This document shows, in pieces, positions 1-64,000 of a stretch of DNA of 64,000 bases. Every line of letters begins with the position of its first letter. Positions within the stretch are counted from its first letter, which is position 1. Location: contig CAJHZI010000207.1 in the NCBI GenBank assembly GCA_905160935.1, positions 1,116,001 through 1,180,000 of the forward strand, in the 5' to 3' direction. The notes below the pieces were generated by a model, which was not told where the DNA came from, did not search any database, and was given only the letters and a program-made list of their open reading frames with translations. Source of the DNA: Enchytraeus crypticus. Lineage: Eukaryota; Annelida; Clitellata; Enchytraeida; Enchytraeidae. The position numbers and the translations under genes were made by a program.

Positions 1-302
1 TATTTACTATGTAAAGTTATATTGGATTTTTTGCGGTAAAAAATCGCTAAAATAAAATTTTTACATCAATGATTTTATTTCCCCTTAAACAGATATGAAG
101 CAATTTAGCTCCATAGTACTCCGTTATTGTGAATGTAGAATTAGATTTGCTTTTACTGTGAATATTAAGATTTTAAGTTGTAATGTTTGTTAGTTGCCAG
201 TATGTCATGTAATCATAGTACGTGATGTATCAAATGATGTCAAATAATTATATATAGTCATTGTTCCTGGTTACTGGAACAGCGTTGGCTCCTGATGCTA
301 AG
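1..302. other. AT-rich flank, nothing recognised
   Basis: This is AT-rich DNA with no long open frame on either strand. It ends where the first SINE head begins. Confidence 0.5.
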
Positions 303-440
303 CTGGAGCCAGTGGCGATGTCGGTAAGATATTCGACCGCGGATCAGTATGTGCAGGGTTCAAATACTGGGCTCTGCCGTCACTGACATCGCTTTCGAGT
401 GAGGAAACTGACGTTAACACTAGCTTTACATGCTTTAACT
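303..440 (+). mobile_element. tRNA-derived SINE, family A
   Basis: The head looks like a tRNA. It has an A-box-like TGGCGATGTCGG, and a 5' GAGCC that can pair with GGCTC on the far side of the B box. The B box is GGTTCAAATAC here and GGTTCAAATCC in better copies. After the head come a GTCACTGACATCGC block, a GAGGAAACTGACGTTAAC block and a CTTTA tail. Other copies lie near 2.5, 12.6, 19.5, 29.0, 38.5, 40.6, 43.1 and 57.7 kb, so this is a dispersed family and not a tRNA gene. Confidence 0.8.
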
Positions 441-595
441 AGTTGCTGGCATTATTTTGTTACAGATAGCAGGACAGCCCCTGCTCGAGCTACCGTCCTT
501 GCTCAGAGACGTAAGCTGGGCCTAGCTAATCTGGACACTCAGACCGCCAGTGTGCTGTCCCTACAGCTTTCTAGTAAGGCTGGATTACCTAGAGG

Positions 596-735
596 TTAGG
601 AAAGTTTTCTTTTTCTCTTAGGCTGATTGATAGATGGAACTCTTTGAGTGAGGATGTTGTGTATACGGTGTCGGTGAATAGTTTTAAAAACAAGCTGGAT
701 GTTGTAGTCATGTATGGTTGCGGATTGAAATAAGC
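596..735 (+). pseudogene. LINE reverse-transcriptase C-terminal remnant
   Basis: One frame reads LRLIDRWNSLSEDVV followed by VNSFKNKLD. This is the WN-L and FK-LD pattern found at the C terminus of many non-LTR reverse transcriptases. No RT core is present. A (TTA)n run lies downstream at about 885-975. The family is inferred from this short motif only. Confidence 0.5.
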
Positions 736-886
736 CCTTGGCTTTCTTCCTTTGCTCCTGCTACCTAAGTTTGAAGAAGGATTAGTATAACGAAAGATGG
801 TAACAGTTCTGGTAAATTCTGGTAAGTTCTATCAAAGTCCTGATTTTTCTACACTGTTCAAACATGAGAATTAAATATTAATAAGA

Positions 887-927
<41 letters not shown>

Positions 928-942
928 CATTATTATTATTAA

Positions 943-976
<34 letters not shown>

Positions 977-1799
977 GTCATTATTTTTTTATACCTAGGG
1001 TGTGATGAATTCGGGGTTTCAATCCCACTGAAACCATATTAGTTCTGATGAAAGAGAAAGTGGCAGCCACGAAACCAATATAAAAATGTTTAATTAAGCT
1101 AATTAATTATTTACATTTAAATTTAAAAAATATATAGACACTGAATTAATTAATACAATAATGATAGTTTCATAAAAACGATCTAAGTATTACGTGCTGA
1201 ATCACCGCCCAGTTACTCGAGGTTATAATATGCCGTGGACCATAGTATATCTCTTTGTGTACCATAGGTGATACGCTGAGAAAAAGAGATTCATCCAGTG
1301 GTGATGTAAGGGGCGTTTTTCTATCAATTGTCACTGAAATTGTCATTGTTGAAAATCCATTCAATAAATGATTTAAAAGAACTTGTGTTGAAGAGAAAGG
1401 AGGGATCCGAAATGGTCCAGTAATCAAAAGACTCATTAGAAAATCTGAATCCCCCGAGGAGAAGAAATGTTGAGGATGGTGCGACCTTTAAATGATGAAG
1501 ACGACCTTGTCTTGTTATTTATTTTATCTAGTTTATATTTGCTTATTTACTGTGTAATACTTAATTAGTTAGTTATATTATATGAATATGTTTATCTGTT
1601 TAATATGTTACTATTATTTTGCATGATTTATGAGTTACTGATTTCCTGTGCGTGAAAATAAAGTAATATAATTATCGATGTCACTTTCTAGGTCGTAAAA
1701 TATAAGATAATAAAAAATATAATTTATAATGTCATTTAAATATAGTTATTTAATAAAAATCTTTGTACTAAAATCTTTATACAATTCAATTTGTTGTAG
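736..1799. other. Intron or flank of the WDR24-like gene
   Basis: Contains (TTA)n at about 885-975 and otherwise AT-rich DNA. The ORF on the minus strand at 1170-1436 has no recognisable motif. Confidence 0.4.
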
Positions 1800-2281
1800 A
1801 ATTGGGCAGAGTAAAGGAACAAGACAGGAGTATATCTCTGCCTGTCACCCAATCAGCGACAAAGTCTTCTGTCAGCGACTTAGCAAACGTAGTAGCTCGC
1901 ATCGGAGATTTAAATCGTAAAGATCATGGTTTAACTGACGAATACCGAATGGTAGACTGCGGTAAGCTGGTAAAGGTTTATTCAGGCTGGTGGAGTGGAC
2001 CCGGCTTTTATTCTAACGCTAATAATGTGAGAACTCGAAGATATTTGCTGTCAATCGGCAGCGATGAGCTGTATAATAGTGACGATAGCTTGGACTATAG
2101 TGATTATTTAGATGATGATGATGATACGGAAAATTACAGCGAAGATGATGATGATGATGATGGTAAATCTAACGAAGATGCTTCATCGAGTAATTCAGAC
2201 GAAGACGTTGAGAATGAGAGCGGTTATAGATCTGTGATGGAGTACGAAGGGGTCACATCTCGTAGGCACAGAAGAAATAAG
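1800..2281 (+). CDS. WDR24: Acidic linker exon of the WDR24-like gene
   Basis: The exon opens after TTGTTGTAG, contributes two bases to a split codon, and runs 160 codons to AATAAG before GTAAAA. The product has a basic start, then a long Asp/Glu/Ser tract and ends RRHRRNK. Ending in phase 0, it can join the exon at 3872. I recognise no domain; WDR24 is assigned by position only, and a separate acidic protein is possible. Confidence 0.5.
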
Positions 2282-2980
2282 GTAAAAATAATTTCAGTAA
2301 TTGTTCGATTATATTATGTTTATTTGTAGTGTGAAAGTACGCGGATAATAATGTAAGTATAGAAAGTTATGTTGGTAGCATTTGAAATTTAATAGTCCGG
2401 GTTATTTAAATCGGAGGAAGCCTTCAACACAAATCCTGAATGGTAAAAGCTAATGGTAAAAGCTACTATTAGTGTCAGTTTCTTCACTCAAAAGCTATGG
2501 AGTGACGGGCGAGCCCAGGATTTGAACCCCGCACATACTGATCCGCGATCCAATATCTTACCGACATAGCTACTGGCTCCAGCATAGCTGCTAACTGCAA
2601 TATTTACTATACAATACAACAGCAGCATCACCTATATTTTCAACTACCCACTACTTTATCAATCTATTGCCGTTTTACTTACTCACGTTCTTAATTCCAA
2701 CAGCGATCTACCAGTTATTTGTGCAGTGTGTTTAAGTAGCTGCCAAATAAATTCAAAAAGCATAAATTGCTAACTAGCCTTATATCACAACTAAAATTTT
2801 TATATAGGATTAATGAAATTAAGAAAGAAAAACAGCAGATTTTTACGCAAGAAATACGCACCACTTTGTAGCGAGCTCAGAAGAGAATTGATAAAACAGG
2901 AGAACATTACGATAAATATCGATAATAATAATAATAATAAGAACCTGGGGTTTTTATCAAACCCCAGGTTCTTTACACCG

Positions 2981-3061
<81 letters not shown>

Positions 3062-6000
3062 ATAATAATAATAATAATAATAATAAAGGTTTAACGTCTG
3101 TTTCCTCATACAAAGATGATGTCAGGGACGTCATAGGCTAGATGTCGGATGTCAAGATGCTCAAAGAACTCAAAAATAGCTTGAATTGTTTATTCTTTCT
3201 CATTATTCTTTCTCTTTCTGTAATAGCTGCACGTATGTCAGTCGTATGAAACAACTAAATAATAACTGAGAAAGAATCTTCCTTTCTTAAGGTCCATGTT
3301 TCACATATCTAAAATAGCGTGATCCAAACCAAGGTTTTCACTATCTTTATCTCGTGTCTTTCTTTAGACCTTTTGTAAAAAGTTCTTTCTTATCACTAAA
3401 GGCCGCTTGTATAGCCGCTTAGGCCAGCATATTTCAGTCTCACATTTCCCGTCATCGGTTATAGTATGACCCAAATATTTGAAACTTCTTACCTGTTCTA
3501 AATTCGTTCCATTTATTGTGATACTAACTTCACCTTTATTGTTGGACACTCTCATTACTTTGGTCTTGTTGATGTTAATCTTCATGCCATATCTCAGTGA
3601 CGTATCATTCAGCGTATCCATTATCTTCTGCAGTCCAATCTCGCTGCCCGCTACCATTCCTTGGTCATCTGCAAATCGTACATCTTGTAACAATTTTCCT
3701 CCTACTTTTATTCCTTTTTCCATGTTTTTCATGGCTTCCTCCGTCATTGCCTCTGCGTAAATGTTAAACAGCAACCGCTAAATGCTACAACCTTACCTTA
3801 CTCCACGTCCTATTTCACCTTCCGCGTATTCCTGATGGATGTTGATTATTGCTCTTTGATTCATTTAACAGGTATCCTCTGTTAAACATTCTATCGCTAC
3901 ATCTCAAACCATGCTAGGCTTCTCGACTATTCCCGGCGATCATGGGCTGGAATTTGGTCCTGCGTCTTGCTCATTTTTCTCCAACCTGGACCAGTTTAAG
4001 GATTTTCTGTCCTCTAAGAAGGATGGTTTTGAGGAGTGTCTGCGCACCCTAAGCTCGCTGACCGATGTAGCGACTCAGCAGGAGGAAGAAAGTCTCTCTC
4101 GGAAAGGTTCCGGTGCTTCCTCTTTGGAACCTCTTGCTCCCAATCGTCACCCGTCCATCAGCTGGGAAGGAAGTCCCGCCGCCTTCGATTGCACCCTCGT
4201 TCCTAGCGGCGGAGCCTCTAAACAACCCGATTCTACGACATCCGTTATCCGTGTGTCCGGTGGGAGGGGTTTATCTAATAACGGGACGGGGTCTAGCACT
4301 AATAGTGACAGCGGAGGCGGAGTTAAGATGAGTTCAAAGAGTTCACTGAAGGTCAACAGTGCTGCCAGTAATCCAGTGTCAAACAACGTAAAGTTGAGAG
4401 TAGAGAGTTATAGCGATGAGTTGGGAACACTGGGGCAGGATATTCTGCAAACGCCTTCGTTTATAATGTTTATGAAGACCTGGGACTGCAAGGCTATTGT
4501 AACTGAAATGTTGGAGTACTATGCAGATCAGGTAGCAACATTTTCATCTTAATATTATATATGTGTTCTAGTAAATACTGTAAATAATTACAAACAAACT
4601 CTGTACTTGGCTTTAGTACTTGTAAGTGCTATCGTTATCGATAAATACAAACAATTACTATACATTATTTGAATACCATGGTCTTTCTGATCTAGATCTG
4701 ACTTCGTGGATGCTCAACTGTTACTGTCACTATGTATCATTCTGAAATCATCCTCGAAGGATAGATGATGTTCACTGTTAATCCTTTATTCTTTTAACTG
4801 CTGCTGTTGCTGCTAGAATGACGTTCAGGCTAACTGTTGTTATTGTTGTTGTTGTTAGAGTGGCGTTCATCTAAATGTTGTTGTTGTTGCTAGAATGACA
4901 TCCAGACTAACTGTTGTTGTTGTTGTTGTTGTTACTAGAATGACGTTTAAACTAACTGTTGTTATTGTTGTTGTTGCTAGAATGACGTTTAACTAAATGT
5001 AGTTGTTGTTGCTATTTCTTGTGACACCCAGACTAACTGTTGTTGTTTTTGCTTGAATAACGTCTAAACTCACTGTTGTTGTTGTTGCTGTTTTTGTTAG
5101 AATAACGTCTAGACTATTGTTCTTATTGTTGTTATTTCTAGAATGACGTCTAGACTAACTGTTGTTGTTGTTCTTATTTCTAGAATGACGTCTAGACTAA
5201 CTGTTGTTGTTGTTGTTGATAGAATGACGTATAGACTAACTGTTGTTGTTATTGATAGAATGACGTCTAGACTAAATGTTGTTGTTGTTGATAGAACGAC
5301 GTCCAGACTTACTGTTGTTGTTGTTGTTGATAGAATGACGTCCAAACTGCTGTCTCTATGGTCGTGGTGTTGGGTGAGGTCGTGTCAAATCTCTCAATCA
5401 CTAAGGAGCGACTCGAGCATTGGTTCTTTTCTTACGTAGGTTAGCGCCCCAGTTCAGTCTTAACACTGGCTTACCTTTAAATACTTGTTCGTTAAAATAA
5501 GCAATGCCAATAGTAAGACATAATAAAATAATAAAAATTAATTATTAAAATTAATATTTTTCAAAATTAATATTTTTAATTTCAAGAGGAAAATGTGAAT
5601 ATTTTTATATTGAGTCGCTAAGGACTGATTGATAAATCGCTGTTTACGAACCTGTTGTGTAGTGCAAGTGTGTATTTGTGTGCATAGAGTGTGGTGTCGA
5701 AGGGTATAGCTATATTAATTTTGAAGTCATTTGATGTTCAAATATGAAAAGTAAATTGATTGATTAGAAAAACAATTTTAAAAATAGCAAAACAATTATA
5801 AAAATAGCAAATGTATAAATATTGGATGGTATAGTTGATCCTTTTTGCAGAAAATCATTTTTAACTTTTACTGGAATCTTCAACTCATATCCGGATACTT
5901 ATAGAATTGTTTTGAGTTGACTTCAAAAGTGATCTGGTTCACCCTGACATCAAAACTTAGTATTCAATTTAATTGACTGATTATACTATTAAAAGATTAT

Positions 6001-7909
6001 ATTATTTCTATGCTTGGAAATCTACAAAAAAGCTTCAGCAGCGTGCAATCTCTCGCTCGTACCATAAGTAAATCTTTAACTACGACATTTAAGTTTCGTG
6101 GTATCACCGGACTGGCTTTCTTTAGGACCTTACTTCTCCTCAGCACATTTCTTTTGGTCTGGGTGAATTGATCTCTAGTGATGTGTGCTGTGGGGACGTC
6201 TCAATTAGGGGATTGGCTGGTGGTGTGGGTTAGGACAGAGAGAATTTGAGAGAAGTCTATTTGTATCCCGACCCTGGTTAAACTGGGATTTAAGAGATGA
6301 TGATGATTATTATTAGTATTATTATTAACCGACTGACTGATGGAATGATTTTGCGCGTAGATATATTAAGTAAGATGGAGTTGTGGAAGGAGGCGACGGA
6401 AGTGATAAACCTGTCCTGTGTGTCTGAGGTGAATCAGCTGTTGCTCACCTCCACCCAGATCTACACGTTCTGCTCAAGGTGCAGCAAGCCCTTGCTGAAG
6501 GCTGGCTGGACTTGTCAACGGTGTAACCAGTACATTCACAAGTGCTGCCTCTGGTTTGTCTCGTTCTACCTCTCTCTGTATTTAGCATTCAAGTGTGCGC
6601 CGTTCCTTAATCCTAAAGTATGATATATAGTGTGCACTTTTCCTTAACCAACGGTTATCCTGAAGAATGATATGTAGTATGCACTTTTCCTTAACCAACG
6701 GTTATCTTAAAGAATGATATGTAGTTTGCGCCGTTCCTTACCTAGCCGTTATCCTAAAGAATGATATGTAGTGTGCGCCGTTCCTTAACCAACGTTTATC
6801 CTGAAGAATGATATGTAGTTTGCGCCGTTCCTTAACTAGCCGTTATCCTAAAAAATGATATGTAGTGTGCGCCGTTCCTTAACCAACGTTTATCCTGAAG
6901 AATGATATGTAGTTTGCGCCGTTCCCTAGCCAACGGTTATCTTAAAGAATGATATGTAGTTTGCGCCGTTCCTTAACTAGCCGTTATCCTAAAGAATGAT
7001 ATGTAGTGTGCGCCGTTCCTTAACCAACGTTTATCCTGACGAATGATATGTAGTTTGTGCCGTTCCCTAGCCAACGGTTATCTTAAAGAATGATATGTAG
7101 TTTGCGCCGTTCCTTAACCAACGTTTATCCTGAAGAATGATATGTAGTTTGCGCCGTTCCCTAACCAACGGTTATCTTAAAGAATGATATGTAGTATGCG
7201 CTGTTCCTTACTAATGGTTATCCAAAGAATGTTATGTAGTGTGCGCCGTTCCTTAACCAACGGTTATCCTTAAGAATGATATGTAGTCTCTGCTGTTCCT
7301 TAACTGACTGTTATCCTAAAGAATGACACAGTATGTAATGTGTATGTTTTTCTGCCTGGACCCTGTAATTCATGATATTCTTATAAATCAGTCTCTTAGT
7401 GGGACGATAATTTAGTAGGACGGTAATTTAGTGGGAGTAATTTAGTGAGACGGTAATTTAGTGAGACGGTAATTTAGTGAGACGGTAATTTAGTGGAACG
7501 GTAAGTTAGTGGGACGGTAAGTTAGTGGAACGGTAATCTAGTGGGACGGTAATTTAGTGGGACGGTAAGTTAGTGGAACGGTAATTACTCTATGCATGAG
7601 ATACGTATTCGCAGACAGATGCCTGAGAGATGCATTGGCCACTTGGCAGTGCGCCAATTATTAAGAATTTAAATTTGTTCCTTCTTTGCCATTTTAGCGA
7701 GTCTATTTTTCTGTAGCATGTATGCGCTATGGTGCCGATGTTGTGTTGAGTGACGATGTTGTTGTTGTTTCAGTCACCTAGCAGTGAAGGGACTGTACAT
7801 TTGGTGTCAAGGGTGCGCTCACGGGGGTCATCCTGCCCATATGAAAGACTGGTTCAGCACGCACAGACAGTGCCCTACCGGATGTGGGCATGAGTGTGAA
7901 TACATGTGA
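1800..7909 (+). CDS. WDR24: WDR24-like GATOR2 subunit, C-terminal half
   Basis: GATOR2 relieves GATOR1 inhibition of TORC1 at the lysosome when amino acids are present. Five exons join in phase: 1800-2281, 3872-4531, 5334-5439, 6361-6553 and 7774-7909. The last three give a helical stretch (DVQTAVS, then LEHWFFSYVD), a zinc module (CSRC, CQRC) and a C-terminal ring-like module with WCQGC, HGGH, CPTGCGHEC and the ending CEYM. As recalled, the human WDR24 tail (WCQGCSHGGH and CGHLCEYS) matches this better than WDR59, which ends differently. The N-terminal WD40 repeats are not in the window and should lie to the left. The first two exons are low-complexity linker, tied to this gene by strand, order and phase rather than by recognised homology. 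Introns hold a SINE, LINE pieces and two minisatellites. Confidence 0.88.
2452..2583 (-). mobile_element. SINE family A copy in an intron
   Basis: On the minus strand it reads the A-box-like head, the GGGTTCAAATCC B box, GTCACTCCATAGC and GAAGAAACTGACACTAAT. It sits antisense in the WDR24-like intron. Confidence 0.75.
2930..3059 (+). mobile_element. 3' end of an RLE-type LINE with hairpin and poly(A)
   Basis: A perfect 13-bp stem at 2941-2953 and 2959-2971 has loop TTATC. It is followed by CTTTACACCGGGG and about 75 A residues. Nearly the same end follows the LINE fragment near 31.7 kb, which links this tail to that family. Confidence 0.65.
3060..3185 (-). mobile_element. LINE or SINE 3' tail with (TTA)n end
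   Basis: On the minus strand it reads GACGTCCCTGACATCAT, then GAGGAAACAGACGTTAAACC, then (TTA)n. It shares the tail of SINE family A and of the CR1/L2-like LINEs at 56 and 59.5 kb. A plus-strand copy lies at about 46640-46745. Confidence 0.5.
3364..3774 (-). pseudogene. RTE-like LINE reverse-transcriptase fragment
   Basis: An open frame of 136 codons carries part of a non-LTR reverse transcriptase: LFNIYAEAM, then the FADD catalytic box in RFADDQGMV, GMKININKTKVM and FKYLGHTITDDG. Endonuclease and N-terminal RT blocks are absent, so it is a dead fragment inside the WDR24-like intron. The clade (RTE-like) is inferred from recalled animal endonuclease-reverse transcriptases. Confidence 0.8.
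3872..4531 (+). CDS. WDR24: Ser/Gly-rich linker exon of the WDR24-like gene
   Basis: The acceptor TTCATTTAACAG precedes 220 in-frame codons that end GCAGATCAG before GTAGCA. Most is Ser/Gly/Asn-rich linker. The end (MFMKTWD, then VTEMLEYYADQ) is a helix leading into the DVQTAVS segment of the next exon, which matches the WDR24 layout (YYAEQGDVQ in human, from memory). The exon also codes for LDQFKDFLSS near its start, role unknown. Confidence 0.7.
4811..5345 (+). repeat. Minisatellite made of repeated 3' splice sites
   Basis: About 14 units of 35-50 bp, each with (GTT)n, then TAG, AATGACGTCTAGACT and a short spacer. The last unit is not just repeat: its GATAG and AATGACGTCCAAACT are the acceptor and first bases of the WDR24 exon at 5334. 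Thirteen upstream units therefore look like decoy acceptors. Frames on both strands stay open by repeat periodicity only. Confidence 0.88.
5334..5439 (+). CDS. WDR24: WDR24 exon after the splice-site array
   Basis: Thirty-five codons plus one base. It starts NDVQTAVSMVVVLG and ends LEHWFFSYV; the final G joins AT of the next exon to make Asp. It corresponds to the helical segment between the linker and the zinc modules of WDR24. Both joins keep frame. The start is set by the YYADQ-DVQTAVS match, because many similar AGs lie just upstream. Confidence 0.85.
6120..6305 (+). mobile_element. Retroelement 3' end with (ATG)n tail
   Basis: The segment TATCCCGACCCTGG, TTAAACTGGGATT and then an ATG run recurs at about 8925-8990 and in altered form at about 32905-32960. 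One shared end followed by a short-repeat tail suggests a retroelement 3' end; the family is not identified. Confidence 0.4.
6361..6553 (+). CDS. WDR24: WDR24 zinc-module exon
   Basis: Two bases complete the Asp codon, then 63 codons, then TG, which joins T of the last exon to give Cys. It codes for ILSKMELWKEA, a CSRC pair, GWTCQRC and HKCC. The acceptor GCGCGTAG has a poor pyrimidine tract, but the frame match on both sides supports it. Confidence 0.85.
6594..7335 (+). repeat. 47-bp minisatellite, about 15 copies
   Basis: The unit holds TGATATGTAGT, GCGCCGTTCCTTAAC and CGGTTATCCTAAAGAA. It starts 41 bp after the exon ending at 6553 and lies wholly in the last intron. Copies differ by a few substitutions. 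I see no coding content and no derivation from the exon. Confidence 0.9.
7400..7585 (+). repeat. 16-bp tandem repeat, about 12 copies
   Basis: The unit is GTGAGACGGTAATTTA with variants such as GTGGAACGGTAAGTTA. It lies in the same intron, about 65 bp after the 47-bp array. Confidence 0.9.
7774..7909 (+). CDS. WDR24: WDR24 terminal exon with ring-like zinc module
   Basis: After TTGTTTCAG the exon completes a Cys codon and gives HLAVKGLYIWCQGC, HGGH, a CPTGCGHEC cluster and the stop after CEYM. Cys and His spacing is intact, so zinc binding should be kept. WDR24 and WDR59 both end in such modules; the GHEC-EY ending favours WDR24. Confidence 0.92.
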
Positions 7910-9408
7910 TCAATCAATCGATCTATCTATTAATTGGCTCACAATGCTGACTGATTCAGTACATAGAGCTCTATCAATTGATATGAGCGTGAGAGACGAA
8001 GTGATAGCTGGTCTCTTGTTGATCAATTAACATTTCTTAGTTATTTACGTCAATCAGATATTTGAAGAGTTCAGATAGACTGTGGAAAACCACTTCAGAG
8101 CCATACACTTCATGCACTTGTCACATGTAATGATTTGGAAAATGGTGACCCAACTGTTTAGGAAGGAATCAGACAAGTTAGCTGAATACAACTCACAACG
8201 TTAACTCATTCCAGTCAAAAAAGCTCAAGAATGTAAGCAATCAACTGTACAATTTCATCCATACAGTATTATTAGATCAGAACCGTATCGACGAAGCTGC
8301 GGTATGAGGACCTGGACTAGTCCATGGTATCCGACTGAAATGAAAGGATGCTGACATGTAAATGGTTAAGAGTGCTATATTGTATATGACGCCATATAAA
8401 TTGTAAGCCTATGTATCGTTTTCAATTGTAGCTGTATTTATGTATTTTGTCTAAACGGCTCAGTTTTCTTACGCATTGCTATTGAACATGGTTCTATTTT
8501 TGTTAGCACTTTAGGAGACGTTATGAAATTATGTACTTAGTTCTAATTCATTGCCACCCGATTGGAGAATAATATCTCGCTAGTACATTAGACCGATAAA
8601 TAGGCAATTGATTGCTAATTAATTAAGCAATTTATCGATTTAAACCAATAGCATTAAAAGTGATAGATATAATCATCGTATAACTATAGTATCAATACCG
8701 TGTACGTAATTTACTATACTACACCTATTCCGTGTACTTCCGTGTATTCCAAAGTAAGTACTACTTCAATCGGAATGTTGTTGTTGTTTACAGCCTGTTC
8801 TCTCTTTCTGTTTAATAATATGTTAAATTGTTAGTCACAAGAGTGATCATAACAAAATTGCTACATTTTTATAATTAATTATAATTAATCATTTATTATA
8901 ATTAATCAGTAATTACATAATTCGTATCCAGACCCTAGTTAAACTGGGATTCAAGGGAATATGATGATGATGATGATGATGATGATGAATCAGTAATTAC
9001 TTATTTTGAGACTGTGTATTAAATACTACTCCTGGTCTCTTAATTTCTGCTCAAAGTTGAGGCATGCACCGGGATAAAATGCTTAAACATAAATATTTCT
9101 ATCCTTCGAAGGAAATTTTAGGGATGAATCAAATAAAATTTTGTAGACAAATTGTATAATTTAAATTTCTAAACAAGGAAGGTAGTTTCTATTAGTAAAA
9201 GTGGTCAAATGCAGAGTAAATTACCGATGTATTTGAACTTTATTGCACCTTAATGTTTATAATCTCGCACTCAATTTAATCTGTTCTGGAACCGTTGACT
9301 TTAAGGATTGGCGCTTAATCTGCGCTTTTTTATGGGTTTAACGTCAAGGTCAGAAGCCTAAAGAGCTTCTCTTCAAGTCGTCAGGTTTACTGGAGTAACT
9401 TGAAAGGT
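7910..9408. other. 3' flank of WDR24
   Basis: Probably includes the 3' UTR; an AATAAA at about 9132 is a possible but distant poly(A) signal. A (ATG)n-tailed retroelement end lies at about 8925-8990. No other gene is seen. Confidence 0.45.
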
Positions 9409-9523
9409 GAATGTCCCAGATTTTACTCTCTGATCAGCTTTACAGGGAATTGATCCCAGGACCTTAAGAACGGCATTTGAAATCTCATGCCGTTATCTAA
9501 CGCGCTTACACACTGAGCCACCA
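9409..9523 (-). mobile_element. tRNA-derived SINE, family C, diverged
   Basis: On the minus strand it has a tRNA-like head (GGTGGCTCAGTGTG), a B-box-like GGATCAATTCC and a body CTGATCAGAGAGTAAAATCT. The body matches the better copy at 14.3 kb. Confidence 0.6.
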
Positions 9524-10600
9524 AGACATTCATCGGCATACTAACATAGTATGCGGGTATTAATTTTAATGAATGTCCATAGGCGAATAAATTCTTTATG
9601 GGGATTGATCAAAGACGAAGATAGATGTAGTCGAGTGAATTAATACTACATATATTAATCTTTCTGTATTTAAAAAGATGTAGTAGGCCAACGAAAATTA
9701 AAGCAGGTCAGTTGAAAGATCAATATTGTCTGACCACGACATTTGCATTGCTAGATCAATAGGTAGACCTACACAAATTTTAGATTTTCAGTGATACTGA
9801 CACATCAGTTGTGGTAATGGCAGGCTAGGCTCCTCTATACTTCTCTTTGCGGAGCATTGAGCGCTCAATGTATAAGCTTGTTATAAATTGATATTAAAAT
9901 TGCTGCATTACGTTTATAATTTCTATAATATTCCGATTATTCCTAATAGTAATGTATTAATGCTTTATTCGCTTATTTAGAATTATAATCTATAAATTTG
10001 CTAATCTTGGTACATCAGGGACGGACCCAGCTGAGAATCGAGCCGATGGTCTATTGCTAGGGTGCTGCTGCTTTGTCATTTGTATATACGTCGTTATGGA
10101 ATACATGTAGAATTGTATTGCTCTTGTCGTTCATATTAATTATTCATCATTGTATAAACTAATCTGTTTGGTTGTTTACTGATTGATTATATTATCGAAT
10201 TTATCATTCACGTCCCTGTCAGCTCTGGATGCAGAAAGGTACATGAAACCTTCAATATTACTATTATAAATATTTAATTGAATAATTAAATATTAAAAGC
10301 GAAGTGGGTAACAGTTTACTGTTATTCATTTATGCGGGTCAGAATGTTGAATCACGCAGCATAAGCATATACAATTAATCGCGGTAGCGAATAACGAAGT
10401 TGTGCACAAGATAATACAGCTACATAAATTAGACATCTCTCCCCTAGCCAAACCCTCTGCCATCTCAGCCGTCATCAAACCCGTACAACATTATCAAACA
10501 CGACTCTGTAGGCTTCTGTATTGTCATCTTATAATGAAACAACAACAAGAAAAAAGATCCAAAGCTAATTGCATAGGGTCATAAGATTCTACTTGATATA
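9524..10600. other. AT-rich intergenic DNA
   Basis: No supported gene or repeat is seen. The small plus-strand ORF at 10402 has no recognisable motif. Confidence 0.4.
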
Positions 10601-10815
10601 TGAATCTCTCGCTCTAGTGCTCTGCCAAGCGGCAAGTCCAAGGTACATATTCCTACTAACATGCTGCTTTTCACTCTCCTTAAAGTGCACAACATCGATT
10701 AACGAGTTAATCCCTTCATAAATGGCTACGCCTCATACACGCCTTAATGTAGCCTATAGCTTGGGAATTGTATGGCTTCTGAGGTGGTTTCCCGTTGCCT
10801 GCCCCAGTTCTATAA
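10600..10815 (+). repeat. Dispersed repeat family B
   Basis: Conserved blocks in order: GGCAAGTCCAAGGTACATAT, TAAAGTGCACAACATCGATT, AACGAGTTAATCCCTTC, TTAATGTAGCCTATAGCTTG, and GGCTTCTGAGGTGGTTTCCC. Other copies lie at about 11640, 33640, 48690, 54460 and 62750 on the plus strand and 60510 on the minus strand. Copies begin and end at different places. It is probably a retroelement; the class is unknown. Confidence 0.7.
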
Positions 10816-11629
10816 TGGATTAACTGCCATTAAATCCTGTGGAAAATTTTCATAGTGAGGTGGATCCCTTCTGCCTGCCACAGCTCCTGCCTTAGTCGCC
10901 TCTTACGTACACGCGGAAGCTTGTTTGCGGTTGCCCTATTCTGCACTGATCCTAACCACGGGCTCAACACGGGGGATTATATGAATAAAAATTGGTAAAT
11001 CTCGTCAGTTTAGATCTGGGCTTGAATGACAGAGTATGTTTATAATCACAACGATCCACAAAACTGTTTAACCTTTCTAGAGTTTAAAACGCTAACACAA
11101 TACAACTCAAGACACATTCTAAAGCGACTCCATAAACCATTTCTTACATCAAAGATGTAAGCTATCACACCAGCAGCTGTAGAAACCAAGGTACCGTTAG
11201 ACCTGTAAAAACCTGCAGGTTTACAAATGAGCTATTTTGATCGTAAAGAGGGTTAGATAATGGGGGGGGGGGGCTGCGGCAGCTCTGGATCTAACGAGGA
11301 CGGTGGTAACTTTGGGCATTCTTTCCCTTTTAAAAGTGATATTTGAATTTATTCACAAAATTTGTTCATGTGGACAGTTTATGACAAAATTCCACAAAAG
11401 ATTAATCTTCCATAGCCTTCCTAACGGTACAGTCACACTAATTTTGAAAAGAAATTTCTCTGACATCCTAAATAGCCAATAATCTCCAAAGCGTCGGATA
11501 ATGTCGGATAATATTACCATTTGAGAAGGGAAGTTCAACTTTAAAACTTTGGTGTGACTCTAAGATTCTAAGCCTACAATCTGAATACTTAGCTCTACAA
11601 TGTAGCCTTCCAAAATAATACATCACATT

Positions 11630-11790
11630 CCCCTCCTCTCTGTATTTTGCCTAGTGACAGGTCCAAGGTACATGTTCCAATTCGTATGCTGTTCTTCATA
11701 AAGAGCACTCCATCAATCAACGAGTTAATCCCTGCACAAAAAGCTATGCCTAATCCACACCTTATACAACACATCACACATTAGCAAAAG
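11630..11790 (+). repeat. Repeat family B copy
   Basis: Keeps the GGTCCAAGGTACATG, TAAAGAGCACTCCATC and AACGAGTTAATCCCTGC blocks. Small frames on the opposite strand here come from this repeat. Confidence 0.65.
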
Positions 11791-12387
11791 ATAACACATT
11801 ACGCTGTTAGTGCTAGATTTGCAATTATGAATGAATAATATTATTATTTAAAGACCATCTTTAAAAACGTTTTTCACATGAATTTTATTATGTCTCGATA
11901 CTCGTAATTATTACACAAAGCATTGTATACACACATTTTTATGCATTCAGCAACATCATACAAGTAAAATACTCATCAGGCTGCACTTGATGTTACAATC
12001 ATGTGTGAATCCTGTAACAGACTAAATCTTAAGACTAAGACTACAGATTGAAACTAAGATTAAGACTAAGCTATATCTAGACCCGCTCAGAAACAGTGCT
12101 AGACAATTCCTTCGCTTCAATAGAATTTCGTATATTTTAGCAGTGACAGATCTGGCAGAATATTTCAAAAATATAACAAGCAGAAGTGTTGTAATAAGAA
12201 CGAATATGTAGACATTTAGCACGCAATTAATACCAATTGTTGCAGTGACTTGCAGAAGATGTCTGGCGCTCTTTAACTTCTTTTCTTAAGCAGAAAAACT
12301 AATAATGAGTAGCTAAAATCACATTGAATGGAACAACAAATTATTCACAATATACAATACGGCGTCATACGCTTTGCGGAGAGGTAG

Positions 12388-12389
12388 AC

Positions 12390-12448
<59 letters not shown>

Positions 12449-12480
12449 AATAAATAGATAGATAGATAGATAGATTGATA
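12388..12480. repeat. (GATA)n microsatellite
   Basis: A run of GATA units with one AAATA break, followed by GA-rich sequence. It explains the YLSIYLSI minus-strand frame here. Confidence 0.9.
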
Positions 12481-12600
12481 GACAGAGATAGAGAGAGATA
12501 GAGAGAGAGGAGAAATAAAGAGAACTAGAGCAGAAATTAAATTATATCTGTCGTATTTATGCACTCAACAAATATATGAATCTTATTAAGCAAGTGTACT

Positions 12601-12713
12601 AAGATAATCGACCGCGGATCAGTATGTGCAGGTTTCAAATCCTGGGCTTTCCCGTCACTGACATCGGTTTCGAGTGAGGAAACTGACGTTTACCTTAGCT
12701 TTACCAGCTTTTT
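12601..12713 (+). mobile_element. SINE family A, 5'-truncated
   Basis: Starts within the head at GATAATCGACCGCGG, then has GGTTTCAAATCCTGG, CGTCACTGACATCGG and GAGGAAACTGACGTT. The A-box end is missing. Confidence 0.75.
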
Positions 12714-14275
12714 AAAAATTGCGTCATTGCGAGGAAGTGAGAGAGAGAGAGAGAGAGAGTGAGAGAAAGAAAGAGGCACAGACAGAGAATCAATGTGAGA
12801 GAGATCGACAGTTAAAACAAACGGCTATCACCACCAAATCGGTAAATTTAAAGAAAACATAAAACCCTCTAGAATAAATATCAGACGATCAATGGAACAG
12901 CATTGCACTGCATTGCTCAATACCAGGCACGAGATACGAGAAAAATACGAACATACAGATACGCAATCTCAGTGCTAGGTAGTAGATACAAGTTATATTT
13001 AATAACACTTATTTTATAAAGAAAAACTTTCAAATAAACACAGGCGTTGCTTTAAAGGCGTTTACAAGTTTAATCATGAAGTCTTAAAGCTTGTAACAGA
13101 CTGAAGACGAGCAGATTAGAAAAGATATATTACGTAACTAAAGAACATAAAAATTACTTTAATTAGGATAGGATATAATAGCCTTTTTTTTTTTTTTTTA
13201 CTTGTTGATATATGAATTACTATTTGTGAAGATTGACAGCTTACGCCGAGTGTGAATAATTACGTACCTTGAACCCGTGCTTAGCAAAACACTAGAGAGA
13301 GAGGGAAAAAAGAAAGAAAGTATATACATCTAAATATCAAAATATTCTACTAATTCTCCCTTATAGTAGTATTCAATCAAAAACAGAACTGGTACTGAAT
13401 ATGACACAGTTGGGATTTAAAAATGGCGGCGATATACATGCAATTGAAGCAACATTTGGGCATATTGAATGTAAATAGGTGCAATGGAGGCCATTGAAGA
13501 TGAAAATTAATAAATAAAAGATGCAGAGTTTTCTAAAAGATATAGGGTTTTCGTGCGACGAGTCATGATTGCAGAGATGGTAAGACTTAAATTAATGAAT
13601 GCCAGAGCATTATATTATATTATAATAATTTCGAAGCTTTATTTAAATAAGATAAAAATTATGAGAAAATTAGAGGACGGTAATACCACGATAAATGTTT
13701 CAGAGTTACAAAAGTTTATAAAATAAATTAGTTAAGTGGCTTTAAAGTAGCACATTTGTATATAACAGAGAGTGAAAGATATAGAGAGTTACAATGGCCG
13801 TAAAGTTTTCATAGATTTCAACTTTAGATAAATTTGTTTCTAAAATATACCAATCCTATCATATTTATCATATAAAAGTTAGCACAATCAAAGTGTGACA
13901 TCTTTAGATTTGCACCGTTAACTTATAGACCACTAAATTAGTTGCCAGTGAATAAACAGAATACACAATATTGTAATCTACTTGTATAACCAATGACAAA
14001 ACTAATATAAACATAATAATATATTAATAGAAAACATACTAACATAACAACATACAATAATAATAGTAACGTAGTATTAGGGCAGGAAGCATAAGATGTT
14101 CGTTTTCAAATTCAATTTTTCACAATACTCAGAGATCTGTTAATCAGTCGTGACATCAATGTGACGTTTTAGCCTCTCATCTTCCAATCCGGTACAACAT
14201 GCAGTTCACAATGTTACCAGTAAAAGATACTGAAGTAATACATGTCTAAGTAATAATATACATAAATGAATGTCT

Positions 14276-14468
14276 AAATAGCGTAGGGGTAACGTCATGA
14301 AGTTTTAAATGACAAATCCTGAGGTGAATTGAACCCTCGTGGGTTCGAATCCCGGCCGCGCTGATCTGAGAGTAAAATCTCAGACATTCACTGGACTGGT
14401 TATACGGAAAATGGTCTAAATTGCCTAACGGTTTAAACATGTGGTATTAAAAAGTGATAGATATCAAC
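14276..14468 (+). mobile_element. tRNA-derived SINE, family C, best copy
   Basis: TAGCGTAGGGG fits the pol III A-box consensus and GGTTCGAATCC fits the B box. The flanking AGCG and CGCT can pair like an acceptor stem. The body continues GAGAGTAAAATCTCAGACAT and ends in GTGATAGATATCAAC. It is a SINE and not a tRNA gene: the head is too long and the unique body recurs at 38.99 and 54.6 kb. Confidence 0.8.
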
Positions 14469-15807
14469 ATAGTTGATTATTCACTATAATGCGTGTTTAC
14501 TTTACTTTACATAGGTAATAATACTGTCAAATAAATATTATTTAACAATATTACCAAAACCAGCGTCAAACGCTAGCTAGCGGTAATCGAATTAGAACAA
14601 TTTGCCACTTACTTTTTAAGGCTGCAGCTGGAATGATAAAATAATCAGAAATAGCTTTTGTTCTAGACGATTAAATATCGAGCAAATAATAAACCAGCAC
14701 TACCGACTGCATCGAACAATTATTTTAAAGAAATACTAATGACATATACAGAAATATTGCAGAATAACTTGCAGCAAACTCAAGAACTGGCATAGAGAAA
14801 CAGAATCAGCAAAATGAAGCAAAAACACGTAATCAAATACCAGGACTAAGGCTTCGTAGATTGACTTAAATCATAACGGTTCTAGCGTGTCCTTCATAAC
14901 CCAGTGACAGCGTCCATTACTGACTGACTACTGCATCAATCCTAGAACAATACTTACAATATTCTGCTTTATTTAGATGAAAATCATAGCTTGTCTGTTT
15001 CTTGTCAGTAAACTACCTTTAAATGAAATAGCCAGCATTAGAATTGTTAATCGAGTTACAAGTGTGAGATGAAGTAACGCTTCAACAGAACACATTCGCT
15101 CAAACAATAAACTAATGCGTTATGTGCAAGAATATGAAGCCACCACTTTTGCCACAAAGTAACTTTAGTCATAAATCAATGTAATATTACTGAAAAATGT
15201 AAATTAGAGTTGACACCGTTTTGACTAGCTTCTAATAACCGAGTGCATGAAATATATCAATCACTAAAGCTACAGAACTCTAGATTGCAGCAATCTCAGA
15301 TCTAAATTTAACAACGGAAAAATATTTCTATGAATTAACAGACTAGAGCCGTTTGGACCTTTTTCTACTTCAATATACATTATACAATCATCTAACTGTC
15401 ATTAGTCGATCGTCCTGTAAATAAAATAAACATCAGCAACATAAATAAAGTGTTAGAATATTGTCCATGGAAACATCGAGCATTCTGAAATCAATATTGT
15501 CTTATAATCCGAATCACAAGGTCCTTTAAAAAGCTACTTATCAGAAAACACGAAAAACCCAAGGATGATGTTCCAGACAACAACACATTTGGAGTGCTGC
15601 TGTCATAAATGACAAAATAGTGATAAAATAGCACAAATTGCATTGACATGAACTGGTACCTAAGCTAGAAGATATCAGCATACTATTACGACCAGGACAT
15701 TACGACCAGGTTAAACCGCTACTAGATTCGATTCGATACAAATGAATCCCAAACAAGTGGGAGTGCTTCAAAAAATGAGAAACTACAGAAGAAATAAACT
15801 GCAAACC

Positions 15808-15930
15808 TACTTAGAAAATCCAAGTAAATTAAATCTACTTAGAAAATCTAAGTAAATTAAATCTACGTAGAAAATCTAAGTAAATTAAATCTACATATAA
15901 AATCCAAGTAAATTAAATATACTTAGAAAA
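15808..15930 (+). repeat. 28-bp tandem repeat, about 4 copies
   Basis: The unit is roughly CTTAGAAAATC, TAAGTAAATTAAATCTA with few changes between copies. Confidence 0.8.
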
Positions 15931-17834
15931 TCAGAAGAAAATCAATGTAAAGCCTTGGCGATTAAAACATGCAAGGAAAAACAAATTCCCACAAATAATC
16001 GCATCGCATTATGTCGAATACCTATGATCACATTTACAGTACTTTATAATTCAGTTTATTCTATTTTGCCATCATTTACAATTAAATTCAAAAATAAAAA
16101 GTTTCAAAATAAAACTGCATGATTAAAAACAATCTAAATAAAAAAATCGTATATTATAATGACATGTAGATTGTAAAATAGACCATTATATATCAATATA
16201 CATTTTTCATTAAATGTTCAGAAAAATAAAAATGCGATACAAAATATAGGCGATTTACAAACTGTATCTGAAAATAACCAAGTCAACATAGAACATTCAA
16301 AACTGTTAAATAGAATATAAAAGCAAAATTTTACATAAATCTCTAACGACATAATACATATAATTTGAACTCATTCTTAATTGAGTGTTGTGGTCTAGTA
16401 TCGTTCTGTGCCAGTGATTTTAGAATTAAAATTAGTAACTACATTTGCATTAAACAAGTAATTAATAATTACTAAACGTATTTAATCTAAAAACATTGTA
16501 ATATTCACAGAAGCAAACAAAGCTTGAATACACGGCGAATGAAACAACTCAATGAACTCCAGTATCACAAAACATCACACACGAACATCACACGATACAA
16601 GTCTTAAAGTGTAACTTTAAAAATAAAACCTAATGAAGTGCAAAAGAATTAGAACATGATTAGATTGAAAACATGAATATTAAAGCTAAGTGACTTCAAT
16701 ATAAACTCCTCCTAAAATCCCAGGAACTTAAAATTAAAGTCTGTGTACTATACCCTACACTGTTATGGTACAACTTACAGAATAATCAAACACACAGATT
16801 TTTCATGAAACATGTAGAAGAACTAAAACGAGTGCAGAATGTACAAAAAATTACAATTATTAGACAATAAACAACCAATTAATAATAATTATATCCTTCA
16901 CATTTTATCCATACAAGAAATCCAGATATAATTTCAATTACAGTAAAAATAATTACTACAAACTTATCAAGTTTAAACAAACCAGCCCTTCTTCTTTTCA
17001 CATTAAGCATGTTACAATAATGCAAGCCGAAGACAGTCTACATCCAAAATACAATTATTACAATTATTAAGAATACTGCAAAAGCTAAAGGAATGCAAAT
17101 AAATTTAACAATATCGAATATTTACTTTATAAGCAATCAATTGAACAAATTTCACCATATATGTTATAAAGCTACGATTCCTCCACAGAAAGAATAAGAT
17201 CACTATTTAGCTGAAATGTGGTAGCCCATTAATAAAAGTTTACACAATCTCCCACTAGAGAAGTCACTGAGAACACCTTCCGGTAGGGAACTAAAGGTAA
17301 ATCTTCGCTGAATTGTACAGTTTCATATGACGTGAATAATGAAAGCGAGCGTAAAGCAGGCAGCTGTGCGACTTGCTTGATCAAACATCGTCTTCATATT
17401 CAAATGGCGCCAAATTATAATTCACTTAGGGGAGGCAGCTGCCCCCTGTGGTTACGCCCCTGTCAAACATTGGCTTCCTATTTGAATAGCTTCAAATTAT
17501 AATTCAGTACAAAGCAGTATAACGGCTCTCACCTTCTAGTCTTACATCAGATCAGTCACATTAATGTAGCTATATCGTGATATAAAAATGTACACACAAG
17601 TTTAAATTTTCTTTCATTATCAAAATTACTCGACTGAAATCATATCGACTTAAGATTTTGAATACTGTCGGTAAACGTAGGCTATTCATAACTTATCGGC
17701 TAAATAGCTGATTCATCTGGTTATATTTGTTCAAATAATGCTAGTTGTAATCAGCTACATCATGCAATCCAATTGTTAATACGGCTGAACTATAGGCAAG
17801 CGCACAATAGCTACAGCCACAGCTAAGGCAACGC

Positions 17835-18038
17835 CTATAGTTCACTATCGGAATGCTTTAGGTTGTGAGAATTATTACCCATCGAAGAGTGTGAATTATT
17901 TCTTTTATAAGACGAACGCTGATTGGCTGCTTTGTTGTTAGTTGATTTACAAGGCGAATGCTGATTGGTTGATTTATTATTTGGCTGAGAATCTTCCTCC
18001 GATTCTAATTCTGTATCACTTCGAGCATCTTTCTCTAC
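17835..18038 (-). CDS. CERS: CerS exon 9, acidic and Asn/Ser-rich tail
   Basis: Begins [16 protein letters not shown], the acidic Ser stretch that in CerS2-6 is a casein kinase 2 target (known for the family; only the motif is seen here). It then continues Asn/Ser-rich and ends HSDSEL. The tail beyond the acidic part is poor in complexity. Confidence 0.85.
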   Translation of the reverse strand, partial: VEKDARSDTELESEEDSQPNNKSTNQHSPCKSTNNKAANQRSSYKRNNSHSSMGNNSHNLKHSDSEL

Positions 18039-21000
18039 CTGCAAACAACCAAAGCTTGACTAATTCAATATTAATATAAAGATTTTTCTGATCACTAAAA
18101 CTAACAAATACTAAAAATGATCGAAGAAAAATTAAACCTTAAATAGAAGACAAGTAAATTTATCGAACAGTTGACGCGTAAAAATTTCCCAATCAATTTA
18201 TTACCAAATCAATTAAAAGATTTCAAAAAGCAGCGCGCTCAACACACATTGAGAGAAAATATAAGGATAATATTTATACTGTCTTGGTAGGTTATCACAT
18301 TTTTACAATCAAAGTAAATAGACTGCATTATTTAGCCAAAGAGATGAGCGAAAATGAAAAAGTTTTACCATATGGACACGTTTGAATATAAAGCTCAGAG
18401 TTGTAGCATTTCACAAAGGGTTACAAGTCTAACACAATTTCATTTCTAAACTGATTCGCAACTGATTCTAAACTGATTCGCAAATACCTTTCCCTTGATG
18501 ACGTAGCTGTATGCCATTCGCAGAATGATGTAGAACCAGAACACATGCAGAACTTGCAGAATACACAGCAGACCGTTGTACGCGTAGTATATCGGTGCCA
18601 TACCAACAATCGTAGTCGCCTCAAACAGTGTGCTGCGTAGAATCCTGGATCAATTTCAATTATCAACCCCACTAGTTAGATAAAGTTAACAGTAGCACCA
18701 GATTTCCTTTAAATCATCACGAGACGTTTGCTTATCAGCAGTCTTGCGAAAATTCTGTTCTAGTTTTCAATTACCCCTAGCTGGTCGCAATCTTTTAAAT
18801 TAAACGGGTTCGCATTTAAACTATCCAATAAACTAATTCTAAACAACTGCTGATTGCATTACTTGTAGAAAATGAGCTAAAATCTCTCGATATTTGAAGT
18901 TTTACAGAAATTTGACGAAGAATAAAGATTTAAGATTGAACTATCCCCATCTCAAGTAAACATTTCAAGATTTCAGAAATTACATCAACAAAAGTTTTAT
19001 CAGTTAATACAAAATCATACATAAAAATCTACATCAAACAAGTTTCACACAAGCAGAGTGAATAAATTCAGTTAAAAGAATTTCTCTATAACTGAAATCT
19101 AAATAGGACACTAGTTAAACTATCTAGATGATGATTCGACTCAACTTTAAAGTAAGAGGAAGCCCTCACCAGAACGGATAGATGGTTAGTCTAGTGAGAA
19201 GCCATACGATGGTGAACAAGATGAATGCCACGTCAGACACTCTGTCATACTTACAGTATTTAGCCAGCTTCCCAAACTTCGCAAAAACAAATAAATTACA
19301 AATAAATAAATAATGTGATACAAAGATAATATGTATGCAATAATAGCTGCTTTAAAGGTGACCACTCTCCAGATAATATAAAATCATCTGATTTTTTTGT
19401 CTTTCCAGGTTTTCCAGAAGATTGGCTACCCTGAGTTTAACCTCAACCAGGATTTGTAGAACGTTCAGTGCAAGTACAGGCAACAATGGATCAACTCAAC
19501 AAGGACTTCTTCTTCTTGGGCTGGAGCCAATGGCTATGTCGGTAAGAAAATCGACCGTGGATCAGTATGTGAGGGGTTCAAATCCTAGGCTCGCCCATCA
19601 CAGATATCGCTTTCTAGTGAGGAAACTGGCGTAATTATTATCTTTAGCTTTAGCTATTCTTTTCTTCTTGACTACACGAGCCTCAAGACGTCAACAAGGA
19701 ATTCATGAAATAGTCAATAAGAATACTATAAGGTGACTAGCAATATGCAAAATGGCCAGTAATGCTAAATTGGCATGCGGGGATTCAAGTAACTTGGTGG
19801 CAAACCACATCTTTTCTACACCTTCATAGGTCTAAAATATTGATGAATGATTGGCTAAATATGGGCGTCCGATTGAGCCTAAACATAGTAATTGTTGCAT
19901 AGATACAAGTCTTTCTTCCAGCATATAAATAAATCTTTCCACTCCCAGCATATATACAAGACTTTCCACTCCCAGCATAGATACAAGTCTTTCCACTCCC
20001 AGCATAGATACAAGTCTTTCCACTCCCAGCATAGATACAAGTCTTTCCACTTCCAACATAGATACAAGTCTTTCCACTTCCAACATAGATACAAGTTATC
20101 ATATAAGAAATCAATCAGAATCAAAACCATTACTTTCATTTGTTTTCATTCATAATAATTAGAATTTATTAATTTAATTATAGAATTAAATTAATTGTAG
20201 AATTAGAATTAATGGTAATCGTATAGAACACAAATACACTACACCATTTCACAACTATACATAAAGAGAGGTCTTTAAATCAGAGATATAAAGGATTTAT
20301 TCTACAAAAACCAAACAAGATTCTTAGATTGTTTTGTTCAACAGCTCACAGGCCCTTTTATTTAACAATGCAACCTTCTTACTTGCTTCATGTCATAATA
20401 AAAAGGTACAGCTAATGTCATTAAAAACAACAAATACAGGATACTTTACTAGAAGCTAAACAAATAATCAGGAAGAGGGTTACCACAAGAGAACCTAAGC
20501 TCTGTGAGGAAATAGAAAAATATGAAATATCGAAACATAAAAACAACACCACAAAATCGTTACACAGAAATCAACGTGAGAATCAACGCGACTCACCTCC
20601 ATGATATAATCGACAGCGTCGTGAACACACAGAACAAGCGTACCAACCCTGACCATGTTAGCTGAGTACGACATGGTCATAAGCGTGATGGTAGAGATGT
20701 GATGTATTATCATCTCTCTGAAGTCCTGCAACAACAAAATAAAAGCAGGTGGTCAACTAGATAGGGCGACATGTACCCTAATTTATGGTTTAGTGCTCGT
20801 TTGCGTACATTTGCTCTTGTTTGTGTATGCTGTATGCACGATTCAAAGAAGATAAAGATAGTTCTCTGCTTACACGACTTATCCAGTTACTTTGCTCACA
20901 ACTATCTGGCTGGCTTAAGACAAACAGTCATACGTTAGTTGTCTGTAACGAACTTGATGAATACATGCAAAGTTTGAAAAATATAAGCTAGCAGCTCACA

Positions 21001-23785
21001 GCAGCCATTACACACCGACCATGCCAAAGTTGAAGCTTACAGGCTAATAAATATAATACAGTCAAAGAACAGTAACTATTTTACAAAATATCTAAAACAT
21101 TTTTAAAGGAAGTCAAAACGATTTTTAAAATTTTAAATATTAAAGCCAAAGGATAAATCTATAAGTCTTGAACAGTTTAAATCAGAGGATGAGGAACGTT
21201 TTCACAGCAACAGGTAAAGCAAACTGACCTTTCGTCGAGTATCCATAAATAGAGAGAGAACCAGTGACCAATAGAAACTCAGCTCTAGCATATAATACCA
21301 GTACACATCAGATGACACGTGCTGAAATAAGCAAAAATACAAATACAATTCAAATTTTAAAAAAAATCAAACAAAATAAGAATGCAACATTAGAGTCTGT
21401 CGTATTTAAAGTACTTAATCAGCTAACCAAACTGCACGTAAACAATTTTACAAATTATATAATAAATTAACAACTCTATGCGATAATAGCCATTTTACTT
21501 CAGCCATAGTATTAGTAAGATGTTTTGCGCTTCTATAAGCAACCATGGATCAAACCCCAATTAATACAAAATTTCTCTCTTCAATGTCCTACATTTAATT
21601 GCACATATTTATTTATGCAATTGTCCGCAAGCACACAAATACATGCAAACACATGTAAGTACTTAAGGTATTTACTGCAGGCTGCAATAATATGTAAATA
21701 AGGCATAGCTAGAGTAACTCGAAAAAAAGTCATAGACAAAATAAACTCACAGATTGAGGAAATATATTATCAATATTATACATATAAACTAGCACAGAAG
21801 GAAACTTACCTGCATAGGATAGCTGTACCAACAGTGCTTCGTATCTCTGAACCATGGCTTCTACAAGTAGAAACAAACTGCTACTTAGTACAATATAGAA
21901 GTTCTTATCAGTAATAAACGCATTCTGTATTTTTTAAATTACAATTCTACATATGGAACCAAGATTTTTTACATTTATTTGACACAAAATAAAATAATAA
22001 ATTAAAATAAATGAATTAATTTGTTGATGATGTAACACTAAAATTTAATTACCTGCGTTGTGTCCAGGTTGCTGAAGAATACTCCAACCGTGGACTACAC
22101 ATATGGTACAACTAAGCACTAAGATCCAAACCAACGTCAGAAGGGGCATACGGTTGGTGAGCGCCCAGGCTCCAGAAATTGCTACAAAATTTTCAAAGTC
22201 CCGATTCTGGTTCCTAGCATTTGTACTGATAAAGCTAAATCTACAATACCTCGTTGCACTTGTACTGATAGAACTAAGCCTACAATAACTCGTACAGCTA
22301 AAAAACCTAAAGCCGAGCTTAAAGTCAACTCAAAAGCCACATCAGTGATAATTTACTGGCTACAGCCCTTAGAGAACTCTGCCTGATATCAGACTACATA
22401 CATCCCACAGAGTGTAGAGTCCTCCCCAGAATGAGCAGATGTAGAATAGAAATCTCCAGCTGGTCTCCTTGAACCTCTGCAATTCACTGGGCTTGCACTG
22501 AGCCCTGCGCATCCTCCACCATCTCTCCACCTCCCTCACGCTCCAGTCCAACTGCTTTGCATAGCTCTGCTCAGTCAAACACCGCAGGATGTTAAAACAC
22601 TGCACTAAAAACATATCTGTATGGTAAAACATTGTAGTAAAAACATATCCCTGCTCAGTCAAACAATGCAGGATGTTAAAACACAGCACTAAAAACATCT
22701 CTATATGGTAAACGAAAGACATGTTATAAGAGGACAATAGAGAATCAATGGTTAGACTGAATCAACTCTTAGACTAAATCATCTCTTAGATTGAATCATC
22801 TCTTGGATTGAATCAACAATTAGAATGAATCAATTCTTAGATTGAATCAATTCTTAGATTGAATCAACTCTTGGACTGAATCAACTCTTAGACTGAATCA
22901 ACTTTTAGACTAAATAAATTCTTGGATTGAACCAGCTCTTGTATATGTGCTCATATAAGATCATATGAACTGGAAAGTCAAGCAACGGCATTGGACATCA
23001 AAACATTGCATCTGAAAACATTTTTATTTTCTCATAATAAAAGTGAGGTTGTAGAATTAATGAATTTATTAAATATTCTGCATATTTGACTCATAGCCGA
23101 GTGTGTTGGGAAATAATTTGGCTTTAAAAAGACTGGAACATGCTGTCTATCACAAACGAAAACTTAATTACTGTTAAAGACTTTATCAACTATTCCATTG
23201 AATACAATATATAGATAAACAATATTGCAACACTTTCATAATTTTAACAATCAAAACATTAATTTTAATATTAAATTTGAAAAATTCATTTATTTTCAAA
23301 TACTATATGTTAATTTTACACTAAAAGTTGACCATGCACCAAAAGGAACTTACAACAACCACAAGCACACACTAGGAGGAACTTACCTCTACGATACTTC
23401 TAGCAGGAAGAACTTTGCGATGTTTCTTGAAAGCTACTTCAAGTTCACTGTTCTGCTTGGCAGGCCTCGGTGGCAGTTCTCGTAGTTTGAATGAGCGTCC
23501 AATTGGCTGAGCAATAAACCTACATCACATTCAAATTATCCTACAAATCTAGACATTTTACGAATTGATAGTAAGCAAAATACATTTTAATTAAATTTTT
23601 ACAAAGTTAAGGATAATATAAATAGGGCAATAATATGAGTCAAGAAAATATCATCACTTGGGCGATTATATTAACTAAAAACTTATAAACTTTTTAATTT
23701 ATTTCTGCACAAATTTGGCATATATATATATATATATATACTTTATATATATATAAATAGTATATATATATATATAATATATATT

Positions 23786-23816
<31 letters not shown>

Positions 23817-24053
23817 ATTGCAATCTATATAGAGTGTTACATATGATACATATAATTACATATGTATATATATAATAGAGATATAATATATATCTAGATA
23901 TATATATATTATATATATATATATATATATATTATAATTATACTTATATATATATAGATCTACAAAAATATTTATACCATATATAAACACAATTATATAC
24001 TGACTATAGAGATAATCTATATATAGATATAATCATGTATATAGATATACATG

Positions 24054-24094
<41 letters not shown>

Positions 24095-24174
24095 CTATCT
24101 ATATATATACTTGTATATATATATATATATAAATATATATCTATATATATAAATATATATCTATATATATAAAT

Positions 24175-24234
<60 letters not shown>

Positions 24235-26424
24235 TATTATATACATGTATATATAATATATTTCAATGCATATACTTGATATACTTGTAAATGTAAATAC
24301 TTCTAGTGCTCTTTCAGAGCTATCTGTATCAGCACTCTTATCTTCATTTATCTTCATACTAACATCATCAATGCAGTTATCATAATGAAAAGTTTCAAGT
24401 TCAATTACTACTTAGTCACTACAAGAGTATAATGACACAAAATCACATGACAGCCTCAAAAAAACTTACAAAACAGCAACATAATGAAAACAATGATAGT
24501 TTCACCAATTGATCCTTCTCAAAATTGTCAAGACACAAGCAAACAGGATATAGACATGTATTGAAATCCTAAAGTATAGTTGGTAAGTTGTCAACAGTCC
24601 AAAATAAAAGTATAGATTAAAAAGATAGAATGATCAAACTACATTTATCTACAGTGTTGCAGATTAAAATTGGTAACATATCAGAGCCCTGAACCTAATC
24701 TTTAAATTTTTATCAATCTGTTGACAGAAGCCATACCTTTAGGTGCCAAAATAAAATTAACAAATTGGTTAGCTTTGGGCACAGCACTTAAGAAAACCCA
24801 CCAAATCCATCATCAAGGCGATCACTGAAAAGTGAACGGATCACGCTATTTTAGATGAAATTCACTAAAGTTGTTTTGAACAAGAATTATTATTACTGTG
24901 ATAATAATTAAATAATGTAGTAGAAAATGTCACTATGAGATGAACCTAGACAGCTAAGTATATTTCAAGTGAAAATTTGCTAGTTATTCTCAGAAATGCT
25001 GCAACTTTTTTTACTGGCAGATGTTACATCACCAAATTTGGCAGACAAATGTACATTTTCTCCCTTGAAGACCTGAAAAGTTTGTAATTTAAGTATTTTA
25101 AATTCTACAAAAACTGTAATATGTCATGGTTCCTGGTAGTCAAAAATTCAATAATGTTATTAAACATTAAGTGCTGTCTTTTAAGTTCAACGCCTATAGG
25201 AACATCTATGGTTATGATCATCAGTGAAATTTACAAAATAATTAAACAAATTTGAATGACTCAAGCAGGCCCAACACCATGGAGGCCTTCCCTCCTGTTG
25301 TAATTTTGTCCCCCACCAGTTTTTTGCTAGGGTGAATATTTGTTGCTCAGAATATTACATATACTATGCTTCATTAATAAGCAGAATACAACATATACTA
25401 TGTTTTTTGTTATGTAATAATAAAACAATGGGACGCAGTCATTCAACATTAATGAAAATCTAAATCAGATACTCCTTATGTGTAGGTTGTTCACTGATTT
25501 TAGAAGTTCTACAGCTGTTTTAATCTTTGTAAATAATTTGTAAAAGACCAAGACAGTAGAGACTGTAGCATTCAGCTAGAGTTCTACTTGCCAACAATTT
25601 TATTATAGACTGAATATTCGATAAAGCAGAGGCCGATTATAGATTAGAATTTTTCTAGGATCAGTAACGTGGTCATAGGCTCCATATATTCTTGAAATTT
25701 AAAATTAACAATCGTGTTTAGCCTATAACCAATCTACAAGCATTTTCTACCATGACACGCTTCGTAACTCAGTATCAAAAGTTAATGCCCCTGAGCCGCA
25801 ACGCACACTTGGTGCTGACCTTCTAGCAGCAGTTAAGTGAAAGTATTTAAAACATTTTAACAAATCATTGAATCGCAACCATTACATAAATTATATATCT
25901 TTGGTCTCATTCAACACCCAGTCACTACTTTGCTGTCTTTGCTCATCAGTTCTATTCTCTTCCTCAATAATATATATTTCCATTTGATATATAAATATAT
26001 CAAGGCTGTTTCATCACAATACAAAACAATAATATTATTGATCTAGTTATTTTGATAAAAAAAACCATTTGGGTCTTGCATCCATAGAAATTTAACTCAA
26101 TAGAACCGAACACTACAAATAAGCTAAAGTAAAAAATGTCTTCGACGTTTAAAATCTTTATTTTAATTACGCATATTAGTCCAAAAAAGATAGTAGTTAC
26201 TAATTACAAGGTAAAATGACACACCTTTCCCAAGCCAGCCGAACAAGAAAGAGAACCACGGCTAGAGGAAACGGGATCCACAGGTCCCGAGCGTTAGGGT
26301 AGAATCTTTCTGGGGTTCTCTGTTCTAAATCCTCCCAGGTTGAGTAAGGAGGTAACCAAAAACTCTTCGCCCAGAATATATTAGAGAATTCTTGAAAAGC
26401 TTCCACAATCAAGGTTGTCGCCAT
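17835..26424 (-). CDS. CERS: Ceramide synthase, complete, nine coding exons
   Basis: N-acylates sphingoid bases with acyl-CoA to make (dihydro)ceramide in the ER membrane. Coding exons, 5' to 3' on the minus strand: 26225-26424, 23387-23519, 22402-22566, 21810-21860, 21229-21321, 20597-20725, 19170-19276, 18488-18644, 17835-18038. All joins have GT/AG ends and matching phase, giving 412 aa, within the usual CerS size. The order is an N-terminal FWLPP-WEDL region and first membrane span, a partial Hox-like domain ([14 protein letters not shown]) at about 118-131, several membrane spans, a Lag1p motif (HH at 222-223, HD at 249-250) and an acidic Ser-rich tail. The Hox-like part and acidic tail fit the CerS2-6 type and not CerS1. 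Acyl-chain preference cannot be read. Confidence 0.95.
18488..18644 (-). CDS. CERS: CerS exon 8, last membrane spans
   Basis: Encodes [29 protein letters not shown] and IKGK at the cytosolic edge. It matches the CerS NGLL-LQ-LH-W signature. In the intron just past the donor, a block of about 22 bp (TTCTAAACTGATTCGCA) is duplicated. Confidence 0.92.
19170..19276 (-). CDS. CERS: CerS exon 7
   Basis: After GCGAAG it reads [15 protein letters not shown], then [13 protein letters not shown], and ends TG that joins G of exon 8 to make Trp. It is the KLA-Y-KY and TRL-IYPFW region of CerS. Confidence 0.9.
19521..19660 (+). mobile_element. SINE family A copy in a CerS intron
   Basis: Head CTGGAGCCAATGGCTATGTC, B box GGGTTCAAATCC, then CATCACAGATATCGC and GAGGAAACTGGCG. 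It is antisense to the host gene. Confidence 0.75.
19893..20098. repeat. 27-bp minisatellite, about 7 copies
   Basis: The unit is AGCATAGATACAAGTC followed by TTTCCACTCCC. As 27 is a multiple of three, four frames stay open as 9-residue repeats, which is a period effect and not coding evidence. It lies in the CerS intron between exons 6 and 7. Confidence 0.9.
20597..20725 (-). CDS. CERS: CerS exon 6, Lag1p motif
   Basis: Encodes [25 protein letters not shown] and [10 protein letters not shown]. The His pair, the N-x-x-R-x-G block and His-Asp are the residues needed for CerS activity in studied members, and all are kept. Confidence 0.95.
21229..21321 (-). CDS. CERS: CerS exon 5, short exon without its own Met
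   Basis: Thirty-one codons between TTATTTCAG and [26 protein letters not shown], then a segment ending DTRRK. It supplies the membrane segment before the DFREM start of exon 6. It lacks a Met start and is easily missed by ORF calling. Confidence 0.92.
21810..21860 (-). CDS. CERS: CerS exon 4, 51 bp
   Basis: Seventeen codons, [17 protein letters not shown], between CTTGTAG and GTAAGT. It matches the W-D--CW--YP-Q segment of CerS before the Lag1p region. Confidence 0.92.
22402..22566 (-). CDS. CERS: CerS exon 3, end of Hox-like domain
   Basis: Fifty-five codons with [19 protein letters not shown], then [15 protein letters not shown] and a membrane span ending YTLWD before GTATGT. The acceptor GACTGAGCAG has a near copy about 85 bp upstream. 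Confidence 0.93.
22567..22735 (-). repeat. Duplicated 3' splice-site segment before CerS exon 3
   Basis: Two copies of about 85 bp, each with GTTTTTAGTGC, GTTTTAACATCCTGC and TTTGACTGAGCAG. The downstream copy is the real acceptor of exon 3; the upstream copy ends GAGCAG followed by GGATATG, a possible decoy. Confidence 0.8.
22742..22945. repeat. 17-bp tandem repeat, about 12 copies
   Basis: The unit is CTTAGACTGAATCAACT with variants, directly upstream (in gene sense) of the duplicated splice-site segment. Confidence 0.85.
23387..23519 (-). CDS. CERS: CerS exon 2
   Basis: The first G completes an Arg codon; then 44 codons: [19 protein letters not shown], then [13 protein letters not shown] and SIVE before GTAAGT. 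It corresponds to the IA-P-GR segment at the start of the CerS Hox-like region. Confidence 0.9.
23718..24240. repeat. Long (TA)n-rich microsatellite block
   Basis: Interrupted (TA)n over about 520 bp in the CerS first-second exon interval. The Ile/Tyr frame on the minus strand is translated TA repeat. Confidence 0.9.
26225..26424 (-). CDS. CERS: CerS exon 1 with start codon
   Basis: Starts ATG at 26424: [10 protein letters not shown], then [18 protein letters not shown] and a first membrane span ([16 protein letters not shown]). It ends AG before GTGTGT. The FWLPP-WEDL block is the family N terminus. The ATG was chosen because the family block starts shortly after it. Confidence 0.93.
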
Positions 26425-27330
26425 CTTGAATCAAATGTTTATATTTGTAAGAGGTGTGTTCAGTGTTGTCACCAGAAAATGACTTCTTATAAACCAGTCA
26501 CGTTGAATAATACTATGGCAACAGCGTCATCTTTATTAGTCATTATATAGGTCATAATTATCATATGCAAATAAACGGTGACTATTCAGTTACTGGATAA
26601 TATGCTATCATTGCCACATAATATAATTAGCATATTAGCTATATTGGATCAGATATTAGAACAATCTATGGAAATGAATCATCGAAAAATTTGTTATTTT
26701 TCAACACCCACCTTTTCGAGGTATTTCTGCTTCCATGTATCTACATGTATGTTCCGTAAGTTGCGACGTGTGACCAAAGATCTTGAATATATCCTATGGC
26801 TGCGATCAGCACGTAAACTTCTTATCCTTAATTCCATCCCCTAACTTTGACTGATTATCTGAAATTTGATTTTTGCATTTTTGGATCACTTTTTTGCTCG
26901 ATAGGCTTGGATTTAAATTTGGCCTGCAATATATCTATTGTATAATACATATACATATAAGTTTTACAAGTGTACAACTATCTTTAAGTTTCACTTTTGT
27001 TTCAGATTCTGGAAGCTGTCACAAGCTTCAGTGCACTTCTCCCCGAAGGATCGAGTGTGAGGGAAGGACCCCTCCAGGGAACTCCAGTGCGGATCCGGTC
27101 AAGAAGTAGCTGGGATGTCAGAAGGAAGATCGGCGTAGGACGCCGTGGATATGTCCTCAACGTCGGGGATCAGTGAGAGGAAAGCTGGATTGTTAGACAG
27201 TCAAGGTCAGCGGTCATACCTATAAACGATCGGAGATGTGATGGTCCTCTGACTCGATCTGCGTGTGAGAAATAATTACCGCCAATATAAGTATATATAC
27301 AAATATATACATTATTTACGCTGTATGCCA

Positions 27331-27390
<60 letters not shown>

Positions 27391-27395
<5 letters not shown>

Positions 27396-28769
27396 GTGCA
27401 GGGGCGGATTCAGGAATTTTTTAAGGAGGGGGCCGAAATTTTTTTTTGGACAGTGTATTCATTTTTGCTTACGCCTTCTTCGGGACGTTACGCAGCCAGA
27501 AAAAATGCTGTGTGGGGGGAACTCAAAATTTGTTCAGCATACTGCGCTCGGCTCATAGAGTGAGTATATCCCAGTAGCTTACCTCCCCCCCCCCCATCAT
27601 AATCGTACTAAAGTGAGAGGAAAACCTAAAATGCCTAAAATCTTACATTTGTTCAGGAAAAAAGTAGGTTAATTTTTTTCACCTCTGAGGCTCCGAAGAA
27701 ACTCAGCGGATCTGGACCAATTGCAACAGTGACCTAATTTTGGCGGAAGATGGGGGGGCTTGAGCCCCTCGATCCCAGCCAAGGCTGTGTGCACCACTGT
27801 TCCGGGAGAGAGTTCACATTTTGTATTTACACCCTTTTGCCTCTTATACAGTGACTAAAGTGAAAATTGAGAGCTAGTGAAAGGGTCAACATTTTTACAC
27901 CGTATTTGAAAAAATTTCAGGTAGACGAACTGTTCGAGTTCCCTCTTGCACCCCCCCCCCTTAACCAGGGGGCCCAGGCCCTCTGCCCCCCCCCCTCTGG
28001 GCCCCCCTGGATCCGCCACTGACAGGATGAGTTAAAAAAAGATTACACCTGCAAAAAGTTTAAATATCTCAGCAGGCTATTGTTAATATATTAAATTAAA
28101 ACTTTTACCAATTAATAAAGGACTAATTCTTGATGGAGTGGCCAATTTTTATCCAATTTGGTACATAGATTGGCCATTTATACAAGCTTCAGCAGAGCAA
28201 CCCCCCATTTTTAACTAAAATTTGCGTTTGACATAACGGTAAGGGCAGATTGCACTTCATTGACGAGAAGGTAAAGGTGAACTCTCAATATTACTTCAAT
28301 ATTTTTCTTCAGGAGCTGTTTGATGATTGCTATGCTCTTCTACCAAATGGTTTCATCTTTCAGTAGGATGAAGCTCCGACTCATGCATCTCGTCATGCAC
28401 CGGAATGGATCAGCGCGAGATGCCCGGATTTCATCAAGAAGAATGAATGGCCTCCCAACTCACCCAATCAAAATCCTCTGGATTACAATATCTGGGGAAC
28501 CAGCTGTATCTCTATCAGAAATACCAACCGATGCCTAAAAACAAGACAGAACTGCAGGAGGTGCTTTACGCCATTTTTAGGTAAAAATGGGGGGTTGCTC
28601 TGCTGAAACTTGCATAACTAGCCAATCTATGTACCAAAATGGATGAAAATAGACCAGCCCGTCAGAAATTAGTCCTTCAGTAAAAGTTTTATTGGAAATT
28701 TTAACAATAGCCTGATATATTCAAACTTTTTGCAGGTGTAATCTTTTATTTTACTCATCGTTCCACTCC
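27391..28769 (+). mobile_element. Tc1/mariner-type element, split by a hAT insertion
   Basis: Long inverted ends (GATTACACCTGCAAAAAG at the left, its complement at the right near 28735) enclose a broken transposase at about 28250-28560. One frame shows GRLHFIDEKVKVNSQYY, LLPNGFIFQ, PDFIKKNEWPPNSP and NPLDYNIWG, the last two catalytic blocks of an IS630/Tc1/mariner enzyme. A stop sits in the FQ-DEAP block. The left end is cut by the hAT element at 27399-28021. (TA)n runs flank both sides. Confidence 0.8.
27399..28021. mobile_element. Non-autonomous hAT element in the mariner end
   Basis: Ends CAGGGGCGGATTCAGG and CCTGGATCCGCCACTG form about 16-bp inverted ends. The 8-bp flanks are ACAGAGTG and ACAGGATG, diverged target copies (6 of 8 match). 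It is 623 bp, rich in G and C runs, and has no transposase. A relative lies at 45997-46491. Confidence 0.8.
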
Positions 28770-28860
28770 TATATATATATATATATATATATAATATATC
28801 TAGATATATATATAAGATATATATATATATATATATATAATATATATATATATAATATAT

Positions 28861-28912
<52 letters not shown>
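28770..28912. repeat. (TA)n run inside an inverted repeat
   Basis: About 140 bp of TA repeats lie between CATCGTTCCACTCCTATA and its near complement TATAGGAGTGGTACGATG. The second arm looks like an extra copy of the mariner end. Confidence 0.75.
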
Positions 28913-28915
<3 letters not shown>

Positions 28916-28975
28916 AGTGGTACGATGACGCTGGTATATTGATGCTGGTATGATGAAGCTGTTATGATACTGGTA

Positions 28976-29060
28976 TGCTATGTGCGGGGTTCAAATCCTG
29001 GACTCGCCCGTCACTATCATCGCTTTCGAGTGAGGAAATTGACGTTAACATTAGCGTTGT
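28976..29060 (+). mobile_element. SINE family A, partial
   Basis: Begins at TGTGCGGGGTTCAAATCC, then CGTCACTATCATCGC and GAGGAAATTGACGTTAAC. The 5' head is replaced by (CTGGTATGATGA)-like repeat DNA. Confidence 0.7.
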
Positions 29061-29069
29061 TTTTACTTT

Positions 29070-29174
29070 ATATATGTTTATATATATATATACATGTATA
29101 TATATATGTATATATATATATACATGCATGCATGTATGTATATATATATATACATGTATATATATATATATATA

Positions 29175-29258
<84 letters not shown>

Positions 29259-29262
29259 TGCA
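29070..29262. repeat. (TA)n microsatellite with CATG interruptions
   Basis: TA repeats broken by ACATG and CATGCATG. The Ile/Tyr frames on both strands come from it. Confidence 0.9.
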
Positions 29263-29478
29263 TATATAAAGCGGTATCGTTATTATGTGGAGGCTTTACA
29301 TATCATGGACCTGAAAGTAGGCAGTGCACTAAGAGAGAGAGATATATATATAGCGGTGCCGTGGCCCGTGAGCGAATTTTGAAATCCCCACCGATTAGAA
29401 TTAAATCAAACAATTACAGTCAAAGTTTCAGGTCACTCCCCCACCGATCATACTTTAATTCCTGGTCTCCCATTCGCA

Positions 29479-29825
29479 TGTACACACAGGGTTAATGGTT
29501 GGGGTGGGTGTGGTGTACACGCAGGGTTAAAGGCTGGGGTGGGACGTACACACAGGGTTAATGGTTGGGGTGGGATGTACACACAGGATTAATGGTTGGC
29601 GGTGGGATGTACACGCCGGGTTAATGGTTGGGTGGGATGTACACACAGGGTTATTGGTTGGGGTGGGATGTACACGCAGGGTTAATGGTTTGGGTAGGAT
29701 GTACACGCAGGGTTAATGGTTGGGGTGGGATGTACACGCAGGGTTAATGGTTGGGGTGGGATGTACACGCAAGGTTAATGGTTGGGGTGAGGTGTACACA
29801 CAGGGTTATTGGTTGGTGTGGTTCG
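29479..29825 (+). repeat. 31-bp G-rich minisatellite, about 11 copies
   Basis: The unit has GTACACGCAGGGTTAATGG then TTGGGGTGGGAT. Each unit carries GGG, GGGG and GGG runs on the plus strand, so the array could form G-quadruplexes. No gene overlaps it. Confidence 0.9.
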
Positions 29826-30007
29826 ACTGGGAATCATTTTCGAGGCCTTTAAATTGAATGTCTGTTAAAATTATAATGTTACCAATTGTGAAAAAATAAT
29901 AAGTATAATGATGATGATGATGATAACAATAATAATGATACTACTACTAATAATAATATTAATATTAATAATAATATTAATATTAATAATCTTGTGGGCT
30001 TTTTTTA

Positions 30008-31735
30008 GACAATGAGGCGATTCGAGTAGCCGTTAGTTTCCGTTTAGCGGCAAAAAGTTGCGAGCCTCACATGTGCCTCTGCGGTCATGAAGTCGACGCT
30101 TTAGGTCTCCACGGCCTCTCCTGCAAACGAAGCTCAGAGAGAATGTCTCGCCATCACAATTTAAATAACATAATATGGCGAGCACTTTCAAGAGCAGGCA
30201 TCCCTTCCTCTTAGGAACCAACCGGACGGCATGACTTTAGTGCACTGGTGCAACGGTAAATGTGCCGCAGGGGACGTCATGGTCATTGACACTATGGCAA
30301 AATCCTACCTGAATACGACTTCAGTCACAGCCGGTGGAGCTGCTGTTCATGCCGCCCATTGGCGTAACCACCGGGGGGGACACGTCCCCCCAGAATCTAG
30401 AGTGGGGGACACGCATGTAAATGTCCCCCCAGAATTTAGGCTCCAACATATATATACTCTAAGAAATTTTGCGTATTTTCAAAATCTCTCAGTAACAGCA
30501 TGTGTAAGTATTACTAGCATTTACAGAGCCGTGCTGTAGATCGAGTGGTAAACTGATACCTTCCATGATGTTAATTAGTGACATCGGTAGTTGTGAAGTG
30601 TAAGCTCGGTGAGGGTGACGAAATATGTAAAAGTGCCAGCTAGATGATTTAAGCGGTATGAAACTATATAGGCCCGTCTAAAGATTGCGGCTGAATATTG
30701 TATCTTGAGAAAACAACTTATCACCATCGGTAGATGCTCTAAAAATGTGCATAAAAGTTTAACTTATGGAGTTTGTTACAATATAAATTCATAAAGAGTA
30801 AACCAAGTTCTACATTATTTCATTATGGATAAATTTCTGCTAAAGACCAAGTAGCCACGCTGGTAAGAATTAGTATATTGCAAATTTCGTTTTTGAATTC
30901 AGAAAGTTGCATATGCAATTTTGTAGTATCATTTAGAGTTTTGTTAGAAAATCTCCAGAAATTTGCGCACAGCGCTGCTTCTACTGAGGTAGAGAAACTA
31001 GCTCGATGCCTTCTCGTAGTTCCCGCCGCCTCATGTGAGGCAGAGAGATCGTTTAGTGCTTTATGATGTCTGAAAACGTACGCTAGAAGCACAATGACAC
31101 TACCGAAACTTTTAACCTTCCATTACACAGGACCCATAGTAGGCCTATACCAAATATGGGCCCGTAGTGGGGCCCATATTTGAAAAAATTCAGGTTAGTG
31201 GAACTAAGTTCCCTCTCCCAAAACCACTTCTCTTACATACATATATATTTACACTTATAAATTGCACTAAAAACTATGAAAATATAGTTAAAATTTTTTA
31301 CGGCTTGTATGAGGGGGGGGGGGGGGGTTCGGGCCCCCTGGCCCCCCGTCGATACGCCACTGATTGTGTCCCCCCAGATTTTCGGTCGTGGTTACGCCTA
31401 TGATGCCGCCTCTAGGAAGTTGGATAAATACCGTGATCTGTCCTTAGGATATGAAGTTGTTCCAGTGGCCATTGAAACCATGGGCCCGATGAATCCCGAA
31501 GGAGTTGACTTTATCAATGGCATAGACAGACTTATTGCAGAGCAAACCGGCGATAAGCGAGAGACATCTTTTCTTTGGCAAAGGTTTTCCATGACTTTGC
31601 AAAGATTTAATGCAGTCTGTTTCAACAATTCTTTTAAGCCGATTGATGACCTCGAGTAGCCGGGCGGCGATTCAGCACGTATTGCTTGAATCGTTTTTAT
31701 CAAACCCCTGGTTCTTTACACCGGGGTAAAAAATT
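30008..31735 (+). pseudogene. RLE-type LINE C-terminal fragment, split by hAT
   Basis: The left part (30008-30356) codes for EPHMCLCG, LHGLSCKRS and, after a frameshift, PDGMTLVHWCNGKCAAGD. The right part (31403-31659) codes for AASRKLDKY, PVAIETMGPMNP and ETSFLWQRFSMTLQRFNAVC. A Cys/His knuckle before a PD-X15-D block is the order seen in R2-like LINEs with restriction-like endonucleases. The 3' end CTTTACACCGGGG matches the tail at 2.97 kb. A stop after IPSS and the frameshift make it dead. RT core absent. Confidence 0.75.
30357..31402 (+). mobile_element. hAT element with exact 8-bp target duplication
   Basis: Ends CATTGGCGTAACCAC and GTGGTTACGCCTATG are 15-bp inverted ends with one mismatch. 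Both sides have the same 8 bp, ATGCCGCC. Inside, EKLARCLLVVPAASCEAERSFSAL and then LKTYARSTM are the C-terminal dimerisation region of hAT transposases, broken by a stop. It is 1046 bp, internally deleted, and inserted in the LINE fragment. Confidence 0.9.
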
Positions 31736-32220
31736 TAAAAAAATAATATAAAAAAAATAGTAATAATAATAATGATAGGTAATTTTTATAATAAAAATAA
31801 CAAGAATTAAATAATAACAATTATATTATTATTATTATGTTATTATTATTATTAGTAGTAATAGTATTATTATTATTATTGCTATTATTAGTTAATAAAA
31901 AGAATTGACTAATTAAGCGCCATTAGATTAAAACCGTTGCAGGAATGGGGTGGGGGGGACGAAAGGTGGAATCGAGAAGGAGGAACGGAATCCTGGCATC
32001 TATTAGCGACATCAATGACACAGTCAATTAGCGGATGAAATTAGCCAGCTTGAGACACTTGACATGTGCCGTTAGGGAATCCTGATCGGATATACAATTA
32101 TCCGCCTGGCTCAGCAGTAATTATCAGCAGTAACGCTTGATTGGCTGCTACAGTCGATGATTCTGCAGTAGAGTCCATTTTGATTGGTGGAAATAGATAG
32201 ACACCAGTGGTTACATACTG

Positions 32221-32262
32221 TATATATATATTGGAACACCTGTGGTTTTAGTCGTTCAGTTC
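32221..32262 (+). promoter_or_regulatory. Candidate TATA and initiator of the TFIIS-N-like gene
   Basis: A TATATATATA run at 32221-32231 lies about 30 bp before GTTCAGTTC, an initiator-like site. The first ATG follows at 32565 with no splice signal needed. TA repeats are common here, so this is inference. Confidence 0.35.
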
Positions 32263-32564
32263 CAGACTACAGAAGATAACTCAACGACTTCATTGCCACT
32301 TGCTAGTTGACTTCGGTACGACTTACCAACCAGAAGAATACGTTTACTTTCAGCGCCATTACACTCACACCGTTAGTACCAGTATAATACTTACCAGTCC
32401 AGCATAACATCGATCAACTCTCAGACATAACGTTGAAAGGCTGCATCGATTCGAAGAGCGCACTACTACAGATATAGACTTTCTTCAGAGTATTCTAAAG
32501 TCCACTTTTAAAGTTCAATTCCTGAAAGACTCACCGCTTGAGCCCAAATTCGTAGAACTGAGGA

Positions 32565-32669
32565 ATGGCAGAAATGTGCGAGCAAGAGTTGATCTACAAG
32601 GTGAATAAGTACATGCACATCTTGGACATTGAGTTTGCTAAAGGCTGCAACATTCAGGACAAGAGTTTG
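32565..32669 (+). CDS. TFIIS-N-like gene, exon 1
   Basis: ATG at 32565, 35 codons: MAEMCEQELIYKVNK, then YMHILDIEF and NIQDKSL before GTATAT. It forms the first helix of the first module and ends in phase 0. Confidence 0.7.
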
Positions 32670-35600
32670 GTATATATTCAACGTTTATATTTTGTAATTA
32701 TGTACGTACAGTTTTAAACACATTCGGGTTGTGTCCGGGTTGCTGAAAAACAAACTAACCGTTGTATGCACATGTCGTAAAAGGCGACTAGCACTAAGAT
32801 CCAAGTCAACGCGCAAAGACCCCATAAATTCCTACCAAACTTTTTAAACGGATGGAAAAGTTTAAAAATAGGTGACTGACTGATGGTACGGTACTAGAGG
32901 AATGGAGTAGGACGTTTCGTATCCCGAGCCTAGTGAAACTTGGATGATAATGGTGATGATATGGCGATGCTTGTATGATGATGCTGATATGATGATACTG
33001 GTATGCTGATGCTGATATGATAATGCTGGAATGATGATGCTGATATGATAATGCTGGAATGATGATGCTGGTATGATGATGCTGATATGATAATGCTAGC
33101 ATGATAATGCTAGCATGATGATGCTGATGTGATAATGATAGTATGATGATACTGGTATGATGATGATACTGGTATGATGATACTGGTATGATGATGATAC
33201 TGGTATGATGATGATACTGGTATGATGATTCTGGTATGATGATGCTGGCATGATGATGATACTGGTATAATGATGATACTGGTATGATGATGATGTTGGT
33301 ATGATGATGATGTTGGTATGATGATGCTGGCATGATGATGCTGATATGATGATGGTGATGAGCATCAGTAAAATAATAACTGACCAGCAAGTGGCTCATT
33401 ACAAAATGATTCTGGGGTGGTATAGGCCATAGTTACGTTCGTTGTTAGTGGTTCAACCAAATGATGGACCCAAGCTATATATTCATGCTTCATTCTTACA
33501 AATGAGTAGTGCGAAATTTAATAATTCAGGAAAGTCACGTAGTCTATATCATAATTTAATGCCGTCCTCGAATTCGCAAAAATGGCTCTGTGATGAATTT
33601 TCTGTGTCATTCTCTAATCAGCTTGATTCTCAATCTCTCTCGCTCTCTCCCCCTCTAGTCTTTTGCAAAGTGGCTCGGTTACAAAGCACATATTCATAGC
33701 AGGAGTATGCTTAAACGATCAATAGTGAGCGCTTCATAGATCAGCAATTTAATCCTTTTCGCAAAAAAGGAAGCCAAGTTATAGGTTACATAAGGTAGGT
33801 ATTTATATTATCCATACCTTATGTAGCCTTCAACTTGGAAAACATATGGCTTCTGAAGTGGTTTTCCATTGCCTTCCTCAGATTTTACATAGTCGCCTCT
33901 TATGACACATGCAGTTAACGTAACTAGTTCTATTAGTAATGTCACCCCTATAGGAAGCACCCATATGCATTATTTTATGAACACACCAGCAGAGATACCA
34001 CGAATATCTAACTCTGAGCTATCTGAAACTCTCATATCTATCTGAAACGTTCCTGCATACTTATTTAACTGTGTATAAATTTTTATTTCTAGATTGAAGT
34101 AACGCTAAGAAAATTGGAAGACATGAATATTAGTGCTAGACATCTGAAGGTAGGAAGCGATACGTATTTGTGATTTATTAAGCAATTTGGCTGCATTACT
34201 TATGATTTAAATACCGTCTAATGATTAGAATTAAACTTTAATATGCCAAACCTTGTAGAATAAAGATAAACATGTATAAATATCCCCAATACAGCAGTGT
34301 GCCATCTTTAAATAAGACAAACTTTTTCTATGCTAACATCTACTGTGCATTCTTGGGTCTAGACTACCCATTACTGAATTTGAAAGTAGACTAAGTGTAG
34401 CAATTTGTAGCTAGAACCAGGCATTTGAAATAGCACAGAAAGAAAAGATACACAATATAATATTGCTAAAATCTGATCAAATTAAATTCCATAAATATTA
34501 TTATAATTAATGCTACTGGTAACTGGAATATTAAATAGTATGACATGAATATTACTGGTAAATATGGCATACTTAGCCTATTTAGTGTCAGCTTGTTCAT
34601 GCTCAGAAGTCACAGATCTCTCGACTTCCTCTGCAGCTGAAGTCTTGAGCACACTGGAGTGACCTTGGCTGAAAATAATTGACGGTAGGGCGCCTTTGCT
34701 ACATTCTTCAGGGAATGTCTTAAAATGTCCTTGATCATGACCCGATGAGGAAACTTTTGAGGATGTCTGGCTAGGTCCTCCTTGGCTCTTGCTTACGTTA
34801 CCTTGGCTCCCCTGAGTGCTGGATGATGCAGTGCTTGCAGCAATAGCTCGCTTGGTGTCTTCGACCACGAGTGTTGTCCACTTGTTGTGCAGACTTTGAG
34901 ATATGCTTCCTATCGGCTCATCATGTTTCTTGAACTGACTGACTGACAGCCTTACTCTCGCCACTCCCGGAGTCTGAAAAATAAATATATAATAATTACA
35001 AACTATGTGAACGACTGTTTCAGTACCATAAGGGAACTGTAAGAGACTGTCTGGTTCGGATTAGAACCGATGTCCTCTTGGTTATCAGGTAAGCATGCTA
35101 ACCATCGTGCCAATATTATCTGATACAAAATAGAGAATTGATTAAGATATTATCGAGTACAGTCCAATTAGAACAAGAATTGAGATTTTAAAAATTTAAG
35201 ACATTCCCTGAAGAATGTAGCAAAGGCGCCCTACCGTCAATTATTTCCAGCCAAGGTCACTCCAGTGTGCTCAAGAGTTCAGCTGCAGAGGAAGTCGAGA
35301 GATCTGTGGCTTCTGAGCATGAACAAGCTGACACTATCCAGCAAGGACAAGACGATAGCCTGTCACAGGGGAAATCCAGGGACTCAGTCCTGAGTCCTAA
35401 TTCTGCTCAACCGAAATCTACTCCCACAGTGGAGAAGCTTGGACATGGTCTGACCCTTTTCACAAAACAAACCGAAGATCTTCTACCACTCAACGGAAGA
35501 GTAGTTTCTGATCCAATGACCGCATCAGCGACGGTTCCAAAGAACGAGAACGAGACGCGGTTCCAGGAGTTGAGGCGACTTGTTCGATTTCTGGACCTTC

Positions 35601-37313
35601 AGTTCGAAAGAAGACCGGAGGATCGAAATCTGAACGAGGTAGGTTGAATGATTTATTCGACTAAGCTGTACAGAGGTTATTAAAAATTTACAACTTAATA
35701 CCAGGTTGAGCTAAAACGTAGCTTCATAGCTTACAGACATCAAATATACTGTCTGGTACTCTCAGGTACGTAAAATTGCTGCAAGGTACTGTCAGTTTCT
35801 GTAAGGTTAGGTCAGGCGCTGTTAGGTATTGTCATGCAGATGCGCATCTTATCATCTCGGTCATCAACTGGAAAAATGTAGAGCATTTGAATTATCGTCT
35901 AACATTTGAAAATCTCATGTTTAGTTAATTAATGTTATTAATTTAATAATTTTTGCAATTTTTAGTGCAGTAATGAATGTGAAAAGCACGAATATTATTG
36001 ATGAGACCAGAATGCGACTAATTAATGATACACTAAACTTAAGGATTTTGCATTAATTAATCCAATGGTGTGCTTATTTAATTTTAGATCGAGCAGACAT
36101 TGAGAAGAGTTGAAGAAATGGAAATTACTATCAAATACATTGAGGTAAGAATCCCTTCTACACTTTAGTGTTTATAATTTATATTTGCACGTATATAAAC
36201 TCTAACTGGCCGTAATGAAGAATTTTGTCAACATCATTATGCACAAAAATACACACCTCAATGATGTCGCTTATACTTCGAAACTAGTGGAACTTACAAT
36301 TCAATATAACATCTTATGTTAAGTGATAAATTAAAAAAAGTTACATTTAATCCCAATGGCACCAAAGTAGGCCTAAATAAATTCATCATTATCCTCCCTT
36401 GCATCCCAGTTTCGAAAGGTCTTGAAATATACCAAAGTATATAGAGTACACTTTTCAAAAATGAGTATTAATTCAGAATGCTTTAGTTCAAAAATTAGTA
36501 ATATCTGCCTTTGTTTCTCCAGGCTATAATATGCATGCTAACTCAATCGACGTCTACGAGAGTTTCGCTGGTCCTATTGATCAGTTGGCTCATCGCGTGT
36601 CTGAGAAGTACTCCAAAATTGTCAAGACATCAAACTCTACTAGTCTGCCTGTTGGCACTACTTCGTACATACGAAGGGTCTTTAGGAAACCAACACAACC
36701 CACCCCGCAGTTTAACATGCAGACGAAGGACAAGAATCCTACCCCGGTCTTTCTGGAATCGATGACGGTATCGAAGGGGAACGGGCTGTCATCTCTCGAG
36801 AAATCAGAGCCCATGATGACTGCCACGGCTACTTCCGTGGTAGCTCCGAAGAAATCAATCCTGAAAACTTCGGAGAGATCTAGGTTTAGAGACAACAACC
36901 AAGAAGAGAACAGAGGTACCTCAGGCAAAACTTCTAAAGTAACTTTCAATCTTCCTGAAGGAATGGAGAACAAGTCGAGCTCAAAATATGAGATCTATCG
37001 CAGGTCAAAAATACCTGAGCGTAAACGTTCAGTATCTCAAATAGAAACGATCGTAAGAAACTCCGGTAGCTCTTCATCCAGTGACTCAGCCAACAAAAGT
37101 GAACGAAAAAGAAAAAGTGGTGAAGATGATCCTAGCAGAAAGTCAAAGATGCCAAGAATGGAGAATGACGATAGGGTATCAGTAAATGCTGCTAAGACCA
37201 AAACTGATAATTTAGACAGGTCGTCCGCGCTGCCAAAGAATGGCGAGGAACATACTAAGGACAAAGCAACTAAACGCTTTGAATGTGAAAGAACAAATGC
37301 ATGGAGAAATTGA
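32565..37313 (+). CDS. Tandem TFIIS-N-like domain protein, gene rearranged
   Basis: I do not recognise an orthologue. Plus-strand exons: 32565-32669, 34093-34149, about 35195-35638, 36088-36144, 36523-37313. A missing part of exon 3 lies on the minus strand at 34725-34973. With it, the start reads as a TFIIS N-terminal-like helical bundle: ELIYKVNKYMHILD, IEVTLRKLEDMNISARHLK, then TPGVARVRLSVSQFKKHDEP and SLHNKWTTLV. A second copy follows: FQELRRLVRFLDL, IEQTLRRVEEMEITIKYIE, then SIDVYESF and VSEKYSKIV. Such modules bind disordered motifs in transcription elongation factors (TFIIS, Elongin A, IWS1, MED26). The rest is Ser/Lys/Arg-rich, nuclear-type. The last join is off by one base. Confidence 0.6.
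32930..33365. repeat. ATG-based compound repeat
   Basis: Interspersed (ATG)n, GCTGGTAT and ATACTGGTATG units in intron 1. The His/Tyr-rich frames on the minus strand are translated repeat and not genes. Confidence 0.85.
33640..33925 (+). repeat. Repeat family B copy, diverged
   Basis: Keeps CTTATGTAGCC, AACTTGGAAAAC and ATGGCTTCTGAAGTGG; inverted ACATAAGGTA and TACCTTATGT lie near its middle. Confidence 0.5.
34093..34149 (+). CDS. TFIIS-N-like gene, exon 2 (57 bp)
   Basis: Nineteen codons, IEVTLRKLEDMNISARHLK, between TTTCTAG and GTAGGA, phase 0 at both ends. The exon at 36088 has the same length, phase and pattern. Confidence 0.75.
34584..34973 (-). CDS. Inverted exon 3 piece of the TFIIS-N-like gene
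   Basis: Read on the minus strand, after TTATTTTTCAG the frame TPGVARVRLSVSQFKKHDEP leads to SLHNKWTTLV, the third and fourth helices expected after exon 2. It continues Ser/Gln-rich to EQADTK and a stop. The first 249 bp (34725-34973) exist only here; the last 141 bp are repeated at 35195-35335 on the plus strand. As placed, the plus-strand gene cannot use it. Confidence 0.75.
35046..35112 (-). mobile_element. tRNA-like SINE head
   Basis: On the minus strand TGGCACGATGG resembles an A box and GGTTCTAATCC fits a B box at tRNA-like spacing, with an anticodon-loop-like middle. No CCA or full clover-leaf is evident, so a SINE or tRNA relic is likelier than a tRNA gene. Confidence 0.45.
35195..35638 (+). 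CDS. TFIIS-N-like gene, rest of exon 3
   Basis: Open from FKTFPEEC to NLNE before GTAGGT. A stop lies just upstream in this frame and no acceptor is seen, as expected if the 5' part was moved. It includes ETRFQELRRLVRFLDLQFE, the first helix of the second module. Confidence 0.65.
36088..36144 (+). CDS. TFIIS-N-like gene, duplicate of exon 2
   Basis: Nineteen codons, IEQTLRRVEEMEITIKYIE, between AATTTTAG and GTAAGA. Same length and phase as the exon at 34093 with I-E-x-T-L-R-x-x-E-x-M-x-I shared, so the module was copied with its exon structure. Confidence 0.75.
36523..37313 (+). CDS. TFIIS-N-like gene, terminal exon
   Basis: After TTTCTCCAG the frame through YNMHANSIDVYESF, GPIDQLAHRVSEKYSKIV and then a Ser/Lys/Arg-rich tail runs to a stop at 37313. 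The tail has basic clusters (SERKRKSGEDD, RKSKMPRM) that fit nuclear import. Joining to 36144 gives the wrong frame by one base. Confidence 0.65.
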
Positions 37314-38440
37314 TGATAGCAGAATGTTTTCGAACGGCATCGAACACTTGGCACTCTTGAAAATGTATTGTATAGAAAATGTAAGAAAAGTCTGGATAAA
37401 AATCTATGTAGTGTTTTTATCAAAATTTCTGAGAAGTGTATTAGAATTTTAACAAATTTAGTAATTTCGCCGTGCCCATCATATGAACAGTGTATTGACT
37501 TAATTGATTCGGTATTAGAAAGTATCACATATTTTATTGTTATCACGTAATCATTTTAATAGTAGGGCCTACATGTATAAAGATTATAATAGTATTGATC
37601 TTAATATCTTGTTCTATTATTTTAATAGCTTTAATCAGGGTTCAAAATGAAAGTGTTATTTTTTGAAGAGTTTTATTGCATGTTTTGTTGGTAGTTATCG
37701 CTCTATAATAAGTACTAAATTGTAGAAAAATTAGGTATGATATTATATGTAATAGTGTTCTATGTTTATGACAGCTTTTCATATATTGTACATTCTTCTT
37801 TGTTCATTATCGAAATCTAAAGCAAGATTGATTTAACACTGTAGTTTTATACATGTGCATGAATTTTGTAAATAAACGATTAAAATGCTAAAAAGGGAGA
37901 TAATTGGGATTATGCACTGTCTGAGTCATTGAATAATATGAATTGAAAACATTCGATTGCTGCGGTGTTAAAGTTATACTGCTAACTTTTAAATTTAAGA
38001 TCTGTAGATTTAAAAAGTAAGAATGCAAAATGTTTTTTTCTTTCCGCTTTATCGTGGTTAACTTTGTTATCGCTGTCGATGTTATCGACGTTATCTACGT
38101 TATGATATAATATCATATGTATTGTTACATTAATGTAAAAGTTAAGAATTCTAACGCTGGGTTTATAATGAGATATTTTGTAATGACTTGCTGTTTTTTA
38201 TGCAGGTCTATGTTCTCATTTTATTGAATTTCACAGTTAAAATCATTTGAGAATTGAGAAATAAAATTGTTTTGTTCGTATTAGAAGTTTATAGTGGCTT
38301 TATACTGCTTTTAATGCTATCAAACAATTCAAACATAAAACAGAAAAATTGCTGCTAAGTTTTGATTAAACTCTAGTCATGCATGTATTACAATAATATG
38401 ATGCTAAGTAAGTATACACGCATTACAGTGAAATAATCAA
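37314..38440 (+). other. 3' UTR and flank of the TFIIS-N-like gene
   Basis: AT-rich with no further exon. AATAAA at 37871-37876 is a likely poly(A) signal, giving a 3' UTR of about 580 bases. Beyond it nothing is recognised. Confidence 0.5.
37871..37876 (+). terminator. Candidate poly(A) signal
   Basis: AATAAA about 560 bases after the stop of the TFIIS-N-like gene. Position is plausible; no transcript end is known. Confidence 0.45.
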
Positions 38441-38446
38441 CTAAGA

Positions 38447-38863
38447 GCTGGTAAAGCTAAGGTTAACGTCAGTTTTCTCACTCAAAAGCGATATCAGCGA
38501 CGGGCGAGCCGTCGCCCAGGATTTGAACCCCGCACATACTGATAGTATGTGCGGGGTTCAAATCAACCTAGTTCAACTACATGTACGTTTATATATATAT
38601 ATATAAACGTACATGTAGTTGATATATATATATATATATAAATATATATATAAACGTACATATATATATATACGTTTATATATATATATATATCAACTAC
38701 ATGTACGTTTATATATATATATATATATATATATCAACTACATGTACGTTTATATATATATATATAAACGTACATGTAGTTAATATATATATATATATCC
38801 ATATGTAGTTGATATGTATACGTACGTGGTCGAGTATCTTACCGACTGCGCCACTGGCTCCAA
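38447..38863 (-). mobile_element. SINE family A split by a palindromic TA insertion
   Basis: The tail and B box of a minus-strand SINE (38447-38543) are parted from its head (about 38826-38863) by about 280 bp. The inserted part starts with an inverted copy of the B-box region and holds several (TA)n-centred palindromes. Confidence 0.7.
38573..38785. repeat. Cluster of (TA)n-cored palindromes
   Basis: The arm CAACTACATGTACGTTTA and its complement recur with TA spacers. The block at about 38573-38621 is a perfect palindrome near 49 bp. Further copies follow to 38785. Confidence 0.88.
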
Positions 38864-38991
38864 CCAGTGGAGGGAGATAGCGAAGTCGTTAAGATATATA
38901 TATATATATAAACGTATATATATATATATATATATAAACTGTATATATTAGTGCACTGCCTACTGGCAGGTCCACCATATATAACACCTTA

Positions 38992-39092
38992 GTTGATATC
39001 TATCACATTTAATACCACATGTTTAACCAGTTAGGCAATTTAGACCATTTTCTGTAAAAAGAGTCCAGTGAATATCCGAGATTTTACTCTCA
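38992..39092 (-). mobile_element. SINE family C, 3' part
   Basis: On the minus strand it matches the body of the 14.3-kb copy: GAGAGTAAAATCTCGGATAT to GTGATAGATATCAAC. The tRNA-like head is missing. Confidence 0.7.
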
Positions 39093-40588
39093 AATGAAAA
39101 GTGTTTTACTTTGTGACTGTCGTCGTTTGATTAAGTTTTAATGTTTGAATCTTGTAAAATTAAGCCCCGACTTTTGTTTAACAAACATATTTACCACCAG
39201 ATTAAGATTCTACATGTATAACACGACCGAGTTGTGGTATATTTCTTTAGTATCATTTATAGATGCATTTTACTTCGTATTCTAATATTTCGCATAGAAT
39301 TTGAGTCTATTATTTAATCAGTTTGTCGCCATTGGACATCTATAACACGCAATAAATAGAAGCACAAGGAAACAACAAATGTGTCATCTTTAATATCTTG
39401 CTATATAAATATACAGTAAAGAAAATACAAAATACAAAGAGAATATCTAAAAAGAGAACTCAAGTAACCGATAATATACAGCAGTCCGATGAAATGCTTC
39501 ATTAATGGTTAAAAATATCCCTTTCCTGAATTTTTCCTAAATGAATATAGTGCTAGCTAGGTCATATACAGTACATTTACATGTATAATTAGGCCTATAG
39601 TAAATTGGCGAATAGAGAAACAGAGCTTACAGTAGTCCAATTATATTTGTATTTTATATGATGTAGAGAAATAATAATTTAAAGAATTATGAATCTCAAG
39701 CAAATGATACAGCAAAAATATCAAATAGAATGTAATTTGTATACAAAAATAATTACATATCCACTACAAAATCCAAACAAAAGGAAATAAGCAGTATTAG
39801 GCCTAAAGAGTATATAAAACCAATGAAAGCCGACAAGCTATTTATACAAGCATGCTATAGAATATGCTAACGTTATTCTTTATCGATAGCCAAAATGTCT
39901 ATAGATTTCTACTCAAATTTTAAGCATATTTAAGATTAAACGTTTTAATTCTAAAAAGTACATAATCTATTAGTCTGTAAATGCCATTTTTAAATCTATT
40001 TTTACTAAGGATATGCCAAATAAACAATTTTCCACTGAACGCGGACTAAATTGTAGCTTAAATCATTTCCTTAGAGACAGATCTAGACAGTGTATGCATG
40101 GATTGAAAAAATGTCTACTTTTATTCAATTCGAAATCTACTCTTGCTCAAATGATTTATTTTAAAAAGAAAAAGAGTCAAAACTTTCATATTTTAATATT
40201 ATGAGTCAACGAGTTTTTCCTGGCATAGTATATTTTAACGTACAGTGCAATGGGAATAGTTTTACAAATCATTTAAAATTCAAAGCAAACGAAAAGACCA
40301 TTCAGCACTACAATTTGATCCATAGCTTTAGTATTGATCATATCCAACAACTTATGACAAATCACTTAAGTAAACCATCAAAATAAATGTGATATTTACT
40401 GACTGATAAGAGTGCTGTCACTATTGTAAATGACCAACAAATCACCAGATTTATCCCGCGACATGGGCACGGTCAAAAAAGGATGAGTTTGATTTCGTAG
40501 TCTGACAATAAACTTCGAAATAATTTACCTCTAATATAACAATTATCGAGGAGACGTTTAAATTATATCATAGGCCTAAGTTAGTCGC
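39093..40588. other. AT-rich intergenic DNA
   Basis: No supported gene. The small plus-strand ORFs at 40013 and 40201 have no recognisable motif. Confidence 0.4.
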
Positions 40589-40697
40589 CACTGGCTCCAG
40601 CCAGACGTCGGTAAGATACTCGACGCGGAACCGTCACTAACATATCTTTTGAGTAAGGAAACTAACGTTAACCTTCGATTTACCAGCTTTATCTAAG
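40589..40697 (+). mobile_element. SINE family A with internal deletion
   Basis: The head to GATACTCGACGCGG joins directly to CCGTCACTAACATAT; the B-box part is gone. The tail GGAAACTAACGTTAACC remains. Confidence 0.65.
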
Positions 40698-40762
40698 CGA
40701 TATGGGAATAGCTTTGGATTATAGGGTGCATCCTGCAGCATGTTGATATACATCTTAAGACA

Positions 40763-41275
40763 TGAAGCATGTGACGCTCTCTAGTGAAGAGATTGAACTA
40801 CACTGTATGAAGCATGCTCTCCAGTGAAGAGATTGAACTACACTGTATGAAGCATGTGACGCTCTCTAGTGAAGAGATTGAACTACACTGTATGAAGCAT
40901 GCTCTCTAGTGAAGAGAATGAACTACACTATATGAAGCACGCTCTCTAGTGAAGAGAATGAACTACACTGTATGAAGCATGCCCTCCAGTGAAGAGATTG
41001 AACTACACTGTATGAAGCATGCTCTCTAATGAAGAGATTGAACTACACTGTATGAAGCATGCTCTCTAGTGAAGAGAATGAACTACACTGTATGAAGCAT
41101 GCTCTCTAGTGAAGAGAATGAACTACACTGTATGAAGCATGCTCTCTAGTGAAGAGATTGAACTACACTGTATGAAGCATGCTCTCTAGTGAAGAGAACT
41201 ACACTGTATGAAGCATGCTCTCTAGTGAAGAGATTGAACTACACTGTATGAAGCATGTGACGCTCTCTTGCAAAG
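40763..41275 (-). repeat. 40-bp minisatellite seeded by the phosphatase stop codon
   Basis: Twelve units of 40 bp (some 45 bp). On the minus strand each contains ATGCTTCATACAGTGTAG, which is the last coding segment and stop of the phosphatase gene. The unit next to the gene runs into the true coding end. The 45-bp units also keep GCGTCAC from further up the exon. Confidence 0.92.
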
Positions 41276-41346
41276 TGAAACAGTTGTCTACGGAATCCTT
41301 CGTTGCACAGAATGTTCGGTCTGTCAAACTTGATCTGCTTCACTGC
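41239..41346 (-). CDS. Phosphatase exon 4 (terminal), no own Met start
   Basis: After GTACTTTAG the frame is AVKQIKFDRPNILCNEGF, then RRQLFHFARERHMLHTV and stop. It is the C-terminal helix region of DSPs (RP-IL-N-GF-QL). The last five codons and stop are the array unit that follows. Confidence 0.92.
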   Translation of the reverse strand, partial: AVKQIKFDRPNILCNEGFRRQLFHFARERHMLHTV

Positions 41347-44340
41347 CTAAAGTACAATATCACAGATTATCTTATGAATTGTGAGATTTTAACATTCTTA
41401 GTTTTATTTATTTTGCAAACAAGTATTAACTTGATTGATACATATTTTATTGATGTATTTGCTTGTGCTTTCGAATGATGGAGGACAATGTTTGGGGTTG
41501 TGTATTTCGCTTGAGACGTTCTAGATATACCAGTATACTTCGAATGTGAAACCGGCGTTAACTCTTTATTTATTATATTGTGTCTCAGATCAACAAATTG
41601 TTGACATTATTAACAACAGAATACTGCATGTCAATTACAAGCATTACACTTGATCCAGAACGAGAATAATAAACGGTTATGACGTTTTCAATGCATCTCA
41701 AAATTCTTTGAAAATTTCTATGTAAACTTGTCTGAGTCAAAAAGACAAACATATATGAAAGCAAGATTGTGGCTGCCTATAATCAAACCCATATGAGGGT
41801 AAGATTTAGGGTGACCATAATGATAATAAAACATATGTGAGGGTAAGATTGAGGGTGTCTATAAAATAATCAAAAATTTATGAGTGTAAGATTGAGGGTG
41901 TCAATAAGATAATTAGACCTATACGAAGATTGAGGGTGCCTATAGTCTATAGGATAGACAAACCTTTATGAGTGTAAGATTAAGGGTGTCTATAAGATAG
42001 GCCACACAGAGGGTGGTGCTTCTGTTGATCCCCAGTTCGCAGTGGACCAGAACTTTACCCCCTCCCTTCTTTGCTCCATCTATATCCCGCCTCACACTGT
42101 CGTAGTGGCGCTCCAATATTTCATATCCTGGGGAGTCATCAGCCCCCACCAGAACATATCTATCCACTCCGCTTGCCTCAGCCGCCTCCTCGTTCACATC
42201 TCCAGTTCTTGTGCCCCTGAAAGATTGCAATAATAAACCGAAAGACTAATTTCGATTAAAGGAAGGATCTTCCTACCGGAAATAGCCTAATAATTATCGG
42301 AACCAGACATAATGTAGCACTTTGTTAGGGATTCTATCCATCACAGCCATTAGCAAGCTGTTCAGTGTATTAAATTTTATCACTGTCATCTGATTAAATG
42401 GATTAATGCACTCGCATTGCATATACTATAAAATAAGATATAAGTGTCAGGCCCTTGGACCTCATCACTACTGATATCCAGCCACGTTGCAATAAGTTAT
42501 AAATACAAAATTATATGTATAAAATATTATATCAATCTAAAATGTACTGCATTGTGATCACATTATTATTGCTACCTCAATATTGCTACCTTATTAGTCT
42601 TAATAAGGTATGCATAAGAACTTTAGTGTGCACCACGCTCCTGTACGGTTGCGAAACATGGACGTTAAAAAAGGTGGATATTCGAAAACTGGAAGCATTC
42701 AAAATGTGACAATGAAGAAAAATGAAGAAGATCAAATGAACTGACACAATTAAGAACGCAAAAATCTAAACTGATTGACAAAAATATGGAATTGATAAAT
42801 ATTATAGCGAATATAAAGAAGAAAGTGGTGGGGCACGAACTAAAAGGGAATGGTTTACTAAAAGAAATTGAAGGAAGAATGAAAGATAAAGTAAGAAGCT
42901 AGACCAAGACATGGGATTCTGGATGATATGACAACTTATTCTTATGTTGATTAGAAGAAATTAGTGGAGGATAGAAGGGTGTGGAGGAATGATATGCCAT
43001 GGACCTGCCAATAGGCACTGCACTAAGAGTGATTAATTTTCATCCAGTTATTTATGTGCGAAGTTCAAATCCTGGGCTCGCCCGTCACTGACATCGCTTT
43101 CGAGTGAGGAAACTGACATTAACATCAGCTTTACCAGCTTTTTTTAAATTTCTATTATTTTGAAACTTTAGTTACTCTTTTCAGTTACCCATTTTTGTTG
43201 TTCTCAACCCGTTCAATGATATCCTGCGGCAGCCTCGTGGCGCAGTTAATAATGTGAGTTATACCCAACCTTCTCAACAGCGGCAGACTGGAAGCATCCT
43301 GGGCGCTGCCCAGATATAGGTAGTCTGTTAATTGAGTCTGCGATAACAGAGCGACACACAAGTGCATTGTTGTTATATATGAAATTAATTGATAATTTAC
43401 TTTAATATAATCATCATCACTCGTTTGTTTCAGACAAAAATCCATAAGAATATAGTAAATGTCACAAAATTCCTAATTGCTAAGGCAGATCGAAGCATCC
43501 AGTGCAAGTATATTGCAGCACTTTTCCTGTCTCTAAACATTTTAGAAAATTAAGACAGCAATAATAAAATAGTTTATTTTAAAGTATTGCTTAAAGAGAA
43601 ATTACCAGTAACAGGTAAATTAATAGATAAATTCCAGTGCATTGCATCCATAATTATTGAGAATATATGATTTTTCCATTTATTCATACATTTTTGTTTT
43701 ATGGTGAAATCAAAGCGCGAAGATTATCACTGAATTTAATTTAAAATTCGCTAGGATTTATATTGCAATAAGAGGCTTCTACGTGTAGCAGTTGGATGCT
43801 CTTGGAAAATAAATATACTAAGCTGCTTGTTTCCTTTACGTGATGGATTGAAGCGAATAATGATGGATTGATTAAATGATTGACTGAATGACTCTTTGAA
43901 TGATTCAGTTAATTAATTATTCAATTACTTACTGATTGATTGACTGATTAAGCGATTAAATGTCTGGTTGAAGGACTGGTTTAAGGCTTGGTTGATTTAG
44001 CGACTGACTGTTTGATTGATTGATGAACCTAGCGCTAGATACAAATTCAATCCATCATTACACATGGACATCAATATATCATTACACATGGGCATCAATC
44101 CATCATTACACATGGATATCAATCCATCAATACACATAGAATATCCTTCCATATTATTACTGTAAATTGATTAATCGATTTTCTTGAAGCACTCACCGGT
44201 CCCAGATTTCTTAATGATGCTCCAGTTCTGGTAGTAAGGACGTCTCTGATTTTATTCAAATATTCATCTTCCTCTCTCCATTCATCCTTCACTTTAGCTT
44301 TGTCTACGTCACCAAACCTTCCAAGTATCGATGTCATCAT
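41239..44340 (-). CDS. Atypical dual-specificity phosphatase, complete
   Basis: Should remove phosphate from Tyr and Ser/Thr in proteins, or another phospho-substrate; the target is unknown. Coding exons on the minus strand: 44197-44340, 43189-43337, 41964-42216, 41239-41346. Joins are in phase with GT/AG ends and give 217 aa. It has the DSP start YLYLGS, GITHIINCA, the loop acid near ADDSPGY (Asp124/125), the P-loop HCELGINRST with Cys157 and Arg163, and the RPNILCNEGFRRQL end. There is no kinase-interaction domain, so it is atypical. All catalytic residues are kept. ATG at 44340 is the first of two Met codons; the frame is open for a few codons further up. Two arrays derive from its exon ends. 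Confidence 0.9.
41756..41963 (-). repeat. Degenerate array of a phosphatase exon end
   Basis: About five diverged units of 40-45 bp (plus strand: ATGAGTGTAAGATTGAGGG, TGTCTATAA) directly follow the donor of exon 3. The sixth and best unit is the exon end itself, coding YLIDTLNLTLIK. Confidence 0.8.
41964..42216 (-). CDS. Phosphatase exon 3, active site
   Basis: One base completes Gly, then 84 codons from GTRTGDVNEE through VGADDSPGYEILE and GKVLVHCELGINRST to TLIK before GTTTGT. Cys and Arg of the P-loop are present. Confidence 0.95.
42600..42985 (+). pseudogene. RTE-like LINE 3' fragment
   Basis: Frames read LLYGCETWTLKK, RKLEAFKM, then across shifts KIKWTD, VVGHELKGNGLLKEIEGR. These are the YGCETWT and GH-LR---LLKEI blocks at the C terminus of animal RTE-like reverse transcriptases. 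It lies in the phosphatase intron. Confidence 0.75.
43050..43143 (+). mobile_element. SINE family A, partial
   Basis: Starts at TATGTGCGAAGTTCAAATCC and keeps CGTCACTGACATCGC, GAGGAAACTGACATTAAC and CTTTACCAGC. It lies 45 bp from phosphatase exon 2, antisense. Confidence 0.75.
43189..43337 (-). CDS. Phosphatase exon 2
   Basis: TQLTDYLYLGSAQDASSLP, then LGITHIINCATRLPQDI and a GG end before GTAACT. It is the DSP substrate-recognition and beta-sheet start. Confidence 0.92.
43450..44196. other. Intron of the phosphatase gene
   Basis: AT-rich; GATTGA-type short repeats at about 43850-44030 and a 24-bp repeat (ATTACACATGG, CATCAATCCATC) at about 44050-44140. No exon is seen. Confidence 0.5.
44197..44340 (-). 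CDS. Phosphatase exon 1
   Basis: Forty-eight codons, MMTSILGRFGDVDKAK, then DEWREEDEYLNKIRDVL and SLRNLGP before GTGAGT. It is a charged N-terminal extension before the catalytic domain, with no domain I know. Confidence 0.75.
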
Positions 44341-45996
44341 TGACTGCTGCGGAATGCCGGTCCAGTCAGTTTAAGTTCTAGTAATTATTCTAGTAAAGTA
44401 ATTTAAATCTTACAATTACTACAGGCTGTCTATAAAGTTACAAAAGTATTAGTCATACATGTACATTTAACCATTTCATTCATATAACCATTTATTTTAA
44501 AATTACCTAGAAACTAACTACTATAATTTCATACGTTATTTATTGGTTTAAGTGATTCAATTTCTGAATAATTATAAATACTAATTATATTATAATATTA
44601 TACTCAGACTATAGTTATATAGGCTTATCTTTTCAATTGTTTATGCAAACCACGTTAATTAAAGAACAAACTGGGTCTTGAGATTTTTTGATTAATAGTC
44701 TCTTTAAAATAATTATTTGTACACTATTATACCTTGACTCTGTAGAAATCCACTTATTTATTGATTTATTCTGACTACCCTACGATTATTTATCAACATT
44801 TTACAGGCAATTTTAAGTACAATAGGAATATAGACCCGCAAAATATATATGTAGATTTTATTGGCTATTTCTCTAAGTGAGATATTTTTAATTCTAGGAA
44901 CTGCGTGCATGCTCTTTCATCTACAACTGATTCAACGGTGCTGGTGCTCAGGCTGCTCGTGTTTTCTTCAGCTTTTGTTGCTGAATTTATTATCCTCTAA
45001 GTAGTCTGGAAAATGGAAATCTGTTTACGTCGAGAGGTCAGAACATTCAGGATTCCAAAAAATTCATTTTTGGGGATAATTGATAAAATAACTCGAATAG
45101 TAAGTGCTATTTAATAATAATACAATAATATTAACCTCCGATATTATCTATAGCGGTGTCATGGCCGGTTTCCGGCCTTCGAGACCGCTTTACATGTTTC
45201 TGGTACTTATTACAGGTTGGCTTATGATGAAATATCCCCCGGGAAGTTGAGTAAGAGAAAGTGAGAAAAAGTCGAGAGAAGTGAAGAGTATTTTTACTGG
45301 TGATGGTTCACAAATGAATCACTGTAAAATTTCGCACATGTAGTTTTTTATTTACCTTAATTTCTTTATTATTTCTTAACATTTAGCACGATGCATCAGA
45401 ATATTCCGTCATTGTCGAAGAAAACACGCTCTCCAAGCAAACTATGTAGGCCTATCTTTCGAACCAAAGTGAAATTATAGATAAAAAAGAGTTACAGTTT
45501 TCAAATAAAGATAAGTATTCTCCATGGACTGCAAGGCTAGATGTTGCAGGTGTACATGCATAATAGATTGCTCCCGTTCCTATCTTCTATAGTGTATACA
45601 GAAGTTGTTTATGAAGTTCTCTAGAACGTGCAGAGCTCATGTGGAGGTTAATGCGCTGTTGCTTCACTTGTGCACCCAAGCACTAATTCACTTCTCACTG
45701 AAACTTTACACTGCATGTCAGGTTCAGTGTTTCTTTCACTAATATTTCTTGGGGGAGGATTTATTTATTCGTGTGTGGGGGGGCTAGATAGGGCTATCTG
45801 TGTAGGGCTAGCTAGGGCTATGTAGGGCTAGCTAGGGCTGGCTAGGGCTATGTAGCGCTATTTTGAGGTTCTACACGATTTCTACTGTATAGGTCTACAT
45901 GAGGGTAACATATTCTATCTGATGGGAGGTGGGTTAATCTCTTTTTACAGAAACCTTGAAGAAGGAAGTGGACAATGACCTCAGAACTCACATTTG
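44341..45996. other. 5' flank of the phosphatase gene
   Basis: AT-rich; a short TAGGGCTAGC repeat at about 45776-45860 and a GGCCGG/CCGGCC hairpin near 45160. No gene is supported. Confidence 0.45.
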
Positions 45997-46491
45997 CAGG
46001 GGCGGATCCAGGAATTTTTTAAGGGGGGGGCCCGAAAAAATTTTTTTGGACAGTGTACACATTTTTGCTTACGCCCGCCATCTTCGGGACGTGACACAAC
46101 CAGAAAAAAAGAAAAAATGCTGTGGGGGGGGGGCTCAGAATTTTTCAGCATACTATGCATTTATTTTACATTTTTATTTACACCCTTTTTCCTTTTATAC
46201 AGTGGCTAAAGTGAAAATTGAGAGCTAGTGGAACGGTCAACATTTTTCGGCCCCCCCTTCCGTCTTTCCGTTATATGGGCCCCTAGTGGGGCCCATATTT
46301 GAAAAAAAATCCAGGTAGTCGGACTGTTTGAGTTCCCTCTTGTACCCCCCTCCTAACCCCCCTAACCCCCTTAAAACATATTTACACCTAGAAATTGCAT
46401 AGAAACAATGAAAATCTAGTTTAAATATTTTTATCGTCGGGTCTAAGGGGGGGCCCGGGCCCCCTGGCCCCCCCTCCTGGATCCGCCACTG
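45997..46491. mobile_element. Non-autonomous hAT element, 495 bp
   Basis: Ends CAGGGGCGGATCCAGG and CCTGGATCCGCCACTG; both flanks are CACATTTG, an exact 8-bp target duplication at 45989-45996 and 46492-46499. No transposase. Related to the element at 27399. Confidence 0.92.
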
Positions 46492-46639
46492 CACATTTGA
46501 ACTCACATTTCATGTTTGAAATTATGGCTACATTAACATTGCATAAGACTTAATCTTTCCCAAGGAAGCAAACTGCTGGTTTTCTGATCCATCCGGCAAA
46601 ATACTCGTTATTGAGCCCAATAATCAACTATGAGTTAGG

Positions 46640-46745
46640 AACATGTTCCTTACGCTGAGAGCAATGTGAGGACGTCCGTGACGTCATCGTTGGATAAGGA
46701 AACGGACGTTAAACCTTTATTATTATTATTATTATTATTATTTAA
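46640..46745 (+). mobile_element. LINE or SINE 3' tail with (TTA)n
   Basis: Reads GGACGTCCGTGACGTCATCG, then AAGGAAACGGACGTTAAACC and (TTA)n. Same tail group as the copy at 3060-3185. Confidence 0.5.
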
Positions 46746-47542
46746 TGCCCTGGGCAGTAAAGGGCCCTGGGCTAAAAAAATAAGATAAAAGAGACTTTAT
46801 TTAATTAAAAGTTTAAAAAGAAGCGATTAAAATAATTCCTCTACACTCTGTGAGGCCGCATTAGCCATAGTGCCACTGTCACAGACTGCATTGAAACGCT
46901 GGAGAGCAATAGACAGTCGCAGCCAAAGAAAAGCTTTTTCCCGTTGATCACCAGTAATGGCGCTGGTCCTCCTGCCTATTTCGTCAATAAAATCTGATGC
47001 GACAGAGTTGATGGGGCCTAGGGTCTCAAAGGCAATAGGCATGAAGATATAGTGGCTAGAGATTTCGGCATACTTCAGAGTTTTCCTACTAGCCGCTAGC
47101 CCGGCCTCTGCAGCAGCACCAGCAGCAGTGCAAGATAGGCCGAGGTTGCTTACTGAGAAAGTGTCCGTAACGGTGACGTCCCAGCTAACACACTTGCCCT
47201 CTGCCCATAGAATTTGAGAGACACCGTCCAGACGCTTCCCATCAGTGCGGATCAATCCCAAGGGCTCTTTAACGGCTGGGATGTTCGCTCGACTCAGGGC
47301 ACGCCAGATCAAATCGTTTAGGAACTGATGTCTGCTGATTCTGCCGGCACTACGCTTGCACGATAGGCCGTGAATGCCTAACGCATTGACTGAGATACCA
47401 CAAATGCAGTTGTGTGGCTCACATAAGGTAGTGCCCGGATGGAGACCGGCCGCGACTCTGACTGCTTCGTCGTCCAGACGGAGACCGCATGATGAGATTG
47501 GTAAAGTCTTGATCCAGTCTCCACTATGAGGGGCCGACACTG
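46746..47542 (-). pseudogene. RLE-type LINE C-terminal ORF fragment
   Basis: A 237-codon frame: APHSGDWIKTLPISSCGLRL, LCEPHNCICG, LGIHGLSCKRSAGRISRHQF, then DGVSQILWAEGKC and WDVTVTDT, ending LWLRLSIALQRFNAVCDSG. It has the Cys/His knuckle and endonuclease-like block of the 30-kb fragment, but Leu replaces Pro in the PD motif. RT core is absent, so it is 5'-truncated. The assignment to RLE-type LINEs is inference from motif order. Confidence 0.75.
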
Positions 47543-47654
47543 CGAATAATAATAATAATGATAATAATATAATAATAATAATAATGATTATTATTATTAT
47601 TATTATTATTATTATTTTAGATTTATTTTTTATATTTAACCCCCTAAGTAGGGG

Positions 47655-48060
47655 ATTCTTTTTTTAATCATGCTCTCCACTCCAGAATGTCGTGTCACCA
47701 AAGTACCACGGAAACAAACTGCATTGTATAGCTGCAGAGCCATTGACAAACGTTGCTACAGGAAAGATTTCTCGTGTAAATCTTCAGTAACGGCAGTAGT
47801 CCTCTTACCTATCACATCAATGAAGTCTGCGCCTACAGAATTTGTGGGTCTCAGAGTCTCAAAGGCTATGGGTACAAAAGTGTACTTACAAGACAATTCG
47901 TTGAACTTAACGAGTTTCCTGCGAGCAGCTGCTTCGGCCGCAGAACCAGCAGCGCAACTTGAAATACAAATGTTACAAGAGTGTCAGTGACAGTGACGTC
48001 CCATGTAATACATTTGCCCTCTGACCACGGAATTTGGGTTTACTCCATCAGGTCGCTTAT
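47655..48060 (-). pseudogene. Second RLE-type LINE fragment
   Basis: The minus strand reads KRPDGV at the 5' end, then across frameshifts GKCITWDVTVTDT, VPIAFETLRPTNS and LQLYNAVCF. The PDG motif is kept here. It lies just upstream, in LINE sense, of the fragment at 46746-47542 and is a separate copy, as both contain the same region. Confidence 0.65.
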
Positions 48061-48639
48061 TATTACTATTATTATAATATTATTATTATTATTGTAATTA
48101 TTATAGTAATAATTATTATTATTATTAGTATGTACCAAGTACATTAGAGTGAAATTGGCTGATTAGTGGCATTTTCGAAGATGGCTTATTGTTAAAGAAG
48201 CCAAGTCATGCTGTAGATGGGCAGTTCAACCACGGAAGCAATTGAATAACAAAAGCAAAACTTAACGGTTCTAATTTGATTATTCAAGTCGTGAATTCGA
48301 AGCCTAAACAGCTTTTAGATACAATATTTTAAGCACATTATTTCCAAGCTCCACTAATGAGTTTTTATTGGAAGTTTTATCTACATTGCTGATCTAATTT
48401 GCAAACGTAGTATGCACAACCGTTTGCAGAAAGTATACGCTTGGTATCTGGCCTTGATATAAGTGCTTATTATCTTCATATATCCATATATTAAGTTATT
48501 AACTATCGATATGAACAAATCTATAGGCTCCCGATCTACGCGTATCCTCTTTTAGTATAGATGAACATGTAAAATTTAGATTATTTTTTCAAAATGATGC
48601 ATAATATTATATACTCTAATCATATATGCATAAATTGTC

Positions 48640-48677
<38 letters not shown>

Positions 48678-48689
48678 TCTGTCTGTCTC

Positions 48690-48962
48690 ACTCTCTCCAG
48701 TGTTCTTCCAAGTGGCAGGTACATAGTACTATTCAAATGCTCAATTTCACGCTCCATAAAGAGCGGTTAACGAACTAATACCTTTACAAAATTCTGTCTT
48801 ATCCACACTTTATTGTACCCAATATCTTGGGAATAATATGGCTTCTGAGGTGGCTAACAGTTGCCTTCCTCAATTCTTGCTCAGTCGACACTTACGACAA
48901 GTGCAGTTTACGGCTGGTCTATTCTTCAGCGTCCCAGAAACAAAACGGGATTGTACACTGTC

Positions 48963-48965
<3 letters not shown>
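48690..48965 (+). repeat. Repeat family B copy
   Basis: GGCAGGTACATAG, TAAAGAGCGGTTAACG, TTATCCACACTTTA and GGCTTCTGAGGTGG, ending GCAGTTTACGGCTGGTC. A (CT)n run precedes it at 48640-48690. Confidence 0.65.
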
Positions 48966-49018
<53 letters not shown>

Positions 49019-49021
<3 letters not shown>

Positions 49022-49758
49022 GGTGAGTAAAAAAAATGATAGCACCTGCAAAAAGTTTGATATCTCAGGCTATTGTTAATATTTTCAAATAAAACTTTTA
49101 CCAATTACTAAAGGACTAATTTCTGATGGGCTGGCCTATTTTCATCCATTTTGGTACATAGATTGGCTAGTTATGCAAGTTTCCGCAGAGCAACCCCCCA
49201 TTTTTACCTAAAAATTTCGTAAAGCACCTCCTGCAGTTCTGTCTTGTTTTTAGGCTTCGGCTGGTGTTTCTGATAGAGATGCAGCATGTTTTCCCAGATA
49301 TGGTAATCCAGAGGATTATGATCGGGTGAGTTTGGAGGCCATTCATTCTTCTCGATGAAATCCGGGTTTCTCTCGCTGATTTATTCCTGTGCACGACGAG
49401 ATGCATGAGTCGGAGCACCATTCTGTTGAAAGATGAAACCATTTGGTAGAAGAGCATAGCAATCATCAAACAGCTCCGGAAGCAAAGTGTTGACGTAATA
49501 CTGAGAGTTCACCTTTATCTTCTCGTCAAAGAAGTGCAATCTGCCCTAACCGTTGTAGCAAACGCCATTTTTAGGCAAAAATGGGGGGTTGCTCTGCTGA
49601 AACATGCATAACTAGCCAATATATGAACCAAAATGGATGAAAATTGGTCAGACCATCAGAAATTAGTCCTTTAGTAATTGGTGAAAGTTTTATTTGAAAA
49701 TATTAACAATAGCCTGAGATATCCAAACTTTTTGCAGGTGTTATCATTTTTTTACTCA

Positions 49759-49762
<4 letters not shown>
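49019..49762 (-). mobile_element. Tc1/mariner-type element with about 190-bp ends
   Basis: Inverted ends (CAGGGTGAGTAAAAAAA, CACCTGCAAAAAGTTTG) of about 190 bp enclose a decayed transposase on the minus strand: FFDEKIKVNSQYYVN, LLPNGFIFQQNGAP, NPDFIEKNEWPPNSP and NPLDYHIWE. The catalytic Asp expected in QQDGAP is Asn here, and a stop follows. (TA)n runs flank both ends, in line with TA target choice. The copy at 27391 is the same family. Confidence 0.88.
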
Positions 49763-49814
<52 letters not shown>

Positions 49815-51225
49815 CACATATTAGTACATTTATAAATTGGGGAAAGTATTCGGCATGCGTTTCTTGAATTCTTGCTATCGATTGAGAAAGCAACAAACAA
49901 TATTTAGCCTAATCCATCTGTGTTAAATTCTAATGATTTTGCTCAGCATTTCGGTTACTCCAAACTCTCTTATTAAACATTTGTGAGCTTCTTGAATAGG
50001 ATGATAAAACTGAAATCTGCTCCAATTTTGGGTTAATTATAAACACATGTTGAAAGTGCGTCATCTTCATAAAACTTTTACTCAAAAAGTAAACAGCTAA
50101 CAGCGAACTCTAAAAAATCTGTGTCAGTTATGAATATGACTTCAGGGTGTATTCAAACATTAAGTAACAATTTTTAATTAGAAAAACAGTAAATCAAGCT
50201 TAGATAAACCTGTATTAGCTAACAAATTTAAACAAAAATGAAAATGACAGAATATATCGTGATAGCATGCATATCTCTTTCTACTATCGATATTTCATGG
50301 TTGAATAAGTAATGATCGATGACTGCTAGTATTCTTTACTGAAAACTAACACAGATGGTTACTATTAACTATTTCGGGTAACGTCTTAAATCTACCACCG
50401 AACAAAATTATTTGAATTAATATAAAGTCTCTAAGTATCCAATTAAGATCATTGCTTAAAATTAGAATAATTCTAAATAACTATTTAATTCTTAATAATG
50501 ATGATCTATTCATACAATTTCGGCCTGGAGGATGATTTTTCCGCGACCTTCAGTATAAGCTGCATGCATATAAATATAATACTGGAATGTGATGTGCAAT
50601 ACAAGAAAATGAATAAAACCCGAACAGTAATGCAGAAACAAACCTAATACAAATATTGAACTATCGTCATGAAAAGCTTCTCAAATGTATTCTATAATAT
50701 AACGTACGCTATGGAGCTGCATTCATAGCTATGGCTTCAATATACGGCTGGCTGAGTCGGTTTAATTCAAATAATAATAATAATAGTTTAATAATAATAA
50801 TAATAATAGTCATAGTTAATTTGGTTTAATTCAGTTTAATGATAAAGCCTGGAACATTTGACAAGAAATAAAAATATAGAGACATATACGTCTCTTCGGT
50901 CGATTGGACGCAGCAGAAGACTACGAAATGGGTGACTGCTGATGCTGATTGCAAAGTTAAGCACGTGTGAGAACTCTTATCTACTCAGAGCGACAATTTC
51001 GCCGTTGTGCTTAAAAGTTATCACTTGAGAACGACTTAGTTTAGTTTGGGTTCAGCTTCAGAGACGATGTAATGTTCTGAGTAAAACACACATTGTAGAC
51101 TCGAGGACCTTCTAGTTCATACTTAAATAAGCATGCAAACACACTGATAGCAAAAGAGAGAGAGAAGGGAGATTAAGAGAGAGGGAGGGAGATAGAAAGA
51201 GAAAGAGGAAGAAAGAGAAAGAGGA

Positions 51226-51258
<33 letters not shown>

Positions 51259-51469
51259 AAGAGGAAGAGAGAGACAGAGAGAAAAGGATACAAAGAATTG
51301 TAAAGAGAACAAAAGATATATTTAATTTATCCAATCATCAAAACGAAAAACTACATATGAATACGGCAATAATTTATCGTATTAATAAATACATACCAGT
51401 ATAAGTTACATAATACTCGCGGATAATATATTTCATATTCAGGGCAAGAAGTAAGAGGAAGTAAGAGGT
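49763..51469. other. AT-rich intergenic DNA
   Basis: Contains (TA)n at 49763-49812, short (AAT)n near 50770 and a (GA)n block at 51150-51290. No gene is supported. Confidence 0.45.
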
Positions 51470-53990
51470 AATAATAAGTAGTAGTAGTACAGATGTTTAT
51501 TTAGAAATTCATCAAACACCGAAAAATAACTGTGAAAACATATAAATCAGCAGACAAAAGTGAGAATCAACATATGTAGCATCAAACAGAAACTAAAATT
51601 TGCTCACCACGGCCATCAGAGAGGGTACTGAAGTACCCTATCGAGCTGACCACCGCAGTAAACAAAGAAAGAAGGAAATCGAAGAAACACTAAAGTTTTG
51701 TCTAAAACATGGCAACAGTAATATGTTACATTTATGTCACTAGGATTGTAAATAAATTACCCAAAATAATATATGATACGATTATCTAATATACATGTAT
51801 ATCAGATTTTAAATAGTAATTCAATAATTACCAAGATTCCATAAGAAGAAGTCTGTATGACACCTTAAAAGAATTAAACGAGTTTAAGTTGCGAATTGCA
51901 ATAGGTATAGCATTCCATATTGAGCATCCTTCAAATACATTAGATGAGAAGTTAGAACGATTCGCAGGTAAAGAAAGATAATTGCATACCGCAAGCCTAG
52001 TCTGATAGCCGCATTTAAAAGATTAGATACAAACATATCTTTTATAACTTTAGACAGGAATCCTTCGTGATATAAGCACTTATAAATCATATTGGCAGTC
52101 ATAGACTTATACAACAGATGTATCGGCAAGGTACTGTAGTTCTCATAAAGGAGCTTGGCTTTGTATCGTCTGTCTTGCACCTGGAGAATCCTAAGGGCTC
52201 TATTATTCGCTACATGCAGAGGATGAAGTGCTTTTTCCGAATTATTTCCATAAATTATAAGGCCGTATGAAATTCTACTGAACACCAAAGAAAAATATAA
52301 ATTTTTACGACATATTGCAGGCAATAGCTCTCTGCGTCTGCATAACATACTACAGATGCTATTGATTTTAGAGGTTATGCATTTGATATGTTCACAAAAA
52401 GTTAAATTATCATCAATATTTACACCAAGAAACTTAACCAGTTTAACTCTTGACAGAGCATTTCCATTAACAGTAACAGCAAGGTTATTAGCTAATATAT
52501 AATCCTCATTACATTGGGATGGGTAGAAGAGCATGTGGACAGATTTGGAGCAGTTAATAGTTAGTTTAATAGCCTTACTCCATTCGCTAATTCACACAAA
52601 TTCAATGGTAGCCTTTTTGTAGAGGTCTGTTAGATTATTGGCATTAACAAAAGTATTTGAATCATCTGCAAATAAATTGAGACATCCTTCAATAGAGGCA
52701 TTTTGAATATCATTAATATATAGTAAAAATAAGATAGGACCCAAGATTGATCCTTGGGGTACACTAATTTTCATCGGTAAAAGAGTAGATTTAACATTAT
52801 CAACGACAACATATTGGGAACGTCTGAAAGATATGATTTAAACCAAGTATGAGTAATATCGCGTATCCCATAATGCCAAAATTTATCGAGTAAAATACTG
52901 TGATCGACTGTGTCGAATGCTTTTGTAAAATCAAAGAATAACCCCATAACCAAGTTCTTATTAGCCTTTTCCATACGTATCATATTGACACAACTATAGA
53001 GTGCATCGATTGTTGAATGACCCGGTCTAAATCCAAATTGATTTTCATGCAAAATTCCATTTTTATCTAGAAAACCAACTAGTTTCTTGTACATAATTTT
53101 TTCGAAATCTTACTCAAATTGCTCAAAAGGGAAATTGGTCTGTAATTTTCTTTTTTATCAGGACTTCCATTTTTGTGTATTGTGATAACTTTTGCGATTT
53201 TAAAATTGACTGGGAAGTCGCCTGTGCTAAATGAAAGATTTATAATGTGACTTAACGGCGAAGATATGATTTCAGAGGAAAGTTTCAAAATTTTGGAGCT
53301 AACATTGTCAAAACCAGTTGAAGTTGTATTATTCAATGAATTAATTACGTTGATAGTTTCGCTTTTGGAGATTGGAGTAAGAAATAAAGAAACAGGATTA
53401 TGGTTCTTTAAGAATGTTGTGAGGCTTGGATTGGTATGAATTATTTTAGAGGCAAGGTCTTCGCCAATTTTACTAAAATAAGCATTAAGAATTTCAGCTA
53501 TTTCCTTTTTATCATTAGTACCGCCATTATCTGTGTAGAGACTTTTAATGGATGAATTTTTGAGCTGTTTTTATAGGAGCAAATATTGTTTAACGTTTTC
53601 CATAAGCTTTTTACTGAATTAATTTTATTATCAAGTAAGTTTTTAAAGAAATTAACTCTGTGTATGTGCAACTTTATATCTAGTATTTTACTGTACACTT
53701 TATAGTCAACTTTATCTTTATCGCTATTAGAAGTCTTATATTTTAGAAAAAGATTGTTTTTGAATTTGATACATCTTCTTAGTTCATTAGTGATCCAAGG
53801 TTTATCTTTTAATCTTTCACGCGAGCATTTAACAAGAGGAAAGTTGTTCTCAGTGATGCGTGACAAACTATCTATTAAAAATTGTATAGATTTATAACAT
53901 CATCACTCTCATAAATATTAGACCATTCTAAATTTTTCAAATCAGTGAGAAAACTTTCTATATTTTTTCTATATTTTAATAAGTAATAAG
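51470..53990 (-). pseudogene. 5'-truncated LINE with broken reverse transcriptase
   Basis: Successive minus-strand frames follow the RT order: KPWITNELRRCI (53.8 kb), FKIAKVITIHKNGSP and NYRPISLLSNLSK, then ENQFGFRPGHST, FDFTKAFDTVDHSILL, VPQGSILGPILFLLYIND and the catalytic box LFADDSN, then SYGLIIYGN and a C-terminal part. At least three frameshifts separate them. The endonuclease is absent. The 3' UTR reaches a short CTA/TTA-rich tail near 51480. It is of the jockey/CR1 broad type; the exact clade is undecided. Confidence 0.88.
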
Positions 53991-54455
53991 CAAGAAGAGG
54001 AAGGAATTAAAGGCAGCATCGGCGTCACTATGTCGTCCACAAACCAAGCTTGTATTGCTATAAACAAGCCAGGGCAATATAAATTATGCTAATACTGGAA
54101 CACTTAACACTGAAACATAAAAAGCAGAAAACACGAAACAACGACCACGGAGCAGACGGTGCTAAGATTAAGTGTAAAAGACTACGAAATCCGACGAAAT
54201 AACAAAAAGTTCACTTGATGCGATGTCGTTATGATTAAATGGGCAGCATTCTGTAACAATCTAGAGGGCCAGTCTAATCTATAGCATGTGTGCATTCGTC
54301 TCCACGATTCGGTAACTACCGTCGACCATTATAGAAGCATTGGATGAGGTACTGCCCGATCAATAAATCTCTAGCTATCTGATCAGATCAATATAAAATA
54401 CATTTAAATTGTATATAAAATAAGTATAATTGATTTTAAAGTTTTCTCTCTCTCT
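53991..54455. other. Intergenic DNA
   Basis: No supported gene or repeat is seen. Confidence 0.4.
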
Positions 54456-54612
54456 TGTGTTCTACCAAGGCGGCAGGTCCAAGGTACACATTCCTACTCA
54501 CATACTGTTTATCGAGCTCTATAAAGAGCACACCACCGATTAACGAGCCAATCCCTTCGCAAATGACTATGCCTTATCCACGCCTTAATGTAGCCTATAG
54601 CTTGAGAATACT
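54456..54612 (+). repeat. Repeat family B copy
   Basis: GGCAGGTCCAAGGTACACAT, TAAAGAGCACACCACCGATT, AACGAGCCAATCCCTTCGC and TTAATGTAGCCTATAGCTTG. Confidence 0.75.
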
Positions 54613-54619
54613 ATAGGGT

Positions 54620-54715
54620 GGTGTGAATGTCCGAGACTTTACTATCAGTTCAGCGCGGCTGGGAATCGAACCCACGAGAGTTCAATTCACCTCAGGATTT
54701 TTCATTTAAAACTTA
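54620..54715 (-). mobile_element. SINE family C, head part
   Basis: On the minus strand it has GGGTTCGATTCCCAGCCGCG (B box) and CTGAACTGATAGTAAAGTC. It abuts the repeat B copy. Confidence 0.7.
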
Positions 54716-55539
54716 ATTATGTAGAAATAAGCTAAAAACTAAGTTACATTATAGTCTTCTTGCATGATGTTAACTAACTTATTTCAGGTATTGAGAATGA
54801 TCACCGTATTTGGCTGAGAATTCATTTACACACAAATACACAGCTGATGATTAATTTTGTTGAGATTGGCTAATTTGTGAAACTATTTGCATTATCAGCT
54901 AATGTATATTTAGTTATCCAATGAAGTTTACTGCTTTATTGCATAGCGTTGAAAACGTGACGTAAACTTTACAATTACACAATTTAGCAGTGTATTTCAC
55001 AATTTATTCAACATTTGCTAAATGTCGGGGACTGAATGACAAAACTGATCGAAATTTGAATATACCCAGCTAGATACAAAAAAGATCGATTACATAATAA
55101 ACATGTCCTAGTATGAGCATAAAATTAAATATTTTACTATGGACAATTACGAAATCGAGTGAATTGAGATTAATTCAATGAGAATAATTGTAAAGTAAAC
55201 TAATCAATAACCGACAGTAAAATAAAGCATCGAAACCTACACAGCGCTCTGAAGTAAACTTGTAAAATAGTTTCAACTTTCTTGATACTTCATTTCAACG
55301 ATTATTTTTACAAATTAAAACTAGAACAGAAATATAAGACCCGGTGATTCCTAATACTGCACCAAACGACTTAAAATTCAAAAACCAAAGGACATAAATT
55401 TTGTCCATCTCAACTTCGAAAGGGTTGTCTCTTTTCCAATATCGGCAATGAACTCCTTTTCAAATTGAAATCAACCATCATTGACTTCATGAAAGTCTAA
55501 GCCACCTCCTCTAGCATTCCACTTTTTACTGAAGATATT
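54716..55539. other. 3' flank of the Post2-type gene
   Basis: AT-rich, nothing recognised. It may include a 3' UTR. Confidence 0.4.
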
Positions 55540-55917
55540 TTATTCCACCTTCAGCATAAGTTGACTGAATCCATCCTCTGAGACCTGGCTGCCCGCACGT
55601 TGAACAACGGAGTTCTCTGCGTGAACACTGGAGGTCACACCACCAGGTCTAGCTGTCACGTCACGCAGCTGTCGTTGCTGCTGCAGTCTCAGCTGCTGTT
55701 GTCTTTGTTGCTGCTGAATTAGCTGAAGTCGCTGTTCCTGCTGCTGCCGCTGTTGATGCTGCTGCTGTTGTTGCTGTTGTTGTTGTTGGTCTCTAGTTGT
55801 TTTTGATAAATTATTTACACTCTCTTCGTCTGTAGAAGATGCAGTACGGTACATGACCTTGGCTCTGTCGTTCAATTTCTTGTTCTTCATTCTTCGATTC
55901 TGAAACCAAACTTTTAC
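55540..55917 (-). CDS. Post2: Post2-type exon with recognition helix and poly-Gln
   Basis: Begins VKVWFQNRRMKNKKL after ATTTTCAG, then a Ser/Asn part, a Gln-rich stretch of about 45 residues with His, Arg and Leu breaks, and ends LMLKVE. The stop TAA lies inside GGAATAAAATA, so an AATAAA overlaps the stop codon; whether it is used as a poly(A) signal is unknown. Confidence 0.88.
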   Translation of the reverse strand, partial: VKVWFQNRRMKNKKLNDRAKVMYRTASSTDEESVNNLSKTTRDQQQQQQQQQQHQQRQQQEQRLQLIQQQQRQQQLRLQQQRQLRDVTARPGGVTSSVHAENSVVQRAGSQVSEDGFSQLMLKVE

Positions 55918-57449
55918 CTGAAAATAAATCGAAGGAAATCAATCAATTAAATGTATCTAGTAATGAAAAGAAATGAAAAGCTGTTGTTATTAAATCAGAT
56001 TATACGAATGGCGGACGCTATATATCAAGATTTAAAATGTAAAAATGTCATAAAATCGCGGTTTTTATTTGCTAATGGATAAATAAATCAATCAAGCAAT
56101 CAATATGAATTTAAAGTCCGGTTTCTCTCCATAAACAATATCAGGGACGTCTCAGGCAGACTCTTCCTCGACAGATGTCAAAGCACCAGGCGATGACGCC
56201 TGCGAATAAAGGCCGCAGAAAAAACCAGATCAACATAGTGCAAGTCCATGGTTCGAGGCAAGTGAGTCAGAATATTGACCTATGGTGGGGAAAGATGGGT
56301 TTTTGTCTTGCCCATGAAAGTGCTAATACCATTACTGGTTCGAAGATCTTGTGACAGAGAATTCCATATAGCTGGAGCAGAAAACATGAAGAAGCGTCTG
56401 ACAATGGCTGATCTAATGTCCGGTAGGCCTACAGTAAGAAATTTTTAACTGTAAGAAATATATGTTGTAAGCGCAGTTTATATTCCAATTTAATGATAAC
56501 ATGGCTATCGATTCCATATAAACCGTAATGATTTTAACTAGGTTTTAAAGATTTTAAAAACCTCTAAGGAGGTTTTGACTGTAAGAAATATATGTTGTTG
56601 GCGCAGTTTACATTTTACAATATATGCTGTTGGCGCAGTTTACAATTTCGCTAACTCGATTGAGTGATGGATTCAATGCTTAATTTAATGAGTAATTATT
56701 AATTTCAAACTTGATTTTCTTTAAGAGCTTGATTGATTGCTTAATTGATTGATTAATTGATTGATTAATTGATTGACTAATTGAATGATTAATAGTTTTA
56801 ACGAACAGTAGAGTTATTTTAGCCGTCACACATTTTCTGTTCATACATGAATATATTTTGTGAGTATTAATACAATTCAAAGCTACTGCCAAATCTTTCT
56901 CATAAATTGTTTAATCTGTGTGGCTCTTTCTTAGCTTTAAGTACACTCCAAGTATTTATTAGTGTATAAATTGATTAACTGATTTCTTACTTGTTCGCTT
57001 GCTTGATTAATAATTGATTTAGTGATTGATAGATTCATTCATTGAATGATTTAGTGAATTAAATTGAGTGAGTCAACGACCGAGCGATTCAGCGAGTCAG
57101 TGATCGATAGATCCATTAATTGACAACTTGATTAACCGATGACTAATGAATTGATTTAAATTTTGCTGACTTATTGATCTCTGGATTGATAGATTTATTC
57201 GATGATTCAATGATTTATTGATTGCTTGGCAGACCTGTCTCTCAGATAATTGAAGCTGTATGGCTAGTTGCCACCTCTTTTGTCTGGTAATGTACCCACT
57301 CTGAGTATACTCGCTCTCCAGCACGACGCTCTGGTAGCGGGTGTAGGGTTTTCTCTTCTTACGTTCTCGAGTTCTGCTGCCACTGCACGCACCCACCCCT
57401 GCCCCTGAGCCCATAGGCCCCATCAGCGACCCGCCACACAGTCCATTTC
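55540..57449 (-). CDS. Post2: Post2-type posterior Hox gene, last two exons
   Basis: A DNA-binding transcription factor of the posterior Hox class. Exons 57235-57449 and 55540-55917 join in phase. The homeodomain starts in RKKRKPYTRYQ and has L16, Y20, W48, F49, Q50, N51 and R53. TRYQ, YITRQKRW and VKVWFQNRRMKNKKL are the Post2-like signs as recalled from annelids and molluscs. The intron splits the domain between Q44 and V45. Helix 2 (LAIQLQL in place of the usual ISCKLHL-like) is diverged. Upstream is a Gly-rich segment after the acceptor TTTCGCAG with two bases of a split codon, so at least one 5' exon is missing here. Downstream is a Gln-rich tail. Post1 or another posterior class is less likely. 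Confidence 0.85.
56105..56440 (-). mobile_element. CR1/L2-like LINE 3' end
   Basis: Same 3' region as the LINE at 59455: minus-strand FMFSAPAIWNSLSQDLR-type frame, then the 3' UTR ending GGACTTTAAATTCATATTGA with an ATTG-type tail. It lies in the Post2-type intron. Confidence 0.75.
56690..57230. repeat. ATTG/GATT-rich simple sequence
   Basis: Runs of TTGATTGATTAATTGATT-like sequence in two blocks (about 56730-56790 and 56990-57220) up to the donor of the homeobox exon. They explain the Ser/Ile/Asn/Gln minus-strand frames. Confidence 0.7.
57235..57449 (-). CDS. Post2: Post2-type exon with helices 1 and 2
   Basis: Two bases, then GNGLCGGSLMGPMGSGAGVG, a basic RTRERKKRKP arm, YTRYQSVVLESEY, ITRQKRW and LSERQ before GTCTGC. 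The internal Met at 57423 is not needed as a start because the frame is open back to a good acceptor. Confidence 0.88.
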
Positions 57450-57689
57450 CTGCGAAATAAGATAAGTTTTAGTTAAAAACGGAGTTCTAGATAGTATCAA
57501 TTCACATTTAGCATCAAATATATACAAGAAAGATTAGTGAAGCTTTCAGTCCTGAAAGTATAAGAAATGTTTTACATTTCAATTAGGATGTCAATGGACA
57601 AATTAGCTTTAGTATTAATATGACAAAATAAGTAATTGGAACACAAACGTGAATTGTATTATTGGTTAATAATAATAACTAATTAATAA

Positions 57690-57822
57690 CTGGCTCGAGC
57701 CAGTGGTCATGTCGTTAAGATATTCGACCGCGGATCAGTATTGCAGGATTAAAATCCTGGGCTCCCCCGTCACTGACATCGCTTTCGAGTTAGGAAACTG
57801 ACGTTAACATTAGCTTTTTCAC
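57690..57822 (+). mobile_element. SINE family A copy
   Basis: CTCGAGCCAGTGGTCATGTC, TATTCGACCGCGG, AGGATTAAAATCCTGG in the B-box place, CGTCACTGACATCGC and GGAAACTGACGTTAAC. Confidence 0.78.
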
Positions 57823-57947
57823 TTTTAATTAATTTTTATTTACATCAACATATTAGTTCTCAAGCTCTCGTGGCCGGAGTCGACGCTGCTTCTAATTGTC
57901 GAGATCAGAAACTCCACTTAGCGAATCATTGCCCAGTAATTCTCGTG

Positions 57948-58190
57948 AGATCAACAGTAGACATTACAGTAATTCTAGTGTAATCAACAATAGACATTAC
58001 AGTAATTCTAGTGTAATCAACAATAGACATTACAGTAATTCTAGTGTAATCAACAATAGACATTACAGTAATTCTAGTGTAATCAACAATAGACATTACA
58101 GTAATTCTAGTGTAGTCAACAATAGACAATACAGTAATTCTATTGTAATCAATAATAGTCACCACAGTAATTCTATAGTATAATCATCAA
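57948..58190. repeat. 33-bp minisatellite, about 7 good copies
   Basis: The unit is ATTACAGTAATTCTAG, TGTAATCAACAATAGAC; decayed units go on to about 58410. Frames on both strands are open because 33 is a multiple of three. Confidence 0.9.
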
Positions 58191-58410
58191 CATCATTAAA
58201 GTAATACTAGTGTAATCACCAAAAGTACTACAGTAATTCTATAGTATAATACAAACAGTCATTACAGTAATCCTAGAGCAGTGAACAATTGTTATTGCAG
58301 TATTCCTAGTGTTGACGAAATAATAATTAAAGTAATCGAAGTGTAGTAAACAAGAATCGTTACAGTAATTTTGGTGTAGTCATCAGTAGTCATTACAGTC
58401 ATATAGTCTA

Positions 58411-59454
58411 GTAACCTACAATCAATACTGAAAATAGGCAGTTTGTTATATGAAATACAGTTTTAAAATCACAAGATTTTGCTTTTAAAGTGAAAGGCAT
58501 CGCAATCGAGTATACTAGAAAAAACAAAAATATCTTAGATTCATCTATTCAGAATACTAATGTTATTTATCCTTTAATCTGATTAAATATTTAAAATACT
58601 ATTTCTTCTCGTCTTTCTAAATCTCTCTTGGAATTCTCTTAATTTATTCCTCTCTATCTCTCTCCCTCTCCCGCTGTCTTAATAATAACAACAATTATAG
58701 TGCTACTGTCGTTCATAACAATATCTAGCACTATTGAGGCAAATCCAAGCTGGTTAGCAAAAAGAAGGTCCAAAACAGTGCAAATTCCGAAATCTAAAGA
58801 ATCCATCAGTTCAATGATTACTCTTTTCATCAGTCTGCTTTCCCTCCTCTGTCTCTCGCTCTCTCTCTCTATCTTCTCTGTCTCTCTCTCTCTGTCTCTC
58901 TCTCTCTCTGTGGCTCTCTCTCTCTCTTTCTCTCTCTCTCGATGTCTTTTCCTTTTTCCCATTCCTCACCTCTCCCTCTCCCCTCTGTTTCTCTCTCACT
59001 CTTAAGTACACAATTAGCATGTATTAGTTTAATATTTTGATTGAAATCTACCGCTACCACGCTCATAGAAAATCAGCGGCGAACATCTTAACGGTTTTAC
59101 GATGCCGCCCTGTCATAATCCTGTGTAGAGAGGCACTAACTCGAAATCAAACACGTCGGACAATGTTGAGACTGACAAAAAATCAAGCACACGGTAAAAT
59201 GTATGCACTGAAGCGCTAATAATAAACGAGTGGAAGAGGTTTCGAGAAACTGGAAGGGTCCAAGTAGAAAGTTCCTAAAATAAAATACTATAAGAAAAAG
59301 GAGAAAAGAATCTTAGAAATTATGTCAATAATTGAATAGGCTACAGTAACCATTAAGTCCGTTAGTTGTTGACATTATGTCACAAACTGAAAGATTTAAT
59401 GGTTACTGTAGGCTTTTCAATTATTGCCTTATCCAATCAATCAATCAATTAGAA
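58411..59454. other. Upstream region of the Post2-type gene
   Basis: Contains a (CT)n block at about 58845-58960 that gives Arg/Glu and Ser/Leu frames. No 5' Post2 exon could be recognised here or further right. Confidence 0.45.
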
Positions 59455-60480
59455 TTTAACGTCCAGTTCCTCGTCATAAGGAAATGTCAGGGATGTCTCT
59501 TGCAGACTCTACACAAACAGGCGCAAAGCACGACACGATGATGACTGAGTACACAGTACGCAGAGACCACAAGAGAAAGTAAGCAACAGTGCAAGTACAA
59601 AATCCAAGGCAAGCGGGTCAAAAGTTAGACCTATGCCGGAAAGAGATGGGTTTTTAGCTTGCCAAGGAAAGTATCAATACAATTATAAGATCGCAGATCT
59701 TGTGACAGAGAGCTCCTTATTGTCGGAGCAGAAAACATGAAGGAGCGTCTGCCCGTGGCAGATTTAATGTTTGGTACAGTGAGATGGTTTTTACTAGAGG
59801 AACGAAGACTACGAGAGTGTTGATAGATTGAAAATAGATCAGATAGATAGGATGGTTTACCATAATTTAAACCTTTGAAAGTCAAGGAAGCTATCTTGAA
59901 TTTTATTCGTTCGGAGACTGGAAGCCAGTGCAGTTTCTTAAGAAGAAAAGAAGTGTGGGATTTGAATATTTTTACATTATAGACGACTCGAGAGAGAGAA
60001 TTTTGTACGTGTTGGAGACGAATTAGAGAAGTTTTCGGGAGATCGTTCAGCAGGAAGTTACAATAAACAAGTTTAGATTGGACAAGCGCTTTAGCTAATA
60101 CAGTGGTAGAATTGATATCAAGGGACTTACGAATATGAGGTAATTGACGGATATGGAAAAAAGAAGAACGTCAGACTGCTTAAATGTGTTTTAAACTTTA
60201 GATTTGAATGAAAAATTACACAAAGGTTACGTGCAGAATCTGTGGGTGTTAAGGGGATATTTAAAAATGTTATGATTGAGCTAGTTATCCTATTACGCTG
60301 CTGTGCGGTGCCGATGAGAAGATATTCCGTTTTTGAAGGATTGACAACAAGCCGATTATCGCAAAATCAGGAGTGAACTTGATCAAGGGTAGATGTAAGC
60401 TTGGACAGAGTATCAAAAGAATCGGAACCAGAGAACGAGATGTAAATCTGGGTGTCATCAGCGTAAAAGTGAAATTTCAG
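59455..60480 (-). pseudogene. CR1/L2-like LINE, 5'-truncated
   Basis: Minus-strand frames run ADDTQIYISFSGSD (catalytic box), NPSKTEYLLIGT, ALVQSKLVYCN, RLQHVQNSLSRVV, KLHWLPVSERIKFKI and a frame with GKPSYLSDLF, SRSLRSS and FLGKLKTHLF. This order is typical of CR1/L2-like reverse transcriptases. A stop and frameshifts are present and everything before ADD is lost. The 3' end GAGGAACTGGACGTTAAATT with an ATTG repeat resembles the tail of SINE family A. Confidence 0.88.
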
Positions 60481-60504
60481 CATCGAATCAGTTAGCAAAT
60501 GACA

Positions 60505-60665
60505 ATCCACACCTTAATGTAGCCTATAGCTTGGGAAGGTGTGGATAAGGCATAGCCATTTGTTAAGGATTAACTTGTTAATCAATGGTGTGCTCCTTAT
60601 GGAGCATGAAAAGCAGCATGTAAGTAGGAATATGTACCTTGAACCTGCCGCTTGACAGAGCAATC
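60505..60665 (-). repeat. Repeat family B copy
   Basis: Minus strand: GGCAGGTTCAAGGTACATAT, GAGCACACCATTGATT, AACAAGTTAATCC and TTAATGTAGCCTATAGCTTG. A partial inverted repeat (CACACCTTAATGTAGC and AAGGTGTGGATAAGG) lies at its edge. Confidence 0.75.
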
Positions 60666-61473
60666 GAGATATTCAATTATTGACACAATTGCAAAAAACT
60701 TCAGTGTAAAGTGTACTCAGCATAGTAACCACCTCAAGAATCTTTCGTTGGCCTAAATTATCTAATATTAAAATGCGATATGTTCGAGAAGTAGTCAAGG
60801 CAGAAAAACGCAACTAATATAGCCCTAACTACTAAAAACTGCAAGCAAACAACAGATATAAAATTATACAAATTCAGGAATAGAAACAATTATAATAAGA
60901 CAATGCACTCGCGCCTATGAACAATACCACGTTATGAGTTTATGAGGCCTACGTCTTCAGATAATTTTTACTCTGAGAAGCCGGCGCTAGTAAAACTTCT
61001 TCGGATGAATGCGAAATGTCTTTATGACTTGTTTACACGGAGTGTTTGCTACTTTAAACTTAATTCTTAATAGAAATTGTGTTGGTTTGTGTAAAGACTT
61101 GAATATTAATCAACGCCGTCAATTATGCGCCGTCATATAGCGTACTTCATTACGCGTTTATGCTGGTTTGATCTTTCTTTAGAGGTCCGCATAAGACTAT
61201 TGAATTAATTTTAACTCAAGTTAATTGTTGAAAGAAACGTGCGGGACACGCTTACTTTGTTGCAGTATTGAAATTACTTTTGAAATCAGGCTAAAGCCAT
61301 TTCCATGGACTAGGCCTACTTATTTGAATATGCATGCAGAATCTTAATAATTACAGCAGCGATATCGAAAAACAAATGATATAAAAGATTTATCCGGTTG
61401 TCCAATTCCATTACCTTTCAGGATAGACAATCTAATTACTTTCCATTTTTTTTTTTTTTATTAAATTGAATAA

Positions 61474-61509
<36 letters not shown>

Positions 61510-61869
61510 TTATTAATTGTATTTTGGAGGAATATTTTGAAATTCTAAATTAAGTACAGATAATTAAAAGCCAACTAGGTTAGGAGAGAGATTTGGTTTT
61601 AGCAATTTACAGAAAAGAAAAACAACTCAGCATTACGTAAAACTTGATATTAAAATAAAATAAAATTACTTGCGTGCTACCAATTAATACAAAATCTGCG
61701 AAAGTGAATCATGAGAATTAACGAATGGAAAATTAATTGAATTAATTAATACGAGCGATAACAAATGGCAAAGGAAAATGCAACGAATTAGTTACGAAGA
61801 GCATGAAACAAATAATGTATACATTAATAATATATACATTAGGAAAGTACAAAACAACAAATGGTCAGT
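60666..61869. other. AT-rich intergenic DNA
   Basis: Contains (TTA)n at about 61475-61510. No gene is supported. Confidence 0.45.
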
Positions 61870-62070
61870 TAAATCGTCAATACTAGAAGAATGAAATGGG
61901 CTGGACAATTGCTGCGGAGGAGTGAAAATATAAATTCTAGCAATATATTTAATTACCTATCAGATGGCAAAGAATAGTGAGAAAATCTAATAAAGATAGA
62001 AAGGTTGCCTCGAAGAACCAGAAAGAAGAACTAGAAAGCTGATGGAATTAGCATCCGTAGAAGGAGAAGG
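61870..62070 (+). pseudogene. Possible LINE C-terminal scrap
   Basis: A frame reads TRRMKWAGQLLRRSEN, like the R-MKW-GH-LRR block at the end of RTE-like reverse transcriptases, then stops and continues RLPRRTRKK. Very short evidence. Confidence 0.35.
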
Positions 62071-62087
62071 AAGAAAAATTATATATA

Positions 62088-62089
<2 letters not shown>

Positions 62090-62168
<79 letters not shown>
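62090..62168. repeat. (TA)n microsatellite
   Basis: Two TA runs separated by AAAGTT. Confidence 0.9.
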
Positions 62169-62169
<1 letters not shown>

Positions 62170-62344
62170 ATCTTGTATCATACGGCATAATATATAGAGT
62201 AAAAGATTTGCTGCAGCCAGATCTTAAAGTTTACACAACTTCACTTGAAGTTTATCAGCTGGAAACTTTTTGACAAAATAATTGCAGTGTTTTAATAACT
62301 TGATATAAGGATATCTCTCTCTCGCTCTCTTTTTCTCACTTTTT

Positions 62345-62465
62345 CAATCATCCATCCACCCGTCCATCCATCCATCCAACCATCCATTCATCCATCCATC
62401 CATCCATCTCTCTAATCGTCCATTCATCCATCCATCCATTTATCCATCCATCCATTCATTCATTC
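62345..62465. repeat. (CATC)n microsatellite
   Basis: CCATCCATCC units with CATT variants over about 115 bp. Confidence 0.88.
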
Positions 62466-62739
62466 TTTCGTTTTAATCTTTCTGTCTATCTACTTATATA
62501 TCTACCTATTTATTCATTGATCTATGTACTTTTATTTCTTATTTCAGTAGGCCTATTTATCTTAGATAAATACAGAAATTGGGATATGCGTACATTCTAA
62601 TATACAAGGGTAGCCAATAGTTTAAAATTGAAAGTAGAAATAAAATAAAATGTATCTACTATTTCTCTAGAGTTCTGAAAAATGATTGCTCCACGATACA
62701 TAATCTTAATCACATTCTTCTTTGATGCTCCACAAATAG

Positions 62740-62935
62740 CATTCAATCGATCATTAAGTTTAGTCCTTCGCAAAAAATGTTTTTCCACTCCTCAATGTAC
62801 GTAGTTCGTTTGAGAAAACATGGCTCTGGGGTGGTTTACCTTTTTTAGGTTTTCTGAGTCGTCTCATTTACGCCACGACGGGCAGTTTACGGTTACTATA
62901 TTCTTCAGCAGCCCAGACACAAGAGGAAATGGGTA
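62740..62935 (+). repeat. Repeat family B, diverged 3' part
   Basis: GGCTCTGGGGTGGTTTACC, GAGTCGTCTCATTTACG and GGCAGTTTACGG, as in the 48.7-kb copy. Confidence 0.5.
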
Positions 62936-64000
62936 TTAGGCTCCTATCCATAATTTTATATGCATTAAAATTGTGAAATAGATTAATATCTTCATTTTGT
63001 TACAATTTGACCATAAAACTCATTTTCAACACTATTTTAATGCAGGGCTATTTTAAATAATTAAAAATTAACAAATTATTAATTTTATTCACTGATCAAA
63101 CAAGTTAAAACTATATTTTACCGTTTTGATAAGTTTTACACAATTACGATTTAGACTATTTTCTCATTTATATCCATTGTGATTTTAGATTTATAGAATA
63201 TTTCAGCTGCGTTTTGAAAAGATGACGGTGAGATAGTGTTTCCTGTAAATCATGTCCAAGATGATTATTGTATTTATAAGTTACTTTTTACAACTAATTA
63301 ACGAATTTACTTTTCTCCTGAAGCTAATGAGAGCTCCTCGCAAAACGAAAGAGCTCTCAACAAAGCAATCACTTGGCCAGTCAATCAATCAATTAACTCT
63401 CTCAAAGCTTCAGATGCCTCAAATTAGTCGGTCCATTCTAGTTAGACTAAAAATTCTTCAATCAATTGTCTTTCAATCAACCAATCATTGCTCATTATAA
63501 TACAAACAATTGCAATTATATTAAATCAATTCTTTTAAGATGCTTTCAATCCATCAGTTTCCAGTATTCGATCAGTAATCGATCAGCTAAAGTAAGTATA
63601 ATTTCAATCAATTAATTTCAAATTACAGATATTTGCAAGCAATCAATTCTCGCAAGACTGCATGCAAGAAAGTAATTAATTCTTGTATAAACTGTAGACG
63701 ATATCAATTAAGCAATCAAGTCCAGTCACACTAATCTATTTACTTCTAGTCAGATTTATTTTCAGTCAATATTATCAATGAAATCAAGATAACCTTCACA
63801 CAGCGAGCAAATATGCTTAATGATAGTCAACAATTTCTGAAATGAGAATGCTACATGGACACTGTTGCAGTTAATTGTTTATTGTTGTATTAGTTTGTAT
63901 AATTTATTGGTTAGATGAATATTAATAAAACCATAAATAAACAAATAAAACTATTACATGGAATGTTCCATAGTATGTTATATAGACTAAATCAATATAA
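62936..64000. other. AT-rich right end
   Basis: TCAATCAATCAA-type simple sequence at about 63370-63720. No 5' exon of the Post2-type gene and no other gene can be supported. Confidence 0.4.

Follow-up and report, generated by a model that had tools for sequence, protein, structure and literature searches.

The question raised by this locus is whether a minisatellite can be seeded by a gene's own 3' splice site, and how the gene keeps working with a row of near-copies of that site in front of its exon. The gene is WDR24, which lies on the forward strand of the window (the whole 64,000-nt stretch of Enchytraeus crypticus DNA analysed here, with a G+C content of 35%).

The WDR24 exon edge and its array

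The exon edge was placed by translation and by comparison with human WDR24. The exon before the array (3872-4531, + strand) ends in phase 0 with a donor GT at 4532, and the junction 4531/5334, also in phase 0, joins ...EMLEYYADQ to NDVQTAVSMVVVLGE... When the joined exons were aligned to human WDR24 (7uhy_C, residues 636-744), which was the sole outgroup in the comparison, an E-value of 1.1e-24 was obtained and the alignment crossed the junction free of gaps (YYADQ/NDVQTAVS). The exon after the array (5334-5439, + strand) begins with the codons AAT GAC GTC CAA ACT (NDVQT), of which D, V and Q are common to human WDR24. By homology, position 5334 is read as the exon start, preceded by the true acceptor TAG at 5331-5333, and the true junction would be the terminal copy of the array, joined to the exon body. 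The following exon (6361-6553, + strand), recognised by translation and alignment, continues the frame, and its 3' end comes from a reading of the sequence. The last exon (7774-7909, + strand), whose acceptor is preceded by a GTT tract, was read by eye and presumably encodes the end of WDR24, to which we take it to be similar.

Upstream of the exon at 3872-4531, the reverse strand of the window carries a reverse transcriptase fragment at 3364-3777 (Pfam RVT_1, E=1e-08). The last WDR24 intron contains two minisatellites on the forward strand, at 6610-7326 (47-nt unit, 15 copies) and 7396-7586 (16-nt unit, 12 copies), and no exon sequence was seen by eye in their units. Searches of the whole window with Rfam and ARAGORN gave no matches.

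The final 537 nt of the intron between the exons at 3872-4531 and 5334-5439 are minisatellite (4797-5333, + strand). The array comprises 12 clear units and a decayed one, built of a branch-like motif, a GTT-rich tract, TAG and a copy of about the first 15 nt of the exon, and the tandem units therefore combine intron and exon sequence over one splice junction. Tandem Repeats Finder reported overlapping rows within 4795-5342, with periods of 36, 42 (two rows), 75 and 203 nt. Using the anchor TAGAATGACGTC, 13 sites that agree at 9 or more of the 12 positions were located from 4814 to 5331, the last of which is the exon edge itself, where TAG at 5331-5333 is followed by AATGACGTCCAAACT. The sites are spaced 35-45 nt apart, save for one 75-nt gap that holds the decayed unit (5016-5052, + strand), in which the AG has been lost. 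The AG is kept in 11 of the 12 listed upstream units, the unit at 5053, which is one of the 12 clear ones, having TTG in place of TAG. Seven of the 12 units match the exon start at 13 of 15 bases. Where the exon has CAA, units 1, 3 and 12 have CAG and units 4-11 have TAA or TAG, a pattern that would arise if a single altered copy had multiplied through the interior of the array without reaching the edge units. BLAST of the array revealed a single copy of it in the whole assembly.

A yUnAy branch-like motif with no AG between it and the AG position was present in 12 of the 13 modules including the true one (11 of the 12 upstream), the nearest such motif lying 16-28 nt from the AG position; CTAAC occurs in seven modules, and in unit 12 all branch-like candidates have an intervening AG. 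For the true site, the motif scan points to the A at 5311 (+ strand; CTTAC, 22 nt from the AG) as the most likely branch point. This candidate lies within the last array unit and, on this reading of motifs, the working splice signals of WDR24 seem to be array sequence themselves.

Origin of the array

Does the array belong to a repeat that is found elsewhere? Outside positions 4750-5345, 34 places on both strands of the window match the anchor 12-mer at 9 of 12 bases, and none at 10 or more. A search of the 524-Mb assembly for the 23-nt unit core, allowing three mismatches at most, found it eight times in the array and three times elsewhere, against four for the reversed control; a shared genomic or interspersed repeat or a satellite family was therefore rejected. 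BLAST of the whole array yielded 43 other matches at 65-77%. Seven of these loci were fetched, and no core match of 15 of 23 was present within the matched part; a single match of this kind, at locus L006, falls outside it. Six of the BLAST-matched stretches were read, and all are other GTT- or AAC-rich minisatellites.

Since the core does not exceed its reversed control elsewhere in the genome, the exon edge most likely preceded the array and seeded it, and since D, V and Q are common to human WDR24, the coding sequence should predate the array; we consider this order well supported. The opposite order, in which the repeat is the older of the two and supplied the exon edge, can draw on the GTT-rich minisatellites present at other places in the genome and on the seven units with 13 of the 15 exon-start bases, which fit either order. 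It is, however, hardly credible in view of the scarcity of the core beyond the array and of exon codons that give residues common to human WDR24 in the same place.

The preliminary description had taken the array for copies of the gene's own 3' splice site that form a row of decoy acceptors. Its coordinates, its unit count (12 clear and one decayed, then the true edge) and the exon start at 5334 hold, and the acceptors are intact in that 11 of the 12 listed units retain the AG. It had also regarded the exon boundary as the seed of the minisatellite, and sharing of the array with unrelated loci as evidence to the contrary; no such sharing came to light in the genome-wide core search, in the BLAST results or in the loci that were read, and the seeding is well supported by a core local to the array and by the residues common to the human protein.

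Arrays at other exon edges

The window contains two further cases, both on the reverse strand in one dual-specificity phosphatase gene, whose exons (joined by eye) match Pfam DSPc with 94.5 bits (E=6.2e-27). A donor-edge array (41746-41999) is found where the exon end ...IDTLNLTLIK is followed by GTTTG, and consists of the true donor and five copies after it, the sixth copy being doubtful. The other array (40776-41257) has a 40-nt unit in 12 copies, starts in the last codons of the gene and spans the stop codon TAG at 41241-41239. The core of the donor array matched three places outside the array at 20 or more of 32 bases; ten shuffled cores gave 0 to 3, so that these outside matches are at chance level. 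On the same strand, at 55540-57468, there is a homeobox gene with its homeodomain over two reading frames (Pfam Homeodomain; E=1.7e-09, and a second match just under the cut-off at E=8e-05), the residues of which look posterior-Hox-like to us. In the array near this gene (57934-58399), no exon edge was seen by eye.

Recurrence in the genome was sampled by protein family, using profile matches to Pkinase (L020-L069) and Myosin_head (L072-L095). The kinase set comprised 50 loci holding 54 of 137 matches (the 30 best plus 20 regions next in rank, one look-alike being skipped), and many of its matches lie in long open frames with few introns. The myosin set comprised 24 loci holding 31 of 81 matches, which were taken from the upper ranking, with some skipped, and chosen before the sequence was seen. 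L039, where the locus was cut, was left out of the counts, which then covered 84 exon matches at 73 loci. An array was counted when its period was at least 20 nt and it fulfilled a fixed overlap with the edge of a profile match, this edge standing in for that of the transcript.

Arrays lie across the match edge at 9 of the 84 exon matches, and in all nine the splice edge was read by eye within the unit. Five are on the donor side (L026, L058, L075, L088 and L093) and four on the acceptor side (L027, L046, L047 and L087); L046 and L047 are paralogues, which leaves eight independent cases. Near-edge arrays at L022, L031, L033, L077 and L083 were left uncounted, and L092, a decayed acceptor case by eye, fails the overlap rule and stands outside the nine. 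Exon-edge arrays are hence not peculiar to WDR24 and recur in this genome. In L024, a 39-nt repeat with 2.1 copies and 100% matches lies inside the kinase match (1522-1601). The mitochondrial contig (C802) carries cox1 (PF00115, E=2.7e-127), and was read by eye with table 5 as nad3-nad2-cox1-cox2-atp8-cox3, atp8 being followed by cox3 and not by atp6; we take this to be the common annelid order. Amphioxus was set aside as the host in view of the genetic code and this gene arrangement. ARAGORN found no tRNA on this contig, and the tRNAs between its genes were read by eye.

Random placement of the same 79 arrays gave 5.59 expected edge cases against the nine observed (P=0.092; kinases alone, P=0.18; myosins alone, P=0.255), and a targeting of exon edges by minisatellites is not shown by these figures. 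They indicate that edges are not avoided, as tolerance of the arrays would have it, and that they are not clearly sought, as would be expected of by-catch. Among kinase arrays with a period of at least 40 nt, 5 of 21 lie over an edge against 1.9 expected (P=0.032, with a looser overlap rule for two arrays that have a higher-order period), and at a period of at least 30 nt, 5 of 30 against 2.3 (P=0.079). The excess in the longer-period class counts against pure by-catch, and some targeting could take place.

The state of the decoys was compared across arrays. The script listed 45 decoys in 10 arrays, with GT or AG in 41 of 45 and a stop reached from all 45; copies with more than 40% mismatch had been dropped from the list, so that decayed decoys are under-counted in it. 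When the decoy of L087 is added, GT or AG is kept in 42 of 46 and a stop follows in 45 of 46, including all 12 listed decoys of WDR24. The exception is this myosin array (L087, 449-502), which has one intact decoy acceptor, the use of which would add 54 nt, that is, 18 residues in frame and free of stops. Not every array is therefore harmless by truncation. The paralogous kinases L046 and L047, which are identical at 422 of 480 exon bases, have six and two listed decoys at the same edge, and this difference suggests that copy number changed after the two genes parted, or that each array grew independently. Upstream of the exon start in L046 (reverse strand) and L047, several of the decoy acceptors have the sequence CAG/GTAATTGG or a similar one, the acceptor being joined directly to a donor-like start, and we take these joins to resemble zero-length recursive splice sites.

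Decoy use, rival readings and known systems

In WDR24, each of the 22 upstream AGs, counted from 4815, would bring a stop codon into the reading frame: for 21 of them it falls within the insert, and for the remaining one (5111) it is met where the exon is read in a shifted frame. Since the intron is in phase 0 and ends in TAG, any insert that keeps the frame reads UAG at 5331-5333. The insertion of short peptides, which the preliminary description had considered, consequently fails for this gene. Judging from the reading frames, decoy use would truncate the protein and, given two more exon junctions downstream, the message would probably decay.

Taken together, we think it quite probable that the array is an exon-edge minisatellite (a "mirage"), a by-catch of a minisatellite-prone genome, and tolerated since splicing uses the copy attached to the exon. 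In a genome that generates many minisatellites, a segment of about 40 nt, with the branch point at one end, the acceptor inside it and roughly the fifth exon codon at the other end, would have been duplicated in tandem. Our guess is that the first duplication arose by slippage between tracts of simple sequence and exon bases resembling them; the distal end of the intron and the exon have, for example, AACTGCTG in common. The copies would then have spread and diverged through further slippage or unequal exchange. The copy that adjoins the exon body would most likely be the one picked by the spliceosome; the upstream copies would be decoys that are largely ignored, the array being presumably neutral. 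Whenever an edge is duplicated, one copy stays attached to the exon body, and WDR24 would thus go on working.

Two functional readings were weighed against this one. The tandem acceptors could be regulatory, diverting part of the WDR24 transcripts to decaying isoforms that contain stops, with copy number setting the dose. The retention of the AG in 11 of the 12 listed upstream units, the presence in 11 of 12 upstream modules of a branch-like motif that precedes the AG position by 16-28 nt without an intervening AG, and the stop reached from all 22 upstream AGs would all suit such a role. Unrelated genes, however, carry similar arrays about as often as random placement would produce, so that no gene-specific selection is seen, and the amphioxus mirages are reported to leave splicing undisturbed (PMC3087553, PMC3902484); we judge a regulatory role improbable. 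Much less probable still is that the array serves as raw material for a new exon or intron position, as proposed for the amphioxus globins (PMC3087553). The units do carry apparently complete acceptors, and arrays spanning an edge occur at 9 of 84 sampled exon matches, but none of the WDR24 upstream AGs from 4815 on opens a frame through the exon, and none of the units is known to be used.

We give somewhat less than an even chance to a broader reading: tandem, near-identical splice sites at exon edges would be pervasive in this genome (about a tenth of coding exons), so that the choice among them would depend on attachment to the exon body instead of on the sequence of the site itself, and the arrays would form a standing store of decoys, variable in copy number and in part with an open frame, that could give rise to new isoforms and introns. 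Competition between duplicated splice sites was reportedly studied by Reed and Maniatis in 1986 with built constructs. Here, the duplicated elements (branch site, tract, acceptor and exon start) stand in natural genes, in as many as a dozen copies in a row, and offer a natural test of splice-site choice, in which transcripts would tell whether the first-made site, the last one or the one joined to the exon body wins. The matter bears on the origin of introns, on the prediction of genes in genomes of this kind and on the tolerance of repeats in genes.

The creation of introns from tandem arrays or internal duplications was reportedly described by Zhuo (2007) and by Gao and Lynch (2009). What these reported cases and WDR24 have in common is the tandem duplication of splice-site sequence; unlike them, WDR24 is without sign of a new intron. 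In human genes of segmental duplications, minisatellite units averaging about 30 bp at exon-intron boundaries can create new introns (PMC2812944); those repeats are in recent paralogues with transcript evidence, whereas WDR24 is a conserved gene known here from DNA alone. A repeat in an intron of dog LHX3 was set aside as a comparison, its source being concerned with intron length.

The closest counterparts are the mirages of amphioxus, described as minisatellite-like tandem duplications of exon-intron boundaries in the globin genes BflGb6 and BflGb9 and in Adh3 (PMC3087553), and also in PGBD5 and troponin C (PMC3902484). They occur on either side of the exon, many copies keep AG or GT, and splicing is reportedly undisturbed (PMC3087553, PMC3902484). 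In structure, the WDR24 array can be classed with them: its copies lie in tandem over an exon/intron boundary, many with the splice dinucleotide, and its homogenised interior units are flanked by distinct edge units, as reported for amphioxus (PMC3087553). The same source gives six and three units for the two BflGb6 haplotypes, fewer than the 13 found here upstream of the edge in WDR24. Judging by titles and the openings of abstracts in the open-licence literature, no report was found of exon-edge arrays in annelids or of a genome-wide count of them. The present case adds an annelid as host, a long array within a core nutrient-sensing gene, and a first estimate, if a rough one, of how often such arrays occur. 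The host is an annelid instead of amphioxus, and with edge-spanning arrays at 9 of 84 exon matches in its genome sample, this suggests that a structure known from only a few genes of amphioxus can be widespread in an animal of a different phylum.
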